A stretch of DNA of 64,000 nt from Bifidobacterium phasiani. GTDB lineage: Bacteria > Actinomycetota > Actinomycetes > Actinomycetales > Bifidobacteriaceae. Of the stretch, positions 1 through 64,000 are shown in pieces; positions within the stretch are counted from its first letter, which is position 1; each line of letters opens with the position of its first letter. The notes beneath the pieces were generated by a model, which worked only from the letters and a program-made list of their open reading frames with translations, made no database searches and was not told the DNA's origin. The stretch covers positions 1 to 64,000 of the forward strand of contig NZ_JAHBBD010000014.1 in NCBI RefSeq assembly GCF_019331775.1. Reading direction: 5' to 3'. The position numbers and the translations under genes were made by a program.

Positions 1-153
1 AGGTGAGCGGCCGCCGAGGCCGCGAAGGGTACTCGGTCCGGGTTGGACTGGGCCGAGCCGTTGGCGGGCGGTCCGGTGGACTGCCCGTAGGCGAGGTGAG
101 CGGCCGCCGAGGCCGCGAAGGGTACTCAGTCCAAGTTGGACTGAGTACCAGCC
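1..153. repeat. Tandem duplication of about 60 bp at the xseB 3' end
   Basis: Bases 1-60 and 94-153 are two copies of one segment. The first 34 bases of each are identical (AGGTGAGCGGCCGCCGAGGC and onward) and the rest is diverged but alignable. Each copy ends in a hairpin built on a GTCC/GGAC core; the copy next to xseB is a perfect palindrome and the outer one is decayed. It looks like a duplicated terminator. I see no gene in bases 1-125. Confidence 0.75.
121..149 (-). terminator. Palindromic terminator overlapping the xseB stop codon
   Basis: This is a perfect inverted repeat with 14-bp arms (GGTACTCAGTCCAA and its complement) around one central base. It encodes the last residues of XseB, and the stop codon lies in the arm. 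There is no clear T-run, so termination is inferred from the position at the end of the xseA-xseB unit. Confidence 0.6.
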
Positions 154-482
154 GTCTCGGCCGAGGTCGCCTGCTCGGCCTGCGCGGCGTCGAGCCGGGC
201 GCGCACGTCGTTGAGCAGGCTCTGCGCGCGGCGGGCGAGCGCCTCGCCGATCTCCCACTGGCGCATTGACTGGTCGAGGCTGAGCCCGCCGGCCTCCAGC
301 GCCTGCACGGCCTGGATGAGCTTGTCGCGCGCCTCCTCGTAGGGCATGGCCGCGATGGCCTGACGCTCCGCGTCGGTGAGCGAGGACGCCGGGGCGGCCG
401 GCCGGTCGGCGGCCTCCTGCGCGGTCTTGTCGGTCTTGTCGGCGTCGTTGGTTGCGGTGGGTTCGGTGGTCTTGGCTGCCAT
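126..482 (-). CDS. xseB: Exodeoxyribonuclease VII small subunit
   Basis: This 118-residue protein is the small subunit of exonuclease VII, which combines with XseA and degrades single-stranded DNA to oligonucleotides in the cytoplasm. The core (about residues 45-105: PYEEARDKLIQAVQALEAGG, LSLDQSMRQWEIGEALARR) is the two-helix signature of the family. The family is usually near 80 residues; the extra length is an acidic, Thr/Ala-rich N-terminal tail that looks disordered. The start at 482 is supported by a GAAAGGAG ribosome-binding site. The gene lies 128 bp downstream of xseA on the same strand and is probably co-transcribed with it. Its last codons lie within a palindrome. Confidence 0.93.
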   Translation of the reverse strand: MAAKTTEPTATNDADKTDKTAQEAADRPAAPASSLTDAERQAIAAMPYEEARDKLIQAVQALEAGGLSLDQSMRQWEIGEALARRAQSLLNDVRARLDAAQAEQATSAETAGTQSNLD

Positions 483-610
483 GATGGCTCCTTTCGGTGT
501 TCCGTGCCGTCGTGTGTGTTGTGCGGTGTGGTCCGGCGCGAGGTCGCGTGCCGTCGATGCCGACGGCCGTGGCCCCGCCCGCGCCGTCCGGTCGCTTCCG
601 CGCGCGGCGC

Positions 611-1924
611 CTAGTCGGCGGCCTCGCGGGCGGCGGTGACCTCGGCGAGCACCGAGCCCCGGCGCAGGGTCACGGTGATCGACTCGCCGGCGGCCGTGCG
701 GCCGGCGTCGTCGAGCACGTGCCCGTCCGCGGTCTGCACGACCGCGTACCCGCGGTTGAGCGTGGACTGCGGGCTGAGCGCGGTGAGCGAGGCGTGGCGC
801 TTCTCGATGGTCATCGTCGCGTCGTCGACGATGCGCGTCAGGCCGCGGCGCATGCGCTGCACGGCCTCGTCGACGAAGCGCTGGTGCGGCTCGAGCATCG
901 TGGCCGGATGGGTCAGGCTCGGCCGGTCGGCGTATCCCTCGATCAGCCGGATCTCGTTGTCGACGCGGGCGCCGATGCGCATGCGCATCTGGGCGATGGC
1001 CCCGGCGACCAGCTGCCACTGCTCGCGCACGTCGGGGACGACGCGCTTGGCCGCGTCGGTCGGCGTCGAGGCGCGCAGATCGGCCGCGAGCTCGATGAGC
1101 GTCCAGTCGTCCTCGTGGCCGATGGCCGAGACGATGGGCGTGGCGCAGGCGGCGGTCGCGCGCACGACGCCCTCGTCGGAGAAGCCGATCAGGTCCTCGA
1201 AGCTGCCGCCGCCGCGCGCGACGATGATGACGTCGACCTCCGGGTCGGCGTCGAGCTGGCGGATCGCCGAGACGACGTCCGACGGGCACTGCGCGCCCTG
1301 GACGTGCACATGCACGATCTTGAAGCGCACCGCGGGCCAGCGCAGGTTCACGTTGGTCACCACGTCGCCCTCGGCGCGCGCCTGCGGGGCGCAGATCAGG
1401 CCGATGCACCGGGGGAACTCGGGCAGCGGCACCTTGTTCTCGGCGTCGAACAGGCCCTCGCCCTTGAGCCGCCGGCGCAGCTCGTCGATCTGCGCCTTGA
1501 GGTCGCCGGCGCCGACGCGGCGGATGTCGTCGGCCACGAAGCTCAGGCGCGTGGCCTTGACCCAGATGTCGGCCCTGCCGTGCACGACCACGCGGTCGCC
1601 CTGCCGGAAGTCGCGCGCCTTGGCCACGAACCGGCTGAACCCCATGACCTGGATCGAGACCTCCTCGTGGTTGTCGCGCAGAGTGATGTACCCGGAGGTG
1701 GACCGGCGCATGTTGATCTCGACGATCTGCCCCTCGATCCAGGCCTCGGGCCACTTGAGCACCGCGTTGTGGAACTTCTGGCTCAGCACGCTGACCGGCC
1801 AGGGGTTCTCGGGCGTGGTGTCGCGGGCCAGGCGCGGCAGCTGGTCGAGCGGACGCGGGCCGTCCGCGGCTCCCCCCGCCGGCGGCCGCGATGCCGCCGG
1901 ACCGTATCCATAGTCGAAACTCAT
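611..1924 (-). CDS. xseA: Exodeoxyribonuclease VII large subunit
   Basis: This 437-residue protein is the catalytic large subunit of exonuclease VII, acting in DNA repair. An N-terminal OB-fold (about residues 30-130, with VSVLSQKFHNAVLKWPEAWI and the GYITLRD strand) precedes the XseA nuclease domain. That domain contains the family motifs ARGGGSFEDLIGFSDE and the later SAIGHEDDWTLIELAADLRA. The length fits the family. The ATG at 1924 lies behind a GGGGGA-type ribosome-binding site; the frame stays open further upstream, but that extension is not family-like. It is divergent from nrdD and upstream of xseB. Confidence 0.95.
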   Translation of the reverse strand: MSFDYGYGPAASRPPAGGAADGPRPLDQLPRLARDTTPENPWPVSVLSQKFHNAVLKWPEAWIEGQIVEINMRRSTSGYITLRDNHEEVSIQVMGFSRFVAKARDFRQGDRVVVHGRADIWVKATRLSFVADDIRRVGAGDLKAQIDELRRRLKGEGLFDAENKVPLPEFPRCIGLICAPQARAEGDVVTNVNLRWPAVRFKIVHVHVQGAQCPSDVVSAIRQLDADPEVDVIIVARGGGSFEDLIGFSDEGVVRATAACATPIVSAIGHEDDWTLIELAADLRASTPTDAAKRVVPDVREQWQLVAGAIAQMRMRIGARVDNEIRLIEGYADRPSLTHPATMLEPHQRFVDEAVQRMRRGLTRIVDDATMTIEKRHASLTALSPQSTLNRGYAVVQTADGHVLDDAGRTAAGESITVTLRRGSVLAEVTAAREAAD

Positions 1925-2324
1925 GGGTCCAAGGTTCCCCCATCTGAGGGACAAGGGCGCGTCGCGCCGGAACGCCGGGGGACACGCCGAGGCGGGGCCG
2001 TCGCGTCGTTCCGCTAGCCTGTCCCGGGCCGGTGCGGACGCCCCCGGCGCGACACGCTGGGCCGGGAATGTTACCCAAATCACACAACCGACGGTTTTGC
2101 GCGGTATTTGGCCGATGGGCACTACATCTAGGGGGGCTGGCGGCGCGTCGCAACTAGATATCGGGGTGAGGTTGTCGTAAAGTCGTTCATCTAGAGACGG
2201 CTTACACGAATGTAGTTTGCCGGTCGAACGGGCGAATCACGTGGGTGGATCGGCTCGCAGCAGGAGATATCGAGACAACCGGTCGGGCGGCGCGAGCCGC
2301 GCGTCCGGACGCAGGAGGACGAGC
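1925..2324. other. Divergent intergenic region between xseA and nrdD
   Basis: This 400-bp region has no convincing gene. It includes the locally AT-richer stretch at 2065-2225 where the divergent promoters should lie, and the NrdR-like box pair listed separately. A clear -35/-10 pair could not be fixed for either direction. Confidence 0.6.
2119..2166 (+). promoter_or_regulatory. Pair of NrdR-like boxes upstream of nrdD
   Basis: Two 16-bp sites, GCACTACATCTAGGGG (2119-2134) and CAACTAGATATCGGGG (2151-2166), both fit the core CwAnATnTnG of NrdR boxes. Their starts are 32 bp apart, about three helical turns, which is the usual spacing of paired NrdR sites. NrdR is the dATP/ATP-sensing repressor of ribonucleotide reductase genes; nrdR itself is not in the window. 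Confidence 0.72.
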
Positions 2325-4709
2325 ATGGAAACGCAGGTGCTGGAGGCAACCAGAACGACTACCGCACGGGTGCTGGTCGAGAAGCGCGACGGTCGCATCG
2401 TCGACTTCGACCCGATCAACATCATCAACGCGGTCAAGTCCGCCTTCAACGACCTCGACAAGAAGGTCGGCCCCCAGGAGGAGCAGATGATCCGCGACAT
2501 CGCCAACCAGGTGGAGGGCGAGATCAAGGAGCGCTACAACGGCCCCGCCAAGATCGAGGACATCCAGAACCTCGTCGAGCACGCCCTGATCGAGGACCAC
2601 CTGTACGACGTCGCGCGCAACTACACCACCTACCGCCTGAACAAGGACATCGAGCGCGCCAAGGCCACCGACATCAACGAGGCCGTCAGCAAGCTCATCA
2701 ACAAGGACGAGTCGCTGGTGCGCGAGAACGCGAACAAGGACTCGAACGTCTACGCCACGCAGCGCGACCTGCTGGCCGGCGCGGTCTCCAAGGCCTCGGC
2801 GTTCGCGATGCTGCCGGACGCGGTCTCCAACGCGCATATGAAGGGCGACATCCACTTCCACGACGCCGACTACTCGCCGTTCACCTCGATGAACAACTGC
2901 TCGCTGCCGAACTTCGGCGACATGCTCGCCCACGGCTTCGCGCTCGGCAACGCGATGATGGACTCGCCGAAGTCCATCGGCACCGCCGCCACCCAGATCA
3001 CCCAGATCATCAAGGACATCGCCGGCGCCCAGTACGGCGGCCAGACCGTGAACCGCGCCGACGAGATGCTCGAGCCGTACGCCAGGCGCGACTACGCGAA
3101 GAACCTCAAGATGGCCCACTCGATGATCCCGGACTCGACCCCGATCGCGGTGGCCGAGGACATGATCCGCGGCCTGAAGGCCCAGGAGCCGACCTGGCTG
3201 CACTTCGAGAACCGCGAGCCGCTGCCGATGGACGAGGCCTTCGACACGGACCTGCCCGAGCTGGACCAGATCCGCGAGATCTACGCGAAGATCATGACCC
3301 GCAAGGCCATCTACGACGCGATGCAGACGATGGAGTACCAGATCAACTCCAACCGCGTCTCCAACGGCCAGACCCCGTTCGTGACCGTCGGCTTCGGCCT
3401 GGGCACCTCGTGGTTCGCCCGCGAGATCCAGCGCGCGATCCTGCTCAACCGCATCCGCGGCCTGGGCAAGGACCGCCACACCGCGATCTTCCCGAAGCTC
3501 GTGTTCACGATCAGGCACGGCGTCAACGCCGATCCGGGCGACCCGAACTACGACATGAAGCAGCTGGCGCTCGAGTCGAGCACCAAGCGCATGTACCCGG
3601 ACGTGGTGTTCTACGAGAACATCGTCAAGATCACCGGCTCCTTCAAGGCGCCGATGGGCTGCCGCTCCTTCCTGCAGGCGTGGACCGACCCCGAGACCGG
3701 CGAGGACGTCGAGGACGGCCGCATGAACCTCGGCGTGGTCACCGTGAACGTGCCGCGCATCGCGCTGGAGTCCCACGGCGACGTGGAGCGCTTCTGGAAG
3801 ATCTTCAACGAGCGCATGGAGGTGGCGCACCAGGCGCTGCAGTTCCGCATCATGCGCTGCAAGCAGGCCACGCCGGTCAACGCCCCCACGCTGTTCCGCT
3901 ACGGCGCGTTCGGCCGCCTCGGCGCCAACGACAACGTCGACCAGCTGTTCCGCAACGAGCGCGCCACCGTGTCGCTGGGCTACATCGGCCTGTACGAGGC
4001 GACCGCCGTGTTCTACGGCAAGAACTGGATGCGCGACCACGGCTGGGACCCGCAGGGCAAGGAGTTCGCGCTGTCGATCGTCAGGCGCATGAACGAGCTG
4101 TGCAAGCAGTGGAGCGCCGCCGAGGGCTACCACTACTCGGTGTACTCCACGCCGGCCGAGTCGCTGACCGACCGCTTCAACCGCATGGACCGCGAGAAGT
4201 TCGGCGAGGTCGAGGGCGTGACCGACCACGACTTCTACACCAACTCCTTCCACTACCCGGTGTGGCTGCAGCCGACCCCGATGGAGAAGCTCAACTACGA
4301 GAAGGACTTCCCGTACTACGCCTCGGGCGGCTTCATCAACTACTGCGAGTTCCCGTGCCTGCAGGCCAACCCCAAGGCGCTGGAGGCCGTGTGGGACTAC
4401 GCCTACAACATCGGCATCGGCTACCTGGGCACCAACACCCCGATCGACCACTGCTTCGTGTGCGGCTTCGAGGGCGACTTCGAGCCGACCGACGAGGGCT
4501 TCAAGTGCCCCGAGTGCGGCAACTCCGACCCGGACAAGTGCAACGTGACCAAGCGCACCTGCGGCTACCTCGGCAACCCGGTGCAGCGCCCGATGGTGCA
4601 CGGCCGCCACGAGGAGATCGCCCACCGCGTCAAGCACATGTCGGGCGAGACCGGCCACGTGACGCTGAACGACGGCACCACCCGCGAGTGGTTCGAGGAG
4701 GCCAAGTAG
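2325..4709 (+). CDS. nrdD: Anaerobic (class III) ribonucleoside-triphosphate reductase
   Basis: This 794-residue glycyl-radical enzyme reduces ribonucleoside triphosphates to deoxyribonucleotides without oxygen. An N-terminal ATP-cone (about residues 15-105, VLVEKRDGRIVDFDPINI) gives allosteric control, followed by the ten-stranded barrel. Near the C terminus a zinc site is visible as HCFVCGF then KCPECGN, and then the glycyl-radical loop RTCGYLGNP with Gly747 as the radical residue. The start at 2325 follows AGGAGGACGAGC. It lies 175 bp upstream of its activase nrdG and downstream of NrdR-like boxes. The finding fits a strictly anaerobic lifestyle. Confidence 0.97.
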   Translation: METQVLEATRTTTARVLVEKRDGRIVDFDPINIINAVKSAFNDLDKKVGPQEEQMIRDIANQVEGEIKERYNGPAKIEDIQNLVEHALIEDHLYDVARNYTTYRLNKDIERAKATDINEAVSKLINKDESLVRENANKDSNVYATQRDLLAGAVSKASAFAMLPDAVSNAHMKGDIHFHDADYSPFTSMNNCSLPNFGDMLAHGFALGNAMMDSPKSIGTAATQITQIIKDIAGAQYGGQTVNRADEMLEPYARRDYAKNLKMAHSMIPDSTPIAVAEDMIRGLKAQEPTWLHFENREPLPMDEAFDTDLPELDQIREIYAKIMTRKAIYDAMQTMEYQINSNRVSNGQTPFVTVGFGLGTSWFAREIQRAILLNRIRGLGKDRHTAIFPKLVFTIRHGVNADPGDPNYDMKQLALESSTKRMYPDVVFYENIVKITGSFKAPMGCRSFLQAWTDPETGEDVEDGRMNLGVVTVNVPRIALESHGDVERFWKIFNERMEVAHQALQFRIMRCKQATPVNAPTLFRYGAFGRLGANDNVDQLFRNERATVSLGYIGLYEATAVFYGKNWMRDHGWDPQGKEFALSIVRRMNELCKQWSAAEGYHYSVYSTPAESLTDRFNRMDREKFGEVEGVTDHDFYTNSFHYPVWLQPTPMEKLNYEKDFPYYASGGFINYCEFPCLQANPKALEAVWDYAYNIGIGYLGTNTPIDHCFVCGFEGDFEPTDEGFKCPECGNSDPDKCNVTKRTCGYLGNPVQRPMVHGRHEEIAHRVKHMSGETGHVTLNDGTTREWFEEAK

Positions 4710-4799
4710 CGACGTCGGATCCCGCGCCCGCCCGGGCGCGGCGACCCCGAGGACCGGTCCGGCAGGCCGAGCGGCCGCCGGGCCGGTCCGGCGTTTGGG

Positions 4800-4832
4800 G
4801 GCGTCCTCCCGCACTTCCCGCGGGAGGACGCC
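4800..4832 (+). terminator. Strong hairpin between nrdD and nrdG
   Basis: A 13-bp perfect stem (GGCGTCCTCCCGC with its complement) has a 7-base loop. No T-run follows, so it may be a partial terminator or an mRNA-processing or stability element that sets the NrdD:NrdG ratio rather than a full stop. Confidence 0.55.
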
Positions 4833-4884
4833 GCGATGGGCATGGGCCCGGGGCAAGGCGCGGGCCCGCGGCAAGGAGGATCCG

Positions 4885-5601
4885 ATGGGCGAATTCCAAT
4901 CGACGGGCGCCGGACGGCGCGACTTCGCGGCCGGGGAGACGGGGCGCGGCCCCGCCGTCCCCAGCGAGCTGACCAACAACCCGCGCGCCGGCCAGTGGGA
5001 CGGCCGCCGGCTCAGCCGCGGCATGGTCGCCGACTACAAGCGCTTCCTGATGACCGACGGCGAGGGCATCCGCTGCTCGCTGTACGTGTCGGGCTGCCCG
5101 TTCCGCTGCGAGGGCTGCTACAACTCCTCGATCTGGGACTTCGGCGTCGGCCACGCCTACACCGACCGACTGGAGGCGCAGATCATGGAGGACCTGGCGC
5201 AGGACTACGTGCAGGGGATCACGTTCCTGGGCGGCGAGCCGCTGCTCAACACCCCGATGCTGATCCCGCTGGCCCGCCGGATCCGCGAGCGCTTCGGGGC
5301 CTCGAAGGACATCTGGTGCTGGACCGGCTACACCTGGGAGGAGCTGATGCGCCCGGGGGAGACCCCGGACAAGCGCGAGCTGCTCGGGCTGATCGACATC
5401 CTGGTGGACGGCCGCTACATCGCGACGCAGCACGACTCGCTGCTGCAGTTCCGCGGCTCGCGCAACCAGCGGATCCTCGACGTGCCGCGTTCGCTGGAGG
5501 CCGGCGAACCGGTGGTCTGGGCCAAGCTGCACGACCAGGAGCGCTTCATCCCCGAGATCTACGGCGTGGAGCGCGCCGCCGGCGAGGGCGCCGCGTCCTG
5601 A
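4885..5601 (+). CDS. nrdG: Anaerobic ribonucleotide reductase activating protein
   Basis: This 238-residue radical-SAM enzyme uses a [4Fe-4S] cluster and S-adenosylmethionine to place the glycyl radical on NrdD. The cluster-binding CX3CX2C motif is Cys71, Cys75 and Cys78 (CPFRCEGC). The SAM-binding GGE motif follows in FLGGEPLLN, and WTGYTWEEL is typical of NrdG. The first 45 residues are an unusual hydrophilic extension before the conserved core. The start at 4885 has a strong CAAGGAGGATCCG ribosome-binding site, and the gene follows nrdD closely. Confidence 0.96.
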   Translation: MGEFQSTGAGRRDFAAGETGRGPAVPSELTNNPRAGQWDGRRLSRGMVADYKRFLMTDGEGIRCSLYVSGCPFRCEGCYNSSIWDFGVGHAYTDRLEAQIMEDLAQDYVQGITFLGGEPLLNTPMLIPLARRIRERFGASKDIWCWTGYTWEELMRPGETPDKRELLGLIDILVDGRYIATQHDSLLQFRGSRNQRILDVPRSLEAGEPVVWAKLHDQERFIPEIYGVERAAGEGAAS

Positions 5602-5657
5602 ACCGGCGCTTCGGCCGGACCGGGTGCGTGGCGTCGTCGCCGCACCCCCGGCTTCGT

Positions 5658-5707
5658 GATCACGCCCGGGCCACGGCGGTACGTCCGGCCGGGGCCCGGG
5701 CGTGATC
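5658..5707. terminator. Bidirectional terminator between nrdG and the mutarotase gene
   Basis: Perfect 15-bp arms (GATCACGCCCGGGCC and its complement) flank a 20-base loop. It sits between two genes that converge, so it can serve both strands. Confidence 0.75.
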
Positions 5708-5802
5708 GGCGGGCCGGTCCCGGCGGAGAGAGCCGGGCGGTCGGATCCCGGACGGTCCCGCCGTGGCCGCCGTCGACGAGGCCGAGGCGGGACCGGTACG
5801 GC

Positions 5803-6672
5803 TCAGGCGACGCGCAGCGTCTGCGACAGCGTGTGGGTCTCGCCGGGGGAGAGCACCACGCTGCGGTCGAAGCGGGCCACCGACTCGACGCACACGAAGC
5901 CGCGCCATTCGCCGGCCTGCATGTCGCCGATCGCATCGCCCGCCTGCTCGCCGGGGTTCCACACCACCGACTGCGGCGCGCCCTGCTTGCTCACGACGAT
6001 CGTGCGGCCGAGCACCGGGTCGCTGACGCGCACGGTGTCGACGCCGTCCGCCAGATAGGTGCGGTCGGTCATGCCCGAGAACGTGATCGGCTCGCCGGTC
6101 GCCTTGTGCCGCGGCGTGTCGGCCTGAGTGTTGTCCAGGTAGTCGGAGGACTCGAACCCGGTGATCGCGATGCGCTCCACGTCGCCGACCCGGATGTAGG
6201 TGTGCAGCGCGGCCTCGTAGATCATCGGCTCGTCGCCGTCGTTGACGACGGTCAGCGACATGGTGAGCGCCGGGCCGACCTCCACGTCGTAGAACGCGCG
6301 GAAGCGCGGGGCGCCGCCGGACTCGAGCTGCGCGAGCGCCGCGGCGTCGAAGTCGGCGGAGTCCAGCACGTAGCGGGCGTGGTGGTCGTTGGACGCGCCG
6401 TCGTCGAACCGCCAGAACGACACGCGGCCGAAGCCGTGCTTCGGCTTCTTGTCCGCGGCCCGGCCGTGCGACCAGCCGGTGTTGAACCAGGGGAAGATGA
6501 TGGGCACGCCGCCGCGGATGGCCGTGCCCTCGGCGAGATGGATGGCGCGGGGATGCCAGATGACCGGCCGCTGGCCGGCGGGGGACCAGGACACCACATG
6601 GGCGCCGTAGTCGCTGATGGAGGCGGAGGAGTCGTCGTTGACAATATCGCGGATGGTGAAAGCACTGCTCAT
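5803..6672 (-). CDS. D-hexose-6-phosphate mutarotase / aldose 1-epimerase family
   Basis: This 289-residue protein is of the YeaD-like branch of the galactose-mutarotase fold. These enzymes interconvert alpha and beta anomers of hexose 6-phosphates in the cytoplasm. Family signatures are the start DYGAHVVSWSP, the loop IRGGVPIIFPWF, the paired KPKHGFGR stretch, and the acidic catalytic region ending WNPGEQAGDAIGDMQAGEWR. No signal peptide is present. A TATACT -10 hexamer lies only six bases before the ATG, so the transcript is probably leaderless. The gene converges on nrdG. The exact sugar is not fixed by sequence alone. Confidence 0.88.
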   Translation of the reverse strand: MSSAFTIRDIVNDDSSASISDYGAHVVSWSPAGQRPVIWHPRAIHLAEGTAIRGGVPIIFPWFNTGWSHGRAADKKPKHGFGRVSFWRFDDGASNDHHARYVLDSADFDAAALAQLESGGAPRFRAFYDVEVGPALTMSLTVVNDGDEPMIYEAALHTYIRVGDVERIAITGFESSDYLDNTQADTPRHKATGEPITFSGMTDRTYLADGVDTVRVSDPVLGRTIVVSKQGAPQSVVWNPGEQAGDAIGDMQAGEWRGFVCVESVARFDRSVVLSPGETHTLSQTLRVA

Positions 6673-6678
6673 ACCACA

Positions 6679-6684
6679 AGTATA
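6679..6684 (-). promoter_or_regulatory. -10 hexamer for leaderless mutarotase mRNA
   Basis: TATACT on the minus strand is followed by six bases and then the ATG. Initiation about 6-7 bases downstream of a -10 would begin at the start codon itself. No good -35 is visible. Confidence 0.5.
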
Positions 6685-6927
6685 GGGAGGGAACCCGGCC
6701 CCGCGCCGGCGGGCCCGGGCGTCGCCCGCATGCCGGACGCCGGGCGGCGCGCCGCGGGCCCGTGCGCCGCCCGGCCGTTCCGCCGTCCGGAACGGCGTTT
6801 GCGGTTGAAGCGGCTCGAGACCCTATAGTGAAGCTGTCCAGCCGCCGTGACGGGGGCCGTGTCGGATGCCCGTCCGGCCGCGCCGCAGGTGGCCGGACGG
6901 ACGAACGGGACGGAGCGAAGAGGGCGT

Positions 6928-7833
6928 ATGCGGGTACGGCGGACGATGGCGGAACGCGCCGTCGCGGCATGCCTGACGGGCGTGATGGCGGCGTTCGGCG
7001 GCGTCGCGCCCGGCATGCGGCCGGCCGGCGCCGACGCCCGGACGTCGGCGTCCTCGCCCTCGCCCGCCGCGACGGGCACGGTCGCGTCGGACGGCGTGTG
7101 GGATGGCGGGTCGGGGGATTCCGGCGCACCGGCCGACGCGGCCGCCGGCGCGCCGGCCGTGTCCCGCGCCGCGCTGCTGGCCTCGATCGGCCCGAGCGAG
7201 CGGCTGGTGCCGGTGGTCGACGGCGCCGTGCGGCTCGACGTGCCGCTGCTCGCGCAGAACCCGGAGCTGCCCAACGGCTGCGAGGCCACCAGCCTGACGA
7301 TGCTGCTCAACTACCTGTCGTACGACGTGACGAAAACCGAGATCGCCTACGACTACATGCCGCGCGGCGAGCTGGTCGAGACCCCGGCGCAGGTGCTGGC
7401 CCCCGACCCGGAGACCACCTACATCGGCGACCCCGGCGGCGGCCAGGGGTACTACATCCTCGCGCCGGGCCTGGTGCGGACCGCCGACCGGTACCTGCGG
7501 GCCGTCGGCTCGCCGGCGCGCGCGAGGGACCTCAGCGGCGCGGACGAGGAGCGGCTGGTGGCCGAGCTGGCCCACGGCCGCCCGGTGGTGGTCTGGGTCA
7601 CGATCGACTACGGCGACGCCCTGTACTTCCGGCAGGACTGGACGAACGCCGAGACCGGCGAGGCGATGACGACGTACGCCAACCTGCACTGCGTGCTGCT
7701 CGTCGGGTTCACTCCGGACGCCTTCCTGGTCAACGACCCGCTGCGCGACGGCGTGCAGACGGTCGGGCGCGACGTGTTCCTCCACGCCTACCATGAGCTC
7801 GGCGACCGCGCGGTCGCCGTCGGGGCGGCATAG
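6928..7833 (+). CDS. Secreted C39-like (papain-fold) cysteine peptidase
   Basis: This 301-residue protein has a basic N terminus (MRVRRTMAER), a hydrophobic stretch AVAACLTGVMAAFGG and an Ala-rich region that together look like a signal peptide. A low-complexity linker to about residue 75 follows, then a C39_2-type domain. The likely catalytic residues are Cys118 in NGCEATSLTMLLNY, His254 in NLHCVLLVGF and Asp270 in VNDPL. Such proteins act outside the membrane, often in cell-wall remodelling or peptide processing; the substrate is unknown. The start at 6928 follows GGAGCGAAGAGG, although an in-frame GTG at 6847 is possible. The preceding gap (6673-6927) has a TATAGT near 6826. Confidence 0.8.
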   Translation: MRVRRTMAERAVAACLTGVMAAFGGVAPGMRPAGADARTSASSPSPAATGTVASDGVWDGGSGDSGAPADAAAGAPAVSRAALLASIGPSERLVPVVDGAVRLDVPLLAQNPELPNGCEATSLTMLLNYLSYDVTKTEIAYDYMPRGELVETPAQVLAPDPETTYIGDPGGGQGYYILAPGLVRTADRYLRAVGSPARARDLSGADEERLVAELAHGRPVVVWVTIDYGDALYFRQDWTNAETGEAMTTYANLHCVLLVGFTPDAFLVNDPLRDGVQTVGRDVFLHAYHELGDRAVAVGAA

Positions 7834-8008
7834 GCGCCGCCCCGTCCGACAGCCGGGACGCCGGTGTCGAATTATGCGCGCCGACAGGCGAATCATGCGC
7901 CCCCGGGGAGTGTCTGGGACGGTGCCCGACTATATTTACATGATGGGTAACCGGGCGTAATCGGCGGCGTCGCGTCGCCGTCCCGGACGACAATCGATAG
8001 AGGTACAT

Positions 8009-11000
8009 ATGGTGGATACAGCGAATACCGCGGTCTCCGACCGCGATACGAAGCCGTTGCGCGTAGGTCTCGACATCGGTTCGACCACGGTGAAGGCCGT
8101 GGTGCTCGATCAGGCCGATTCGCTCGAGGGCGTGCTGTTCTCCGATTACCGTCGTCACCATGCCAACGTGCGCGCCACCGTGGCCGGCCTGCTCAACGAC
8201 ATCCACGACCGCCTGGTGGAATGCGGCCGCGGCGACGAGCCGATCCGCCTGGCCATCACCGGATCCGGCGGCCTGGCGCTCGCCGACAGCCTGCACGTCC
8301 CGTTCGTCCAGGAGGTCATCGCCGAGACCGAGGCGATCGACGCCGAGTACCCGCAGGCCGACGTCATCATCGAGCTGGGCGGCGAGGACGCGAAGATCAC
8401 CTACCTCAAGCCCACCCCCGAGCAGCGCATGAACGGCTCGTGCGCGGGCGGCACCGGCGCGTTCATCGACCAGATGTCCACGCTGCTGGACACCGACGCC
8501 GCCGGCCTGAACGACATGGCCAAGGAGTACAAAACGCTGTACCCGATCGCCTCGCGCTGCGGCGTGTTCGCCAAGTCCGACCTGCAGCCGCTGATCAACG
8601 ACGGCGCGGCCAAGCCGGACCTGGCCGCCTCGATCTTCACCGCCGTGGCCACGCAGACCATCGCGGGCCTGGCCGCCGGCCGGCCGATCCACGGCACCGT
8701 GATCTTCCTCGGCGGCCCGCTGTTCTTCATGTCCGAGCTGCGCGAGGCCTTCCGCCGCGCGCTGGAGGGCAAGGTCGACGAGTTCATCACCCCGAAGGAC
8801 GCCCACCTGTACGTCGCGTTCGGCGCCGCGCTGCTCGCCGGCCAGCCCGACAAGCTGGACTCCGACGGCCACTACGAGGCGCGCCCCTGCGCCGAGATCC
8901 TGGCCCGCCTGGACGAGCTGGAGCACCTGCCGGTCAACACCCCGACGATGCCGCCGCTGTTCCCGACCAAGGCCGACCGCGAGGCCTTCGATGCGCGCCA
9001 CCACCGCGAGCACGTGCGCATCGGCACGCTGGAGGGCGCCACCGGACCGCACTTCCTGGGCATCGACGCCGGTTCGACCACGATCAAGGCCACGCTGGTC
9101 AACGACGACCGCGAGATCGTGTGGTCGAGCTACGCGACGAACGAGGGCAGCCCGCTGACCGCCGCCATCGACATCGTGCGGCGCATCCAGAACGAGCTTC
9201 CCGAGGGCGCGTGGATCGCCCGGTCCTGCGCCACCGGCTACGGCGAGGGCCTGATCGCCACCGGCCTGCACCTCGACGAGGGCGTGGTCGAGACGATGGC
9301 GCACTACCGCGGCGCCGAGATGGTCAGCCCCGGCGTCACCGCCGTCATCGACATCGGCGGCCAGGACATGAAGTACCTGGCGATCACCGACGGCGTGATC
9401 GACTCGATCGCCGTCAACGAGGCCTGCTCCTCGGGCTGCGGCTCGTTCCTGCAGACCTTCGCGTCCTCGATGGGCCTGAGCATCGAGGAGTTCACGCAGG
9501 CCGCGCTGAACTCCACGCACCCGGTCGACCTCGGCTCGCGCTGCACCGTGTTCATGAACTCCTCGGTCAAGCAGGCCCAGAAGGAGGGCGCCTCGATCGA
9601 GGACATCGCCGCGGGCCTGTGCTATTCGGTGGTGCGCAACGCGCTGTACAAGGTCATCAAGCTGCGCGACTCGGGCGAGCTGGGCGACACGGTGGTGGTG
9701 CAGGGCGGCACGTTCCTCAACGACGCCGTGCTGCGCGCCTTCGAGCTGCTCACCGAGCGCGAGGTGACCCGTCCGAACATCGCCGGCCTGATGGGCGCGT
9801 ACGGCGCTGCGCTCACCGCGCGCATGCACTACGAGGACGTGGCCGACGACGCCGCCGCCGTGCGGGACGGCGCCCGGGCCACGACGGCCGAGGCCGCCGA
9901 GGGCGCGGCCGACGATGGCTCCGGCGATGCGGCGAAGGACGACGAGGGCTTCCGCGCCACCGGCGCCGCGGCCGGCGACAACGTCGTCGTCATCGACGGC
10001 GTCGCGCACACCGCGTCGACGATCCTGCGCGGCGAGGCGCTCGACACGCTGACGATGACCTCGGAGCGCGACGTGTGCAAGCTGTGCCAGAACCACTGCA
10101 AGCTGACGATCACCACCTTCGCCGACGGCTCGCGCTACGTCACCGGCAACCGCTGCGAGCGCGGCGGCGACGCGAGGAAGCAGCGCTCCGACCGGCCGAA
10201 CCTGTACGACTACAAGTACAAGCGCGCGTTCGCCTACCGCCGCCTGACCGACAAGAAGGCCACCCGCGGCGAGATCGGCATCCCGCGCGTGCTCAACATG
10301 TACGAGAACTACCCGTTCTGGTTCACGCTGCTCACCTCGCTGGGCTTCAAGGTCGTGATCTCCGGGCGCTCCAGCCACGAGCTGTTCGAGACCGGCATCG
10401 AGTCGATCGCCTCCGAGAACATCTGCTACCCGGCCAAGCTGGTGCACGGCCACATCAAGTGGCTGCTGAACAAGGGCGTCAGGACGATCTTCTACCCGTG
10501 CGTGAGCTACGAGGACAACCTCGTCGACAACGCCGACAACCACTACAACTGCCCGGTCGTGGCCAACTACCCGGTCGTGATCGGCGCCAACATGCCGGAG
10601 CTGCGCGAGGAGGGCGTCCGCTACCTGCGCCCCTACTTCAACCTGGCGAACCGCGGGCTCATGGTCGAGCGCATCGTCGAGTCGTTCGACTGGGCCGGCG
10701 TGACGCGCGAGGAGGCCGAGAAGGCCGTCGCGGCCGCCTACGCCGAGGACAAGGTCTTCAAGTACGACGTGCAGCAGGAGGGCCTGCGCGCGCTGGCCTA
10801 CATGAAGGAGCACGGCTGCCGCGGCATCGTGCTCGCCGGCCGCCCGTACCACATCGATCCGGAGATCAACCACGGCATCCCCGAGACGATCTGCTCGCTC
10901 GGCATGGTCGTGCTCTCCGAGGACTCGGTGTGCGAGCTGCAGCCGGGCGAGGACCTGCACTTAAGCGAGTACCTGTCGGAGGGCGAGGAGGATCCGCGTA

Positions 11001-13000
11001 GGCGCAACGCCGACGGGTTCCGCCACGTCGGCGACCGCAAGGTCACCAAGATGCCGCTGCGCGTGACCAACCAGTGGGCCTACCACGCCCGGCTGTACGC
11101 CGCGGCGAACTTCGTGGCCTCGTACCCGGGGCTCGAGCTCGTCCAGCTCAACTCCTTCGGCTGCGGCCTCGACGCGATCACCACCGACCAGGTCTCCGAG
11201 ATCCTGGCGGACAAGGCCGACGTGTACACGCTGCTCAAGATCGACGAGGTCTCGAACCTGGGCGCGGCGAAGATCCGCCTGCGTTCGCTCAAGGCCGCCG
11301 TCGAGGAGCGCGAGCGCAACAAGGCGCGCCAGGAGCCCCCGGTGTCCGGCGCCGACGGCGGGGCCGCCGCGGACGAGGGGACGGCCGAGGCCCTGCGCCG
11401 GGCGCAGGCCAGGGTCGACGAGGCCAAGGCGCAGCTCGCCGCCGCCGAGGCCGCCCTCAAGGACGCCCGCGGCGCCGCCGGGCGCGACGCCGGCTTCCGC
11501 AGGACCGGTTCCGAGGCGCCGACCCCGGGCCGCCAGGTCATGCTCGACACGGTGATGCGCAACAACCCCAAGCTCACCGAATCCGTCAGGAACGCGTCCC
11601 GCCGCGCCGCCGCCGGCGCCCCGGCCGCGGGGAAGGCCTCCGCGCACAACTCGGCCACGCTGTCGAAGTACGCGAACAAGGTGCCGTTCGGCAAGTCGAT
11701 GAAGAAGGACTACACGATCGTCGCCCCGCAGATGAGCCCGATCCACTTCTCGCTGGTCGAGTCGGTGATCCGCTCCGCCGGCTACAAGTTCGACATCCTC
11801 GAGCACGCCAGCCGCCAGGACGTCGAGGTCGGCCTCAAGTACGTGAACAACGACGCCTGCTATCCGGCGATCATGGTGATCGGCCAGCTCGTCGACGCCC
11901 TGCTCGAGGGCAAGTACGACCCCGACCACGTGGCGCTGGCGATCACGCAGACCGGCGGCATGTGCCGCGCGACGAACTACTTCGGTCTGATCCGCAAGGC
12001 GCTGGTCGACGCCGGCTACCCGCAGATCCCGGTGCTCGCGATCTCGACGCAGGGCCTGGAGGACAATCCGGGCTTCACGCCGACCCCGCAGCTGCTGCAC
12101 CGCGCGATCAAGGCGCTGGTCATCGGCGACCTGCTGATGAAGTGCCTGTACCGCGTGCGCCCCTACGAGCAGGAGCCGGGCAGCGCGAACGCCCTGTACC
12201 GGCAGTGGGACACGATCGTGCGAGAGACGATCGAGCACCACGGCATGTCGAAGACCGCGAAGCGGGTGCTCGGCAAGGGCTACCTGCCCTACCAGGCGCT
12301 GCTCAAGCAGATCGTCAGGTCGTTCGACGCGCTGCCGCTCAAGGACGTCCCGCGCAAGCCGCGCGTCGGCGTCGTCGGCGAGATCCTGGTCAAGTACCAT
12401 CCGGACGCGAACAACCACGTCGTCGACGTCATCGAATCGCAGGACTGCGAGGCGGTGGTGCCCGGCATCATGGAGTTCATGACCACCCGCCCGTACATCT
12501 CGGACTGGAACGAGAAGCATCTGGGCATGGGCGGCAACAAGGCCGTGTACGCGGTGATGCGCTGGGGCCTGGACCGCTACCTCAACCCGGTGCGCGCCGC
12601 CATCGACCTGGCGCACGGCAAGTTCCAGCAGGACGAGCCGATGCCGGAGCTGGTAAGGAAGGCCGCCGAGGTCACCTCGATCGGCGTGCAGGCCGGCGAG
12701 GGGTGGCTGCTGACCGCCGAGATCCTGGAGCTGATCGAGCAGGGCTGCCCGAACGTGATCTGCGCGCAGCCGTTCGCCTGCCTGCCCAACCATGTGACAG
12801 GGCGCGGCATGTTCGGCAAGATCCGCCGCCTGTACCCGCAGGCGAACATCGTGTCGATCGACTACGATCCGGGCGCCAGCGAGGCGAACCAGCTCAACCG
12901 CATCAAGCTGATGATCGCGGCGGCCAAGAAGGCGCACGCCGCCGGCACGGACGCGCCGGGGGCGGCGCACCGCACCGACGAGATGACGTCGGCCGACTGA
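8009..13000 (+). CDS. Giant 2-hydroxyacyl-CoA dehydratase activator-type fusion protein
   Basis: This 1663-residue protein has two BadF/BcrA-type ASKHA ATPase domains in tandem, marked by GLDIGSTTVKAVVLD near residue 20 and FLGIDAGSTTIKATLVND near residue 349. The cluster-binding loops are CAGGTGAFID and CSSGCGSFLQ. A cysteine-rich segment (CKLCQNHCK, about residue 689) and DUF2229/dehydratase-like regions follow. HgdC-type activators use ATP to drive electrons into a radical dehydratase; the physiological role of the long fusion is unknown. Two Ala/Glu-rich linkers (about residues 613-670 and 1100-1170, the second coiled-coil-like) separate the modules. No separate dehydratase gene is nearby. 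Start at 8009 follows AGAGGTACAT. Confidence 0.85.
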   Translation: MVDTANTAVSDRDTKPLRVGLDIGSTTVKAVVLDQADSLEGVLFSDYRRHHANVRATVAGLLNDIHDRLVECGRGDEPIRLAITGSGGLALADSLHVPFVQEVIAETEAIDAEYPQADVIIELGGEDAKITYLKPTPEQRMNGSCAGGTGAFIDQMSTLLDTDAAGLNDMAKEYKTLYPIASRCGVFAKSDLQPLINDGAAKPDLAASIFTAVATQTIAGLAAGRPIHGTVIFLGGPLFFMSELREAFRRALEGKVDEFITPKDAHLYVAFGAALLAGQPDKLDSDGHYEARPCAEILARLDELEHLPVNTPTMPPLFPTKADREAFDARHHREHVRIGTLEGATGPHFLGIDAGSTTIKATLVNDDREIVWSSYATNEGSPLTAAIDIVRRIQNELPEGAWIARSCATGYGEGLIATGLHLDEGVVETMAHYRGAEMVSPGVTAVIDIGGQDMKYLAITDGVIDSIAVNEACSSGCGSFLQTFASSMGLSIEEFTQAALNSTHPVDLGSRCTVFMNSSVKQAQKEGASIEDIAAGLCYSVVRNALYKVIKLRDSGELGDTVVVQGGTFLNDAVLRAFELLTEREVTRPNIAGLMGAYGAALTARMHYEDVADDAAAVRDGARATTAEAAEGAADDGSGDAAKDDEGFRATGAAAGDNVVVIDGVAHTASTILRGEALDTLTMTSERDVCKLCQNHCKLTITTFADGSRYVTGNRCERGGDARKQRSDRPNLYDYKYKRAFAYRRLTDKKATRGEIGIPRVLNMYENYPFWFTLLTSLGFKVVISGRSSHELFETGIESIASENICYPAKLVHGHIKWLLNKGVRTIFYPCVSYEDNLVDNADNHYNCPVVANYPVVIGANMPELREEGVRYLRPYFNLANRGLMVERIVESFDWAGVTREEAEKAVAAAYAEDKVFKYDVQQEGLRALAYMKEHGCRGIVLAGRPYHIDPEINHGIPETICSLGMVVLSEDSVCELQPGEDLHLSEYLSEGEEDPRRRNADGFRHVGDRKVTKMPLRVTNQWAYHARLYAAANFVASYPGLELVQLNSFGCGLDAITTDQVSEILADKADVYTLLKIDEVSNLGAAKIRLRSLKAAVEERERNKARQEPPVSGADGGAAADEGTAEALRRAQARVDEAKAQLAAAEAALKDARGAAGRDAGFRRTGSEAPTPGRQVMLDTVMRNNPKLTESVRNASRRAAAGAPAAGKASAHNSATLSKYANKVPFGKSMKKDYTIVAPQMSPIHFSLVESVIRSAGYKFDILEHASRQDVEVGLKYVNNDACYPAIMVIGQLVDALLEGKYDPDHVALAITQTGGMCRATNYFGLIRKALVDAGYPQIPVLAISTQGLEDNPGFTPTPQLLHRAIKALVIGDLLMKCLYRVRPYEQEPGSANALYRQWDTIVRETIEHHGMSKTAKRVLGKGYLPYQALLKQIVRSFDALPLKDVPRKPRVGVVGEILVKYHPDANNHVVDVIESQDCEAVVPGIMEFMTTRPYISDWNEKHLGMGGNKAVYAVMRWGLDRYLNPVRAAIDLAHGKFQQDEPMPELVRKAAEVTSIGVQAGEGWLLTAEILELIEQGCPNVICAQPFACLPNHVTGRGMFGKIRRLYPQANIVSIDYDPGASEANQLNRIKLMIAAAKKAHAAGTDAPGAAHRTDEMTSAD

Positions 13001-13046
13001 CGTGGGGGCGGGCCGGCCGTCGGCGTGGGCGACACGCCGACGCCGT

Positions 13047-13124
13047 CCGCAGGGTTCGGGGGATGGTCCGCGGCGATCGGCGGGATGAGGCCGATGCGCG
13101 CGGACCATCCCCCGAACCCTGCGG
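13047..13124 (+). terminator. Long perfect inverted repeat ending the activator gene
   Basis: Two 26-bp arms are exact complements (13047-13072 and 13099-13124; arm begins CCGCAGGGTTCGGGGGATGG) with a 26-base loop. It stands just past the stop codon at 13000 and before the tetR promoter, so it is probably a rho-independent stop without a T-run. Confidence 0.7.
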
Positions 13125-13197
13125 CCCGAGGCGCCCCTCGCGCGCCGAGGGGCGCGAACCCCGCGGGCCTATGCCCCGCCCCCGCCCCGGTCATGGG

Positions 13198-13203
13198 TAG
13201 ACT
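13198..13203 (+). promoter_or_regulatory. -10 hexamer TAGACT before a leaderless tetR
   Basis: TAGACT is followed by seven bases and the ATG at 13211. The same hexamer at the same seven-base distance precedes the related tetR at 27883 on the other strand. This supports both start choices and leaderless transcripts. Confidence 0.6.
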
Positions 13204-13210
13204 GGACGGC

Positions 13211-13840
13211 ATGGTGAGAAGGCAGAAACGCATACGCAAGGATCCCGAGGACCGCAAGCGCGAGATCACCCAGGCCGCCGCCAGGCTGATCAGCGAACGC
13301 GGGTTCAACGGGATCTCGCTGAAGGACGTGGCCGACGAGGTGGGGATGAGTCAGCCGGGTCTCCTGCATTACGTGGGCAACAAGGATGGGCTGCTGTCGC
13401 TGCTCATCACCGACATCTACGACGCCTACGGCACCCCGGGCGAGTTCCTGGCCACGGGGCTGCCGGGCAGCGACCCGGACGGTCCGCTGTTCCCGGCGTA
13501 CCTGCGCTACCTGGTGCGGCACAACGCGAACCGGCGCATGATGGTGCAGCTGTACATGGTGCTCGAGACCGAGGCGTTCAACCCCTCGCACCCGCTGCAC
13601 GACTACTTCCGCGTCCGCCCGGCCAGCGTCTGGGAGAAGTACAGCGAGATCCCGTGGAGGATCCCGCCCGAGATGGGCTCATGGAACGAGAGCATGGATC
13701 CGGTGGTCCGCCAGTGCATCGAGGCGATGGACGGCATCCAGCTGCGGTGGCTGCGCGAGCCGCCCATCGACCTGTACGACGAGTGGCTGGTGTTCGAGAA
13801 GCTGCTGTTCCCCTCGCCGATCTGGGACCACTACCGCTGA
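13211..13840 (+). CDS. TetR-family transcriptional regulator (related set, member 1)
   Basis: This is a 209-residue repressor-type protein. The N-terminal helix-turn-helix is seen at about residues 15-62 (AARLISERGFNGISLKDVADEVGMSQPGLLHYVGNK). The ligand domain ends in MDGIQLRWLREP and FPSPIWDHYR, signatures shared with the regulators at 17265 and 27883. It converges on the GH51 gene. Because its closest relatives sit beside glycoside hydrolase genes, it probably controls sugar genes in this island, but the operator and inducer are not evident. The start at 13211 is set by the TAGACT hexamer; an upstream in-frame ATG at 13193 overlaps that promoter. Confidence 0.88.
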   Translation: MVRRQKRIRKDPEDRKREITQAAARLISERGFNGISLKDVADEVGMSQPGLLHYVGNKDGLLSLLITDIYDAYGTPGEFLATGLPGSDPDGPLFPAYLRYLVRHNANRRMMVQLYMVLETEAFNPSHPLHDYFRVRPASVWEKYSEIPWRIPPEMGSWNESMDPVVRQCIEAMDGIQLRWLREPPIDLYDEWLVFEKLLFPSPIWDHYR

Positions 13841-13900
13841 GCGCGCCGACCGCCGGCCTGTCGGTCGGCGCGCCGGGTCGCGGGCGGTTGAGCCACAATA

Positions 13901-13940
13901 CGGACGGCCCCCTTCCGAATCGTCGGAAGGGGGCCGTCCG
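13901..13940. terminator. Bidirectional terminator between tetR and GH51
   Basis: A perfect 18-bp stem (CGGACGGCCCCCTTCCGA and its complement) has an ATCG loop. It lies between converging genes. Confidence 0.85.
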
Positions 13941-13995
13941 TCATGCGGGGAGGCGGCGGTGCGGCCGGTCGCCGGCGCGCACGCCGCCGCGCGCG

Positions 13996-15516
13996 TCAGA
14001 CCACGGTGAAGCGCAGCGTGCTCACCGAGGCGGCGGGCAGCGTCACCGCGTGCGACTGCGCGACGTCGCCGCCGACCGGGATGCCCGCGGCCCGGACCAG
14101 GTCGGGGTCGTCCGCGGTGTTGCACTCGTGCGGGTCGCCGGCGGCCAGCGTGGTCATGGACTCCAGTCGCACGTCGACCGGGAACTTCAGGTCGATGTCG
14201 GCCGCGTCGTACATCGCGGCGTTCGTCAGGTCCACCAGCAGGGTGCGGCCGTCCTCGCCGAGCGAGGCGAAGACGTACACCGGCGACTCGGTGTCGCGGC
14301 GCGGCACGTCGAGCGCGGTGGCGCCGCGATGCCCCCGGTACATCATGAACACGTCGTAGTTCGGCGTGAGGACGGTGCGCTCGCCCTCGGTCAGGATCAG
14401 CGAATTGAGCACGTTGATCGTCTGCGCGTTGCAGGCCATCGTCACCTTGTCGCAGTTGCGCTGGAGCAGGTCGAGCGTCAGGGCGGTGGTCACGGCGTCG
14501 CGCATCGTCACCTGCTGCCTGAGCGCCGGGCGCGCGAGGAACGCGGTCTTGTGCCAGTTGCCCCACTCGCCGACGATGAGGTCGACGTGGTCGAGCTTGG
14601 AGTCCAACGGGCCTTCCGGCTCGTTGATCAGCGCCAGGCCCTCGTTCATCAGCGTCCACTGCTCGCGCAGGATGTCCTCCAGCTCGAGGCAGCCCTCGAC
14701 GACGCGGTTCCAGCCGGCCTCGTCGAACTCGGTCGGCGTGTCCCGGTCGTCGTCGATGTTCCAGTTGTAGAAGTGCAGGTCGTAGCCGTCGATCTTCGGC
14801 TGCCGGTACTCGGCCAGCAGGCGGAAGAAGTCCTCGGTCCACTTCACGCGCTCGCGCGGCTTGTTGCCGTCCGGGCCCGAGGCGATCGCGACCATCGGCG
14901 TCGGGGTGAACAGGTCGGTGGTGAACGAGGGCATCGCCGAGGCGTAGCGGCGGTACTCGTCCATGTAGGTCTGCGGGGTCATCGTGCCGCCGCCGGCCCA
15001 CACCTCGTTACCCAGGCCCCAGTACCGCACGCCGTAGGGGGCGGGGTGCCCGTTCGCCGCGCGCTCCCGGGCCAGGTCGGTGCCCTGCTCGCGGTTGCAG
15101 TACTCCATCCACTCCTTCATCTCGGCGATCGAGCCGGAGAGCATGTTGACGTTGATCCACGGCTCGGCGCCGAGCATCTCGCACAGGCGCAGGAACTCGT
15201 CGGTGCCGAAGTCGTGGGGGTCGAGCTCGTAGGTCGCGAAGTTCTCGTTGAACGTGGTCGCGCGGTCCGGGCCCACGCCGTCGCGCCAGTGGTAGGTGTC
15301 GGCGTAGCAGCCGCCGGGCCAGCGGATCAGCGGCGGCCTGAGCGCGCGCAGCGCGTCGAGCGTGGCCTTGCGGTAGCCGTGCTCGTTCTCGATGGGGGAG
15401 TCCTCGCCCACCCACAGGCCCCCGTCGATGCACTCGCCGAGGAACTCGATGAACTGCCCGTGCAGCTTGGGGTCGATGCGTCCGATGCGGCGGTTCGGAT
15501 CGATGAACACGCTCAT
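13996..15516 (-). CDS. GH51 alpha-L-arabinofuranosidase
   Basis: This 506-residue cytoplasmic glycoside hydrolase releases terminal arabinofuranose from arabino-oligosaccharides. GH51 hallmarks are IRWPGGCYADTYHWRDGVGP, the acid/base Glu171 in WGLGNEVW and the nucleophile Glu317 in IVGEWGNWH. A C-terminal beta-sandwich completes the enzyme. No signal peptide is present, so it should act on imported substrate. The start at 15516 lies four bases after the stop of the GPH transporter on the same strand, which indicates an operon and probable translational coupling. Confidence 0.95.
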   Translation of the reverse strand: MSVFIDPNRRIGRIDPKLHGQFIEFLGECIDGGLWVGEDSPIENEHGYRKATLDALRALRPPLIRWPGGCYADTYHWRDGVGPDRATTFNENFATYELDPHDFGTDEFLRLCEMLGAEPWINVNMLSGSIAEMKEWMEYCNREQGTDLARERAANGHPAPYGVRYWGLGNEVWAGGGTMTPQTYMDEYRRYASAMPSFTTDLFTPTPMVAIASGPDGNKPRERVKWTEDFFRLLAEYRQPKIDGYDLHFYNWNIDDDRDTPTEFDEAGWNRVVEGCLELEDILREQWTLMNEGLALINEPEGPLDSKLDHVDLIVGEWGNWHKTAFLARPALRQQVTMRDAVTTALTLDLLQRNCDKVTMACNAQTINVLNSLILTEGERTVLTPNYDVFMMYRGHRGATALDVPRRDTESPVYVFASLGEDGRTLLVDLTNAAMYDAADIDLKFPVDVRLESMTTLAAGDPHECNTADDPDLVRAAGIPVGGDVAQSHAVTLPAASVSTLRFTVV

Positions 15517-15520
15517 GGTC

Positions 15521-16780
15521 TCACTTCACCTTCCTGATCATCATGATGAAGACGCACGCCAGCACGACCGCGACGATGGCGGTCGGGAACACCATGCCGT
15601 AGCTGCCGGTGACGACGACGATGGCGCTGGTGATCACCGGGCCGACCATCTGGCCGAGCGTGGTGGCGATGTTCAGGATGCCCAGGTCCTTGCCGGCCTC
15701 CTCCTCGTTCGGCAGCACGTCGACGTTCAGGGCCTGGTCGACCGAGCCGTACATGCCGTAGCCGAAGCCGCCGATCGCGCTGAACAGGATCATGCCCAGC
15801 GGGCTGTGCAGCAGCCAGGGCATCGCGTAGCCGACGGCGAGCAGCAGGCTGGCGAGCACGACCGGGATCTTGCGCCGGCCGATCCTGTCGGAGATCGGGC
15901 CGGCCGTCAGCGCCGAGATCAGGGAGACGACCATGAGCACGACGCTCATCGTGGAGATCGTGGCCGCCGAGTCCTCGACGGACTGGCCGATGTAGTCCTG
16001 CAGGATGTACAGCTGGTAGTTGAGGATCATGTAGTAGCTGAACAGCAGCAGCGAGCGGCCGACGAACGCGAGCCAGAAGTCGCGGGCGCCGTGGGTCGGC
16101 GGGCGGAAGCTGGCGAGGATGTCCTTGAGCGAGCCGGAGACTTCGGGCATGTCCTTGCTGGACCGCTCGCGCGGCCAGACGAACACGGTGGCGATGCCGG
16201 CGATGGCCATCACGATGCCGGCGAGCACGAAGCCCGGCAGCTGCATCGTGATGAAGCGGGCGCCGATGATCTGGCCGAGCGAGGAGCCGAACAGGGTGCC
16301 GGCGGAGATGAAGGCGCTCATCGTGCCGCGCATGTTGTCGGGCACGCGGTCGGCCAGCGAGGCGACGACCGGCGCGATCATCATGTTCAGGCCGACCATC
16401 GAGACGCAGTAGCTGATGCCGATGGTCACGCCGTCGGGCAGCACGCCGAGCAGGAACAGCGAGACGCCGGCGATGACGCCGCCCGCCGCGATCCACGGGC
16501 TGCGGCGGCCGAAGACGGAGCGGGTGCGGTCGGACAGGTTGCCGACGACGAGGTTGGAGATCAGCGAGGCGAGGGCCGTCGCGGAGTTGAGCACGCCGAA
16601 GATGGCGTTGTACGAGTCGGGCGCGATCTCGGACAGGCGCTGCGGGAGCAGCACCGCCGCGACGATCTGCAGGCCGACCATCCAGCAGAGGTTGAAGATG
16701 AAGAACGCCGCGCCGAAGCGGATGGTCTGCGCCTTGGTCAGCGACTTCGGCGCCGTTGCTGTGGGCTGGTCCTGAGACAT
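15521..16780 (-). CDS. GPH-type sugar:cation symporter (MFS superfamily)
   Basis: This 419-residue membrane carrier has about 12 transmembrane segments. The family loops are visible as GNLSDRTRSVFGRRSPWI after segment 2 and GPISDRIGRRKIPVV after segment 8, plus DQALNVDVLPNEEEAGKDLG. Its product should import an arabinose-containing oligosaccharide or glycoside for the adjacent GH51. The start at 16780 follows AAAGGAGATATCCCC. Two related carriers are encoded at 18652 and 43549. Confidence 0.88.
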   Translation of the reverse strand: MSQDQPTATAPKSLTKAQTIRFGAAFFIFNLCWMVGLQIVAAVLLPQRLSEIAPDSYNAIFGVLNSATALASLISNLVVGNLSDRTRSVFGRRSPWIAAGGVIAGVSLFLLGVLPDGVTIGISYCVSMVGLNMMIAPVVASLADRVPDNMRGTMSAFISAGTLFGSSLGQIIGARFITMQLPGFVLAGIVMAIAGIATVFVWPRERSSKDMPEVSGSLKDILASFRPPTHGARDFWLAFVGRSLLLFSYYMILNYQLYILQDYIGQSVEDSAATISTMSVVLMVVSLISALTAGPISDRIGRRKIPVVLASLLLAVGYAMPWLLHSPLGMILFSAIGGFGYGMYGSVDQALNVDVLPNEEEAGKDLGILNIATTLGQMVGPVITSAIVVVTGSYGMVFPTAIVAVVLACVFIMMIRKVK

Positions 16781-16970
16781 GGGGATATCTCCTTTGATGG
16801 GTTGGGGGTGTGCGGCCGCCCGCACGTGACGCGGGCCGCCGGTTCTCGGCTGGGCCGGTGGGGCGGCGCGTCGGCTGGCCGGCGTCGCCGTCGTGCGTCC
16901 GGCGGCCCTTCGTCGGGCGTGCGGGACGGGATGGGGCGTGTCGCGTCCCTGAGGACGGCGACAACGCTGT

Positions 16971-16997
16971 TATTTTATATCTAGTAAATATAAAATA
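16971..16997. promoter_or_regulatory. AT-rich palindromic operator candidate
   Basis: TATTTTATAT and its complement ATATAAAATA are separated by seven bases. The site is about 190 bp upstream of the GPH transporter start and lies on the promoter side of the divergent tetR, so it is a reasonable target for that regulator. The -10 of the transporter probably overlaps it (TATAAA on the minus strand). Confidence 0.5.
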
Positions 16998-17038
16998 GTG
17001 ATGGTGTGTCGCGCGCCGGGCGCCTGTCGGCCCGGGTG

Positions 17039-17192
17039 CGGTTCACGGTTGCGGCTCGCTGGATCCTGTGAACCGGAACGCACGGAATCGCACAGTGGCG
17101 CACAGTCGTGTTTGGCGTCGTTCCGCGGATGCCCGCGCCAATCGAACACGCCGTCGGTTCACGGGATCGCGGCGCCGCGAACCGTGAACCGG
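17039..17192. repeat. Hairpin-ended repeat, family B copy 1
   Basis: Two hairpins with CGGTTCAC/GTGAACCG ends (17039-17075 and 17155-17191) flank a spacer of about 80 bp. The second copy, in the opposite orientation, is at 30395-30553; both share the exact 20-mer GTGAACCGGAACGCACGGAA (here at 17068-17087). No ORF lies inside. It resembles REP/BIME or MITE-type elements. Confidence 0.7.
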
Positions 17193-17264
17193 GCCGGCGG
17201 GGCCCGGGCGCTGCTAGGCTTGGGCCGAGGGGCTCCGAGCGTCCCGGAGGAGGGTGTGGCAACC

Positions 17265-17927
17265 ATGGTGCAGGATGGGGGATCCGGTTTCCGGCCGATC
17301 AATCGCCGCGTGCGCATGACGCCCGAGCAGCGTCGCGAGCAGATCGCCACGCAGGCGGCCGGGCTCATCGCCCGGTACGGCTCCTACGGCGTGTCGATGC
17401 AGGCGATCGCCGACGCGGTGGGGCTGACGCTGCCGGGGCTGTACCACTACGTCAAGGACCGCGACGAGCTGCTGGCGCTGGTCGTCGAGCGCAACTACGA
17501 CCGCACGATGCCCTCGTACGACGCGCTCGCCGGCGAGTACCGCGCCGAACGCGGCCTGCCGGACGACGCGCCGCTGAGCCTGCCGTGGGTGCTGCGCCGG
17601 ATGGTCGAGCGCAACGCCGAGCGCCCGGAGCTGGTCACGCTGTTCATGCGGCTGGCCGTCGAGGCGGCCGATCCGCACCACCCCGCCCATGCGTTCTACC
17701 GGGACCGCCACCACGTCGTGCTGGCCAACATGACCGCGCAGCATTGGAACCTGCCCGAGGCCTACCGCGACCAGGAGCGGCTGCACGACCTGGTGGTCAC
17801 CGCCTATTTCGCGATGGACGGCGTGCAGGTCCAGGCCCTGACGAACCCCGACGAGACGATGGTCGAGCTGTGGGCGAGGGCCGAGCGCGTGCTGTTCCCC
17901 TCGCCGCAGTGGGACGGGTATCGCTGA
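17265..17927 (+). CDS. TetR-family transcriptional regulator (related set, member 2)
   Basis: This 220-residue protein has an N-terminal helix-turn-helix (about residues 20-68, GLIARYGSYGVSMQAIADAVGLTLPGLYHYVKD). The C terminus, FAMDGVQVQAL then VLFPSPQWDGYR, marks it as a relative of the regulators at 13211 and 27883. It is divergent from the GPH-GH51 pair and upstream of the GPH-GH30-GH42 unit, so either could be its regulon. The start at 17265 follows CGGAGGAGGG, unlike the leaderless relatives. The effector is probably a sugar but is not predictable from sequence. Confidence 0.88.
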   Translation: MVQDGGSGFRPINRRVRMTPEQRREQIATQAAGLIARYGSYGVSMQAIADAVGLTLPGLYHYVKDRDELLALVVERNYDRTMPSYDALAGEYRAERGLPDDAPLSLPWVLRRMVERNAERPELVTLFMRLAVEAADPHHPAHAFYRDRHHVVLANMTAQHWNLPEAYRDQERLHDLVVTAYFAMDGVQVQALTNPDETMVELWARAERVLFPSPQWDGYR

Positions 17928-18162
17928 CGGCGCCGGCGCGGCCGGGGCTTCGGGGCCGGTGCCGGACTTGAATCCCGACCTGGGCCCGGACGCGGGCTTG
18001 GACTCGGTGCCGGACCGGGCGTGGATCTGGACTTGGACTTGGGGCCGGGCCTGGATTCGGATTCGGGTGTGAACCCGGGCCCGGTTCCGGGCGCGCCGCG
18101 ACGTGTGCGAAGGTCTTGCTGGACTTCATGTCCTGTGGCGTTGCCGAGCCTGGGCGTGTGCC

Positions 18163-18238
18163 GCGACGTGTACGGTGGCCCGGCCGAACTTTCGTGTCCC
18201 GCGACGTGTACGGTGGTCCGGCCGAACTTTCGTGTCCC
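18163..18238. repeat. Two-copy 38-bp tandem repeat
   Basis: Units 18163-18200 and 18201-18238 (beginning GCGACGTGTACGGTGG) differ at one base, and partial, more diverged copies flank them on both sides. The period is not a multiple of three and no gene spans it. Confidence 0.8.
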
Positions 18239-18404
18239 GTGACGGTGGCTTGGGCCTGGTTTCGGGTGCGTGCCTCGACGCGCATGACGGTCGGGGCGGG
18301 CTTCCGCATCCCGTGGCGACGCGCCGGCCCGGGCGCGCCGCGGGTCGGGGCGGTTCCGCGGGGATGCGCGGGTGGGTCGCAACGCATGCTGATAGCGCTC
18401 GCAT

Positions 18405-18430
18405 CGTTATCGAACCCTGATGCGATAACG
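18405..18430 (+). promoter_or_regulatory. Inverted repeat CGTTATCG/CGATAACG
   Basis: Exact 8-bp arms lie 18 bp apart centre to centre, about 130 bp upstream of the promoter for the GPH-GH30-GH42 unit. It is a possible upstream operator or looping site. Confidence 0.4.
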
Positions 18431-18520
18431 TCGTCCAACGGGGGATGGAGAGTGTCGTGAAACTTTATAAACTAACGCTTCTTAAGCGCTTGCATAAATC
18501 AGCAACACGCCTGATATATC

Positions 18521-18592
18521 AACAATAGTATTGTTAATTTGACCTTCAAACAAAGTGGCTATATAGTGTTACTGCCTAATGAACGGTAGATA
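18521..18592 (+). promoter_or_regulatory. Promoter and operators of the GPH-GH30-GH42 unit
   Basis: A good sigma-70-type promoter is present: TTGACC (18539-18544), 17-bp spacer, TATAGT (18562-18567). Just upstream is a perfect palindrome AACAATAGTATTGTT (18521-18535). Just downstream, GTTACTGCC...ACGGTAG (about 18568-18589) resembles the operator after the -10 of the GH3 gene at 28004. A TetR protein bound there would block initiation. Confidence 0.65.
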
Positions 18593-18651
18593 GCGACGTT
18601 GACACCGGTCGTTGGGTGACAAGTCAACGTAGACAGAGGAAAGAAGTCACA

Positions 18652-19980
18652 ATGAATGAGACTGCTACCCTGAGCAAGCAGGAGCGTCTGGCCGCGCATG
18701 ATGCGGCGATCGCCGCCGCGGACAAGGACCCGACGCTGTCGCCGGAGACCGGGCGCCCGATCTCGAAGATCACGATGACCCGCTTCGGCGCAGGCTTCTT
18801 CGTGTTCGGCTTCCTGTGGGCGATCGGCCTGCAGGTCGTCGCCTCGGTGCTGCTGCCGCAGCACTACCAGTCGATCGAGGGCATCGAGCCCGAGGCGCTG
18901 CTGGGCATCGTGAACGCGTGGACCGCGGTCGCCTCGCTGGTCTCGAACCTGATGTTCGGCAACTTCTCCGACCGCTCGCGCTCCCGCTTCGGCCGGCGCA
19001 CCCCGTGGATCGTGTTCGGCGCGGTCCTGGGCGGCGTGACCCTGTTCCTGACCGGCACGACCACGAACCCGGTCCTGCTGACCTTCTGGTACTGCCTGTG
19101 CATGTTCGGCCTGAACTGCATGATCGCCCCGCTGGTCGCGATCCTGTCCGACCGCATCCCCTCCGGCATCCGCGGCACGATGTCCGCCTTCTACGGCGCC
19201 GGCACGACCGTGGGCTCCCCGATCGGCGTGATGCTGGGCGCGGTCTTCATCACCAACATGCTGCCGGGCTTCGCCGTGGCCGGCGTGTTCATGTTCCTCG
19301 GCGGCGTCGTCGCGGTGCTGATCTTCCCGAAGGAGGAGCCCGCCGACTACCTGCCCAAGGCCCAGGGCGGCATCAAGGACGTGCTCGTCTCCTTCAAGCC
19401 CCCGCGCTTCTCGACCGCCCATGACTTCTACAAGGCGTTCGCCGGCCGCGTGTGCATGCTGCTGAGCTACCAGATGATCACCGCGTACCAGCTGTACATC
19501 GTGCAGAACTACGTCGGCCAGTCCGTCGAGGAGTCCGCGGTCACGATCTCGATCATGTCCACGATCACGATGGTCGTCTCGCTGGTCGGCTCCGTGGTCG
19601 CCGGCCCGTTCTCCGACCTGATCGGCCGGCGCAAGGTCCCGGTCGTGGTCGCCTCGGTGTGCTTCGCCATCGGCATCGCGATGCCGTGGATCATGCCCTC
19701 GAGCATGGGCATGTTCCTGTACGCCGCGATCGCCGGCCTGGGCTACGGCGTGTACAGCTCGGTCGACCAGGCCCTGCTCGTCGACGTCCTGCCGAACAAG
19801 GAGGAGGCCGGCAAGGACCTGGGCATCCTGAACCTGGCCACCACGCTGGGCCAGATGCTCGGCCCGGTCATCATGAGCTCCGTGGTCCTGTCCCTGGGCT
19901 ATGTGTTCGCGTTCCCGATCGCGATCTGCTTCGCGCTGTTCGGCTGCGTGTTCATCATGCTCATCAAGAACGTCAAGTGA
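18652..19980 (+). CDS. GPH-type sugar:cation symporter (MFS superfamily)
   Basis: This 442-residue, about 12-segment carrier has the family loops FGNFSDRSRSRFGRRTPWI and GPFSDLIGRRKVPVV, then DQALLVDVLPNKEEAGKDLG. A cytoplasmic N-terminal tail of about 45 residues precedes segment 1. It heads a unit with GH30 (168 bp downstream) and GH42, so it probably imports a beta-linked oligosaccharide or glycoside processed by those enzymes. The start at 18652 follows GAGGAAAGAAGTCACA. It is closely related to the carrier at 15521-16780. Confidence 0.88.
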   Translation: MNETATLSKQERLAAHDAAIAAADKDPTLSPETGRPISKITMTRFGAGFFVFGFLWAIGLQVVASVLLPQHYQSIEGIEPEALLGIVNAWTAVASLVSNLMFGNFSDRSRSRFGRRTPWIVFGAVLGGVTLFLTGTTTNPVLLTFWYCLCMFGLNCMIAPLVAILSDRIPSGIRGTMSAFYGAGTTVGSPIGVMLGAVFITNMLPGFAVAGVFMFLGGVVAVLIFPKEEPADYLPKAQGGIKDVLVSFKPPRFSTAHDFYKAFAGRVCMLLSYQMITAYQLYIVQNYVGQSVEESAVTISIMSTITMVVSLVGSVVAGPFSDLIGRRKVPVVVASVCFAIGIAMPWIMPSSMGMFLYAAIAGLGYGVYSSVDQALLVDVLPNKEEAGKDLGILNLATTLGQMLGPVIMSSVVLSLGYVFAFPIAICFALFGCVFIMLIKNVK

Positions 19981-20147
19981 CGACGTGCCCCGCGGCACGG
20001 CGGCGCGGCCCGGCGGGCCCGCGCCGCCATCGCCCATCCGCGTGAACCCGCCGCGCACCGCCGGCGGGTTCACGCGCATCACGACCTATGCTGGGTCCCA
20101 GGGGGGAGCATCGCCTTCCCCCGGACCGACCAGGAAAAGAGATTTCA

Positions 20148-21488
20148 ATGACGAAATGGATCGAGACCACCCAGGACGCCAGGCTCGTCGAGAAGACCCC
20201 CGAGCACACCGGCGCCACCACCTCCGCCGACCTGCAGCTTGACGGCAACGCCTACCAGGCGCTACGCGGCTTCGGTGGCTGCTTCAACGAACTCGGCTGG
20301 CTGCCGCTGCAGACCGTCACCGAGCGGGAGCGCGACCAGATCATCAAGGAGCTGTTCAGCCCCGACGAGATGAACTTCACGTTCAACCGCGCCCCGATCG
20401 GCGCCAACGACTTCGCCTCCGACTGGTACAGCTACGACGAGGTCGACGGCGACTACGCGCTCGAGCACTTCAGCGTCGCGCGCGACGAGAAGACCCTGAT
20501 CCCGTACATCCACCGCGCCCAGGAGTGGCAGCCGGACATGCAGCTGTTCTCCAGCCCGTGGAGCCCCCCGACCTGGATGAAGCGCCCGAAGGCCTACAAC
20601 TACGGCCGTCTGATCCAGACCCCGGAGAACCTGACCGCCTACGCCGACTACCTGGTCAAGTACGTGCAGGCCTACGCCGAGCACGGCATCAGGGTCACGC
20701 AGCTGCACGTGCAGAACGAGGTGTTCGCCGACCAGAAGTTCCCGAGCGCGCTGTGGACCTCCGACGCGCTCAAGGTCTTCATCCGCGACTACCTCGGCCC
20801 CGCCTTCGAGAAGGCCGGCCTGGACACCGACATCTGGCTGGGCACGCTCAACGGCCCGGAGGACATGAAGTGGACCGGCGGCGGCTACGGCATGGCGCTG
20901 GACAACTACAACCGCTACGTCGACAACATCCTGTTCGACGACGAGTGCCGCAAGTACATCAAGGGCATCTCCTACCAGTGGGCCGGCCAGAACTGCATCG
21001 CCCGCACCCACGAGTCGTGGCCGGAGATCGAGCTGATCCAGTCCGAGTCCGAGTGCGGCGACGGCCGGAACAGCTGGGAGTACGCCGAGTACGTCTTCCA
21101 TCTGATCAACCACTACTTCCGCAACGGCGCGACCGCCTACACGTACTGGAACATGATCCTGGACGACCAGGACTCGACCTGGGGCTGGTGGCAGAACTCG
21201 CTGTACACCATCACCGCGGACACCCACGAGGTGCGCCGCAACCCGGAGTGGTACGTGATGCGCCACTTCTCGAAGTACGTGCGTCCGGGCGCCCGCGTGC
21301 TCGGCACCGCCGGCCACTTCAACTCGATGGCCATCGCCTTCCGCAACCCGGACGGCACCGTGGTGGTCGTCGCGCAGAACGCCCTCGAGTACGAGATGCC
21401 GTTCACCTTCGCCGATCCGGACGACGCCGGCCGTGGCATCAAGGTCACGCTCGCGCCGCGTTCCTTCAACACGTTCGTCCTCGACTGA
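20148..21488 (+). CDS. GH30 glycoside hydrolase
   Basis: This 446-residue cytoplasmic enzyme has GH30 signatures: FGGCFNELGW near the start, SSPWSPPTWMK, the acid/base Glu191 in HVQNEVFADQ and the probable nucleophile Glu300 (or Glu302) in IQSESECGDG. The TIM barrel is closed by a C-terminal beta-strand region. It most resembles subfamily 1 types (glucosylceramidase, beta-1,6-glucanase and relatives), but other GH30 activities such as galactanase or xylosidase cannot be excluded. No signal peptide is seen. It lies between the GPH carrier and GH42, suggesting an imported beta-linked glycan. Start at 20148 follows AGGAAAAGAG. Confidence 0.88.
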   Translation: MTKWIETTQDARLVEKTPEHTGATTSADLQLDGNAYQALRGFGGCFNELGWLPLQTVTERERDQIIKELFSPDEMNFTFNRAPIGANDFASDWYSYDEVDGDYALEHFSVARDEKTLIPYIHRAQEWQPDMQLFSSPWSPPTWMKRPKAYNYGRLIQTPENLTAYADYLVKYVQAYAEHGIRVTQLHVQNEVFADQKFPSALWTSDALKVFIRDYLGPAFEKAGLDTDIWLGTLNGPEDMKWTGGGYGMALDNYNRYVDNILFDDECRKYIKGISYQWAGQNCIARTHESWPEIELIQSESECGDGRNSWEYAEYVFHLINHYFRNGATAYTYWNMILDDQDSTWGWWQNSLYTITADTHEVRRNPEWYVMRHFSKYVRPGARVLGTAGHFNSMAIAFRNPDGTVVVVAQNALEYEMPFTFADPDDAGRGIKVTLAPRSFNTFVLD

Positions 21489-21586
21489 CGGACGCGACCG
21501 GCCGCCGCGGCGCCCGACCCCGGGCGCGCCGCGGCGGCGCAACCCAGGGGCCCGCGCCCCATGCGACAACCAAGGAGCAAGAACCT

Positions 21587-23701
21587 ATGGGCAAGAACAC
21601 CGTGGACGACATCCTGTTCGGAGCCGCCTACTACGACGAGTACGTCCCGCGCGTCCTCGACCGCGTCGACGAGGACATGGCGATGATGAAGGCCGCCGGC
21701 GTCAACGTGATCCGCATCGCCGAATCGACGTGGAGCACCGAGGAGCCGCAGCCGGGCGTGTTCGACTTCAGCCACGTCGACCGTGCGCTCGACGCCGCGC
21801 ACAAGGCCGGCATCAAGGTGATCGTCGGCACGCCGACCTACGCGGTGCCGACCTGGATGGTCCGGATGCACCCCGAGGTGCTGGCCGACACCCCGGCCGG
21901 CCCGGGCAAGTACGGCGCGCGCCAGATCATGAACATCGTCAGCCCGGCGTACCGCTTCTACGCCGAGCGCATCATCCGCAAGCTGATCTCCCACGTCGCC
22001 GGCCACCCGGCCGTCATCGGCTACCAGGTCGACAACGAGACCAAGTACTACGATTCGGTCTCCCCGGACATGCAGCTGCTGTTCGTCAAGCACCTGCGCG
22101 AGCGCTTCCACGACGACCTCGACGCGATGAACGAGGCGTTCGGCCTGGACTACTGGTCGAACCGGATCAACGCCTGGGAGGACTTCCCGGACGTCACCGC
22201 GTCGATCAACCAGTCGCTGCGCGGCGCGTTCGACCGCTTCCGCCGCCAGACCGTCACCGACTTCCTGGCGTGGCAGGCCTCGATCGTGCGCGAGTACGCG
22301 CGCGACGACCAGTTCGTCACGCAGAACTTCGACTTCGAGTGGCGCGGCTACTCCTACGGCGTGCAGCCGGCCGTCGACCACTTCAAGGCCGCGAAGGCCA
22401 TGGACATCGCCGGCGTGGACATCTACCACCCGACCGAGGACGACCTGACCGGCAAGGAGATCGCGTTCGGCGGCGACATGTCCCGTTCGATCAAGGACGG
22501 CGCGAACTACATCGTGCTCGAGACCGAGGCGCAGGGCCAGCACGGCTGGCTGCCGTTCCCCGGCCAGCTGCGCCTGCAGGCGTACTCGCACCTCGCCGGC
22601 GGCGCCGACGGCGTGATGTACTGGCACTGGAGCTCGATCCACAACTCCTACGAGACCTACTGGAAGGGCCTGCTCGGCCACGACTACGCCGAGAACCCGA
22701 CCTACCGCGAGGCCGGCGTGTTCGGCCGCGAGATCGCCGACCCGAAGGTCGGCGGGCGCTTGAAGCACCTGAGGAAGCGCAACCAGGTCGCCATCATGGT
22801 CTCCAACGAGTCGCTGTCCGCGCTCGACTGGTTCCTCATCGAGGCGGGCTTCCCGTTCGGCGGCACGCTCAAGTACAACGACGTGGTCCGCGCCGTGTAC
22901 GACGCGCTGTTCGAGCTGAACATCGAATGCGACTTCGTGCCGACCGACGCGCCGGCCGAGAAGCTGGCCGGCTACGCGATGGTCGTGGCCCCGGCGCTGT
23001 ACTGCACGCCGCAGGAGACCATCGACAACCTGCACGCCTACGTCGAGGCCGGCGGCCACCTGGTCGCCACGCTGCGCTCCTTCGTCGCCGACGACGACGT
23101 CAAGGTCTGGCACGACGCGGCGCCGCACGGCCTGACCGACGTGTTCGGCATGAGCTACAACCAGTTCACCCGCCCGAAGCACGTCGGCGTCGCGTTCTGC
23201 GGCGCGCTCGAGGGCACCCCCGACGCCGAGGCCGCCGCGCTGATCGAGCTGATCAGGCCGGCCGAGGGCGCCGAGACGCTCGCCTTCTACACGCACTACG
23301 CGTGGAAGGACTATGCGGCGGTGACCCGCAACGCCTTCGGCGGGGGCTGGGGCGAGTGGATCGCCGCCGTGCTGCCGCCGGACGCGATGCGCGCCGTGAT
23401 GTCCGAGGCCGCCGACCGTGCCGGCGTCACCGGCGCCGGACGCGCGCTGGCCGGCGCGCTCACCGTGCGCCAGGGCGTGAACGAGGCCGGCGAGACCGTG
23501 ACCTACCTGCTCAACTACTCGGCCGAACCGGTCGAGGTCTTGAGCCCTGTGGCCGGCGAGGTCGTCGTCGGCGGCCGGCGCGTGGTCACCGAGGGCACCG
23601 CGGTCGACGATCCGGCCGTCGGACCCGCCGCCGGCACCGCGATCGCCGAGGGCGACGCGGTCGCGGTCGGCCCGTGGAACGTGGTCGTGATCGCCGGCTG
23701 A
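21587..23701 (+). CDS. GH42 beta-galactosidase
   Basis: This 704-residue cytoplasmic enzyme removes terminal beta-galactose from oligosaccharides. Domain A is the catalytic barrel, with YYDEYVPRVLDRVDEDMAMM at the start, acid/base Glu151 in QVDNETKYY and nucleophile Glu312 in VLETEAQG. The trimerisation domain (about residues 400-600) and a small C-terminal sandwich follow. The length is typical. The start at 21587 has CAAGGAGCAAGAACCT upstream, and the gene is 98 bp after GH30. The family also includes alpha-L-arabinopyranosidases, so specificity is inferred. Confidence 0.93.
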   Translation: MGKNTVDDILFGAAYYDEYVPRVLDRVDEDMAMMKAAGVNVIRIAESTWSTEEPQPGVFDFSHVDRALDAAHKAGIKVIVGTPTYAVPTWMVRMHPEVLADTPAGPGKYGARQIMNIVSPAYRFYAERIIRKLISHVAGHPAVIGYQVDNETKYYDSVSPDMQLLFVKHLRERFHDDLDAMNEAFGLDYWSNRINAWEDFPDVTASINQSLRGAFDRFRRQTVTDFLAWQASIVREYARDDQFVTQNFDFEWRGYSYGVQPAVDHFKAAKAMDIAGVDIYHPTEDDLTGKEIAFGGDMSRSIKDGANYIVLETEAQGQHGWLPFPGQLRLQAYSHLAGGADGVMYWHWSSIHNSYETYWKGLLGHDYAENPTYREAGVFGREIADPKVGGRLKHLRKRNQVAIMVSNESLSALDWFLIEAGFPFGGTLKYNDVVRAVYDALFELNIECDFVPTDAPAEKLAGYAMVVAPALYCTPQETIDNLHAYVEAGGHLVATLRSFVADDDVKVWHDAAPHGLTDVFGMSYNQFTRPKHVGVAFCGALEGTPDAEAAALIELIRPAEGAETLAFYTHYAWKDYAAVTRNAFGGGWGEWIAAVLPPDAMRAVMSEAADRAGVTGAGRALAGALTVRQGVNEAGETVTYLLNYSAEPVEVLSPVAGEVVVGGRRVVTEGTAVDDPAVGPAAGTAIAEGDAVAVGPWNVVVIAG

Positions 23702-23730
23702 GCCGCATCGGCCCGCCATATCGGTCCGTG

Positions 23731-23868
23731 GTAGGCGCATGCCGCGTTCCGTAGGCACCGCAGGCTGCGAGGCGGCCGGCGGAGGCGTTGGCATTCCAAC
23801 GTTTCCGCCGGCCGCCTTCGTCGTATTGCGCGCCGTGGGGCGCGGCGGGTGCCTACTGAAGCCCGCAG
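23731..23868 (+). repeat. Hairpin repeat, family C copy 1, acting as terminator
   Basis: Outer arms GTAGGCACC and GGTGCCTAC enclose a long hairpin (23771-23791 with 23796-23816) whose only non-Watson-Crick pairs are two G-U wobbles. The flank CGTTCCGTAGGCAC and the inner GCGGAAACG/GGCAT words recur at 45036-45168. It lies just past the GH42 stop. Confidence 0.65.
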
Positions 23869-23905
23869 GCGTCGACGATGCCCCGCGACACATTGGTTTA
23901 TTGAT

Positions 23906-23960
23906 TTGACAAATAGGGGATCGGGGTGGATAATGTAGTTATCTACCACATATTAGATAA
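23906..23960 (+). promoter_or_regulatory. Promoter and operator of the GH5 gene
   Basis: A near-consensus promoter is seen: TTGACA (23906-23911), 17-bp spacer, GATAAT (23929-23934). Directly downstream is an inverted repeat TTATCTA-N8-TAGATAA (23939-23960), placed to block the polymerase. The regulator that binds it is not known. Confidence 0.7.
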
Positions 23961-24138
23961 ACAAGTCGCCGGGACGCCCTGCAGATGGGGCGAACCGGCG
24001 GTGCGGGCGGCGCATGTCGTTGCGGAATGGGTCGCCTCGCGGTTTGCGCACCCGAGGGCGCGCAGCAATATCAAGTATGCGGTAGATACGGAAATCACCA
24101 GTGTTCGATAGTCAGTGCAGACATGGATGGAGCAACCA

Positions 24139-25329
24139 ATGGACACGACATACATCAACGGCGTCAACCTGGGCAACTGGCTGGTGCTGGAGAAGTGGAT
24201 GAACCCCGCCCTGTTCGACGGCACCACCGCCGAGGACGAGTACTATCTGCCGACCCAGCTCGACCCGGCGGTCTATGAGGCCCGCATCAGGACCCACCGC
24301 GCCGAATACATCACCGAGCGCGACTTCGCGACGATCAGATCGTGGGGGCTGAACTCGGTGCGCATCCCGGTGCCGTACTTCGTCTTCGGCGACCGTCCGC
24401 CGTTCATCGGCTGCGTCGAGGAGCTGGACAAGGCCTTCAACTGGGCCGACAAGTACGGCCTGAGCATCCTGATCGACCTGCACACCGCGCCGATGAGCCA
24501 GAACGGCTTCGACAACGGCGGCATCTCCGGCGTGTGCAAGTGGGCGCAGCTGCCCGACGAGGTCGAGTTCGTGCTCACCGTGCTCGAGCGCCTGGCGCGG
24601 CGCTACGGCCGGCGCGACGCGCTGCTGGGCATCGAGGTCATCAACGAACCGAACACCACCGCCTCGTGGGACAACATGAACGTGACCGAACGCTACAAGG
24701 CCGTCGACCCGGAGCTGGCCGAGGGCACCGGCCCGATCGCCTTCGACTGGCTCGAGGACTTCTACGTCGCCGCCTACCACCGCCTGCGCGAGCAGGGCGG
24801 CCTGCCCCAAAGCAAGGCCGTGGTGTTCCACGACGGCTTCGACCTGTACCGCTGGAAGGACTTCCTCGACGACGCCAAGGGCTTCGTCAACGTCATCTTC
24901 GACACCCACCAGTACCTGATGATGGCCGAGATCGTGGGCTGCCCGCAGACCGTCGAGGGCTACGACGGCTTCGTCAAGGGCACCTACGCGCCGATGATCG
25001 AGGAGATGAGCCGGCGCTTCCCGGTGATCGTGGGCGAGTGGTGCCTGTTCAACTCGGTCGGCTGCGGCGTGGACACCCATGGCGGCCAGTCCGTGCTCAA
25101 CGGCGAGGAGGGCGCGGCGGCCGAGACGCTGAGCCCGCAGGAGAAGCGCGACCTGTACCAGGGCGTGGCGAAGTCGCAGCTCGAGGCCTGGAGCAAGGGC
25201 CACGGCCACTACTACTGGAACTACAAGCTGCTCACCGACACGGTGAACACCCCCGGCTGGATCGGCTGGGACGCCTGGGACCTGGGCCGCTGCATCGCCC
25301 AGGACTGGTATCCGGTCGGCCACCGCTGA
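24139..25329 (+). CDS. GH5 beta-glucanase / glycosidase
   Basis: This 396-residue cytoplasmic TIM-barrel enzyme begins GVNLGNWLVLEKWM, the start typical of exo-beta-1,3-glucanase-like GH5 proteins. Acid/base Glu170 is in EVINEP and nucleophile Glu300 in VIVGEWCLF; the conserved HQYL loop (about residue 257) and ILIDLHTAP are also present. No signal peptide is visible, so it should cut short imported beta-glucosides or oligosaccharides. Specificity within GH5 is uncertain. The start at 24139 follows GGATGGAGCAACCA. It is followed 133 bp later by GH43. Confidence 0.88.
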   Translation: MDTTYINGVNLGNWLVLEKWMNPALFDGTTAEDEYYLPTQLDPAVYEARIRTHRAEYITERDFATIRSWGLNSVRIPVPYFVFGDRPPFIGCVEELDKAFNWADKYGLSILIDLHTAPMSQNGFDNGGISGVCKWAQLPDEVEFVLTVLERLARRYGRRDALLGIEVINEPNTTASWDNMNVTERYKAVDPELAEGTGPIAFDWLEDFYVAAYHRLREQGGLPQSKAVVFHDGFDLYRWKDFLDDAKGFVNVIFDTHQYLMMAEIVGCPQTVEGYDGFVKGTYAPMIEEMSRRFPVIVGEWCLFNSVGCGVDTHGGQSVLNGEEGAAAETLSPQEKRDLYQGVAKSQLEAWSKGHGHYYWNYKLLTDTVNTPGWIGWDAWDLGRCIAQDWYPVGHR

Positions 25330-25462
25330 CCGCCGCCGACCATCCCGACTGTTCCGACCGGGCGCGCCGCCGTGCGTCCGGCCGGACCCCTCCGCCCGCG
25401 CCCGCCTCGGCGGCGGGCCGGCCCGCACGCAACCGCACATGACTCACGCTAAGGACAACGCA

Positions 25463-27109
25463 ATGCTGCACAATCCGATCTTCAAGGGGTTCAACCCCGA
25501 TCCGGCCATCTGCCGCAAGGGCGACGACTACTACGTCGCCGTCTCCACCTTCGAGTGGTTCCCCGGCATCCCGATCTACCATTCCAAGGACATGAAGCAC
25601 TGGGAGCTGCTCACCCACGTGCTCACCGACGACACCAACCCGAACCTCGCCAAGCTGCCCTCCGCCAAGGGCATCTGGGCCCCCTGCCTGACCTACTGCG
25701 AGGAAGAGGACATGTTCTACGTGGTGTACGGCGTCATGAACTCGATGAACGCCCGCTACTTCGACGTGGACAACTTCCTGATCACCGCCAAGGACATCAC
25801 CGGGCCGTGGAGCGAGCCGGTGTACCTGACCTCCTCGGGCTTCGACGCCTCCATCCTGCATGACGACGACGGCAGGAAGTACGTGGTCTCGCTCGAGTGG
25901 GAGACCCGCGAGGGCTACGAGAAGCCCGGCGTCATCTGCTGCGTCGAGTACGACCCGGTCGCCAAGCACGTCGTCGGCTACCCGAAGCGCATCTGGCGCG
26001 GCGCCACCGACCGCGGCTGCATCGAGGCCCCGCACCTGACCAAGCGCGACGGCTGGTACTACATCATGTGCGCCGAGGGCGGCACCGGGTACAACCACGC
26101 CGTCACGATGGGCCGCTCGCGCAACGTCTGGGGGCCCTACGAGCCCGACCCTCTCGGGGCGATCGTCACCTCCCAGCCGCGGGAGTCCAACGAGCGCGCC
26201 GACCCGGACCATCTCAAGCCCAAGTACTTCAACCCCGACTCGGTGCTGCAGAAGTCGGGCCACGGCAGCTACGTCGACCTGCCGAACGGCGAGACCTATC
26301 TGGTGCACCTGACCGCGCGCCCGTTCGTGCCCGAGCTGCGCTGCACGCTCGGCCGCGAGACCGCGATCCAGAAGATGACCTGGACCGAGGACGGCTGGCT
26401 GCGCATGGCCGACGGCTCGAACCTGGCCAAGCCGGAGGTCGAGGAGCCCGACCTGCCGGACGTGCCGATGCCGCGGATCCCCGCGCGCGACGACTTCGAC
26501 GCCCCCGAGCTGGGCAACTGGTACTACGCGCCGCGCATCATGCCGACCTCGTTCGCCGACGTGACCGCGCGCCCGGGCTGGGTGCGGCTGCGCGGCCAGG
26601 AGTCGCTCGCCTCGCTGAACCGCACGAGCCTGCTGGCCCGCAAGCTCACCAGCGTGCAGGCCACCGTGACCACGAAGATGGAGTTCAGCCCCGAGGTCTA
26701 CCAGCACAGCGCCGGCCTTGTGCTGTACTACGACAACATGAACAACGCCTTCCTGCGCGAGTACTGGTCGGAGACGCTCGGCGGGCCGGCCATCTCGATC
26801 GTGCGGCTGGAGAACGGCGAGAAGACCGAGATGCTCGACACGCGCACCGCGGTCGAGGACCGCGCGATCTACATGCGCCTGAACATCCGCGGCCGCCGCT
26901 CGTGGTTCGAGTGGGGCTACGACGGCGAGCACTGGAGCGCGATCGGCCCGGAGTTCGACACGACCACGTTCTCGGACGAGTACTGCAAGTTCGGCGAGTT
27001 CACCGGCACGATGGTCGGCATCGCGGTGACCGACGCCGCGCTGCACTCCAAGACCGCCGACTTCGACTTCTTCGAGTACGAGGCCGACGAGTCCGCGCCC
27101 GTCGAGTGA
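25463..27109 (+). CDS. GH43 beta-xylosidase / alpha-L-arabinofuranosidase
   Basis: This 548-residue enzyme has a five-bladed propeller with base Asp13 in FNPDPAI, pKa modulator Asp128 in SSGFDASI and acid Glu188 in GCIEAPHL. From about residue 325 a C-terminal beta-sandwich typical of beta-xylosidase-type GH43 proteins (subfamily 11-like) follows. It should trim xylo- or arabino-xylo-oligosaccharides in the cytoplasm. An in-frame ATG at 25439 would add eight residues, but the ribosome-binding site AAGGA is correctly spaced for 25463. It follows GH5, with possible co-transcription. Confidence 0.9.
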   Translation: MLHNPIFKGFNPDPAICRKGDDYYVAVSTFEWFPGIPIYHSKDMKHWELLTHVLTDDTNPNLAKLPSAKGIWAPCLTYCEEEDMFYVVYGVMNSMNARYFDVDNFLITAKDITGPWSEPVYLTSSGFDASILHDDDGRKYVVSLEWETREGYEKPGVICCVEYDPVAKHVVGYPKRIWRGATDRGCIEAPHLTKRDGWYYIMCAEGGTGYNHAVTMGRSRNVWGPYEPDPLGAIVTSQPRESNERADPDHLKPKYFNPDSVLQKSGHGSYVDLPNGETYLVHLTARPFVPELRCTLGRETAIQKMTWTEDGWLRMADGSNLAKPEVEEPDLPDVPMPRIPARDDFDAPELGNWYYAPRIMPTSFADVTARPGWVRLRGQESLASLNRTSLLARKLTSVQATVTTKMEFSPEVYQHSAGLVLYYDNMNNAFLREYWSETLGGPAISIVRLENGEKTEMLDTRTAVEDRAIYMRLNIRGRRSWFEWGYDGEHWSAIGPEFDTTTFSDEYCKFGEFTGTMVGIAVTDAALHSKTADFDFFEYEADESAPVE

Positions 27110-27147
27110 CGGGGTCGGGGCCGCGGGCGATCCGCGGACGATGACCT

Positions 27148-27183
27148 GCGGGGCGGGTCCGGCCGGCGCCGGGCCCGCCCCGC
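27148..27183. terminator. Bidirectional terminator between GH43 and tetR 3
   Basis: A 15-bp stem (GCGGGGCGGGTCCGG with a complement containing one G-U pair) and a 6-base loop lie between converging genes. Confidence 0.7.
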
Positions 27184-27241
27184 CGTCGTATCGTGCGTGG
27201 TCCGGCGGCGCGCGGGGCCGCGGGCGCGTCGGAGTCCGCGC

Positions 27242-27883
27242 TCAGCGGTAGTCGTCCCACTCGGGGGAGGGGAAGATCATTTGCTCGAACCCCACCCACT
27301 CGTCGACCAGATCGATCGGCGGGTTGCGCAGCCAGCGGAACTGGATGCCGTCCATCGCCTCCATGGCCTTGCGCACGTAGGGGCGCATATGCTCGTCCCA
27401 GGGGCGCAGGCGCGGCGGGATGCTCCACGGGTGGCGTGCGTAGCCGTCCCAGATCGTCGCGATGCGCGCCTCGAACTCGTCGTGCAGCGGGTGCTCGGGG
27501 TTGAGCGTCTCGGCCATCAGCACCGAGAAGAGCTGGACCAGCATCCGCCGCTGCGCGTTGTGCCGCACCAGGAACCGCAGATAGGCCGGGAAGTGCGGGG
27601 CGTCGGGGGCGGAGCCCGGCAGGCCCGAGGCGAAGAACTCCTCCGGGGTGCCGGAGGCGTTGTAGTACTCCTCGTAGACCATCGAAAGCATGCGGTCCTT
27701 GCTGCCGACGTAGCGCAGCAGGCCCTGCTTGGAGATGCCGACCTCGTCGGCCACGTCCTGGACGGCGATGCCGTTGAAGCCGCGCTCGCTGATCAGCCGT
27801 ACGGCGGCGTCGAGGATCTCGCGGCGCCGCCGCTCGGGGGACTTGCGGGTGCGGGGGCGCGGGGCTGTCGGTGTGGTCGTCAT
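27242..27883 (-). CDS. TetR-family transcriptional regulator (related set, member 3)
   Basis: This 213-residue protein has an N-terminal helix-turn-helix (about residues 24-70, AVRLISERGFNGIAVQDVADEVGISKQGLLRYVGSK) and a C terminus ending MDGIQFRWLRNPP and FPSPEWDDYR. It is the closest relative of the regulator at 13211. It is divergent from the GH3 gene at 28004, whose promoter carries a TACC/GGTA operator, so it is the likely repressor of that gene. A TAGACT hexamer seven bases before the ATG suggests leaderless transcription. Confidence 0.9.
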   Translation of the reverse strand: MTTTPTAPRPRTRKSPERRRREILDAAVRLISERGFNGIAVQDVADEVGISKQGLLRYVGSKDRMLSMVYEEYYNASGTPEEFFASGLPGSAPDAPHFPAYLRFLVRHNAQRRMLVQLFSVLMAETLNPEHPLHDEFEARIATIWDGYARHPWSIPPRLRPWDEHMRPYVRKAMEAMDGIQFRWLRNPPIDLVDEWVGFEQMIFPSPEWDDYR

Positions 27884-27890
27884 ATCTGGC

Positions 27891-27896
27891 AGTCTA
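27891..27896 (-). promoter_or_regulatory. -10 hexamer TAGACT before leaderless tetR 3
   Basis: TAGACT on the minus strand lies seven bases before the ATG, the same layout as at 13198-13211. Confidence 0.6.
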
Positions 27897-27937
27897 GCGC
27901 GGCGCGACACCGTATGGCGCGGCGTCCCCGCCGGTGC

Positions 27938-27966
27938 TATAGTGTTAATTACCAAACGGTAGTTAA
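27938..27966 (+). promoter_or_regulatory. -10 and TetR-type operator of the GH3 gene
   Basis: TATAGT (27938-27943) is followed by TTAATTACC-AAAC-GGTAGTTAA (27945-27966), an inverted repeat with one mismatch in 9-bp arms. The site overlaps the expected transcription start. The regulator gene directly divergent is the obvious candidate. The -35 is weak (TGGCGC). Confidence 0.65.
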
Positions 27967-28003
27967 GCTGCCGGACGCATTCAATGAAGAAAGGCGAACG
28001 CCA

Positions 28004-30340
28004 ATGGCCGTCAACGACGCAACCATGCCGTACAAGAACCCCGACCTGCCCGTCCAGGAGCGCATCGCGGACCTGCTCGGCCGCATGACCCTGGAGGAGA
28101 AGGTCGGCCAGATGATGCAGCTCGACGCCCGCATGGGCAACCTCGACGAGCTCATCGTCGACAGGCACGTCGGCTCGATCCTGCACACCAGCCCCGAGGA
28201 CCTGCCCCGGGCCGTCGAGACCGTGAACACCAAGACCCGCCTGGGCATCCCGCTGGTCATCGGCGACGACTGCATCCACGGCTACTCGTTCTGGCCGGGC
28301 GCCACGATCTACCCCGAGCAGCTGGGTATGGCCGTGACCTGGGACCCGGACAAGGTCGAGGCCGCCGGCCGCGCCACCGCCGAGGAGGTCTCGGCCACCG
28401 GCGTGCACTGGACGTTCTCCCCGGTGCTGTGCATCGCGCGCGACACCCGCTGGGGCCGCGTCGGCGAGACCTTCGGCGAGGACCCGTACCTGATCGGCGA
28501 GATGGCCTCGGCCATCGTGCGCGGCTACCAGGGCGGCGCCAAGGCCGGCGAGCCGCTGGCCAAGGATGCGATCCTGGCCTGCGCCAAGCACTTCGCCGGC
28601 TATTCCGAGACCCAGGGCGGTCGCGACGCCTCCGAGGCCGACCTGTCGCACCGCAAGCTCGAATCCTGGTTCCTGCCCCCGTTCGAGCGCGTCGCCAAGG
28701 AGGGCTGCGGCACGTTCATGCTCGGCTACGAGTCGATCGAGGGCGTGCCGGTCACGTTCAACCACTGGCTGCTCACCGACAAGCTGCGCGGCGAATGGGA
28801 CTACCAGGGCACGCTGATCACCGACTGGGACAACGTCGGCCGCTCGGTGTGGGAGCAGCGCGTCAAGCCCGACTACGTGCACGCCGCCGCCGACGCGGTC
28901 AAGGCCGGCAACGACCTGGTCATGACCACGCCGCAGTTCTACGAGGGCGCCATCGAGGCCGTGCGCACCGGCCTGCTCGACGAATCGCTGATCGACTCGG
29001 CCGTCGCGCGCATCCTCGCGCTGAAGTTCCGTCTCGGCCTGTTCGAGGACCCGCGCCTGCCCGATCCCGAGCGCATCAAGGCCGTCGTCGGCTCCGAGGA
29101 GCACCAGCGGCTCAACCTCGACATCGCCCGCGAGGCGGTGGCGCTGCTGAGGAACGACGGCGCCCTGCCGTACGAGCCCGCGAAGGTCGGCGGCCCCAAG
29201 CGCATCGCCGTCGTCGGGCCCCTGGCCGACGACGCGCAGACGCAGCTGGGCGACTGGGCCGGCAGCTCCGGCCAGGTCAACTGGATGCCGGACGGCCAGC
29301 CGCGCGAGATGATCGAGACCGTGCTCGACGGCTTCCGTGCGCTCGTGCCCGGCGACTGGGAGGTCGCGTACTCGAAGGGCGCCGACATCGTCGACCTCGT
29401 GCCTGATCCGGAGGGCGAGACCTACCCGGACGGCCAGCCGCGCCCGAAGATCGGCGTGTCGGCCGCCGTGGACGAGGCCCTGCTGGACGAGGCCGTGGAG
29501 AACGCCCGGCGCTCCGACCTGGTCGTCGCCGTGGTCGGCGACGTCATCCAGACGATCGGCGAGACCTGCTCGACGGCCACGCTGGAGCTGCTCGGCGGGC
29601 AGAACGCGCTGCTCGACGCGCTCGCCCGGGTCGCGCGCGAAACCGGCAAGCCGCTGGTCGTCGTGCTGATGAGCTCCAAGCCGCAGGTGCTGCCCGCCTC
29701 GGTGATCGGCGCCAACGGCGTCATCGTCGACGAGTCGGCCGCCGACGGCGTCTCCGCGCTGCTGTGGGCGCCCAGCCCGGGCATGAAGGGCGGCCGCGCG
29801 ATCGCCGAGATCGTGCTGGGGCTCACCGAGCCCAGCGGGCGCCTGCCGATCACGTTCCCGCGCCACGCGGGCCAGCTGCCGGTCTACTACAACCAGATCC
29901 GCGGCCAGCACGGCAACCGCTACGCCGACCTGACGCAGGACCCGGCGTTCGCGTTCGGCGAGGGCCTGTCGTACACGACCTTCTCGTACGGCGAGGTCGC
30001 GATCGACGGCGCGGACACGCCGTTCTCGACCGACGACACCATCCACGCCTCGGTCACGGTGACCAACACGGGCGGGCGCAGGGGCGTCGAGGTCGTCCAG
30101 GCCTACGTCGGCGACATCGTGACCTCCTACAGCTGGACCGACCGCGAGCTCAAGGCGTTCCGCCGCATCGAGCTCGAGCCGGGGCGGAGCGCGACCGTCA
30201 CGTTCGACATCCCGGTCGCCGACTGCACGATCGTCGACGATCAGGCGCGCCGCATCGTCGAGCCCGGCGAGTTCGAGCTGCTGATCGGCCACTCGAGCCG
30301 CCGCGAGGACCTCAGGCGGGCCACGTTCGCCGTGGCCTGA
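28004..30340 (+). CDS. GH3 beta-glycosidase
   Basis: This 778-residue three-domain enzyme has the GH3 barrel (residues about 15-355; KHFAGYSETQGGRD, nucleophile Asp274 in LITDWDNVG), the alpha/beta sandwich, and a C-terminal fibronectin III-like domain from about residue 690. It probably releases glucose or xylose from the non-reducing end of imported beta-linked oligosaccharides. No signal peptide is present. It is only distantly similar to the second GH3 at 51904. The start at 28004 follows AAGAAAGGCGAACGCC. Regulation by the divergent TetR is likely. Confidence 0.92.
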   Translation: MAVNDATMPYKNPDLPVQERIADLLGRMTLEEKVGQMMQLDARMGNLDELIVDRHVGSILHTSPEDLPRAVETVNTKTRLGIPLVIGDDCIHGYSFWPGATIYPEQLGMAVTWDPDKVEAAGRATAEEVSATGVHWTFSPVLCIARDTRWGRVGETFGEDPYLIGEMASAIVRGYQGGAKAGEPLAKDAILACAKHFAGYSETQGGRDASEADLSHRKLESWFLPPFERVAKEGCGTFMLGYESIEGVPVTFNHWLLTDKLRGEWDYQGTLITDWDNVGRSVWEQRVKPDYVHAAADAVKAGNDLVMTTPQFYEGAIEAVRTGLLDESLIDSAVARILALKFRLGLFEDPRLPDPERIKAVVGSEEHQRLNLDIAREAVALLRNDGALPYEPAKVGGPKRIAVVGPLADDAQTQLGDWAGSSGQVNWMPDGQPREMIETVLDGFRALVPGDWEVAYSKGADIVDLVPDPEGETYPDGQPRPKIGVSAAVDEALLDEAVENARRSDLVVAVVGDVIQTIGETCSTATLELLGGQNALLDALARVARETGKPLVVVLMSSKPQVLPASVIGANGVIVDESAADGVSALLWAPSPGMKGGRAIAEIVLGLTEPSGRLPITFPRHAGQLPVYYNQIRGQHGNRYADLTQDPAFAFGEGLSYTTFSYGEVAIDGADTPFSTDDTIHASVTVTNTGGRRGVEVVQAYVGDIVTSYSWTDRELKAFRRIELEPGRSATVTFDIPVADCTIVDDQARRIVEPGEFELLIGHSSRREDLRRATFAVA

Positions 30341-30394
30341 GGCCGGGCCGTCCGGCCCCGGTCCCGAAGGGGCGGGCGGGCCGCCTGATGCCAT

Positions 30395-30553
30395 GCGCCC
30401 GGTTCACAAGTTCCGTGCTGCGGAACCTGTGAACCGGGCGCATGTGCGTTTTCCGTACCGAACCGCGGAATTCCGCCGATGCCGATGTGCGGGTGGCGTG
30501 CTGTTCCGTGCGTTCCGGTTCACGGGTTCCGCGCCGCCGAACCTGTGAGCCGG
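30395..30553. repeat. Hairpin-ended repeat, family B copy 2
   Basis: Hairpin 30395-30441 has 21-bp arms with one mismatch, and a weaker hairpin is at 30516-30552. Between and around them the sequence matches the reverse complement of 17039-17192, including the shared 20-mer (here 30504-30523, as TTCCGTGCGTTCCGGTTCAC). Confidence 0.7.
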
Positions 30554-30682
30554 ACCGTCCGAGGGGCGGGGTGGTCCCTCCCGGTGGCGTTCCGGTGGAT
30601 GTTCGCCCACGGCGTGAGGTCCGGCGCGGGCGGCATGGCCTGGGCGGCCTTGGAATTCCGCGGTTTCCGCGCGACACGCCGA

Positions 30683-30702
30683 AATGTTGTATATGCAACA
30701 GT
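30683..30702 (+). promoter_or_regulatory. MarR-type operator
   Basis: AATGTTG-TATATG-CAACAGT is a near-perfect palindrome with the TGTTG-N6-CAACA core that I recall for the bifidobacterial BmrR repressor. A second TTGTATATG half follows at 30702-30710 and a CATAAT -10-like hexamer at 30714-30719. Autorepression of the marR-ABC operon is the natural reading. Confidence 0.65.
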
Positions 30703-30785
30703 TGTATATGCCGCATAATATGCTGGCTTCCCGCAAGACACGGAGAGCCGGGCATGGACCGGGGAAAGGGGGTGGGGCGCCGCCG

Positions 30786-31412
30786 ATGGAATCCATCAGA
30801 CAGTGGGCCGAGCCCGATATGGCCGCCGTGCTCGAACGCACGCGCCCCAGCATCGAGATCCGCTCGCTGCACAACATGATCAACCGATACCTCGCGGCCA
30901 CCATGCCGGAGGAGGCGCGCATCGCCACGGGGGGCAACACGCACATCATCGTGTACCTCGAACGGCACGAGGGACGGGACATCTTCCAGTACGACATCGA
31001 GCAGCGGTTCTCGATCACCCGCTCGACGGCCTCGCGCGTGCTGAGCCTCATGGAGAAGAAGGGGCTCATCGAACGCCGGTCGGTCGATTATGACGCGCGT
31101 CTGCGCAAGATCGTGCTGACGGACAAGGCCAGGGCGATCTCCCAGACGCTGCGGGACAACGCCTCGAGCATGGAACAGGTGCTGCTCGACGGATTGGACG
31201 CCGAGGACGTGCGGCGACTGCTCGACGTGCTCGGCCGCATGAAAAACAACCTCGCCGCCACCGGCAAGGTCGGCTGGGACTGCGCGAGGACGGGGGAGCG
31301 GCCGTGGCCGCATCCGCCCGGCGCATCGCAAAACGGTGACGTGCCGTATGGGGACGGCGCCGAACGAACGTCAACCAACACCACTACAGAGGAAGGAACG
31401 GAAACGCAATGA
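30786..31412 (+). CDS. MarR-family transcriptional repressor of the ABC exporter
   Basis: This 208-residue protein has a winged helix at about residues 60-115 (FQYDIEQRFSITRSTASRVLSLMEKKGLIERR). About 50 extra hydrophilic residues at the C terminus are beyond the usual MarR length. Its stop codon overlaps the ATG of the first ABC gene, which indicates an operon with translational coupling. It most likely represses the operon and is released by toxic amphiphiles or bile-like compounds, as in bifidobacterial bmrRAB systems; that homology is inferred from gene order and operator shape. Start at 30786 follows GGAAAGGGGG. Confidence 0.85.
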   Translation: MESIRQWAEPDMAAVLERTRPSIEIRSLHNMINRYLAATMPEEARIATGGNTHIIVYLERHEGRDIFQYDIEQRFSITRSTASRVLSLMEKKGLIERRSVDYDARLRKIVLTDKARAISQTLRDNASSMEQVLLDGLDAEDVRRLLDVLGRMKNNLAATGKVGWDCARTGERPWPHPPGASQNGDVPYGDGAERTSTNTTTEEGTETQ

Positions 31413-33241
31413 CATCCACCACTGCAAGCGCCGACGTCCAGACGACGGCGCAGCCGGCCGTGGACCAGGCGCAGGAACGTCCGAAGCATATTCTGCGGAC
31501 GCTGTTCCGCAGCCTGCGGGAATACAAGAAGCCGAGCGTGCTCGCGCCGTTGTTCGTCGCGGTCGAGGGCATCCTCGAGATCGCCATCCCCACCGTGATG
31601 GCCACGCTGATCGATGAGGGCATCACCGGCGGCAGCATGCCGGCCATCCTCAAGTTCGGCCTGATCCTGCTGCTGTGCGCGGTCGTCTCGCTGATCTGCG
31701 GATTCCTGGCCGGAAAGTACGCGGCCATCGGCGCCGCCGGCTTTGCGAAGAACCTGCGCCATGACCTGTTCGACAAGGTCCAGGGCTTCAGCTTCACGAA
31801 CATCGACCGCTTCTCCACCGGCTCGATCATCACCAGGCTCACCACCGACGTGACCAATCTGCAGAACGCCTACATGATGGTGATCCGCACCGCCGTGCGC
31901 GCCCCCATCATGATGATCGTCTCGTGGATCTTCTCGTTCCGCATCAGCCCGCAGATCTCGCTGGTGTTCCTCGTGATCATCCCGATCCTCGGCGTGGTGC
32001 TCTTCGCCCTGGCCGCCTACGTGCATCCGATCTTCGAGCGCGTGTTCCACACCTACGACGAGCTCAACAACGTCGTGGACGAGAACCTGCAGGGCGTGCG
32101 CGTGGTCAAGTCCTTCAACCGCGAGGAGCACGAGGACCGCAAGTTCGGCTCCATCTCCGAGCTGATCTACAACAACTTCGTCCGCGCCGAGAAGATCCTG
32201 AGCTTCAACTCGCCGGCGATGAACCTGTGCATCTATGCGGCGATGATCGTCATCGCCTGGGTGGGCGCCCGCCAGATCGTCGCCTCGGGCAACGACCCGG
32301 CGCTCGGCCTGACCACCGGCGACATGACCGCGCTGGTCACCTACGCGCTGCAGATCCTCATGAGCATGATGATGATCTCGATGATCTTCGTCATGGTCAT
32401 CATCTCGCGCGCCTCGGCCGAGCGCATCTGCCAGGTGCTCAACGAGATCAGCACCGTGCGCGACCACGAGAACCCGGTGATGGAGGTCAAGGACGGCTCG
32501 ATCGAGTTCGACCACGTCACCTTCCGCTACTCCGACAGCTCCGAGCGGCCCGTGCTCGACGACATCGACCTGAGGATCGCGTCCGGCATGACCGTCGGCG
32601 TCGTCGGCGGCACCGGCTCGGCCAAGTCCAGCCTCGTGCAGCTGATCCCGCGCCTGTACGACGTCTCCGAGGGGTCGCTGAAGGTCGGCGGCGTCGACGT
32701 GCGCGACTACGACCTGGTGACGCTGCGCGACCAGGTGGCCATGGTGCTGCAGAAGAACATCCTGTTCTCCGGCACGATCGCCGAGAACCTGCGCTGGGGC
32801 AACCCGGACGCCACCGACGAGGAGATCCGCCACGCCTGCCGGCTCGCGCAGGCCGACGGCTTCATCCAGGAGTTCCCGAAGAAGTACGACACGTACATCG
32901 AGCAGGGCGGCACCAACGTCTCCGGCGGCCAGCGCCAGCGCCTGTGCATCGCCCGCGCGCTGCTGAAGAAGCCGAAGATCCTGATCCTGGACGACTCCAC
33001 CAGCGCCGTGGACACCAAGACCGACAAGCTGATCCGCGAGGCGTTCCACCACGAGATCCCGGACACCACCAAGATCATCATCGCCCAGCGCGTCGCCTCG
33101 GTGGAGGAGTCCGACCTCATCCTCGTGATGGACGCCGGCCGCATCATCGCCAAGGGCACGCACGAGCAGCTGCTCGAGACTTGCGACGAGTACCGCGAGA
33201 TCTACGAGTCCCAGACCCAGAACAAGGTAGGTGAGGAGTGA
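31409..33241 (+). CDS. ABC multidrug exporter subunit with degenerate ATP site
   Basis: This 610-residue half-transporter has a six-segment membrane domain (residues about 45-340) and a nucleotide-binding domain. Walker A is GGTGSAKSS (about residue 400), the signature is VSGGQRQR (about 504) and Walker B is ILILDDST. The usual catalytic glutamate after Walker B is Asp, the mark of the degenerate site in heterodimeric exporters such as LmrCD or BmrCD. It must pair with the next gene product. The first 30 residues are a low-complexity tail. The start overlaps the marR stop. Confidence 0.92.
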   Translation: MTSTTASADVQTTAQPAVDQAQERPKHILRTLFRSLREYKKPSVLAPLFVAVEGILEIAIPTVMATLIDEGITGGSMPAILKFGLILLLCAVVSLICGFLAGKYAAIGAAGFAKNLRHDLFDKVQGFSFTNIDRFSTGSIITRLTTDVTNLQNAYMMVIRTAVRAPIMMIVSWIFSFRISPQISLVFLVIIPILGVVLFALAAYVHPIFERVFHTYDELNNVVDENLQGVRVVKSFNREEHEDRKFGSISELIYNNFVRAEKILSFNSPAMNLCIYAAMIVIAWVGARQIVASGNDPALGLTTGDMTALVTYALQILMSMMMISMIFVMVIISRASAERICQVLNEISTVRDHENPVMEVKDGSIEFDHVTFRYSDSSERPVLDDIDLRIASGMTVGVVGGTGSAKSSLVQLIPRLYDVSEGSLKVGGVDVRDYDLVTLRDQVAMVLQKNILFSGTIAENLRWGNPDATDEEIRHACRLAQADGFIQEFPKKYDTYIEQGGTNVSGGQRQRLCIARALLKKPKILILDDSTSAVDTKTDKLIREAFHHEIPDTTKIIIAQRVASVEESDLILVMDAGRIIAKGTHEQLLETCDEYREIYESQTQNKVGEE

Positions 33242-35319
33242 TGACGCAGACCGCCGTGAACCCCACCGAGACGAACGAAACCAGAAAGGACATGCAAGGG
33301 ATGGCTGAGGGCAAAGCCAGCGGCCAGGGCTCGCTGCTCAGGCGCACCAAGGCGGCGTCGGGCACCATCAAGCGCCTGTTCGGCTACATCTTCAAGTTCA
33401 AGTTCCAGGTCGCGGTCGTCGTGATCTGCATTCTCGTGTCGGCCGCCGCCCAGGCCGGCTCGTCGCTGTTCCTGCAGTCGCTGATCGACGACTACATCCT
33501 GCCGCTGGTCGGCCTCGACGACCCCGACTGGGCGCCGCTGGTCCACGTGCTGACGCTGATGGCCTGCCTGTACGCGGTCGGCACGTTCTGCGCCTGGCTG
33601 AGTCAGTGGCTGCTCGTCAACATCGAGCAGGGCGTGCTCAAGAAGATCCGCGACGAGATGTTCGCCCACCAGCAGCTGCTGCCGATCAAGTACTTCGACA
33701 CCCATGAGCACGGCGACATCATGAGCCGCTACACCAACGACACCGACACGCTGCGCCAGGCGATCAGCCAGTCGTTCCCGCAGATGTTCCAGTCCGCGAT
33801 CTCCGCGCTCGCCGCGCTGGTCTCGATGCTGTGGCTGTCGGTGCCGGTCACGGTGTTCGTGCTCGCGTTCACGGTCGTGCTGTTCGTCGTCGTGCGCGTC
33901 CTCGTCGGCCGTTCGGGCCGCTACTTCGTCAGGCAGCAGGAGGCCCTCGGCGACGTCAACGCCTTCGTCGAGGAGGCGGTGAACGGCCAGAAGGTCATCA
34001 AGGTCTTCAACCACGAGCCGGCCACGGCCGAGACCTTCCGGCGCAAGAACGAGGAGCTGTTCCACGCCAGCTCGCAGGCCAACATCTACGGCAACGTCAC
34101 GATGCCGGTGGTCAACAACATGGGCTACCTGCTGTACATCCTGCTCGCCGTGGTCGGCGGCGCCTGGGCGCTCGCGGGCTTCGGCAACTTCGGCCTGTCC
34201 GGCTCGGGCGCGCTGTCGCTCGGCGCGCTGATCTCGCTGCTGACGCTGTCGCGTTCGTTCATCAATCCGCTCGGCCAGGTCTCGATGCAGCTGAACATGG
34301 TGATGATGGCGCTCGCCGGCGCCGGCCGAATCTTCCAGCTGATGGACGAGCCGGTCGAGACCGACCGCGGCACCGTGCGCCTGGTCAACGTGCAGCTCTC
34401 CTCCGACGGCCGCACGATGACCGAATGGCCCCGGCCGACCGGCCACTGGGCCTGGAAGCGCGAGGCCAGCGACGACGGCACCCGCACCCTCGAGTACGCG
34501 AAGACCCTCAAGGGCCGCGCCGCCGAGATCGCCGCGGACGCCCGCAGCCAGGCGGTCACCTCGGAGGACGGGCGCCTGACGCTGCTGCGCGGCGACGTGC
34601 GCTTCACCAACGTGACCTTCGGCTACGACCCGGACAAGCCGGTGCTGCACGACATCACCTGGTTCGCCGAGCCGGGCCAGAAGGTCGCCCTCGTCGGCGC
34701 GACCGGCGCCGGCAAGACGACGGTGACCAACCTGATCAACCGCTTCTACGACATCCAGGAAGGCCAGATCCTGTACGACGGCATCAACGTCAAGAGCATC
34801 CGCAAGCAGGACCTGCGCCGCTCGCTGGGCATCGTGCTGCAGGACGTGAACCTGTTCACCGGCACCGTGATGGACAACATCCGCTACGGCAACCCGGAGG
34901 CCACGCCCGAGCAGTGCATCGAGGCGGCGAAGCTCGTGAACGCCGACAGCTTCATCCGCATGCTGCCGCAGGGTTACGACACCGTGCTCAAGGGTGACGG
35001 CTCCGGCCTGTCGCAGGGCCAGCGCCAGCTGATCTCGATCGCGCGCGCCGCCGTGGCCGACCCGCCGTGCCTGATCCTCGACGAGGCCACCTCGTCGATC
35101 GACACCCGCACCGAGTCGGTCGTCCAGGCCGGCATGGACAACCTGATGAAGGGGCGCACGGTGTTCGTCATCGCGCACCGCCTGTCCACGATCCGCAACT
35201 CCGACGTGATCATGGTCCTCGACCACGGCCGCATCATCGAGCGCGGCACCCACGAGGAGCTGCTGGAGAAGAAGGGCGAGTACTACCAGCTCTACACCGG
35301 CGCGATCGAACTCGAGTAG
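33241..35319 (+). CDS. ABC multidrug exporter subunit with canonical ATP site
   Basis: This 692-residue partner half-transporter has a six-segment membrane domain (about residues 45-365) and an ATPase domain with Walker A GATGAGKTT, signature LSQGQRQL and Walker B CLILDEATSS, so its catalytic glutamate is intact. About 75 extra residues (roughly 375-455) sit between the membrane and ATPase domains, longer than the partner. The ATG at 33241 overlaps the stop of the previous gene; a GTG at 33238 is also possible. Together the pair should expel amphipathic drugs or bile acids at the cytoplasmic membrane. Confidence 0.92.
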   Translation: MTQTAVNPTETNETRKDMQGMAEGKASGQGSLLRRTKAASGTIKRLFGYIFKFKFQVAVVVICILVSAAAQAGSSLFLQSLIDDYILPLVGLDDPDWAPLVHVLTLMACLYAVGTFCAWLSQWLLVNIEQGVLKKIRDEMFAHQQLLPIKYFDTHEHGDIMSRYTNDTDTLRQAISQSFPQMFQSAISALAALVSMLWLSVPVTVFVLAFTVVLFVVVRVLVGRSGRYFVRQQEALGDVNAFVEEAVNGQKVIKVFNHEPATAETFRRKNEELFHASSQANIYGNVTMPVVNNMGYLLYILLAVVGGAWALAGFGNFGLSGSGALSLGALISLLTLSRSFINPLGQVSMQLNMVMMALAGAGRIFQLMDEPVETDRGTVRLVNVQLSSDGRTMTEWPRPTGHWAWKREASDDGTRTLEYAKTLKGRAAEIAADARSQAVTSEDGRLTLLRGDVRFTNVTFGYDPDKPVLHDITWFAEPGQKVALVGATGAGKTTVTNLINRFYDIQEGQILYDGINVKSIRKQDLRRSLGIVLQDVNLFTGTVMDNIRYGNPEATPEQCIEAAKLVNADSFIRMLPQGYDTVLKGDGSGLSQGQRQLISIARAAVADPPCLILDEATSSIDTRTESVVQAGMDNLMKGRTVFVIAHRLSTIRNSDVIMVLDHGRIIERGTHEELLEKKGEYYQLYTGAIELE

Positions 35320-35380
35320 CGCCGTGCGGCCGGGCGGCCGCGCATGCCGCGCGCATGCCGGCAGCCTGGCCCATGCAGCC

Positions 35381-35471
35381 GACGGGCCCGGAGCGCACGG
35401 GCCATGCCCCCGACGGCGTCCCCGACGGACGCCGGCGTTCGGGGGTGTGGTCCGCGCGCTCCGGGCCCGTC
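35381..35471 (+). terminator. Terminator after the ABC operon
   Basis: Perfect 16-bp arms GACGGGCCCGGAGCGC (35381-35396) and complement (35456-35471) enclose a further partly paired 59-base loop. Confidence 0.6.
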
Positions 35472-35584
35472 GTCGTTGCGCCTCACGGGCCGGCGGTGTG
35501 TGGTTGCCGCACAGGAACGGCCGTGTTTCACACCGGCGACATCCGGCCGCTGTAAGGTATGGTGTCAAACGCAGGGAGGGTGTC

Positions 35585-36595
35585 ATGGGCTTCGTAACGA
35601 TCCGGGACGTCGCACGTCAGGCGGGGGTGTCGATAACCGCGGTCTCGCAGATTCTGCACGGCAAGGGGCGGTTCTCCCAGGAGACGCGCGACCTGGTGCA
35701 GCGCACCGTGGACGAGCTGGGCTACATCCCCGACTCGCGCGCGCAGGCGATCCGTTCGTCCCGCTCGAAGACCGTCGGCCTGCTGGTGCCGGACATCCGC
35801 AACCCGTTCTTCGCCGACCTGGTGTGCTCGGTGGAGGAGATGCTGCACGAGAAGGGGTACAGCACGCTGATCGGCACGTCCGCCGAGGACGTGAACCGCC
35901 AGGACGCGTTCATCAACACGCTGCTGGGCTACCGCATCGACGGGGCGATCGTGGTGCCGCAGGGGGTGCAGTCCCCGGGCATCGACATGCTCGTCGACCA
36001 GGATCTGCCGCTGGTGTTCGTGGACCGGCGCGTGCAGGGCGTCGACAGCGTGCCGTTCGTGGTCTCCGACCCGTACACGGGGCTGCAGGAGGCGTTGGAC
36101 ACGCTGCATCAGCTCGGGCATCGGCGCATCGGCTACGTGGCGCACCCCTCGCTGGGCTCGTTCAGCGTGAACGAGCGCGAGACCGCGTTCCGCGAGATCG
36201 CCGCCGGCCTGTTCGACCAGGAGCCGACCATCGTGGCCTGCGACAACACCTTCGCCTCGCGCAAGCAGGCGCTCGTCGAGCTGTTGGCCGCCGACGTCAC
36301 CGCGATCGTGTTCGCCTACTCGCCGGACGCCATCGCGCTGATCGGCCTGCTGCACGACCGCAGCATCGACATCGGCACCGACGTGTCGGTGGTGTCGTTC
36401 GACGACATCGACGCCTTCAAGCTGATGACCCCGCAGATCGCGATCATCTCGCAGCAGGTGGGGGACATGGGCCGCCAGGGCGTCGAGATGCTGCTGGCGC
36501 GCATCGACGCCAAGCGCAAGCGCCGTGCCGAGAACCGACGGATCCCGACCGTGTTCGTCCAGCGCGGGTCGGTGTGCGTCGCGCCGGTGGGCTGA
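35585..36595 (+). CDS. LacI-family transcriptional regulator
   Basis: This 336-residue protein has the N-terminal LacI helix-turn-helix (residues 5-24, TIRDVARQAGVSITAVSQIL), the hinge helix at about residue 50, and a periplasmic-binding-protein-like effector domain (VGLLVPDIRNPFFADLVCS onward). It probably senses a sugar or nucleoside. Neighbours downstream are a GNAT gene and a nucleoside hydrolase/carrier pair whose promoter region has a repeated operator-like word, so these are candidate targets. The start at 35585 follows AGGGAGGGTGTC. Confidence 0.92.
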   Translation: MGFVTIRDVARQAGVSITAVSQILHGKGRFSQETRDLVQRTVDELGYIPDSRAQAIRSSRSKTVGLLVPDIRNPFFADLVCSVEEMLHEKGYSTLIGTSAEDVNRQDAFINTLLGYRIDGAIVVPQGVQSPGIDMLVDQDLPLVFVDRRVQGVDSVPFVVSDPYTGLQEALDTLHQLGHRRIGYVAHPSLGSFSVNERETAFREIAAGLFDQEPTIVACDNTFASRKQALVELLAADVTAIVFAYSPDAIALIGLLHDRSIDIGTDVSVVSFDDIDAFKLMTPQIAIISQQVGDMGRQGVEMLLARIDAKRKRRAENRRIPTVFVQRGSVCVAPVG

Positions 36596-37165
36596 CGCGG
36601 GCGGCGCGTCGGGCGCGGCCGGCCGATCGGCGGTGGGCGATGGGTTGCGGCCGTGCCGGGCGCCGGTGGGGGCGGCGTGGCCGGTGCCGGTGTGTGCGCC
36701 GTAGCCGACCGTGCGGCCGCGCCGGTGGATGCGGGGCCGCGTCGGGGGAGCGGGCGATTACGTCGGGCGCGCCGCCGGCGGGAGGGCGGCCTCATCGGAC
36801 GCGCCGGCCGCGACGGCACGGTCGCGGAGCTGTTATGATGCTGAACCATCGTGGGTGCGGAGGCGCCGTCCGCGGGCTCCGGGTACGAGGGCGTGCCGGG
36901 CCGGTCGGGGCGTCCGCGTGCGCGGTCGCCGTGGCACAGGGTCGTGCCGCGGCGTCGGAGCGTTGATCTGGCGTCCGGTCCGTGCGGGCCGGTGCCGGGA
37001 GGAGCGGTGATGGTCGTCTGCCGATGCGCTGGTGGTCCGCCGTGCGAGTCATGCCATGTCCGCGGCGGTTTTGACAGTCGCGATAAAACGATGTAGCATG
37101 ACGTTTGTTGGTTGATAAAACGTTGTAGCATCCAACGGACGCTCAATGCGGAGGTTCCATCGGCA
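36596..37165. other. Intergenic region upstream of the GNAT gene
   Basis: This 570-bp region is very GC-rich in its first 450 bp. A TATGAT hexamer at 36834-36839 could start a transcript of unknown purpose. A 28-codon frame at 37010-37096 (MVVCRCAGGPPCESCHVRGG and eight more residues) has a good AGGAGC site and four cysteines but is too short to call. The promoter with repeated operator is at 37071-37131. Confidence 0.5.
37071..37131 (+). promoter_or_regulatory. Promoter with duplicated operator
   Basis: TTGACA (37071-37076), a 17-bp spacer and TAGCAT (37094-37099) form a sigma-70-type promoter. The word GATAAAACG-A/T-TGTAGCAT occurs twice, at 37082-37099 and 37114-37131, 32 bp apart on the same face of the helix, with one mismatch. 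The first copy covers the -10, so a regulator binding both would control this promoter. Confidence 0.65.
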
Positions 37166-37657
37166 ATGCGTATTTCGGTTCGGCGCAACGCGCTCACGGC
37201 GGAGATCTATGAGGGCATCCGCGAGACCGCGGGGTTCCATCGCTACCGTCGCGAGGACGTCCAGGCCGCCCTCGACGGCGGGCTGTTCTCCGTCGTCGTG
37301 ACCGTCGACGACGTCCCGGCCGGCATCGGCCGGCTGGTCGGCGACGGCCGCATCGCCTTCTTCGTCAAGGACCTGGTGGTGGCGCCGGAGTACCGCCACC
37401 TGGGCATCGGCTCGATGGTCCTCGACGAGCTGATCGGCTACGTGCGGGCCCACTGCTGCGAGCACGCGTACGTCGGCCTGATGTCGACGCCCGGCAAGGA
37501 GGGCTTCTACGAGCGGCACGGGTTCACCCGCCGCCCGACGGCCGACCTGGGCAGCGGCATGGTCCGCTTCGTTGATCCCGCGCCGGCGGGCGTCCCCGCG
37601 GCCGCGTCCGGCGAGGCGATGAGGTCCACGTTTCTCGAGGCCGCTCTGACTTCGTGA
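37166..37657 (+). CDS. GNAT-family N-acetyltransferase
   Basis: This 163-residue protein carries the acetyl-CoA-binding core KDLVVAPEYRHLGIGSMVLDEL (motif A, about residues 67-90) and FYERHGF (motif B). It transfers an acetyl group to an amine of unknown identity. The last 25 residues are a low-complexity tail. It is a relative of the protein at 54850-55266. The start at 37166 follows GCGGAGGTTCC. It lies 56 bp before the nucleoside hydrolase gene, but the base composition differs, so a functional link is uncertain. Confidence 0.85.
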   Translation: MRISVRRNALTAEIYEGIRETAGFHRYRREDVQAALDGGLFSVVVTVDDVPAGIGRLVGDGRIAFFVKDLVVAPEYRHLGIGSMVLDELIGYVRAHCCEHAYVGLMSTPGKEGFYERHGFTRRPTADLGSGMVRFVDPAPAGVPAAASGEAMRSTFLEAALTS

Positions 37658-37713
37658 ATTCGTTCACGGATATGTGTGACCCATGAAAACACAACAAGTA
37701 GAAAAGAGGAGCA

Positions 37714-38634
37714 ATGAAGCCAATTCCGGTCATCATAGACACCGATCCCGGCATCGATGATGCTGTTGCGATCGCGCTCGCACTGTTCTCCGAAGAGCTT
37801 GATGTGAAGCTTATCACCACGGTGGCGGGCAATGTGGGCATCGACTACACCACGTTGAACGCGCTTCGTTTGGTCACTTACTTCAGGGTCGACGTGCCTG
37901 TGGCTCGTGGCGCTTCGGAGCCGTTGCTGCGTCCGCTTGAGGACGCCAGCGCGATTCACGGCAAGACGGGAATGGAAGGTTTCGAGTTCCCCGAGCCGAA
38001 CGAATCGCTGCTTTCTTCTCTTAATGCGGTTGACGCGATGCGCAAGCTCATTCTCGACAGCGAAGAGAAGATTACCCTCATCCCGATCGGTCCGCTTACC
38101 AATATTGCCTTGCTGTTGAAGACCTATCCCGAAGTGAAGGCGAACATCGATCGCATCGTCATGATGGGCGGCTCCGCTTCACGTGGAAACAAGGGCGTGA
38201 TGTCGGAGTTTAACATCGGTGTCGATCCGGAAGCCGCGAAAATCGTCTTCCACGCGGGAGTCCCGATTGTCATGGCCGGCCTGGACGTCGGTCTCAAAGC
38301 GCTGGTCTATCCGGAGGATAGCGTACAGCTTCCGGCTATGGGCAAGACCGGCACGATGATTCACGACCTGTTTAAGCGTTATCGCGGCGGGAGCTTCAAC
38401 ACGGGGTTGAAGATGTATGATCCGTGCGCGGTGGCCTGCCTGCTGGCACCCGAGCTGTTCACCTTCGCCGATACATATGTCGATGTTGAGGTGTGTGGCG
38501 AGCTGACCAGTGGGTGCACGGTTGTGGATCTGAAGGGATATCTGCATCAGGACTCGAACGCTTCAGTTGCCATCGATGTGGATGGAGAGGCGTTCCGTAA
38601 GTGGTTCCTTGACGGCATCAGGCGTTGCGTCTGA
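37714..38634 (+). CDS. Ribonucleoside hydrolase (IunH/Rih family)
   Basis: This 306-residue cytoplasmic enzyme cleaves the N-glycosidic bond of ribonucleosides to base and ribose. The calcium-binding signature IIDTDPGIDDAVAI is at residues 7-20, and the family motifs IPIGPLTNIALLL, IVMMGGS and the late YDPCAVACLL (active-site region) are all present. Length is normal. Codon choice is clearly less GC-rich than in surrounding genes (many A/T third positions), suggesting later acquisition. It is followed 42 bp later by a DcuC-type carrier that could supply its substrate. Start at 37714 follows AAAAGAGGAGCA. Confidence 0.95.
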   Translation: MKPIPVIIDTDPGIDDAVAIALALFSEELDVKLITTVAGNVGIDYTTLNALRLVTYFRVDVPVARGASEPLLRPLEDASAIHGKTGMEGFEFPEPNESLLSSLNAVDAMRKLILDSEEKITLIPIGPLTNIALLLKTYPEVKANIDRIVMMGGSASRGNKGVMSEFNIGVDPEAAKIVFHAGVPIVMAGLDVGLKALVYPEDSVQLPAMGKTGTMIHDLFKRYRGGSFNTGLKMYDPCAVACLLAPELFTFADTYVDVEVCGELTSGCTVVDLKGYLHQDSNASVAIDVDGEAFRKWFLDGIRRCV

Positions 38635-38676
38635 ACCGAACGGGAATAAACAGAGAAAAGAATAAAGGAGAACTAG

Positions 38677-40053
38677 ATGATTGCCGAAATCATCTTGGTC
38701 GTCGTTGCGCTTGTCGCAGTCGGCTTCCTCATAATTAAGAAATACAACCCGGCATTGAGCCTCATCATCGGCGGTCTGGTGCTGCTGATGGGCGCATGGG
38801 CTCTCGGCCACCCGCTGTATGAAGACGGAGCCGGAACCGGTTTCGGTCTCTTCGACGTGTTTATGCAGCTCAAGGACACCGTGATTAGCCAGCTGAGCTC
38901 GGCCGGCCTGGTCATCATGATTCTGTTCGGCTATTCGGCGTACATGAATAAGATCGGTGCGAACCAGATGGCTGTTGACATCATGGTCAAGCCGCTGAAG
39001 CACATCAAGCACAAGGCGCTGTTCGTGCCGGCCGTGTTCCTGCTGGGCAACGTGATGTCGCTGGTCGTCCCGAGCGCTTCCAGCCTGGCTATCATCCTTA
39101 TGTCGATCCTGTACCCGATTCTGGTGCGTACCGGTGTTTCTGCGCTTACCGCGGCTGGCGTGATCGCCTGTACCGCGACCATCATGCCCACCCCGCTTGG
39201 CGCGGATAACGTGATTGCCGCTGAGACTCTCGGTTACAACCTGCTCGATTACGTCGCCTGGAATGCCAAGGTCTCCATTCCTGCACTGCTCATCATGGGC
39301 GTCGCCCACTTCTTCTGGCAGGCGTGGTGCGATAAGCACGAAGGTTCCGCGGCGTACATCGGTCTGGAGGATGCGAACCTGCAGGAGCAAGAGACCGTTT
39401 CCGTGCCGAAGTACTATGCCATCTTCCCCGTGTTGCCGCTGATTCTCATCCTCGGTGTCGGTATCGCCGCGATGTTCATCGACGGTCTGACGATGGATAT
39501 TTTCGTCTTGACGTTTATCTCCTTCTTCGTCGCGCTGATTACCGAGACGATTCGTCACAAGTCCTTCAAGGCTGTGCAGGAGTCCGCCGGTGAGATGTTC
39601 AAGGGCATGGGACAGGGCTTCAGCCAGGTGGTTATTCTCGTGGTCGGCGGTTCGCTGTTCACGACCGGCATCCAGAAGCTGGGCCTGATCGATGCACTGA
39701 CCAATTCCGTCCAGGGGTCGACCGGCGCCGGACTGATGGTGGCATTGATCTTTGCCGCTGCCACCTGCCTCTTCGGTATCCTGAGTGGTGGCGGTCTGGC
39801 CATGTTCTACGCCGTCATCGCCCTGATCCCGGGTATTGCGGCCGCGGCTGGCGTCGACGGCATCCTGATTTCCCTGCCGATGCAGCTTATCGCGAACCTT
39901 GCCCGTGGCATCTCGCCGGTCGCTGCGGTTATCATGATCGTCGCGGCAACGGTGAATGTGGCGCCGACCAAGATCCTGAAGCGTACCAGCGTTCCGAGCA
40001 TCGTCGGCATCATCGCGGTGTTCGTCCTGTCTGTGCTGATTCTGCCGTACTGA
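38677..40053 (+). CDS. DcuC-family carrier, lower-GC copy
   Basis: This 458-residue protein is hydrophobic throughout (about 12 membrane segments) with the family feature LLGNVMSLVVPSASSLAIIL followed by ATIMPTPLGADN and, in the second half, the related LSGGGLAMFYAV. Known DcuC relatives exchange C4-dicarboxylates. The tight linkage to a nucleoside hydrolase makes a nucleoside or related substrate possible instead. It shares the lower GC of the hydrolase gene. A high-GC relative lies immediately downstream (40282). Start at 38677 follows AAAGGAGAACTAG. Confidence 0.82.
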   Translation: MIAEIILVVVALVAVGFLIIKKYNPALSLIIGGLVLLMGAWALGHPLYEDGAGTGFGLFDVFMQLKDTVISQLSSAGLVIMILFGYSAYMNKIGANQMAVDIMVKPLKHIKHKALFVPAVFLLGNVMSLVVPSASSLAIILMSILYPILVRTGVSALTAAGVIACTATIMPTPLGADNVIAAETLGYNLLDYVAWNAKVSIPALLIMGVAHFFWQAWCDKHEGSAAYIGLEDANLQEQETVSVPKYYAIFPVLPLILILGVGIAAMFIDGLTMDIFVLTFISFFVALITETIRHKSFKAVQESAGEMFKGMGQGFSQVVILVVGGSLFTTGIQKLGLIDALTNSVQGSTGAGLMVALIFAAATCLFGILSGGGLAMFYAVIALIPGIAAAAGVDGILISLPMQLIANLARGISPVAAVIMIVAATVNVAPTKILKRTSVPSIVGIIAVFVLSVLILPY

Positions 40054-40078
40054 TCGTTACGGAGAATGCATTGACGCT

Positions 40079-40168
40079 GTGTAGCGGTTTGGCCGGTCCA
40101 GGCCGCTACACTTGCTGTACTTTCCTTCCCTCCCTAATGGGTCGGTCCGGGACGTTCCGGGCCGACCC
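40079..40168 (+). terminator. Two successive terminator hairpins
   Basis: The first, 40079-40111, has GTGTAGCGG/CCGCTACAC arms continued by G-U pairs. The second, 40139-40168, has GGGTCGG/CCGACCC arms plus inner CCGG pairs and is followed by TGTTTCC. They separate the two DcuC-type genes. The ends of the first match those of the MITE-like elements at 42070 and 43307. Confidence 0.7.
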
Positions 40169-40255
40169 TGTTTCCGTCTCACGGAAATGATTGGGGAATA
40201 TGAACTTACCCTTTTGCGTCATGATGTGCCGCCAATCAGTGAGGAGAGGCCGCGC

Positions 40256-40291
40256 ATGAATGGACAAGAAAGAAGAAGATCATGGAAATGA
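40256..40291 (+). CDS. Possible 11-residue leader peptide overlapping the carrier start
   Basis: The frame MNGQERRRSWK has the strong ribosome-binding site GAGGAGAGG eight bases upstream, whereas the carrier start at 40282 has only a weak one. The peptide frame ends at 40291, inside the carrier gene, in a different frame. It may couple translation or reflect an upstream ORF control. There is no other evidence that it is made. Confidence 0.4.
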   Translation: MNGQERRRSWK

Positions 40292-41730
40292 TCGCGATGT
40301 ACCTGGTGGCCATCGTTGCGGTCGCCGTGGTGGTGTTCATGCTCATCAAGAAGATGGACATCAAGATCTCGCTGTTCATGATCGGCATCCTGCTGATGTA
40401 TGTGGCGCTGATCATGGGCAAGCCCATCGCGTTCTCGGACTTCGCGTCCAGCGGCGTGACCTGGCTCGACCCGTTCAAGGCGGTCGGCGACCAGTTCGTC
40501 GAGACGCTGACCTCGGCGGGCTTCATCATGCTCATCCTGGGCGGCTACACCGCCTACATGTCGAAGATCGGTGCCAACGAGGTCACCGTGAGCGTGCTGT
40601 CCAAGCCGCTCGGGCGCATCAAGTCGTCGTACGTCCTGGTGCCGGTCACGTTCCTGCTGGGCAACCTGCTCTCGCTGGTCGTCCCGAGCGCCTCGAACCT
40701 GTCCATCATCCTGTTGGCCACGTTGTTCCCGGTGCTGCGCCAGGCGGGCATGAGCACGTTGAGCGCCGCCGCCGTCGTGGCCACCAGCGCCACCGTCATG
40801 CCCACGCCGCTGGGTTCGGACAACGTCGCCATCGCCGCCGAGCTCGCCGAAACCGCGCGGTTCGCCGGCATCACGGCCAGCGAGTACGTGTTCCGGTACC
40901 ATGTGCTCGTCTCGATCCCGACGCTGCTGGCCATGGCCGTGGCCCACTATTTCTGGCAGCGGTTCATGGACCGGCGCGACGCGCGCCTCGGCCGCGCCAC
41001 GACGATGGGCGACGAGGACATCGAGCTGGCGTCGGTCGGTCAGGTCACGGGCGGCGCGCTCTACCGCGCCGTGTACGCGATCCTGCCGCTGCTGCCGATC
41101 ATCATGCTGCTCGTGGTGTTCGCGGTCACCTCGATCACCGGCCTGCAGATCAGCATCAGCGTCCAGCTGGCCTCGATCCTGTCGTTCGTGGTGGCGATCG
41201 CATGCGAGTTCGTGCGCACGCGCGACGCCCGCGCCACGCTGGCCGGCACCGAGTCGTTCTTCACCGGCATGGGCGGCGCGATGCCGGTGGTCGCGCTGCT
41301 GGTCGCCGCGTCCGTGTTCGTCGTCGGCCTGCAGTCGATCGGCCTGATCGACGCGCTGCAGAGCGCGATGACCGGCATCCAGGGCGGCAATCTCGGTTTC
41401 GTGCTGCCGCTGATCCTCGTCGCGTTGAGCGCGCTGATCGTGATCCTGTCCGGTTCGGGCACGGCGCTGTTCTTCGCGATGGTGCCGCTGATGGTGCCGC
41501 TGGCCGCGGCCGCCGGCATCAACGTGCTGGCCATCTCCGTGCCGATGAGCCTGGCCGGCAACCTGCTGCGCCAGATCTCGCCGGTGGCCGGCGTCATCAT
41601 GATCGTCTCCGGCACGGTCAGAAGGAGCCCGTTCGAGATCATCCGCCGCACCTGCGTGCCGATGATCACCGGCGTCGTGGTGATGTTCGTGCTGTCGATG
41701 GCCGTCTTCCTGCCGATGGGCGCCGCCTAG
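40282..41730 (+). CDS. DcuC-family carrier, high-GC copy
   Basis: This 482-residue membrane carrier is related to the preceding gene: LLGNLLSLVVPSASNLSIIL and ATVMPTPLGSDN align with it, as does LSGSGTALFFAMVPL. A longer hydrophilic loop (about residues 230-255) distinguishes it. GC content and codon use match the chromosome, unlike the neighbour. A dicarboxylate or other anionic substrate is a family-based guess. The ATG at 40282 (or 40288) overlaps a possible leader frame. Confidence 0.82.
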   Translation: MEMIAMYLVAIVAVAVVVFMLIKKMDIKISLFMIGILLMYVALIMGKPIAFSDFASSGVTWLDPFKAVGDQFVETLTSAGFIMLILGGYTAYMSKIGANEVTVSVLSKPLGRIKSSYVLVPVTFLLGNLLSLVVPSASNLSIILLATLFPVLRQAGMSTLSAAAVVATSATVMPTPLGSDNVAIAAELAETARFAGITASEYVFRYHVLVSIPTLLAMAVAHYFWQRFMDRRDARLGRATTMGDEDIELASVGQVTGGALYRAVYAILPLLPIIMLLVVFAVTSITGLQISISVQLASILSFVVAIACEFVRTRDARATLAGTESFFTGMGGAMPVVALLVAASVFVVGLQSIGLIDALQSAMTGIQGGNLGFVLPLILVALSALIVILSGSGTALFFAMVPLMVPLAAAAGINVLAISVPMSLAGNLLRQISPVAGVIMIVSGTVRRSPFEIIRRTCVPMITGVVVMFVLSMAVFLPMGAA

Positions 41731-41754
41731 GGCCGGCGCTGGGTACCGCGCGCC

Positions 41755-41802
41755 CCCGAGTCCGTTGCCGTGCCGGAAGCCCCGCGCGGCAACGGACTCG
41801 GG
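41755..41802 (+). terminator. Terminator after the second carrier gene
   Basis: Perfect 16-bp arms CCCGAGTCCGTTGCCG (41755-41770) and complement (41787-41802) with a 16-base loop. Confidence 0.8.
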
Positions 41803-42461
41803 ACGGCAAGGTCGACCGGTCCGGCGTGGCGTCGCTGAAGTACCGCGCGGCAGCGGGCTCGCGGCATCGACAATGCCACGACGTTCAGGAGCGTGACGGA
41901 AGTTTCGCGTGACAACGGGCTTGGGCCCACATCCTCGACGCCGGTGGCTACTGCTCCGGATCCCGCGTGGCGGCGAGTTCGGGCGTTGTCGTATGGGTGG
42001 GGTGCCGCCCGCCGTATGCGGTCGTCCCGGGACGGTGTTCGCCGGCGGATCGGATCCTTTCGCGTTATGTGTAGTACTTTTGAGGCATTGCGGACATCGA
42101 TCTGCGCTATCTGTGGCATCGAATCACGGAGAACAGGAGTATGACTGGCGGTATTCCGCCAACGGTGACCGGGGCGCCGGCGCCATGCCGCCTCACATAA
42201 CGCATATTGATGTCTGCAGACCCCCAAATCCGCTACACCTTGGCAAGATACGGTCCGGCGGACGGCCGGAACGCGCGGCGTCCGGTCCGTGCGCAGCGGG
42301 CCCCCGCGTCTGCGCGGGGTACGACATGCCGCATTGTGGATAACCACGAACCCTTCGACCACAACGGCCGCCCGGGGTGGACTTGGCGTTCGAGCCTTCC
42401 TATCGTCGAATCATCGGCGCTGGTGCGTGCCGGAACGCGATGAATCGACAGGGGCAACGCG
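41803..42461. other. Intergenic region upstream of the Abi-like gene
   Basis: This 659-bp stretch contains a MITE-like element (42070-42237) and otherwise GC-rich DNA without a recognisable gene on either strand. Short frames here lack family features. It could contain decayed coding remnants, but none could be identified. Confidence 0.5.
42070..42237. mobile_element. MITE-like element, family A copy 1
   Basis: This 168-bp element has terminal inverted repeats of about 50 bp, running inward from TGTAG and including TGCGGACATCGAT and a TGnGGC block. The left arm has diverged near its tip. It matches the copy at 43307-43474 in length and sequence and contains no ORF. The right arm reads outward as CAAATCCGCTACA. 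Confidence 0.8.
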
Positions 42462-43268
42462 ATGGACGAACGGCGAATAGACAATACCCCGGGCTCAATC
42501 ACTGCTCAAGTCAGGAGAGGAGTTCCCGGGGGCTTATACGTTCATGATAACGTGAGGGCCGCGGAGTCCGATATCGCGTGTCGCTACGCCGAGGCGCTGA
42601 GCCGTTGCATCGCCGACGAACGCATGGCCGTCTACCGAGGCCAGTCGCAGGGGCGCGCGGATGATGCGGTGAGGCTGTACTTGTGGGACCGCGACGTGTC
42701 CAATGCGGTGCTGCGCGATCTGGCGCTCGTCGAATTGGCGCTGCGCAACTCGATAGAGACGCAGTTGCGGATCCTGCTGGGCGACCGGTGGTTCGAGTCG
42801 CCCGTGTTCGCCACGCAAAGCCGTCTGTCACGCGGCCTGCATATGGCCAAAACGTCCCTTGCCGGCCGTGCGAAAGATGTCACCAGATCCAGCCTCACGG
42901 CGGAACTGACCTTGGGGTTCTGGGTGAACCTGTTCAACTCGTATTTCGATTCCCTGTGGCGCGACGGTCTGCACCGCGCGTTCCCGGGCGGCCGGCGGCA
43001 GGCCGGGATGGCGGGGGAGCGGTATGGTCGCTCCTGGGTGCTGTCCCAGCTGCAGGTGGTCAGGCAGCTGCGCAACCGGTGCGCGCATCAGGAGCCGTTG
43101 GCGCGTGGCTTTCCCATGCCCAACGTCCGGCATCGTCTGGACGTCGGCGATGGCGTCGCCGCATATATGCGGGTCGCGGCGATGCTGGACCGCGACCTGG
43201 CGCGGTTCATGGGCGTCGACAGCACGGTGCCCCGGCTGCTGGCCCGGCGTCCGGTCGGCAGACAATGA
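42462..43268 (+). CDS. Abi-like (abortive infection family) HEPN protein
   Basis: This 268-residue protein resembles the Abi_2/AbiD-F group: after a variable N terminus come RLYLWDRDVSNAVLRDLALV, ELALRNSIETQLR and a later HEPN ribonuclease motif RX4H (Arg204 to His209 in QLRNRCAHQEPL). Proteins of this family stop phage growth, apparently by cutting RNA after infection, although this one is untested. It stands alone, without a visible antitoxin or partner, between two MITE-like elements. The start at 42462 has an AGGGG site upstream; an internal start near residue 25 is possible. Confidence 0.8.
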   Translation: MDERRIDNTPGSITAQVRRGVPGGLYVHDNVRAAESDIACRYAEALSRCIADERMAVYRGQSQGRADDAVRLYLWDRDVSNAVLRDLALVELALRNSIETQLRILLGDRWFESPVFATQSRLSRGLHMAKTSLAGRAKDVTRSSLTAELTLGFWVNLFNSYFDSLWRDGLHRAFPGGRRQAGMAGERYGRSWVLSQLQVVRQLRNRCAHQEPLARGFPMPNVRHRLDVGDGVAAYMRVAAMLDRDLARFMGVDSTVPRLLARRPVGRQ

Positions 43269-43298
43269 CGTGAGCATGACCGGACCAGATGGTTACCC

Positions 43299-43482
43299 CG
43301 ACTATCTGTAGCGGATTTGAGAACTTGCGGACATCGAACCGCATTACGTGAGGCACTGCATCCGCCATTGCGGGAGTGGCGGGCGCGGAATGCCGCCATC
43401 CGTACTCCGGGTCTTCGCGTTTGCATGCCTCACGTAGCGCATATCGATGTCCGCAGACCCTCAAATCCGCTACACATAGTCG
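43299..43482. mobile_element. MITE-like element, family A copy 2
   Basis: The 168-bp core (43307-43474) has inverted repeats of about 50 bp: TGTAGCGGATTTGAG, then TGCGGACATCGA, then TACGTGAGGCA, each mirrored on the right. The pairing extends outward as CGACTAT/ATAGTCG (43299 and 43482). No ORF lies inside. Together with the copy at 42070 it brackets the Abi-like gene; a related minimal hairpin is at 40079. Confidence 0.82.
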
Positions 43483-43548
43483 AGGTGGTGCCGAAACAGG
43501 TGGCCCGCCATCCGCTTCGTGCCGGCCGGCGGGCCACCCGTCGCGCGC

Positions 43549-44838
43549 TCAGCGGGTGTTCCTGATGAACATGATGACCACGGCGCCGACCAGCACGGCC
43601 GCGATCGCCACGGGGAAGATCGCCGCGTACGAGCCGGTCGCGATCACCAGGGACGAGGTGATGATCGGCGCGACGACCTGGCCGAGCGTGTTGGCGAGGT
43701 TGAGGATGCCCAGATCCTTGCCCGCCTCGTCCGGATCGGGCAGCACGTCCACGTTCAGCGCCTGGTCGACGGCCATGTAGATGCCGTAGCCGAGGCCGAC
43801 CACGCCGGCCATGACGAGCATGCTCGTCGACGTCGGCACCAGCCACGGCACCGCGAATCCGGCGGCGATGACGACCGAGGCGACGGCGATCGGCGGCTTG
43901 CGCCGTCCAAGCCGGTCGGAGATCGGCCCGGACGCCAGCGACGTGACCAGCGAGACCACCATCGTGATGGTCGCCATCTCGGCCACCACGCCGGCGGCGC
44001 CCTCGTTGTCGAGTCCGATGTGGTTCATGCACACGTACAGCTGGTAGGCCATGATCATGTTGTAGCCGAAGATCAGGCACATGCGGCCGACCAACGCGAG
44101 GTAGAAGTCGCGGGCGTTGCGGGTCGGCGGCCGGAACTGCATGACGACCTTGCGCAGGCTGAACCGCTCGCCGCCCTCGCCGAGCGAGGACTTCTCGCGC
44201 GGGATGATGACGATGGTGATGAAGCCGGTGAGCAGCCAGATCACGGTGCCGATGACGAAGCCGACGCGCTCGTTGGTCACGAACTGGGCGCCGATCAGCG
44301 CGCCGAGCGACTGGCCGAGGATCTGGCCCACGCCGTAGAACGCGGACAGCGTGCCGCGGATCCTGGCGGGCACGCGGTCGGAGAGGATCGCCACGCAGGG
44401 CGCGATCATGATGTTGACGCCGATCTGCAGCACCGACCACCAGGCGACGATGCCGACCAGCGACGTGGCGACGGAGGTCATGTAGTAGGCGATGCCGGCG
44501 ACGACGCCGCCGAGCGGGATCCATGGCGTGCGCTTGCCGAAGCGGCTGCGCGTGCTGTCGGAAAGGGCGCCGAACACCACGTTGGCGACCAGCGCGAAGA
44601 TGATGCTCACCGAGTTCATCGTGGCGAGCACGGTCTCCGGCTGGCCGATGTCGAGGGTGGTGAACCGGCTCGGCAGCAGCACCTGCGAGGCGGCCGTGCC
44701 GGCCGTCATCCACAGGATGTTGAAGACGATCATGCCGGCGGCGAAGCGGATCTTGTGGCCGGTGGGCATCGGCAGGCCGGTGTCCGGGGCGATGTCGTCG
44801 GCGACGACGGCCTCGCGCTCCTCATCGTTGAGGCTCAT
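43549..44838 (-). CDS. GPH-type sugar:cation symporter (MFS superfamily)
   Basis: This 429-residue carrier of about 12 segments has loops FGALSDSTRSRFGKRTPWI and GPISDRLGRRKPPIA and the motif DQALNVDVLPDPDEAGKDLG, as in the carriers at 15521 and 18652. It lies downstream of GH78 on the same strand and may import a rhamnosylated compound, or may be driven by its own promoter. The start at 44838 follows AAAGGACCATTCCC. A GC-rich stem (44861-44888) sits in its leader. Confidence 0.88.
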   Translation of the reverse strand: MSLNDEEREAVVADDIAPDTGLPMPTGHKIRFAAGMIVFNILWMTAGTAASQVLLPSRFTTLDIGQPETVLATMNSVSIIFALVANVVFGALSDSTRSRFGKRTPWIPLGGVVAGIAYYMTSVATSLVGIVAWWSVLQIGVNIMIAPCVAILSDRVPARIRGTLSAFYGVGQILGQSLGALIGAQFVTNERVGFVIGTVIWLLTGFITIVIIPREKSSLGEGGERFSLRKVVMQFRPPTRNARDFYLALVGRMCLIFGYNMIMAYQLYVCMNHIGLDNEGAAGVVAEMATITMVVSLVTSLASGPISDRLGRRKPPIAVASVVIAAGFAVPWLVPTSTSMLVMAGVVGLGYGIYMAVDQALNVDVLPDPDEAGKDLGILNLANTLGQVVAPIITSSLVIATGSYAAIFPVAIAAVLVGAVVIMFIRNTR

Positions 44839-45189
44839 GGGAATGGTCCTTTCGGATATGGCCGCGCGCGTCGATACGCGTGCGCGGCTGAAAACAAGCG
44901 AATGTCCGCGGCGTTGCCCGCACCGCGGGAAGGCGCGGCCGGGGCGCATGGCCGCATGGATAGGCGCCCCGGAACGCGCGGATGGTTCGCATCGTCGCCC
45001 GGAAGCCGTTCCGGACGACGAATACGCCATTCGGCAGGCACCTATCCGGTTCCGTAGGCACATCCGCCGCGCGGCCCCGGGCCGAAGCGCGGCGGAAACG
45101 CCGGCATTGAGCCACATGCCGCCGGTCGGAGTCCCGAAACGGGTGCCTACGGAACCGCGTATGTGCCTACTGTGCGGAAGACGGCGGCG
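44839..45189. other. Gap between GH78 and the GPH transporter
   Basis: This 351-bp gap on the minus-strand unit holds a GC-rich leader hairpin (44861-44888), about 120 bp without clear features and the family C repeat at 45036-45168. The repeat likely weakens or ends GH78 transcription. Confidence 0.6.
45036..45168. repeat. Hairpin repeat, family C copy 2
   Basis: Inverted ends AGGCAC-N6-GGTTCCGTAGGCAC (left, to 45061) and its complement (45143-45168) enclose a CCGCCGCGC/GCGCGGCGG hairpin (45064-45095). The flank word GTTCCGTAGGCAC and the inner GCGGAAACG...GGCATT are shared with 23731-23868. No ORF. Confidence 0.7.
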
Positions 45190-47850
45190 TCACAGCGCGT
45201 ATTCGCGGTGATGGGTGCCGGCGCCGAGCTCCTCGGGCTGCGCCCCGGCGACGTCGACCACCGCGGTCGTGCCGACGGGCACGGTCACGTCGAGCGACAT
45301 CACGCCGTCGGCGACGCTCCACGACGAGCGCGCCAGGCCGTGCGGAGTGCGGTGCGCGGTCGAGGCGTGGTCGATGCCGCCGCCCGGCTGCGGGCAGACC
45401 GCGAACCTCGACCATCCGGGTTCGAGGGCCTTGAGGCCGCCGATGCGCGAATGCAGCCATTCGCACACCGAGCCGAGCGCGTAGTGGTTGAACGAGGTCA
45501 TGCCGCCGGGGTTGAGCGTGCCGTCCGGGCGCATCGAGTCCCAGCGCTCCCATGTGGTGGTGGCGCCCATCCGCACCTGGTACAGCCAGCTCGGGCAGGC
45601 GTCGGACATCAGCAGGCCGTAGGCCTCCTCGTCGTGCCCGGTCATGCTCAGCGCGGGCAGCACGAACGGCGTGCCCGCGAACCCGGTGCTCACTCGGCCG
45701 CCGGATTCGCGCACCAGCTCGGCCAGGCGGTTGCCGGCCTTGATCCTGCGCACGGGCTCGCCGTCGAGCAGGCCGAAGGCGATGGACAGCGCATACGCAC
45801 ATTGTGTATCGGAGGTCATCGTGCCGTCGAGGTTCGTGAACCTATCGAGGAAGCCCTTCGTCACCTTGTCGCGCAGCGCGGCGAACCGTTCGGCGTCCTC
45901 GGCATGGCCCAGCGCCTCGGCGATGTCGGCGGCCTGCCGGCAGCTGCGCGCGAAGAACGCGGTGGACACCAGCACCTTGTCGGTCACCGCCTGCGTCGGA
46001 TCGTCCGGCGGCGCGGTCGGGTCGAGCCAGTCGCCGAGCTGGCCGAGGCTGTAGCGCGGCTCGCGGTCCCACACCCCGTCCTCGGACAGGTAGCCGGCGA
46101 CCTCGTCGATCCACGCCGTGACCAGCGGATAGGTCTTCTCCAGCACGCGCGTGTCGCCGCCGTCCATGTACAGCGCCCACGGCACGGCCACCGCCGCGTC
46201 GCCCCAGATCGAGATCGCCTGCGGGATCGCCCACACGCGCAGCGGCACGAACGGCACGTAGAACGGCACCGTGCCCCACGCGAGCTGCTCGTTGCGCACG
46301 TCCTTGAGCCAGTTGACCAGGAACCCCTGCGTGTCGTATAGGTACGTGGCGGTCGGCGCGAACAGGTCGATGTCGCCGGTCCAGCCCATGCGCTCGTCGC
46401 GCTGCGGGCAGTCGGTCGGGATCGACAGGAAGTTCGAGCGCATCGACCACAGCGCGTTGTCGTGCAGGCGGTTGAGGGCCGGGTCGGAGCTGTCGAACCA
46501 GCCGGTGCGCTCCATGTCGGTGTGGTAGACGCGGCAGTCGATGTCCTCGGCGGTCAGCTCGCCCGGCCAGCCCTCGATGGTCGCGTACCGGAAGCCGTGC
46601 ATCGTGAACCGCGGCTCCCACCAGGCGTCGGCGCCGTTGGAGGTGTACACGTCGCACTGCTGGCCGCGGCGCAGCGTGCGGGTGGCCAACGAGCCGTCGG
46701 GCTCCAGCACCTCGGCGTGCCGCATCGTCACGGACTGACCGGCCCCGAGGCCGTGCATGCGCACGCGCATGCGCTGCGAGCAGTTCTGCCCGAAGTCGAT
46801 CAGCCAGGTGGCGGTGCCGTCGTCACGGCGCGTGCCCCCGACCTGCGCGATGCTGACGGGCGCGTGCGACTCGCGCGTGCGGATCGGCGGCAGCTCGGGG
46901 CATTCGATTCGCTGCGGCTCGTAGAACACCTCGGCGACCGGCGTCCAGGCGGCGTCGTCGAAGCCGGGTTCGGACCAGCCGGGCTGCTCGAGACGGGCGT
47001 CGTAATGCTCGCCCTCGTACAGGTCGGAGCACACGATCGGGCCGGGCGCGGCCTTCCAGGTGCCGTCCCACGAGTTCGAACACACGCTGTCGGTGGTGCC
47101 GTCCCCGTACTCGATCTCGAGCTGGGCGAGCACGCCGATGCGGTCGCCGTAGAAGTTCACGCGTCCGCCGTCGAAACCGAGGCGCCCGCGGTACCAGCCG
47201 TCGCCCAGCCAGAAGCCGAGCGCATTGCGGCCGGCCTCCAGCTGCTCGGTCACGTCGTAGGTCCAGCATTCCAGCCGCTTGTCGTAGACGGTCCAGCCGG
47301 GGCACAGCACGTCGTCGCCGACGCGCTCGCCGTTGATCTCGGCTTCGACCACGCCGAGCGCGGTCAGGTACAGGCGGGCGCGGGCCGGCTTGTCCCTGAG
47401 GTCGATCTCGGTGCGCACCAGCGGCAGATGGCGGTGGTCGGTCTGCGGTTCGGGCCATGCGGGACCGACGAAGTCGGCCCAGTAGTCGTAGAAGTCCAGG
47501 ATGCCGGTTTCGAAGCGCAGCGTCGCGCTCGGCTCGCCCAGCGGCTGGTGGTTCGGCGTGACGAGCTGCACGGTGGCGAGGACCTCCTCCTTGGAGGCCA
47601 GCGGCAGGAACTGCCAGGGCACCAGCGTGCTGGGCTCGGCCGGCAGGTAGGTCTCCTCGGTGACGGTCCGGCCGCCGAGGACGTGGCGGGTCACGCTCAC
47701 CTTGAGCTGGGCGTCGGCCGGGGGCGTGGCGGTGTAGTTCCAGGACAGCCTCGGCTGGGATTCGCCGATGCCGAGCACGTCGCCGTTGTAGTGCTCCACG
47801 CGCAGGTGTTCGATGGCGTAGTCGGGGGTGGTTTCAGGTGCAGCGTCCAT
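45190..47850 (-). CDS. GH78 alpha-L-rhamnosidase
   Basis: This 886-residue enzyme removes terminal alpha-L-rhamnose from plant glycosides such as flavonoid rutinosides. N-terminal beta-sandwich domains (YLTALGVVEAEINGERVGDD, LGFWLGDGWYRGR) lead to the (alpha/alpha)6 catalytic barrel. The acid is probably Glu486 in DCPQRDERMGWTGD, and MGATTTWERWDS follows later. A C-terminal sandwich ends the protein. No signal peptide, hence cytoplasmic. It lies 250 bp downstream of an MFS carrier gene on the same strand and a LacI gene is divergent from that carrier. Start at 47850 follows GAAAGGAGCAGCA. Confidence 0.95.
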   Translation of the reverse strand: MDAAPETTPDYAIEHLRVEHYNGDVLGIGESQPRLSWNYTATPPADAQLKVSVTRHVLGGRTVTEETYLPAEPSTLVPWQFLPLASKEEVLATVQLVTPNHQPLGEPSATLRFETGILDFYDYWADFVGPAWPEPQTDHRHLPLVRTEIDLRDKPARARLYLTALGVVEAEINGERVGDDVLCPGWTVYDKRLECWTYDVTEQLEAGRNALGFWLGDGWYRGRLGFDGGRVNFYGDRIGVLAQLEIEYGDGTTDSVCSNSWDGTWKAAPGPIVCSDLYEGEHYDARLEQPGWSEPGFDDAAWTPVAEVFYEPQRIECPELPPIRTRESHAPVSIAQVGGTRRDDGTATWLIDFGQNCSQRMRVRMHGLGAGQSVTMRHAEVLEPDGSLATRTLRRGQQCDVYTSNGADAWWEPRFTMHGFRYATIEGWPGELTAEDIDCRVYHTDMERTGWFDSSDPALNRLHDNALWSMRSNFLSIPTDCPQRDERMGWTGDIDLFAPTATYLYDTQGFLVNWLKDVRNEQLAWGTVPFYVPFVPLRVWAIPQAISIWGDAAVAVPWALYMDGGDTRVLEKTYPLVTAWIDEVAGYLSEDGVWDREPRYSLGQLGDWLDPTAPPDDPTQAVTDKVLVSTAFFARSCRQAADIAEALGHAEDAERFAALRDKVTKGFLDRFTNLDGTMTSDTQCAYALSIAFGLLDGEPVRRIKAGNRLAELVRESGGRVSTGFAGTPFVLPALSMTGHDEEAYGLLMSDACPSWLYQVRMGATTTWERWDSMRPDGTLNPGGMTSFNHYALGSVCEWLHSRIGGLKALEPGWSRFAVCPQPGGGIDHASTAHRTPHGLARSSWSVADGVMSLDVTVPVGTTAVVDVAGAQPEELGAGTHHREYAL

Positions 47851-47969
47851 TGCTGCTCCTTTCGTGAGTATGCGGGTGTCTGGGTGGTGTGTCGGTTCGT
47901 TCGCGGAAGGGGTCGGCGTCCTCGATGACGGGCTTACCGGCCCCTCGGGACAGGGTGGGTGGTCGGCGC

Positions 47970-47999
47970 CGTCCGGGCGGGCAGAGGGACGCCCGGACG
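47970..47999 (-). terminator. Hairpin between the MFS carrier and GH78
   Basis: CGTCCGGGCG and CGCCCGGACG arms with a 10-base loop lie midway in the 250-bp gap. There is no T-run, so it may attenuate or process the transcript. Confidence 0.45.
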
Positions 48000-48100
48000 A
48001 CGGAGGCGGGCGGCCGCGCGGCGCCGTGGGTGACCGGCCCCGGCTCCTCTTCTCGCGCGCGGCCGCGTGCGTGGTCGCGGGTTCGGCCCCGCGGCGTCCG

Positions 48101-49408
48101 CTACGCCTGCCTGGCCGCGAGCCGGGCCTGGCGCTGCTCGTCGGTGCCGTGCTTCTTCTGCGAGACGACCATGATGGTGCCGGCGACGGCCTCGACGATG
48201 ACGATGCCGGCGAAGGCCCACATCGTGACCTGGATGGTGTCCGGCATCACGAGCGCCGGGGTGATCAGCGCGAACAGGCCGCAGCACAGGCGGGAGAAGC
48301 CGTTGATGAAGCCCTGGACGGAGGCGCGGATCTCGATCGGGAAGCTCTCCTGGGTCCAGACCTTGTACAGCGCCTCGCCGGCGAGCGGGGAGCCGAGGTT
48401 CATGAACGCGGTGGCCGCGACGAGCACCCACAGGTTCGTGCCGCCCATGGCCATGCACACCATGGCGATGAAGCTGATGACGATGCCGACGAAGAACGCC
48501 TTGTTGCGGTGTTTGCCGCCGGAGATCGAGGCGAAGACGATGTTGATGACCAGCGTGACGAGGTTGAGGATGATGCCCAGGCCGGTGGCCAGCGACTGCG
48601 AGGCGCCGGCCTGCGAGAACATGTAGGTCTGGAACTGGCCCCAGGTGTTGGCCAGCAGGTTCCAGCCCACGTAGAAGACCGTGATCGCCAGGAAGAAGGT
48701 GAGCAGGACCTTCCTGTCGGCGCCGAAGAGCACGGAGGTCACCGAGACCTTGCCCTGCGGCTGCGCGGCGGCCGGGCGGGCGGCGTCGCGGGCGTCGGCC
48801 TCCTCGTGGAAGCGGCGGAACGTCGGCGAGGCGACGCGCCACAGCCAGGCGACGACGGCGAACGCGGCGAGGATGGCGAACACGACGCGGCCGCCGGCGG
48901 CGCCGGACATCGTGGAGACCAGGAACGCGCAGATGTAGGAGATGAACACGCCGACCTGCCAGAACACCTGGGTGGTGGAGACCAGGCGTGCGGCGGTGTG
49001 CTCGTCCGGGGCGTCGTGCGAGACGACCGTCATCGACACGGGCAGGTCGCCGCCGGAGGCGAAGCCCGCGATGACCAGGCCGATGAGCAGCATCGCGAAG
49101 TTGTTGGCGAAGATGCAGATCGCCGCGCCGATGGCGTAGAACATGTTGATCCAGTTGAAGAACAGGACGCGGCCGATCTTGTCGGCGATGCGCCCGCCGA
49201 ACAGCGAGCCGAAGCCGATGGCGAAGGTCAGCACGCCGGAGAGGATGCCGACCTGGCCGGTGGTCAGCCCCAGGCCGTTCTGCCAGACGGTGATGGTGGA
49301 CGACAGGCCGACGATGATGCCGGAGCCCAGCATCGAGCCGACGCCCGCGGCCACGGCCAGCGACATGTAGCGGCCGAGTCCCCTGCTTTGCTTCTGTGAC
49401 GAGGTCAT
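48101..49408 (-). CDS. MFS transporter, probably for rhamnose or rhamnosides
   Basis: This 435-residue, about 12-segment major facilitator has the loop GGRIADKIGRVLFFNW after segment 2, typical of sugar-porter-like MFS members, and a central hydrophilic loop of about 45 residues (RRFHEEADARDAARPAAAQP). It differs from the three GPH carriers here. Position as first gene before GH78, with a LacI gene divergent, suggests uptake of rhamnose or a rhamnoside; the substrate is inferred only from context. Start at 49408 follows GAAAGGAACGGAGA. Confidence 0.85.
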   Translation of the reverse strand: MTSSQKQSRGLGRYMSLAVAAGVGSMLGSGIIVGLSSTITVWQNGLGLTTGQVGILSGVLTFAIGFGSLFGGRIADKIGRVLFFNWINMFYAIGAAICIFANNFAMLLIGLVIAGFASGGDLPVSMTVVSHDAPDEHTAARLVSTTQVFWQVGVFISYICAFLVSTMSGAAGGRVVFAILAAFAVVAWLWRVASPTFRRFHEEADARDAARPAAAQPQGKVSVTSVLFGADRKVLLTFFLAITVFYVGWNLLANTWGQFQTYMFSQAGASQSLATGLGIILNLVTLVINIVFASISGGKHRNKAFFVGIVISFIAMVCMAMGGTNLWVLVAATAFMNLGSPLAGEALYKVWTQESFPIEIRASVQGFINGFSRLCCGLFALITPALVMPDTIQVTMWAFAGIVIVEAVAGTIMVVSQKKHGTDEQRQARLAARQA

Positions 49409-49777
49409 TCTCCGTTCCTTTCCTGCGGCGTCGTCGCGATGCTGCGGCGGCGCAACATGAAATTCAATATTTTCAACTCATTTCAAATCGTCTGGTGTCC
49501 AACGCTCGGCATCGAGCAGGCGGTTTGGAATCAGTGCCCGCGAGCGGCGCGGCCGGCTCTTTCCGCTGGTGGCGGGCCGGATGGCCGTTGTTCCCGCTGA
49601 TGTCGAGTATAGGTGTGCTGTTTTGAAATTTCAAATCAGGATTGAAAAATTGTTGAAATCTTGTTGGCGGCGTGTCGCGGCCAATGCGGCGATATGCCGG
49701 CGTGGTGCCCTACGATGGATGGTGAACGTTCAAACGCCGGCCCGTCGCGGCCGGCTCCCACGGGGCAGGAGGGGTAT
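49409..49777. promoter_or_regulatory. Divergent control region of the rhamnoside module
   Basis: This 369-bp gap between divergent genes contains two AT-rich clusters. One is at about 49458-49490 with TTGAAA on the minus strand repeated, the other at 49622-49660 with the perfect palindrome TTTGAAATTTCAAA (49622-49635) and two further TTGAAA words. These are likely operators for the LacI protein at 49778. No gene is supported inside. Confidence 0.55.
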
Positions 49778-50842
49778 ATGTCGTCAGCGGATCGCGGGCC
49801 GCGCGCGCAGGGCTCGAAGCGCGTGGGCGTCTCCGACGTCGCCAAGCGCGCCGACGTCGCCATCGGCACCGTGTCGAACTATCTGAACTATCCCGACCGC
49901 GTGTCCGACACGCTCAAGGCCAAGATCAAGGCGGCGATCGACGAGCTGGGGTATGTGCCGCGGCAGGGGCGCGCCCAGCGGCAGGCCTCGCCGGCCGGCG
50001 GGCTGGTCGGCTACGTGATGACCGACATCGAGCACTCGCTGTTCACCGACGTGTTCGAGGGCATCCAGGAGGTGTGCGAGGACAACGACATGCAGGTCGT
50101 CGGCGCCAACGCCTCCTCGGACGCGAGCCGCCAGAGCGAGCTGGTGCGCATGTTCGTGCGGATGGGGTGCGCCGGGATCGTGCTGAGCAGCGTCACCGGC
50201 TCGGGGCGCGACGTCGAGGCCGCGCATGCCGCCGGCGTGCGGGTCGTGCTGGTCGACCATGCGGATCCGCTGTCGACGGTGCCGGTGAGCAGCGTCCTGG
50301 AGAACAACCTCTCGGCCGGCATGATCGCCGCCGAGGAGCTGATCCGCACCGGCTGCGCCCGGCTGGCGTTCGTCGCGCACTCCTTCGACTACCAGGCCGT
50401 GCAGGAGCGGTACGCCGGCGTGCGCCGTGCGGTGGAGCGCCGGGGAGGCGCGGTGTCGCTGGAGCTTATCGACTCGCAGGGTCTGATGGTGGAGGACGGC
50501 TACAAGGTCGGCGCCGCCCTGACCCGGCGCGCCGAGGGCGGCGAGGGGGTGCCGGACGGCGTGATCGCCGCCAGCGACCACCTCGGCGTCGGGGTCATCC
50601 GCGCGCTGGTCGACGGAGGCGTGCTGCGCGTGCCGGAAGACGTCGGCGTGATCGGGTGCGAGGGGGTGCGGCTGTCGCACACCGCGCCGGTGCAGCTGAC
50701 GACGGTCGACGCCCCGGGCGCCGACATGGGCCGCAAGGCCATGACCGAGCTGCTGGACGCGATCGAGAACCCGGTCGGCTACGTCAACAGCGTCACGATG
50801 CTGGAACCGCACCTGCACCGGCGCGATTCGACGCGCGCCTGA
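49778..50842 (+). CDS. LacI-family transcriptional regulator
   Basis: This 354-residue protein has its helix-turn-helix at about residues 17-36 (VSDVAKRADVAIGTVSNYLN), a hinge helix near residue 60 and the effector-binding domain from GGLVGYVMTDIEHSLFTDVFE. It is divergent from the MFS-GH78 unit and most likely controls it in response to rhamnose or a rhamnoside. A 16-residue basic extension precedes the DNA-binding domain. Start at 49778 follows GGCAGGAGGGGTAT. Confidence 0.9.
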   Translation: MSSADRGPRAQGSKRVGVSDVAKRADVAIGTVSNYLNYPDRVSDTLKAKIKAAIDELGYVPRQGRAQRQASPAGGLVGYVMTDIEHSLFTDVFEGIQEVCEDNDMQVVGANASSDASRQSELVRMFVRMGCAGIVLSSVTGSGRDVEAAHAAGVRVVLVDHADPLSTVPVSSVLENNLSAGMIAAEELIRTGCARLAFVAHSFDYQAVQERYAGVRRAVERRGGAVSLELIDSQGLMVEDGYKVGAALTRRAEGGEGVPDGVIAASDHLGVGVIRALVDGGVLRVPEDVGVIGCEGVRLSHTAPVQLTTVDAPGADMGRKAMTELLDAIENPVGYVNSVTMLEPHLHRRDSTRA

Positions 50843-50849
50843 GCCGGTC

Positions 50850-50888
50850 CGGGCGTGCGCCGCCGGCCCGTGGCCGGCCGGACGCCCG
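50850..50888. terminator. Bidirectional terminator between lacI and tetR 4
   Basis: Outer arms CGGGCGT/ACGCCCG enclose an inner GCCGGCC-CGT-GGCCGGC stem. It sits between converging genes. Confidence 0.6.
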
Positions 50889-50894
50889 CTGTCG

Positions 50895-51632
50895 CTATTC
50901 GGCCTCGCCCCAGATCTGCGGCGGGAAGAGCGCGGGCTCGATGCGCCGCCACATGGCGACCAGGTCGCGCCCCGGCTCGCGCAGCCAGGTGATCTGGATG
51001 CCGTCCATCGCCAGGAACGCCGCCATGATGGCCGCCTGTCCGTCCACGCCCTCGGGGATGCGCCAGCGCGGGTCGGCGGCCTCGCGCTCGAGCATCGCCT
51101 CGCGCTCGCGGAAGTAGGCGTGCGCCGGATGGTCGGGGTTCAGCGTCTCCGTGTTCAGCATCGTGAACAGCCGGACGAATTCCGGCCGCCTGGCGTTGGT
51201 CTCCACCAGCTGGCGGAAGTATTCCGGCACCGACCGGCTTCCCGCCGGCTCCCCGCCGCGGGGCGCCGCGCCGGCATCCGTGCCGTCGCCTGCGTCCGCA
51301 TCCGTCGTATCCGCATCTGCCGTATCTGCATCCGTCGCCGCGTCGGGGGAATCGTCCGTCGCCGGGGCGTCCGTTGCGGGGGCGTCGGGGCCGTCCGCCG
51401 CGAATCCCTCCGCCGTCAGCCCCGTCGCCGCCATGCCCTCGACGTCGTAGTCGCGCATCACCATGGTGAGCAGGTTGTCCTTGCTGCCCACGTAGTGCAG
51501 CAGCCCCGCCTTGGTGATGCCCACCATGTCGGCGATGGACTGCAGCGAGGTGGCGTAGTACCCCGATTTGCCGAACAGCTCCGCGGTGACGCGTTCGATC
51601 TGGCTCAGACGGTCCGGGTCGCGGTGAGGCAT
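50895..51632 (-). CDS. TetR-family transcriptional regulator (related set, member 4)
   Basis: This 245-residue protein has an N-terminal helix-turn-helix (about residues 12-58, LFGKSGYYATSLQSIADMVGITKAGLLHYVGSK) and C-terminal MDGIQITWLREP as in the other three, but the tail is FPPQIWGEAE. A low-complexity insert of about 50 residues rich in Ala, Asp and Thr (about 78-128) interrupts the ligand domain after the third helix; the DNA there is a degenerate GCATCCGTC/GTATC repeat. It is divergent from the GH3 gene at 51904, whose promoter has a perfect palindrome. Start at 51632 follows GAAGGAGCCGAC. Confidence 0.88.
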   Translation of the reverse strand: MPHRDPDRLSQIERVTAELFGKSGYYATSLQSIADMVGITKAGLLHYVGSKDNLLTMVMRDYDVEGMAATGLTAEGFAADGPDAPATDAPATDDSPDAATDADTADADTTDADAGDGTDAGAAPRGGEPAGSRSVPEYFRQLVETNARRPEFVRLFTMLNTETLNPDHPAHAYFREREAMLEREAADPRWRIPEGVDGQAAIMAAFLAMDGIQITWLREPGRDLVAMWRRIEPALFPPQIWGEAE

Positions 51633-51786
51633 GTCGGCTCCTTCGATGGTGCGGCGGTCGTGCGGGCCGGGGCTCGGACCGCACCGTTCGTGACCCTATC
51701 ATAGGACGCACGGGGCGCCGCGCGGGCGTCGCGCGCGCTCGCCGATGCGAACGTGTACCACCCGGCCCCGCGACGCGGCGACATGG

Positions 51787-51838
51787 TTGCGCGATCGGCG
51801 GAACGCCGGTATCATAATTGCCTACCAACCGGTTGGTA
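51787..51838 (+). promoter_or_regulatory. Promoter and palindromic operator of the second GH3 gene
   Basis: TTGCGC (51787-51792), 17-bp spacer and TATCAT (51810-51815) are followed by the perfect 16-bp palindrome TACCAACCGGTTGGTA (51823-51838). The TACC/GGTA halves are shared with the operator at 27945-27966, matching the relatedness of the two neighbouring TetR proteins. Confidence 0.72.
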
Positions 51839-51903
51839 AGCGACGCGAGGCGGCGCCCACCCGGCCGGCCGAAATCGATGACGATTATAAGGAGCGAACA
51901 ACG

Positions 51904-54141
51904 ATGAGCGACTACCCGTCCGTCAAGGACCTGACCGTCGAGGAGAAGGCCGCGCTGACCAGCGGCACCAATCCGTGGAGCCTGGGCAACGTCGAGGCCA
52001 AGGGCCTGCCGAACTACACGATCACCGACGGCCCCCACGGCCTGCGCAAGGCCCAGAACACCGAGTCGATGGACGTCGAGCAGAACGTGCCGGCCACCTG
52101 CTTCCCGCCGGCCGCCGGCCTGTCCAGCTCGTGGAACCCCGAGCTCATCGAGCGCGTCGGCGAGGCGATGGGCGAGGAGTGCATCCAGGAGAAGGTCGCC
52201 GTCATCCTCGGCCCCGGCGTGAACATCAAGCGCAACCCGCTCGGCGGCCGCTGCTTCGAGTACTGGAGCGAGGACCCGTACCTCGCCGGACACGAGGCCG
52301 TCGGCGTCGTCAAGGGCGTGCAGTCCAAGGGCGTCGGCACCTCGCTCAAGCACTTCGCCGCCAACAACCAGGAGACCGACCGCCTGCGCATCAGCGCCAC
52401 CGTCTCCCGGCGCGCGCTGCGCGAGATCTACCTCCCGGCCTTCGAACACATCGTCAAGACCGCCCAGCCGTGGACCGTCATGTGCTCGTACAACCGGATC
52501 AACGGCGTGCACTCCTCGCAGAACCGCTGGCTGCTCACCGACGTGCTGCGCGGCGAATGGGGCTTCGAGGGCATCGTCATGTCCGACTGGGGCGCCGTGC
52601 ACGACCGCGTCGCCTCGCTGAACGCCGGCCTGAACCTCGAGATGCCGCCGAGCGGCACCGACGACCAGATCGTCAGGGCGGCGCTCGACGGCCGCATCAC
52701 CCCCAAGCAGCTCGACGAGATGGCCCAGGGCATGATCGACCTGGTCGACAAGGCCCGTCCGGCCATGAGCATCGAGGGGTACCGCTACGACGTGGACGCC
52801 CATGACGCGATCGCCCGCCAGGCCGCCGTCGAATCGATGGTGCTGCTCAAGAACGAGGGCGGCATCCTGCCGGTCGCCAAGGGCGCCAAGGTCGCCGTCA
52901 TCGGCGAGTTCGCCCGCACGCCGCGCTACCAGGGCGCCGGCTCCTCGCTGATCAACCCCACCAGGCTCACCAGCTTCCTCGACGCGCTCGAGGCCGAGGG
53001 CATCAAGGCCGACTTCGCGCCCGGCTTCACGCTCGACGGCGCCGAGCAGGACCCGGCCCTGACCGAGCAGGCCGTGAAGGCCGCCGAGGGCGCCGACACC
53101 GTGCTGCTGTTCCTCGGCCTGCCCGCCGAGTACGAGTCCGAGGGCTTCGACCGCGAGACCCTGTCGATCCCGGCCAAGCAGATCGACCTGCTCGAGGCCG
53201 TGGCCGCGGCGAACGAGAACGTCGTCGTCGTGCTGTCGAACGGCTCGGTCGTCTCCCTGCCGTGGCGGGGCAAGGCCAAGGCCGTGCTCGAGACCTGGCT
53301 GCTTGGCCAGGCCGGCGGCGCGGCGCTCGCCGACGTGATCTTCGGCAAGGTGTCCCCGTCCGGCAAGCTGTCGCAGACCATCATCGACGACATCAACGAC
53401 GACCCGAGCATGGTGAACTGGCCGGGCGAGGAGGGCCACGTCGACTACGGCGAGGGCGTGTTCGTCGGCTACCGCTACTACGACACCTTCGGCAAGGCCG
53501 TCACCTACCCGTTCGGCTACGGCCTGTCCTACGCCACGTTCGCGATCGACGGCGTGACGGCCGAGAAGACCGGCCCGCGGGCCGTGCGCGTGAGCGCGAC
53601 CGTGACCAACACCTCGAAGGTCGCCGGCGCCGAGACCGTGCAGGTATACGTCGCCCCGCCGAAGGCGAAGGTCGCCCGCCCGGTGCACGAGCTCAAGGGC
53701 TTCGCCAAGGTCCGGCTGGAGCCGGGCGAGTCGAAGGCCGTCGAGATCGAACTGGACGAGCGCGCGTTCGCCTACTGGTCCGAGACCTTCGACGACTGGC
53801 ACGTCGAGGGCGGCTCGTACGCGATCGAGGTCGGCGTCTCCTCGCGCGACATCGCCGACACCGTGACCGTGGAGATCGACGACGACGGCAAGATCATGGA
53901 CCTCGACGAGTGGTCGACCTACGGCGAGTGGCTCGACGACCCGATCGGCGCCCCGATCCTGCAGCATGTGCTGGCCGACATGGAGGCCGAGGCCGGCCAT
54001 CCGATCATCCAGGCCAGCGCGCTGATGACCATGTTCCTGCGCAGCATGCCGCTCAACGGCCTGGGCGTCATCCTGGGCGACGAGGGCCGCAGGCTGGCCG
54101 CCGACCTGGTCGAGGCCTACCGCAAGGCGACCGCCAAGTGA
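51904..54141 (+). CDS. GH3 beta-glucosidase
   Basis: This 745-residue enzyme has the GH3 domains in order: barrel with KHFAANNQETDR and nucleophile Asp228 in VMSDWGAVHD, alpha/beta sandwich with the acid/base loop YESEGFDRETLSIP, and a fibronectin III-like domain (about residues 565-660). A C-terminal segment of about 80 residues follows. It resembles bifidobacterial beta-glucosidases that release glucose from gentio- and cello-type sugars and plant glucosides. No signal peptide. The start at 51904 follows ATAAGGAGCGAACAACG. The divergent TetR is the probable repressor. Confidence 0.93.
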   Translation: MSDYPSVKDLTVEEKAALTSGTNPWSLGNVEAKGLPNYTITDGPHGLRKAQNTESMDVEQNVPATCFPPAAGLSSSWNPELIERVGEAMGEECIQEKVAVILGPGVNIKRNPLGGRCFEYWSEDPYLAGHEAVGVVKGVQSKGVGTSLKHFAANNQETDRLRISATVSRRALREIYLPAFEHIVKTAQPWTVMCSYNRINGVHSSQNRWLLTDVLRGEWGFEGIVMSDWGAVHDRVASLNAGLNLEMPPSGTDDQIVRAALDGRITPKQLDEMAQGMIDLVDKARPAMSIEGYRYDVDAHDAIARQAAVESMVLLKNEGGILPVAKGAKVAVIGEFARTPRYQGAGSSLINPTRLTSFLDALEAEGIKADFAPGFTLDGAEQDPALTEQAVKAAEGADTVLLFLGLPAEYESEGFDRETLSIPAKQIDLLEAVAAANENVVVVLSNGSVVSLPWRGKAKAVLETWLLGQAGGAALADVIFGKVSPSGKLSQTIIDDINDDPSMVNWPGEEGHVDYGEGVFVGYRYYDTFGKAVTYPFGYGLSYATFAIDGVTAEKTGPRAVRVSATVTNTSKVAGAETVQVYVAPPKAKVARPVHELKGFAKVRLEPGESKAVEIELDERAFAYWSETFDDWHVEGGSYAIEVGVSSRDIADTVTVEIDDDGKIMDLDEWSTYGEWLDDPIGAPILQHVLADMEAEAGHPIIQASALMTMFLRSMPLNGLGVILGDEGRRLAADLVEAYRKATAK

Positions 54142-54291
54142 CGGTCCGCTGAGCCGGCGGCCGGGCGCCGGGACGCGGGGCGCATGGCGACGCCCGCGTG
54201 ACGCGCGCCGCATCCGCCGTCGGCGGCCGTCCGGCGCCCGGTCCGGCTGTTCGGCCCGGTCGCTCCGCGCCTCGGCACGCACCGACAGCAA

Positions 54292-54323
54292 GGGGAGGCA
54301 CCCGTATCGACGGGTGCCTCCCC
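54292..54323 (+). terminator. Terminator after the GH3 gene
   Basis: GGGGAGGCACCCGT and its exact complement with an ATCG loop; 14-bp stem, followed by TCGCGTGTTGT. Confidence 0.85.
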
Positions 54324-54849
54324 TCGCGTGTTGTCAGGGGCGGGCGTGGCGACTGCCGGCGTGCGGCGGCGTGCGGCGTGCGGTAACTGGCAGTGTGCGG
54401 TGGTGTGCGGCGGGACTCGTATGTGGACTGTGTTATCGGCTGCTGAATGGCAGTCGATAACACAGCGCCAATGCGCGACCTTCGTCGTCGCATGATGGCG
54501 CACGCAGCGTTTCATGGAACGATAATCGACGGCACACCGCTGACACGCGAATCTTGAAGGTCAACGATCCGTCTGCGCCGTAGCGCTTCGGGTGCACGGA
54601 ACCGGATGGCGGCGCGGCGTTCATGGCTCCGCCGCGGCCGCGTCGTCGCGGAGCGGCTGTAGCATGGAGGCATGTGGAAATAAACGGGTAGGCACACTGT
54701 AGTGCCTGAACGGCCGGCGCGGCGTCTTCCGCCGTCGTCGGCGCCGCGTGCGTCGATGATGCGCCGCGGCGCAGCCGATTGATATCCGTGATATTCGATT
54801 GACATCCGTATATGTATCGGGGCGGTCGGCCCCGTGATTGGGGATTGGC
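54324..54849. other. Intergenic region before the GNAT gene
   Basis: This 526-bp region holds a hairpin with 11-bp arms CTGTGTTATCG (54428-54438) and complement (54455-54465), a small AGGCAC/GTGCCT hairpin (54690-54707) and a 20-bp direct repeat (54776-54815). No gene is supported. Confidence 0.55.
54776..54815 (+). promoter_or_regulatory. 20-bp direct repeat upstream of the GNAT gene
   Basis: CGATTGATATCCGTGATATT and CGATTGACATCCGTATATGT follow one another directly, about 35 bp before the ATG. The repeat includes promoter-like TTGATA/TTGACA words and may bind a regulator as a tandem site. Confidence 0.45.
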
Positions 54850-55266
54850 ATGGACGTAAGCATCAACACATTGACGCCGGAGCTGTTCCTGGCGCTGTAC
54901 ACCTCGGTCGGCTGGGAGGCGCCGTGCCTCGAACAGGTCGGCGAGGCGCTGCGCAACACGACGGCGACGTTCACCGCCTATGACGGCGAACGGCCGGTCG
55001 GGATGGTGCGGCTGATCGGCGACGGCGGCATGTCGTTCTACATCAAGGACTTCGCGGTGATCCCGGAATATCAGGCCCGGGGTGTGGGGACCCTGTTGAT
55101 GGAGCGGCTGGAGGGGTGCATCAGGGAGCGCATCGACCCGGGGTGGGCCGTCAGCCTGGAGCTGATCAGCACGAAGGAGGCGCTTCCGTTCTACGTGAAA
55201 AGGGGTTTCGAGGAACGTCCCTGCGCGTGGGACGGTCCCGGAATGTTCAAGATGGTCCGCCGCTAG
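54850..55266 (+). CDS. GNAT-family N-acetyltransferase
   Basis: This 138-residue protein has the acetyl-CoA core KDFAVIPEYQARGVGTLLMERL (about residues 62-83) and FYVKRGF near the end. It resembles the protein at 37166 (both contain GDG-x(2)-FxxKD before the core), and related proteins acetylate small amines or antibiotics; the substrate is unknown. The start at 54850 has a GGGGATTGGC site; a TTG at 54838 is possible. It is followed by another, broken, GNAT gene. Confidence 0.85.
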   Translation: MDVSINTLTPELFLALYTSVGWEAPCLEQVGEALRNTTATFTAYDGERPVGMVRLIGDGGMSFYIKDFAVIPEYQARGVGTLLMERLEGCIRERIDPGWAVSLELISTKEALPFYVKRGFEERPCAWDGPGMFKMVRR

Positions 55267-55358
55267 GCCCCGCCCGCTGAATCCCGTGCATCCCACGGCC
55301 CTTGGATGCGCGATGTTCGCGGAATCGGGCGTTGCGGCACCGAAAAGAAAGACGATTC

Positions 55359-55824
55359 ATGGATTTGGTGATCAAGCCGCTGACGCAGGAGCATGCGTTG
55401 GAGATTGCGGACGAGTGGAAGTACGACGGCGAATATGCCTTCTATGACATGACCGCCGACGTGGAGGACTACGAGGAATTCGTCGACGAGGATCTGCGGA
55501 ACCGGAACGACCACTACGAGGTGTGGGAGAACGACCGGCTGATCGGGTTCTTCTGCGTCGTCAAGGAAGACCGGTCGATCGAAATCGGTCTCGGCATGAG
55601 ACCGGACATGTGCGGCAAGGGCATGGGCCGGCGCTTCGTCGGACGCATCGTGGAGTTCATAGAGGAGCATTATCGGTTCGACAGGCTGGTCATGAGCGTG
55701 GCGTCCTTTCAACCAGCGGGCCATCAAGGTGTACCGTTCCTGCGGATTCCGCGACCGGGAGACCGTAGAGCGCGACTCCAACGGTGGCGTCTACGAGTTC
55801 CTGATCATGGTCAGGGAGATGTGA
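55359..55824 (+). pseudogene. GNAT acetyltransferase with a +1 frameshift
   Basis: The first frame encodes a GNAT domain from MDLVIKPLTQEHALEIADEW through IGFFCVVKE and GLGMRPDMCGKGMGRRFVGR to LVMSVASF. The expected C-terminal part, NQRAIKVYRSCGFRDRETV to FLIMVREM, is in the next frame, ending at the stop at 55822-55824. The switch is at a TTT at 55707-55709, where one extra T is present. The rest is intact with no other stops. It could be a recent mutation, a sequencing error, or less likely a +1 slip on UUU-C. Confidence 0.85.
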
Positions 55825-55929
55825 TCCCGTTCGCCGGTCCATCCCGGCGGCGGCCCGTCCGGGAAACGCGCGTCCCGTCCCATGGGACGTGCGTTCTCCG
55901 GCGGGGTGGCGCCTACGTCCGGACGCCGG

Positions 55930-56275
55930 TGATAAGATGGGCGGCGTTGCACGGCGATGATCCGTTATCAGCGGGGAGCCATCGGAAGAACGGCCGGAGG
56001 GCCTAGTAGAACCGACGGGATCGGCCCGACACAGCCGAACGTCGAGCGGTCGCGCGGCGGGCACGCCGGAGTCGTTTCGGATGACGGAACGAACCGGAGG
56101 CCCGGTCCGGCGCGCGGCAAGCGAGGTGGTACCGCGGTGGCAGCCGCGGCGAGCGGATGCGGCGGTCGCACCGGTCCCGGAGAGGGCCGGACGGCCGAGG
56201 CGGACGCGAGCCGGGCGGTCGTCGTCCTCGTGAGGCAGAAAGAACAACGGCAAGACCTGCACGAGGAGACCAACG
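55930..56275 (+). promoter_or_regulatory. T-box riboswitch leader of ileS
   Basis: The T-box sequence AGGTGGTACCGCGG is at 56124-56137. A candidate AUC isoleucine specifier is at 55960-55962, in a short stem after a TAAGAT -10 (55933-55938). Near the gene, TCCTCGTG (56225-56232) is complementary to CACGAGGA (56260-56267), which covers the GAGGAG ribosome-binding site. This fits the translational ileS T-boxes with short Stem I known in Actinobacteria: uncharged tRNA-Ile should free the site. The stem assignments upstream are not resolved. Confidence 0.85.
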
Positions 56276-59200
56276 GTGAGCGAGACCACCAATTCCCATG
56301 TGTACCCCAAGGCCGCGGCCGGCGAGCAGAGCGCGAACGTCGCTCCGAACCCGAGCTTCCCGCGGCTTGAGGAATCCGTCCTTGACTACTGGGACAAGGA
56401 CGACACCTTCCAGAAGTCCATCGAGCGCCGCCCGAGCGGCGACCACAGCCAGAACGAGTTCGTGTTCTTCGACGGCCCGCCGTTCGCCAACGGCCTGCCG
56501 CACTACGGCCACCTGCTCACCGGCTACGCCAAGGATGTCATCCCGCGTTACCAGACGATGAAGGGCCACAAGGTCAACCGCGTGTTCGGCTGGGACACGC
56601 ACGGCCTGCCCGCGGAGCTCGAGGCGCAGAAGGAGCTCGGCATCGAGTCCGTCGACCAGATCGAGCAGATGGGCATCGCCAAGTTCAACGACGCCTGCCG
56701 CGCCTCGGTGCTCAAGTACACGAACGAGTGGCAGGACTACGTGCACCGCCAGGCCCGCTGGGTCGACTTCGAGCACGGTTACAAGACGCTGAACATCCCG
56801 TACATGGAGTCGGTGATGTGGGCGTTCAAGCAGCTGTACGACAAGGGCCTGGCCTACCAGGGCTACCGCGTGCTGCCGTACTGCCCGAAGGACCAGACGC
56901 CGCTGAGCGCGCACGAGCTGCGCATGGACGCGGACGTCTACCAGGACCGTCAGGACACCACCGTCTCCGTCGCCGTCAGGCTCAGGGACGAGGAGGACGC
57001 CTACGCGGTGTTCTGGACCACCACTCCGTGGACCGTGCCGACCAACTTCGCGATCGTCGTCGGCGCGGACATCGACTACGTGGAGGTCAAGCCGGTCGAG
57101 GGCAGGTTCGCCGGCAAGAAGTTCTACTTCGCCAAGGCGCTGCTCGGCTCGTACGCCAAGGAGCTCGGCGAGGGCTACGAGGTGGTGCGCGAGCTCAAGG
57201 GCTCCGACATGGTCGGCTGGCGCTACTGGCCGGTCTTCCCGTACTTCGCGGGCGACGACGCGCTCGCCGAGGGCGGCACCCCCGGCCCGAACGCCTACCA
57301 GATCCTCACCGCCGACTACGTCGACACCACCGAGGGCACCGGTCTGGTCCACCAGGCCCCCTACGGCGAGGACGACATGAACACGCTCAACGCCCACGAC
57401 ATCAGGTCCGTGGACGTGCTCGACGCCGGCTGCAAGTTCACGTCGCTGTGCCCCGACTACGAGGGCCTGTACGTGTTCGACGCCAACCTGCCGATCCTGC
57501 GCAACCTACGCGCCGGCGACGGCCCGCTGGCCGCCGTGCCCGAGGAGCACCGCGCGATCCTGTTCCAGGAGAAGAGCTACGTGCATTCCTACCCGCACTG
57601 CTGGCGCTGCGCGACCCCGCTGATCTACAAGCCGGTCTCCAGCTGGTTCGTCTCCGTGACCAAGATCAAGGAGCGCCTGCTCGAGCTCAACCAGCAGATC
57701 AACTGGATCCCGGGCAACGTCAAGGACGGCCAGTTCGGCAAGTGGCTCGCCAACGCCCGCGACTGGTCGATCTCCCGCAACCGCTTCTGGGGCTCGCCGA
57801 TCCCGGTGTGGGTCTCGGACGATCCGAAGTACCCGCGCGTCGACGTGTACGGCTCGCTGGAGGAGCTCAAGCGCGACTTCGGCGACTACCCGCGCGACGA
57901 CAACGGCGAGGTCAACATGCACCGCCCGTACATCGACCGCCTGACCCGGCCGAACCCGGACGACCCGACCGGCAAATCCACGATGCACCGCATCACCGAC
58001 GTGCTCGACTGCTGGTTCGAATCCGGCTCGATGCCCTTCGCGCAGTTCCACTACCCGTTCGAGAACAAGGAATACTTCGAGCAGCACTTCCCGTGCGACT
58101 ACATCGTCGAGTACATCGGCCAGACCCGCGGCTGGTTCTACACGCTGCACATCATGGCCACCGCGCTGTTCGACAAGCCGGCGTTCAGGAACGTGATCTG
58201 CCACGGCATCGTGCTCGGCTCCGATGGCCAGAAGATGTCGAAGCACCTGCGCAACTACCCGGACGTCAACGGCGTGTTCGACCAGTACGGCTCCGACGCG
58301 ATGCGCTGGTTCCTGATGAGCTCGCCGATTCTGCGCGGCGGCAACCTGATCGTCACCTCCGAGGGCATCCGCGACACGGTGCGCCAGGTGATGCTGCCGG
58401 TGTGGAGCTCGTACTACTTCTTCACGCTGTACGCCAACGCCGCGAACAAGGGCGCCGGCTACGAGGCCCGCCTGCTGCGGCCGGACGAGGTCGCGGACCT
58501 GCCGGAGATGGACCGCTACCTGCTGGCGCGCACCGGCCGCCTGGTCGCGTCGGTGACCGGGTCGCTGGACGCGTTCGCGATCTCCGACGCCTGCGACGCG
58601 GTCTCCGACTACATCGACGTGCTGACCAACTGGTACATCCGCAACACGCGCGACCGCTTCTGGAACGAGGACGCGCACGCGTTCGACACGCTGTACACCG
58701 CGCTGGAGACCTTCATGCGCGTCCTCGCGCCGCTGGCCCCGATGGAGGCCGAGGCCGTGTGGCGCGGCCTGACCGGCGGCGAGTCCGTGCACCTGACCGA
58801 CTGGCCGGCGCTGGTCGGCGGGGACGGCGAGCCGACCGAGCTCGGCCGCGTGCTGGCCGACGACCCGGCGCTCGTCGAGGCGATGGAGAAGGTGCGCGAG
58901 GTCGTGTCCGCGTCGCTGAGCCTGCGCAAGGCGGAGCAGATCCGCGTGCGCCAGCCGCTGGCCCGCATGACCGTCGTCACCGAGCGCCCGGACGCCGTGC
59001 GCGCGTACGAGGACATCCTCAGGAGCGAGCTCAACGTCAAGGACGTGGAGCTGTGCACGCTCGACGAGGCCGGCGAGCACGGGCTGACGATCATCAACGA
59101 GCTGCGCGTGAACGCCCGCGTGGCCGGCAAGCGCCTGCGCAAGGACGTCCAGTTCGCGATCAAGGCGTCCAAGTCCGGCGCCTGGCATGTGGACGCCTCC

Positions 59201-59602
59201 GGCGTGCCGGTGGTGGAGACCCCGAACGGCGACATCGCGCTCGAGGAGGGCGAGTACGAGCTGATCAACCGCATCGAGGAGGCCGACCCGTCGGATTCCG
59301 ACACCATCGTGTCCGCGGCGCTGGCCACCGGCGGCTTCGTGATCCTCGACACCGCGCTCGACGACGACCTGATCGCCGAGGGCTACGCGCGCGACGTCGT
59401 CCGCTCCGTGCAGGACGCCCGCAAGGAGGCCGGCCTGGAGATCTCCGACCGCATCGTGCTCAGGCTCACGGTTCCGGCCGCCGACGCGCCGAAGGCCGAG
59501 CGGTTCCGCGACCTGATCGCCGGCGAGACCCTGGCCACCACGCTCGAGATCACGGCCGACGAGACGGCCGCCGAGCTCGGCATCGAGGTCGCCAAGGCCT
59601 GA
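56276..59602 (+). CDS. ileS: Isoleucyl-tRNA synthetase
   Basis: This 1108-residue enzyme charges tRNA-Ile in the cytoplasm. The HIGH-type motif is HYGH (76-79) and the KMSKS-type motif is KMSKH (653-657). The editing domain lies between them and includes [14 protein letters not shown] and [15 protein letters not shown]. The length matches the long (eukaryote-like, type 2) bacterial form, which is often less sensitive to mupirocin; bifidobacteria are known to be naturally mupirocin-resistant. The GTG start at 56276 lies seven bases after GAGGAG, which the T-box leader can sequester. Confidence 0.96.
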
Positions 59603-59640
59603 ACGACGGCCGGCGTTTGCCGACGTCGGGGCATGACATG

Positions 59641-59690
59641 ACGAACGGGGTGGGATTCGGCCGTATGGCGCCGAATCCCACCCCGTTCGT
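59641..59690 (+). terminator. ileS terminator
   Basis: Perfect 20-bp arms ACGAACGGGGTGGGATTCGG (59641-59660) and complement (59671-59690) are followed by TTTGT. Its 3' arm and tail form the first unit of the tandem array that follows. Confidence 0.88.
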
Positions 59691-59824
59691 TTGTCCCGTT
59701 CGTTTGTCCCGTTCGTTTGTCCCGTTCGTTTGTCCCGTTCGTTTGTCCCGTTCGTTTGTCCCGTTCGTTTGTCCCGTTCGTTTGTCCCGTTCGTTTGTCC
59801 CGTTCGTTTGTCCCGTTCGTCTGT
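59682..59824. repeat. Eleven-copy 13-bp tandem array
   Basis: The unit CCCGTTCGTTTGT is repeated 11 times without interruption; only the last unit has a substitution (CCCGTTCGTCTGT). The first unit is the end of the ileS terminator stem plus its T-rich tail. In the minus frames it gives spurious NERDKRTGQTNGT-type ORFs. There are no spacers, so it is not CRISPR. Confidence 0.95.
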
Positions 59825-59909
59825 ACCGGCCGCCGGTCCGACCGGAGGCGCATACGGGCGGACCATTCATGCGGTTTCGACGCTGGAACGTGATACATCC
59901 GGCTGTCGC

Positions 59910-60533
59910 TCAGCGGCGGGGCACCTCCACCACGGTGCGGACGCCGCGCGAGGAATAGTACGAGTCGGCGCCGTTGTGATACACGAACGTGGCGCCGAAC
60001 CGCTTGTCGCCGAAGATCGCGCCGCCCTGCCGGCGGATCGCGCCCGGCGTGAGCAGCCAGCTGGACGTGGTGGTGTCGAAGTCCCCGAGCTCCTGCAGCC
60101 GCCGGTACTCGTCGGCCGACGGCAGCCGTGCGCCCATCCGCTGCGCGAACGACACGGCGTCGCCGAGCGGCGGATGGCTGGTGCGTGACTCCAGCGCGGC
60201 GCGGTCGTAGCACAGCGACCGGCGCGGCTTCGGGCTCTGCGCCGCGCAGTCGCAGAACATGATGGTCCGGCCGTCGCCCAGCGCCACGACATCCGGCTCG
60301 CCGCCGGTGCCCTCCATCAGCCGCAGCGTCGTCATGGCCTCCGGGTCGGCGCGCAGCGCACGCTCCACCTCGGACCACTCGAGGCCGGGGTGCCGTTCGG
60401 GGTGGTCGGCGAAGCGCGCGGCCAGCGCATCGAGCAGGAGGCGGGCCTCCGCCTCGTCGGGCGCGCGGCGGTCGGCGACCAGCTCCATCGGGTTCGTCGG
60501 TGCGGCGGCGGATCGCCGGGCGGTGCGTGGCAT
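59910..60533 (-). CDS. DUF4256 family protein
   Basis: This 207-residue protein matches the uncharacterised DUF4256 family from memory of its conserved blocks: RFADHPERHPGLEWSEVERAL, MEGTGGEPDVV, CDCAAQSPKPRRSLCYDRAAL, LGDFDTTTSSWL, IFGDKRF and FVYHNGADSYYSSRGVR. The cytoplasmic function is unknown. The only variable part is the N-terminal 30 residues. It converges on ileS across the tandem array and is divergent from the GTPase gene. Start at 60533 follows GCAAAGGAGCACCCCG. Confidence 0.85.
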   Translation of the reverse strand: MPRTARRSAAAPTNPMELVADRRAPDEAEARLLLDALAARFADHPERHPGLEWSEVERALRADPEAMTTLRLMEGTGGEPDVVALGDGRTIMFCDCAAQSPKPRRSLCYDRAALESRTSHPPLGDAVSFAQRMGARLPSADEYRRLQELGDFDTTTSSWLLTPGAIRRQGGAIFGDKRFGATFVYHNGADSYYSSRGVRTVVEVPRR

Positions 60534-60754
60534 CGGGGTGCTCCTTTGCGGATACGACAATACGGTGGGCCTTATTGTATGCGACGGCGCCGCGGTCCGC
60601 CCGAGGTTTCGCCGTGGGCGGGCAGGCCGGCGCATGAGCCGGTGTGTGAGCCGATGTACGGGGCGGTGCACAGGATGGCGCGCGGGCCGGCGGCGGCCTC
60701 GTGCGGTAGGATGTGTGGCGGTAACAGGCCGGAGGGTCGCGGAGGAGCGGTGGT

Positions 60755-63385
60755 ATGGGCAGACGGATCGTGGCGGGAATCCTGGCGCATGTGGACGCCG
60801 GCAAGACCACATTGTCCGAGGCGCTGCTCTACCGTTCCGGCGGCATCCGCAGGCTCGGCCGGGTGGACCACGGCGACGCGTTCCTCGATACCGAAACGTT
60901 GGAGAAGCGGCGCGGCATCACGATTCACGCGCACCAGGCGTCGGTCCGCTGCGGCGACTTGGACCTCATCCTGCTCGACACCCCCGGCCATGTGGACTTC
61001 GCCGCCGAGACCGAGCGCGTGCTGCGCGTGCTCGACTACGCGATCCTCGTCGTCTCCGGCACCGACGGCGTGCAGGGGCACACCGAGACGCTGTGGCGGC
61101 TGCTCGCCCGCTACCAGGTGCCGACGTTCATCTTCGTCAACAAGATGGATGCGCCCGGCGCGGACCGGGGGCGCGCGCTCGACCAGCTGCGGCGGCGGTT
61201 CGGCGACGGGGTCTTCGCGCTGCCGGCGCCGGGGGCCGTTCCGGACGGTGGCGCGGACGACGGGAGCGCGGCGGGCGACGCCCGTATATCGGACGACCGC
61301 GCGGACGACGGCGGCGCGGCGGAACGGTCGGCCGTCGCCGGCATTCCCGCGCCCATGCTTGAGGACATCGCCACACTGGACGAATCCGCGATGGAGGAGT
61401 ACCTCGACACCGGTTCCATCGGCCTGCCGCGGCTGCGCGCGATGGTCGCCGAGCGCCGGCTGTTCCCCGTATGCTTCGGCTCCGCGCTGAAGCTCGACGG
61501 GGTGGACGATCTCATGGCGACGCTGGAGGCCTACGTCCGCGAACCGCAGTGGCCCGCGGAATTCGGCGCGCGGATCTATAAGGTGTCGCACGACGCCCAG
61601 CACAACCGGCTGACCTGGCTGAAGGTCACCGGCGGGACGCTCAGGGCCAAGGCCGTGCTGACCAACGGGCGTGACGGCGCGCAGGCGTCGGGCGGCACGG
61701 GCGCGTCCGGCGGGCCGGACATGCCGGACGAGGGGGCGTCGGGCGGCGTGTCCGGCATGTCGCGGGCCGGTTCCGTCGCCGCTTCGTCGTCGGGCGTCGC
61801 GACGGACGACGTCTGGCGCGAGAAGGCCGACCAGGTGCGCCTCTACAACGGCGCGAAGTTCGACATCGCCGCCGAGGTGCCGGCCGGCGGCATCTGCGCG
61901 GTCACCGGCCTGACCCGCACGTTCCCGGGGGAGGGCCTGGGGTTCGAGGCCGACGCCGAATCCCCGGCGATCCAGCCGGTGCTGACCTATACGGTCCTGC
62001 CGGCGCACGCCGATGCGGTTAAGGCCGGGGATGGGGCCGCGGCGGTCGCGTCGACGGCTGCGGCGGCGACGAAATCGTCGAAGTCCGCGAAGCCGGATAA
62101 GCCCACGAAACCGTCGGCGAAGTCGTCGGCATCCGACGGCGGTGCCGGAACCGATGCAGGCAACGGTGCCGGGGCCGATTCCGATGCGAACGGCGGCGCC
62201 GGTGCCGAGGCCCAGCCGACCCCGCAATTCGACGAGCTGACGCTGCACCGGGTGATCGCCGCGCTGCGCGAGCTCGAGGACGAGGACCCGCTGCTGCACG
62301 TGGTCTGGCAGGAGCTCCTGCGCGAGGTGCACGTGCAGCTGATGGGCGCCGTGCAGCTGGAGGTCATCCAGCAGGTGCTGCACGACCGCTTCGGCCTGGA
62401 CGTGGCGTTCGGCCCGGGCGGGATCCTGTACCGCGAGACGGTGACCGCGCCGATCGAAGGCGTCGGGCATTTCGAACCGCTGCGGCACTACGCCGAGGCG
62501 CATATCCGCATCGAACCGGGCGAGCCGGGCAGCGGCGTGCGTGTGGCGAGCGAGCTGAGCGAGAACGTGCTCGACCGCAACTGGCAGCGGCTCGTCATGA
62601 CGCATCTGCGAGAGAAGGACCATCTGGGCGTGCTCGTCGGCGCGCCGCTGACGGACGTGAGGCTGACGCTGGTGGCCGGACGCGCGCACCTTAAGCACAC
62701 CGAGGGCGGCGACTTCCGGCAGGCGACGTACCGCGCGGTCCGTCAGGGGCTGATGGAGCTGCGCGCCGGGGTGTCGGGGCGGCCGGACGCGGCGGCCGGG
62801 CAGACCGAGGCGGGGTTCGTGCGCGAGGCGATGGCCTCCGGGAGCGGGTACTGCCGGGTGCTGGAGCCGTGGTACCGGTTCCGCCTCGAGGTGCCGCAGG
62901 ACATGATCGGCCGCGCGATGTCGGACATCCAGCGCATGAGCGGTACGTTCGCGATGGGGGAGGACGGCGCGGCCGGCGGCGGGGCCGGTGTCGGCTACGG
63001 TACTGGCACCGGTTACAGCCACGGAGCCGGTACGCAGGGCGGTGCCGGGTACGGCGTATCCGGCATGGCCGGCGTATCCGGCGGTGCCGGGGCAGACGCC
63101 GCCGACACCGCGGTGCTGACCGGCGAGTGCCCGGTCGCCCAGATGCGCGACTACGCGATGGACGTCAACGCCTACACGCACGGCCGCGGCCACCTGACCT
63201 GCACATTCGCCGGCTACCGTCCCTGCCACGACGAGGAGCGCGTGGTCCGCGAGGCGCGCTACGACCCCGAATCCGACCTTGAGAACACCCCCGATTCGGT
63301 GTTCTGCGCGCACGGCGCCGGGTACCCGGTCAAGTGGTACAAGGTGCCGGAGTTCGCGCATGTGGGGTATGCGGGCCGCGCATAG
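60755..63385 (+). CDS. EF-G/Tet-type translational GTPase with low-complexity insertions
   Basis: This 876-residue protein has the GTPase motifs AHVDAGKTT (11-19), RGIT (53-56), DTPGH (75-79) and NKMD (129-132), and later EF-G domains including GRGHLTCTFAGYRPC and NTPDSVFCAHGAGYPVKWYKV near the C terminus. It resembles ribosomal-protection proteins (TetM/TetW) and their chromosomal relatives, which are near 640-650 residues. The extra length is in Gly/Ala/Ser-rich inserts at about 158-196, 306-350, 422-490 and 735-787. The GC-rich, host-like codon use argues for a resident gene rather than an acquired tet gene. Start at 60755 follows GGAGGAGCGGTGGT. Confidence 0.88.
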   Translation: MGRRIVAGILAHVDAGKTTLSEALLYRSGGIRRLGRVDHGDAFLDTETLEKRRGITIHAHQASVRCGDLDLILLDTPGHVDFAAETERVLRVLDYAILVVSGTDGVQGHTETLWRLLARYQVPTFIFVNKMDAPGADRGRALDQLRRRFGDGVFALPAPGAVPDGGADDGSAAGDARISDDRADDGGAAERSAVAGIPAPMLEDIATLDESAMEEYLDTGSIGLPRLRAMVAERRLFPVCFGSALKLDGVDDLMATLEAYVREPQWPAEFGARIYKVSHDAQHNRLTWLKVTGGTLRAKAVLTNGRDGAQASGGTGASGGPDMPDEGASGGVSGMSRAGSVAASSSGVATDDVWREKADQVRLYNGAKFDIAAEVPAGGICAVTGLTRTFPGEGLGFEADAESPAIQPVLTYTVLPAHADAVKAGDGAAAVASTAAAATKSSKSAKPDKPTKPSAKSSASDGGAGTDAGNGAGADSDANGGAGAEAQPTPQFDELTLHRVIAALRELEDEDPLLHVVWQELLREVHVQLMGAVQLEVIQQVLHDRFGLDVAFGPGGILYRETVTAPIEGVGHFEPLRHYAEAHIRIEPGEPGSGVRVASELSENVLDRNWQRLVMTHLREKDHLGVLVGAPLTDVRLTLVAGRAHLKHTEGGDFRQATYRAVRQGLMELRAGVSGRPDAAAGQTEAGFVREAMASGSGYCRVLEPWYRFRLEVPQDMIGRAMSDIQRMSGTFAMGEDGAAGGGAGVGYGTGTGYSHGAGTQGGAGYGVSGMAGVSGGAGADAADTAVLTGECPVAQMRDYAMDVNAYTHGRGHLTCTFAGYRPCHDEERVVREARYDPESDLENTPDSVFCAHGAGYPVKWYKVPEFAHVGYAGRA

Positions 63386-63477
63386 CGGCCGGTCGTCGCC
63401 CCGTCCTTCCTGAAGAACGGGCGTGTGGAGAGAGGAGTATATGATGATACAAGATAGTGTATTGTAGAAGTTAGAAG

Positions 63478-63507
63478 GAGATAGTATGAGATACTATGAG
63501 ATAGTAT
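63478..63507. repeat. Three 10-bp tandem repeats
   Basis: GAGATAGTAT, GAGATACTAT and GAGATAGTAT follow directly. Neighbouring units pair as ATAGTAT-GAG-ATACTAT, so two alternative small hairpins can form. It is 60 bp before a small ORF and may be an operator or leader element. Confidence 0.7.
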
Positions 63508-63568
63508 AGAGGCTAGGGCAGCTAACTCGGGTACTGCTGATTGTTGCCGTTTGAAAGGGGGCGAATAA

Positions 63569-63640
63569 ATGAGTGCGGTACTGCCGTTTCTGGCTTTACT
63601 GACGATTCTGGTTGTCGTACTAGGTATGTTCTCGCGATAG
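63569..63640 (+). CDS. Possible 23-residue membrane peptide
   Basis: The frame MSAVLPFLALLTILVVVLGM ending FSR has an excellent ribosome-binding site (GAAAGGGGGCGAATAA) and is almost entirely one hydrophobic helix. Single-helix peptides of this size can be membrane-protein regulators, small subunits or toxins. No homologue is recognised and translation is unproven. Confidence 0.5.
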   Translation: MSAVLPFLALLTILVVVLGMFSR

Positions 63641-63645
63641 ACTCA

Positions 63646-63665
63646 TTGTTTACTTCAGTAAACAA
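63646..63665. promoter_or_regulatory. Palindrome TTGTTTACT-TC-AGTAAACAA
   Basis: Nine-bp perfect arms are separated by two bases, five bases past the small ORF stop. The short loop suits a protein-binding operator better than a terminator. Confidence 0.5.
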
Positions 63666-63784
63666 ATGATTCGACGATTTGTCGTGTCAACGATATATCG
63701 CACTGTTCGTTGAGGAAAGATTGTGAAGTGTAGAAGTGCGATTTTTCAGTTATTGCATGTATCAAACATGCAACTTCGTTGGTT

Positions 63785-63812
63785 GGTTGACCGCACTGTT
63801 GTGCGGTCAACC
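63785..63812 (+). terminator. Hairpin terminator
   Basis: GGTTGACCGCAC and its exact complement with a TGTT loop form a 12-bp stem, followed by CCGTATTTCT. It could end the transcript of the 23-residue ORF or act as an attenuator for a gene to the right. Confidence 0.7.
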
Positions 63813-63869
63813 CCGTATTTCTGCAGAAACAAGAGTGGACGCTTGGCTTCCAGTCAGGAGAGCATCCGT

Positions 63870-63968
63870 ATGAAACCGTTGTCGGTCAGGAATCTAAAAT
63901 ACTTGTTGTACGGCCGACTTGCGGCTAGGCTGCACTTGGGGACGTTGAACTGCGGTTTTCGTTCTTGA
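63870..63968 (+). CDS. Possible 32-residue basic peptide or leader
   Basis: The frame beginning MKPLSVRNLKYLLYGRLAAR has a good AGGAG site nine bases upstream and ends near the window edge. It is basic and shows no known motif. It may be a leader peptide for a gene beyond 64000 or a chance ORF. Confidence 0.3.
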   Translation: MKPLSVRNLKYLLYGRLAARLHLGTLNCGFRS

Positions 63969-64000
63969 AGCGTGTCTGTCCGCTTTGATCAAGCAAACAG

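Follow-up and report, generated by a model that had tools for sequence, protein, structure and literature searches.

Equal-length four-site palindromes between the genes of bifidobacteria, two of them on either side of an Abi_2/HEPN gene

We describe a family of non-coding palindromes in bifidobacterial genomes, in which each copy carries four short sites with a spacing of 42 bp, the length of the unit stays constant while the consensus differs between species, and the copies lie between genes. Two copies stand in the window, that is, in the whole stretch of 64,000 nucleotides of Bifidobacterium phasiani that was analysed, one on either side of a gene of the Abi_2/HEPN type. With a little less than even confidence, we take these elements to be mobile four-site palindromes without coding capacity, bound by a predicted protein acting in trans that likely copies them from one intergenic place to another, with the Abi gene being likely a separate arrival. 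Below, G000 denotes the source genome of the window (2.71 Mb in 54 contigs), the other G numbers denote related genomes and the L numbers denote element loci.

The features of the locus, with the half-sites placed by the alignment and the 42-bp spacing, are as follows.

42056..42251, no strand, element copy 1 (alignment columns 1-196; 168-bp core 42070-42237)
42057..42077, + strand, left outer half-site of copy 1, degenerate, with TGTAGTACTTT in place of TGTAGCGGATT
42099..42119, + strand, left inner half-site of copy 1
42188..42208, - strand, right inner half-site of copy 1
42230..42250, - strand, right outer half-site of copy 1
42462..43268, + strand, Abi_2 / AbiF-like HEPN gene (268 codons from ATG 42462; GTG 42552 may be the true start)
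43293..43488, no strand, element copy 2 (alignment columns 1-196; 168-bp core 43307-43474)
43294..43314, + strand, left outer half-site of copy 2
43336..43356, + strand, left inner half-site of copy 2
43425..43445, - strand, right inner half-site of copy 2
43467..43487, - strand, right outer half-site of copy 2

It is noted that the first-pass annotation had described two palindromic elements of 168 bp, free of open reading frames and with inverted repeats, beside the Abi gene, and that both are indeed present (42070-42237 and 43307-43474) and belong to one family; in the second copy the inverted arms are 61 nt long and 82% complementary. The second element begins 38 bp past the stop codon of the gene, just as had been said. 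The distance of 392 bp given for the first element needs correction to 224 bp if the gene starts at ATG 42462, or to 314 bp if it starts at GTG 42552, the start preferred by the gene caller used here. The length needs correction as well, the conserved unit being 194 bp from outer site to outer site. A smaller hairpin at 40079-40111, which had been linked to the elements by its ends, is real and is no member of the family: in 344 kb of G000, scanned with the elements masked, three such hairpins were counted against 1.8 expected. This hairpin, a singleton with the ends TGTAGCGG/CCGCTACA, lies directly past a transporter gene. Elsewhere in the window, at 41732-41923, a gene for a transporter of 482 aa is followed by three degenerate repeats of 35 nt, spaced by 61-62 bp, and by an inverted repeat.

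A blastn search with copy 2 returned about 40 copies in G000, four short matches in the 60 congeners sampled and nothing in 38 further relatives; full-length copies were thus reached by single-sequence blastn in G000 only, and a profile was needed to reach the congeners. A weight matrix trained on 25 copies gave scores of 154-254 bits for 36 copies, with the peak over the shuffled window at -146 bits, and revealed that the bases flanking the 168-bp core on each side are also conserved. The 36 copies align without gaps over 196 columns, with a mean column identity of 75% and with invariant columns standing among free ones, the alignment leaving out five of the first 41 copies, which have small indels. 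With a profile built from sequence alone, at least 52 distinct copies were found in G000 and at least 22 in G052, and G094 carries 16. The median identity among the G000 copies is 68%, yet they are of equal length. In G080 and G045 the copies are more diverged and many matches are partial. The first-pass annotation had advised searching bifidobacterial genomes for the core. Of the 111 further genomes in the genus, at least 57 are matched by the profile with E<=1e-3; across the family, at least 59 of 189 genomes (G000 included) match at E<=1e-4, and these belong to two of 16 genera, one of them a sister genus. These copy and genome counts are lower bounds, given the strict filters and the scoring of the best 150 candidates per genome. 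The unit was not matched in the plasmid and phage collections, and it is not described in the open-licence papers searched on bifidobacterial palindromes, MITEs and invertible repeats.

Each copy consists of two arms around a centre; an arm comprises two sites of about 20 bp, one outer and one inner, so that two direct sites 42 bp apart are followed by their mirror pair. The outer-to-inner spacing was examined in four species (G000, G052, G118 and G051) and is 42 bp in each, which corresponds to four turns of B-DNA. The unit is exactly 194 bp long in 46 of 52 copies of G000, 18 of 22 of G052, 14 of 16 of G094, all four of G101 and all nine of G051, which makes 91 of 103 copies over the five species, while in G118 nine of ten copies are 204 bp long. 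The consensus of the sites differs from species to species, being ATCTGCGTTAgCGGTAGTG in G052, ATCTGCGTTATGTG(TA/AG)GCG in G118, GCTTATnTnTGGC in G051 and ATCTGnaTTAnGTG in G000. Moreover, the outer site best resembles the inner site of its own species in three of the four (G052, G118 and G051); the exception is G000, where the outer site scores 0.57 against its own inner site and 0.59 against that of G052. We infer from these species-specific sites that they follow one trans-acting protein.

Based on this reading, a single protein would read all four sites and move the unit, and the copies would be kept by the binding of this protein or of another host protein. The protein would be a recombinase or transposase that binds DNA as a dimer and occupies both sites of an arm, the outer and the inner, from the same side of the helix; once bound, it would pair the two arms, and a copy would be inserted elsewhere with no visible target duplication. 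The specificity of the protein would drift between species, with the sites following it. It had been suggested that a transposase is supplied in trans, and this stands in the sense that the elements form a dispersed non-coding repeat family and any enzyme must therefore act in trans. No candidate for the protein that would bind or move the unit was identified: no recurrent recombinase or transposase is seen by eye in the 25 largest of the 57 neighbour clusters, and the transposase families scanned by profile were Y1_Tnp and Phage_integrase. Note also that one copy in G052 (L085, G052:C1 835349-837291) adjoins a tyrosine recombinase gene.

The pair L083/L068 of G052 is the clearest sign of movement, since its units are 92% identical and its flanks are unrelated (0.48 and 0.40, with a background mean of 0.49). 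In L083/L082 (86%) and L050/L022 (85%) the units are alike and the flanks likewise unrelated. At L031 (96%) and in L080/L076 (95%) and L101/L100 (94%) the flank is also common on one or both sides; because three of the four closest pairs also have flank in common, longer duplications contribute to the copy number. Comparison with shuffles at lengths of 2-6, 8 and 9 gave no excess of target duplications at a consistent place in 113 copies, the maximum of the direct-duplication test being 0.18 against 0.08 at distant offsets, where it is noted that a TA duplication at the ends would be invisible to this test. For the seven copies present in G052 only, no clean empty site was found in G094 with 250-bp flanks. 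In two of the seven cases the flanks are found near each other in G094, and at each of these two sites the difference goes beyond the unit itself. At L084, G094 is missing not just the unit but over 100 bp of its surroundings. No lone element end was matched in G000 among the matches listed. Two further arrangements of copies are recorded here. At L016 3058-3581 (G000:C12) two copies about 136 bp apart are each other's closest kin (82%), and L097/L098 (G051:C1), about 197 kb apart, carry the same element with mirror-image flanks, an inverted duplication or an assembly artefact.

None of the 102 copies examined for placement in six species lies inside a gene called by our own gene caller. They stand between tandem genes in 51 cases, convergent genes in 35 and divergent genes in nine, with seven having no called gene on one side. 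Divergent gaps thus hold nine of the 95 classifiable copies, to be compared with 59 of the 258 gaps of at least 150 bp at the same loci (P 0.001), a comparison set that includes the gaps holding elements. The 95 genes adjoining the G000 copies look mostly ordinary by eye, and distant species have few neighbour genes in common. Two Schlafen AlbA_2 genes adjoin element copies (L032 1262-2908 and L051 3177-4925).

A different proposal, which we regard as the strongest competitor, is possible and somewhat less probable than mobility: the copies would be chromosomal docking sites for a host DNA-binding protein with a part in organisation or regulation, maintained by selection, with copying being rare and incidental. 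The constant 194 bp across five species and the fixed spacing are expected of such sites, as is the avoidance of divergent gene pairs, and in G000 there is hardly any partial match (one) among the matches listed. Moreover, by their flanks 15 of the 16 copies of G094 have a counterpart in G052, one of these (L079/L120) being weak. Positions fixed in all relatives and no association with variable genes, the pattern that the first-pass annotation had held to speak against its interpretation, is nearly what one close species pair presents; across the genus it does not hold.

Lower divergence in place in part of the sister-species pairs also speaks for docking sites. In 11 of the 15 pairs, the half-sites differ at 22 of 924 positions (2.4%), as against 5.7% in the centre and 8.0% in the flanks, the counts being 8/462 for the outer sites, 14/462 for the inner sites, 20/462 for the spacer, 43/749 for the centre and 104/1294 for the 60-bp flanks; the half-sites depart from the flanks with P 4e-9 and from the centre with P 5e-4, and there is one indel column in the units against 52 in the flanks. 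This set of 11 omits three pairs whose centre matches better when inverted and the weak pair, and is thereby biased towards conservation. Over all 15 pairs, aligned in the orientation of the flanks, the unit is 91.6% identical and the flanks of about 120 bp are 92.7% and 91.8% identical, so that the base identity of the unit does not exceed that of its surroundings; the unit stands out by its few gaps alone (20 columns, with 514 and 308 in the flanks). Conservation in place is thus a matter of the 11 pairs out of 15, and gene conversion among the copies may give the appearance of selection. Between L077 3030-3223 and L114 3058-3251, from two close species, the centre of about 70 bp alone is inverted, arms and flanks being in place (94% identity inverted versus 60%); the centre also agrees better when inverted in L074/L066 (76 vs 59) and in L072/L063 (79 vs 49). 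Strand switching between the arms may account for such inversions, as may a recombinase.

Further observations weigh against docking sites. Among the candidates scored, 54 of the 111 other genomes of the genus have no match at E<=1e-3, and where the family is present the copy number varies widely (52, 22 and 16); distant species have few neighbours in common, as stated above, and the clustering of copies on the chromosome is weak (P 0.03 in G052 and 0.26 in G094, with a window size picked after looking). A broader statement, that half of the genus possesses an undescribed genome-wide system of equal-length four-site palindromes with a fast-evolving reader protein, selected in place, with a flippable centre and not the remains of a transposon, is in our estimate possible though less likely than not, and ranks slightly below the docking proposal in its narrower form.

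By comparison, we give small weight to the idea of a cassette, in which a pair of copies carries along what lies between them, the Abi gene here and Fic and Phd-Doc genes at other loci, the route being either transposition or copy-to-copy recombination. This idea is close to that of the first-pass annotation, which suggested a composite that could move a phage-defence gene. Four pairs of elements under 2 kb apart exist in G000, not an unusual number given that random placement of 52 copies expects 1.9 (P = 0.12). Three of the four bracket genes, namely Abi_2, Fic, and Phd with Doc and a LuxR-type HTH gene (Pfam: Fic PF02661 1.1e-9, Phd PF02604 1.8e-7, Doc PF02661 1.8e-13). All three of the gene-bracketing pairs in G000 thus hold toxin or abortive-infection genes, which the cassette idea would explain. 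It would also be consistent with the PADLOC matches at <=1e-8, found for three of the five bracketed genes (Abi, Fic and Doc) and for one of 40 control genes (Fisher P 0.003, a post hoc value; the controls were drawn at random from the fetched loci and the window, and the one that matched is an ABC-type ATPase by eye), and with the codon scores of Abi, Fic and Doc, which fall in the lowest 3.6 to 6.0% of 249 genes, that of Phd not doing so. The kinship of the copies tells against it. The two copies around the Abi gene are 66.5% identical and stand 22nd and 29th among each other's 51 relatives; not being close kin, they argue against a composite moving jointly; the copies around Fic rank 2 and 14, and the Phd-Doc pair is the sole one of the three made up of closest kin. 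The two tight pairs looked at in other species, in G080 and G106, moreover, bracket other genes, which by eye are asd together with a second gene in one case and a gene of amidohydrolase type in the other; the neighbours of the copies look mostly ordinary by eye, and no target duplication stood out. Among the matches listed, which comprise the best two stretches per genome, none of the 111 other genomes has both flanks of the Abi locus together and none of the matches covers the Abi DNA. The composite suggested for this locus is not upheld, and the Abi gene probably arrived separately from the two copies that bracket it. As to the other two loci, the lone Fic gene lies between its copies at L001 3666-5272 (G000:C51), with a PADLOC match to PDC-S72 at 1.9e-60; the nearest named relatives of a Fic gene of G000 are bifidobacterial; the Phd-Doc and LuxR-type HTH genes lie at L031 2987-5013 (G000:C18), between copies that are 96% identical, with some flank common on one side.

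A role of the unit as RNA, in which a long hairpin would terminate transcripts or make them more stable, is very improbable, although the predicted fold of the 196-bp stretch is very stable (-121.2 kcal/mol, z -13.5, for copy 2 and -76.5 kcal/mol, z -3.8, for copy 1, with none of 200 shuffles as low in either case), many copies sit past gene ends and the arms in G052 agree above the shuffled level (0.534 vs 0.475), because the left arm and the reversed right arm vary independently in the 52 copies of G000 (identity at 50 variable columns 0.491 vs 0.497 shuffled), the arms in G118 and G051 agree below the shuffled level, the consensus fold retains only 19 pairs, a terminator-like T run is absent and no Rfam family reaches its gathering score in the 64-kb window. 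Since the arms do not covary, the hairpin is not the conserved feature in G000, and for want of covariation over these copies a constraint through RNA or a cruciform is rejected there. The single Rfam match, to MIR918, reaches 47 bits where 268 are required and seems to be a long hairpin matched by chance. Around the Abi locus, neither terminator nor promoter patterns were detected.

The mobile palindromes that we favour can be compared with several known systems. REP sequences are extragenic palindromes with a species-specific consensus, and in both of these respects the REP and REPIN sequences resemble the present unit. An assignment to REPIN/RAYT fails on the enzyme, Y1_Tnp (PF01797) being found in seven of 112 genomes of the genus and not in G000. 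The elements are like MITEs in being non-autonomous, with terminal inverted repeats, no coding capacity and dispersed copies at unrelated sites; they may be unlike them in that no target duplication was seen and no parent element was met with among the neighbours and families examined, and hardly any copy in G000 is partial. With the CREE of Neisseria they have in common that short non-coding units with inverted repeats occur many times per genome with no known transposase. The available text of PMC2649163 gives for CREE the end TATAG[CT]GGATTAA, lengths of mostly 104-108 or 153-157 bp and clear insertions between strains, often at TA. The stretch TAG[CT]GGATT is common to that end and to the outer site here (TGTAGCGGATT, GGTAGTGGATT), a likeness of 9 bp that may be chance. 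As far as that text describes CREE, the unit here differs in being 194 or 204 bp long, in its four 20-bp sites and in that no target duplication was seen, and membership was rejected on the ends, which read TGTAGCGGATT / GGTAGTGGATT and not TATAG[CT]GGATTAA. The mobile integrase cassettes of B. longum, likewise bifidobacterial, comprise three integrases, a 20-bp palindrome and a 96-bp inverted repeat in the available text of PMC2430713, and the repeat sequences printed there differ by eye from the present unit. Adjacent recombinase trios are absent from G000, G052 and G094, which carry 52, 22 and 16 copies, and such trios and mobile integrase cassettes were set aside for G000. Adjacent tyrosine recombinases of the recombinase-in-trio type do occur at G118:C23 16912-19269 and at G045:C1 998647-1001101 and 1353773-1356227, the two sets in G045 being mirrored.

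The Abi gene itself had been annotated as Abi-like with an RX4H HEPN motif, and this is borne out: Pfam Abi_2 (PF07751) is matched at E 1.4e-6 with 29.2 bits, above the cut-off of 25.6, so the open reading frame is not unrelated to Abi/HEPN proteins by profile search; the motif reads R204-N-R-C-A-H209, with R204, N205, R206, H209 and E211 invariant in 22 aligned sequences; and the fold matches that of AbiF. There are 34 homologues at E<=1e-3, and PADLOC matches the protein to PD-T4-5 (6e-10) and AbiD (1.6e-5). In the AlphaFold2 model (pLDDT 84, with the first 37 residues under 50), the best Foldseek match is 8vz6, the PbAbiF dimer with its RNA (probability 1.00, query TM 0.59, E 1.3e-3, rmsd 12.3), which is also the sole sequence match in the PDB (E 0.015). 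According to the available text of PMC12373285 and PMC12737573, AbiF toxins are neutralised by an upstream RNA, and the former gives RNQCAH as the motif of C. difficile AbiF, close to RNRCAH here. The protein is likely to work as an AbiF-type HEPN RNase toxin. It differs from known AbiF in being only distantly related and in that the abiF RNA (RF03085) was not found near the gene, whether over 42440-42580 with E values of up to 10 or over 42000-43600 with E values of up to 1; of 54 loci fetched, the 20 that hold distant relatives likewise gave none. A GC-rich hairpin at 42487-42531, within the first Abi codons, has z -1.8 with 9 of 200 shuffles as good; its translation (TPGSITAQVRRGVPGG; TPGSxTAQ..GRG..G) recurs in four homologues that are 44-48% identical, and in the homologue P0004, where these residues read TPDS/GSGD, a compensated pair would be possible. 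As a lead only, it is possible that this hairpin is an RNA antitoxin overlapping a mis-called N-terminus.

Finally, we note what the finding would mean for the bifidobacteria. The four-site layout, the constant length and the species-specific consensus point to a co-evolving, predicted DNA-binding protein, and the family is widespread in a well-studied gut genus, yet was not described in the papers searched. At stake is whether bifidobacteria harbour trans-mobilised elements of a new class or a system of sites that spans the chromosome, and whether paired copies help to gather toxin-antitoxin genes.
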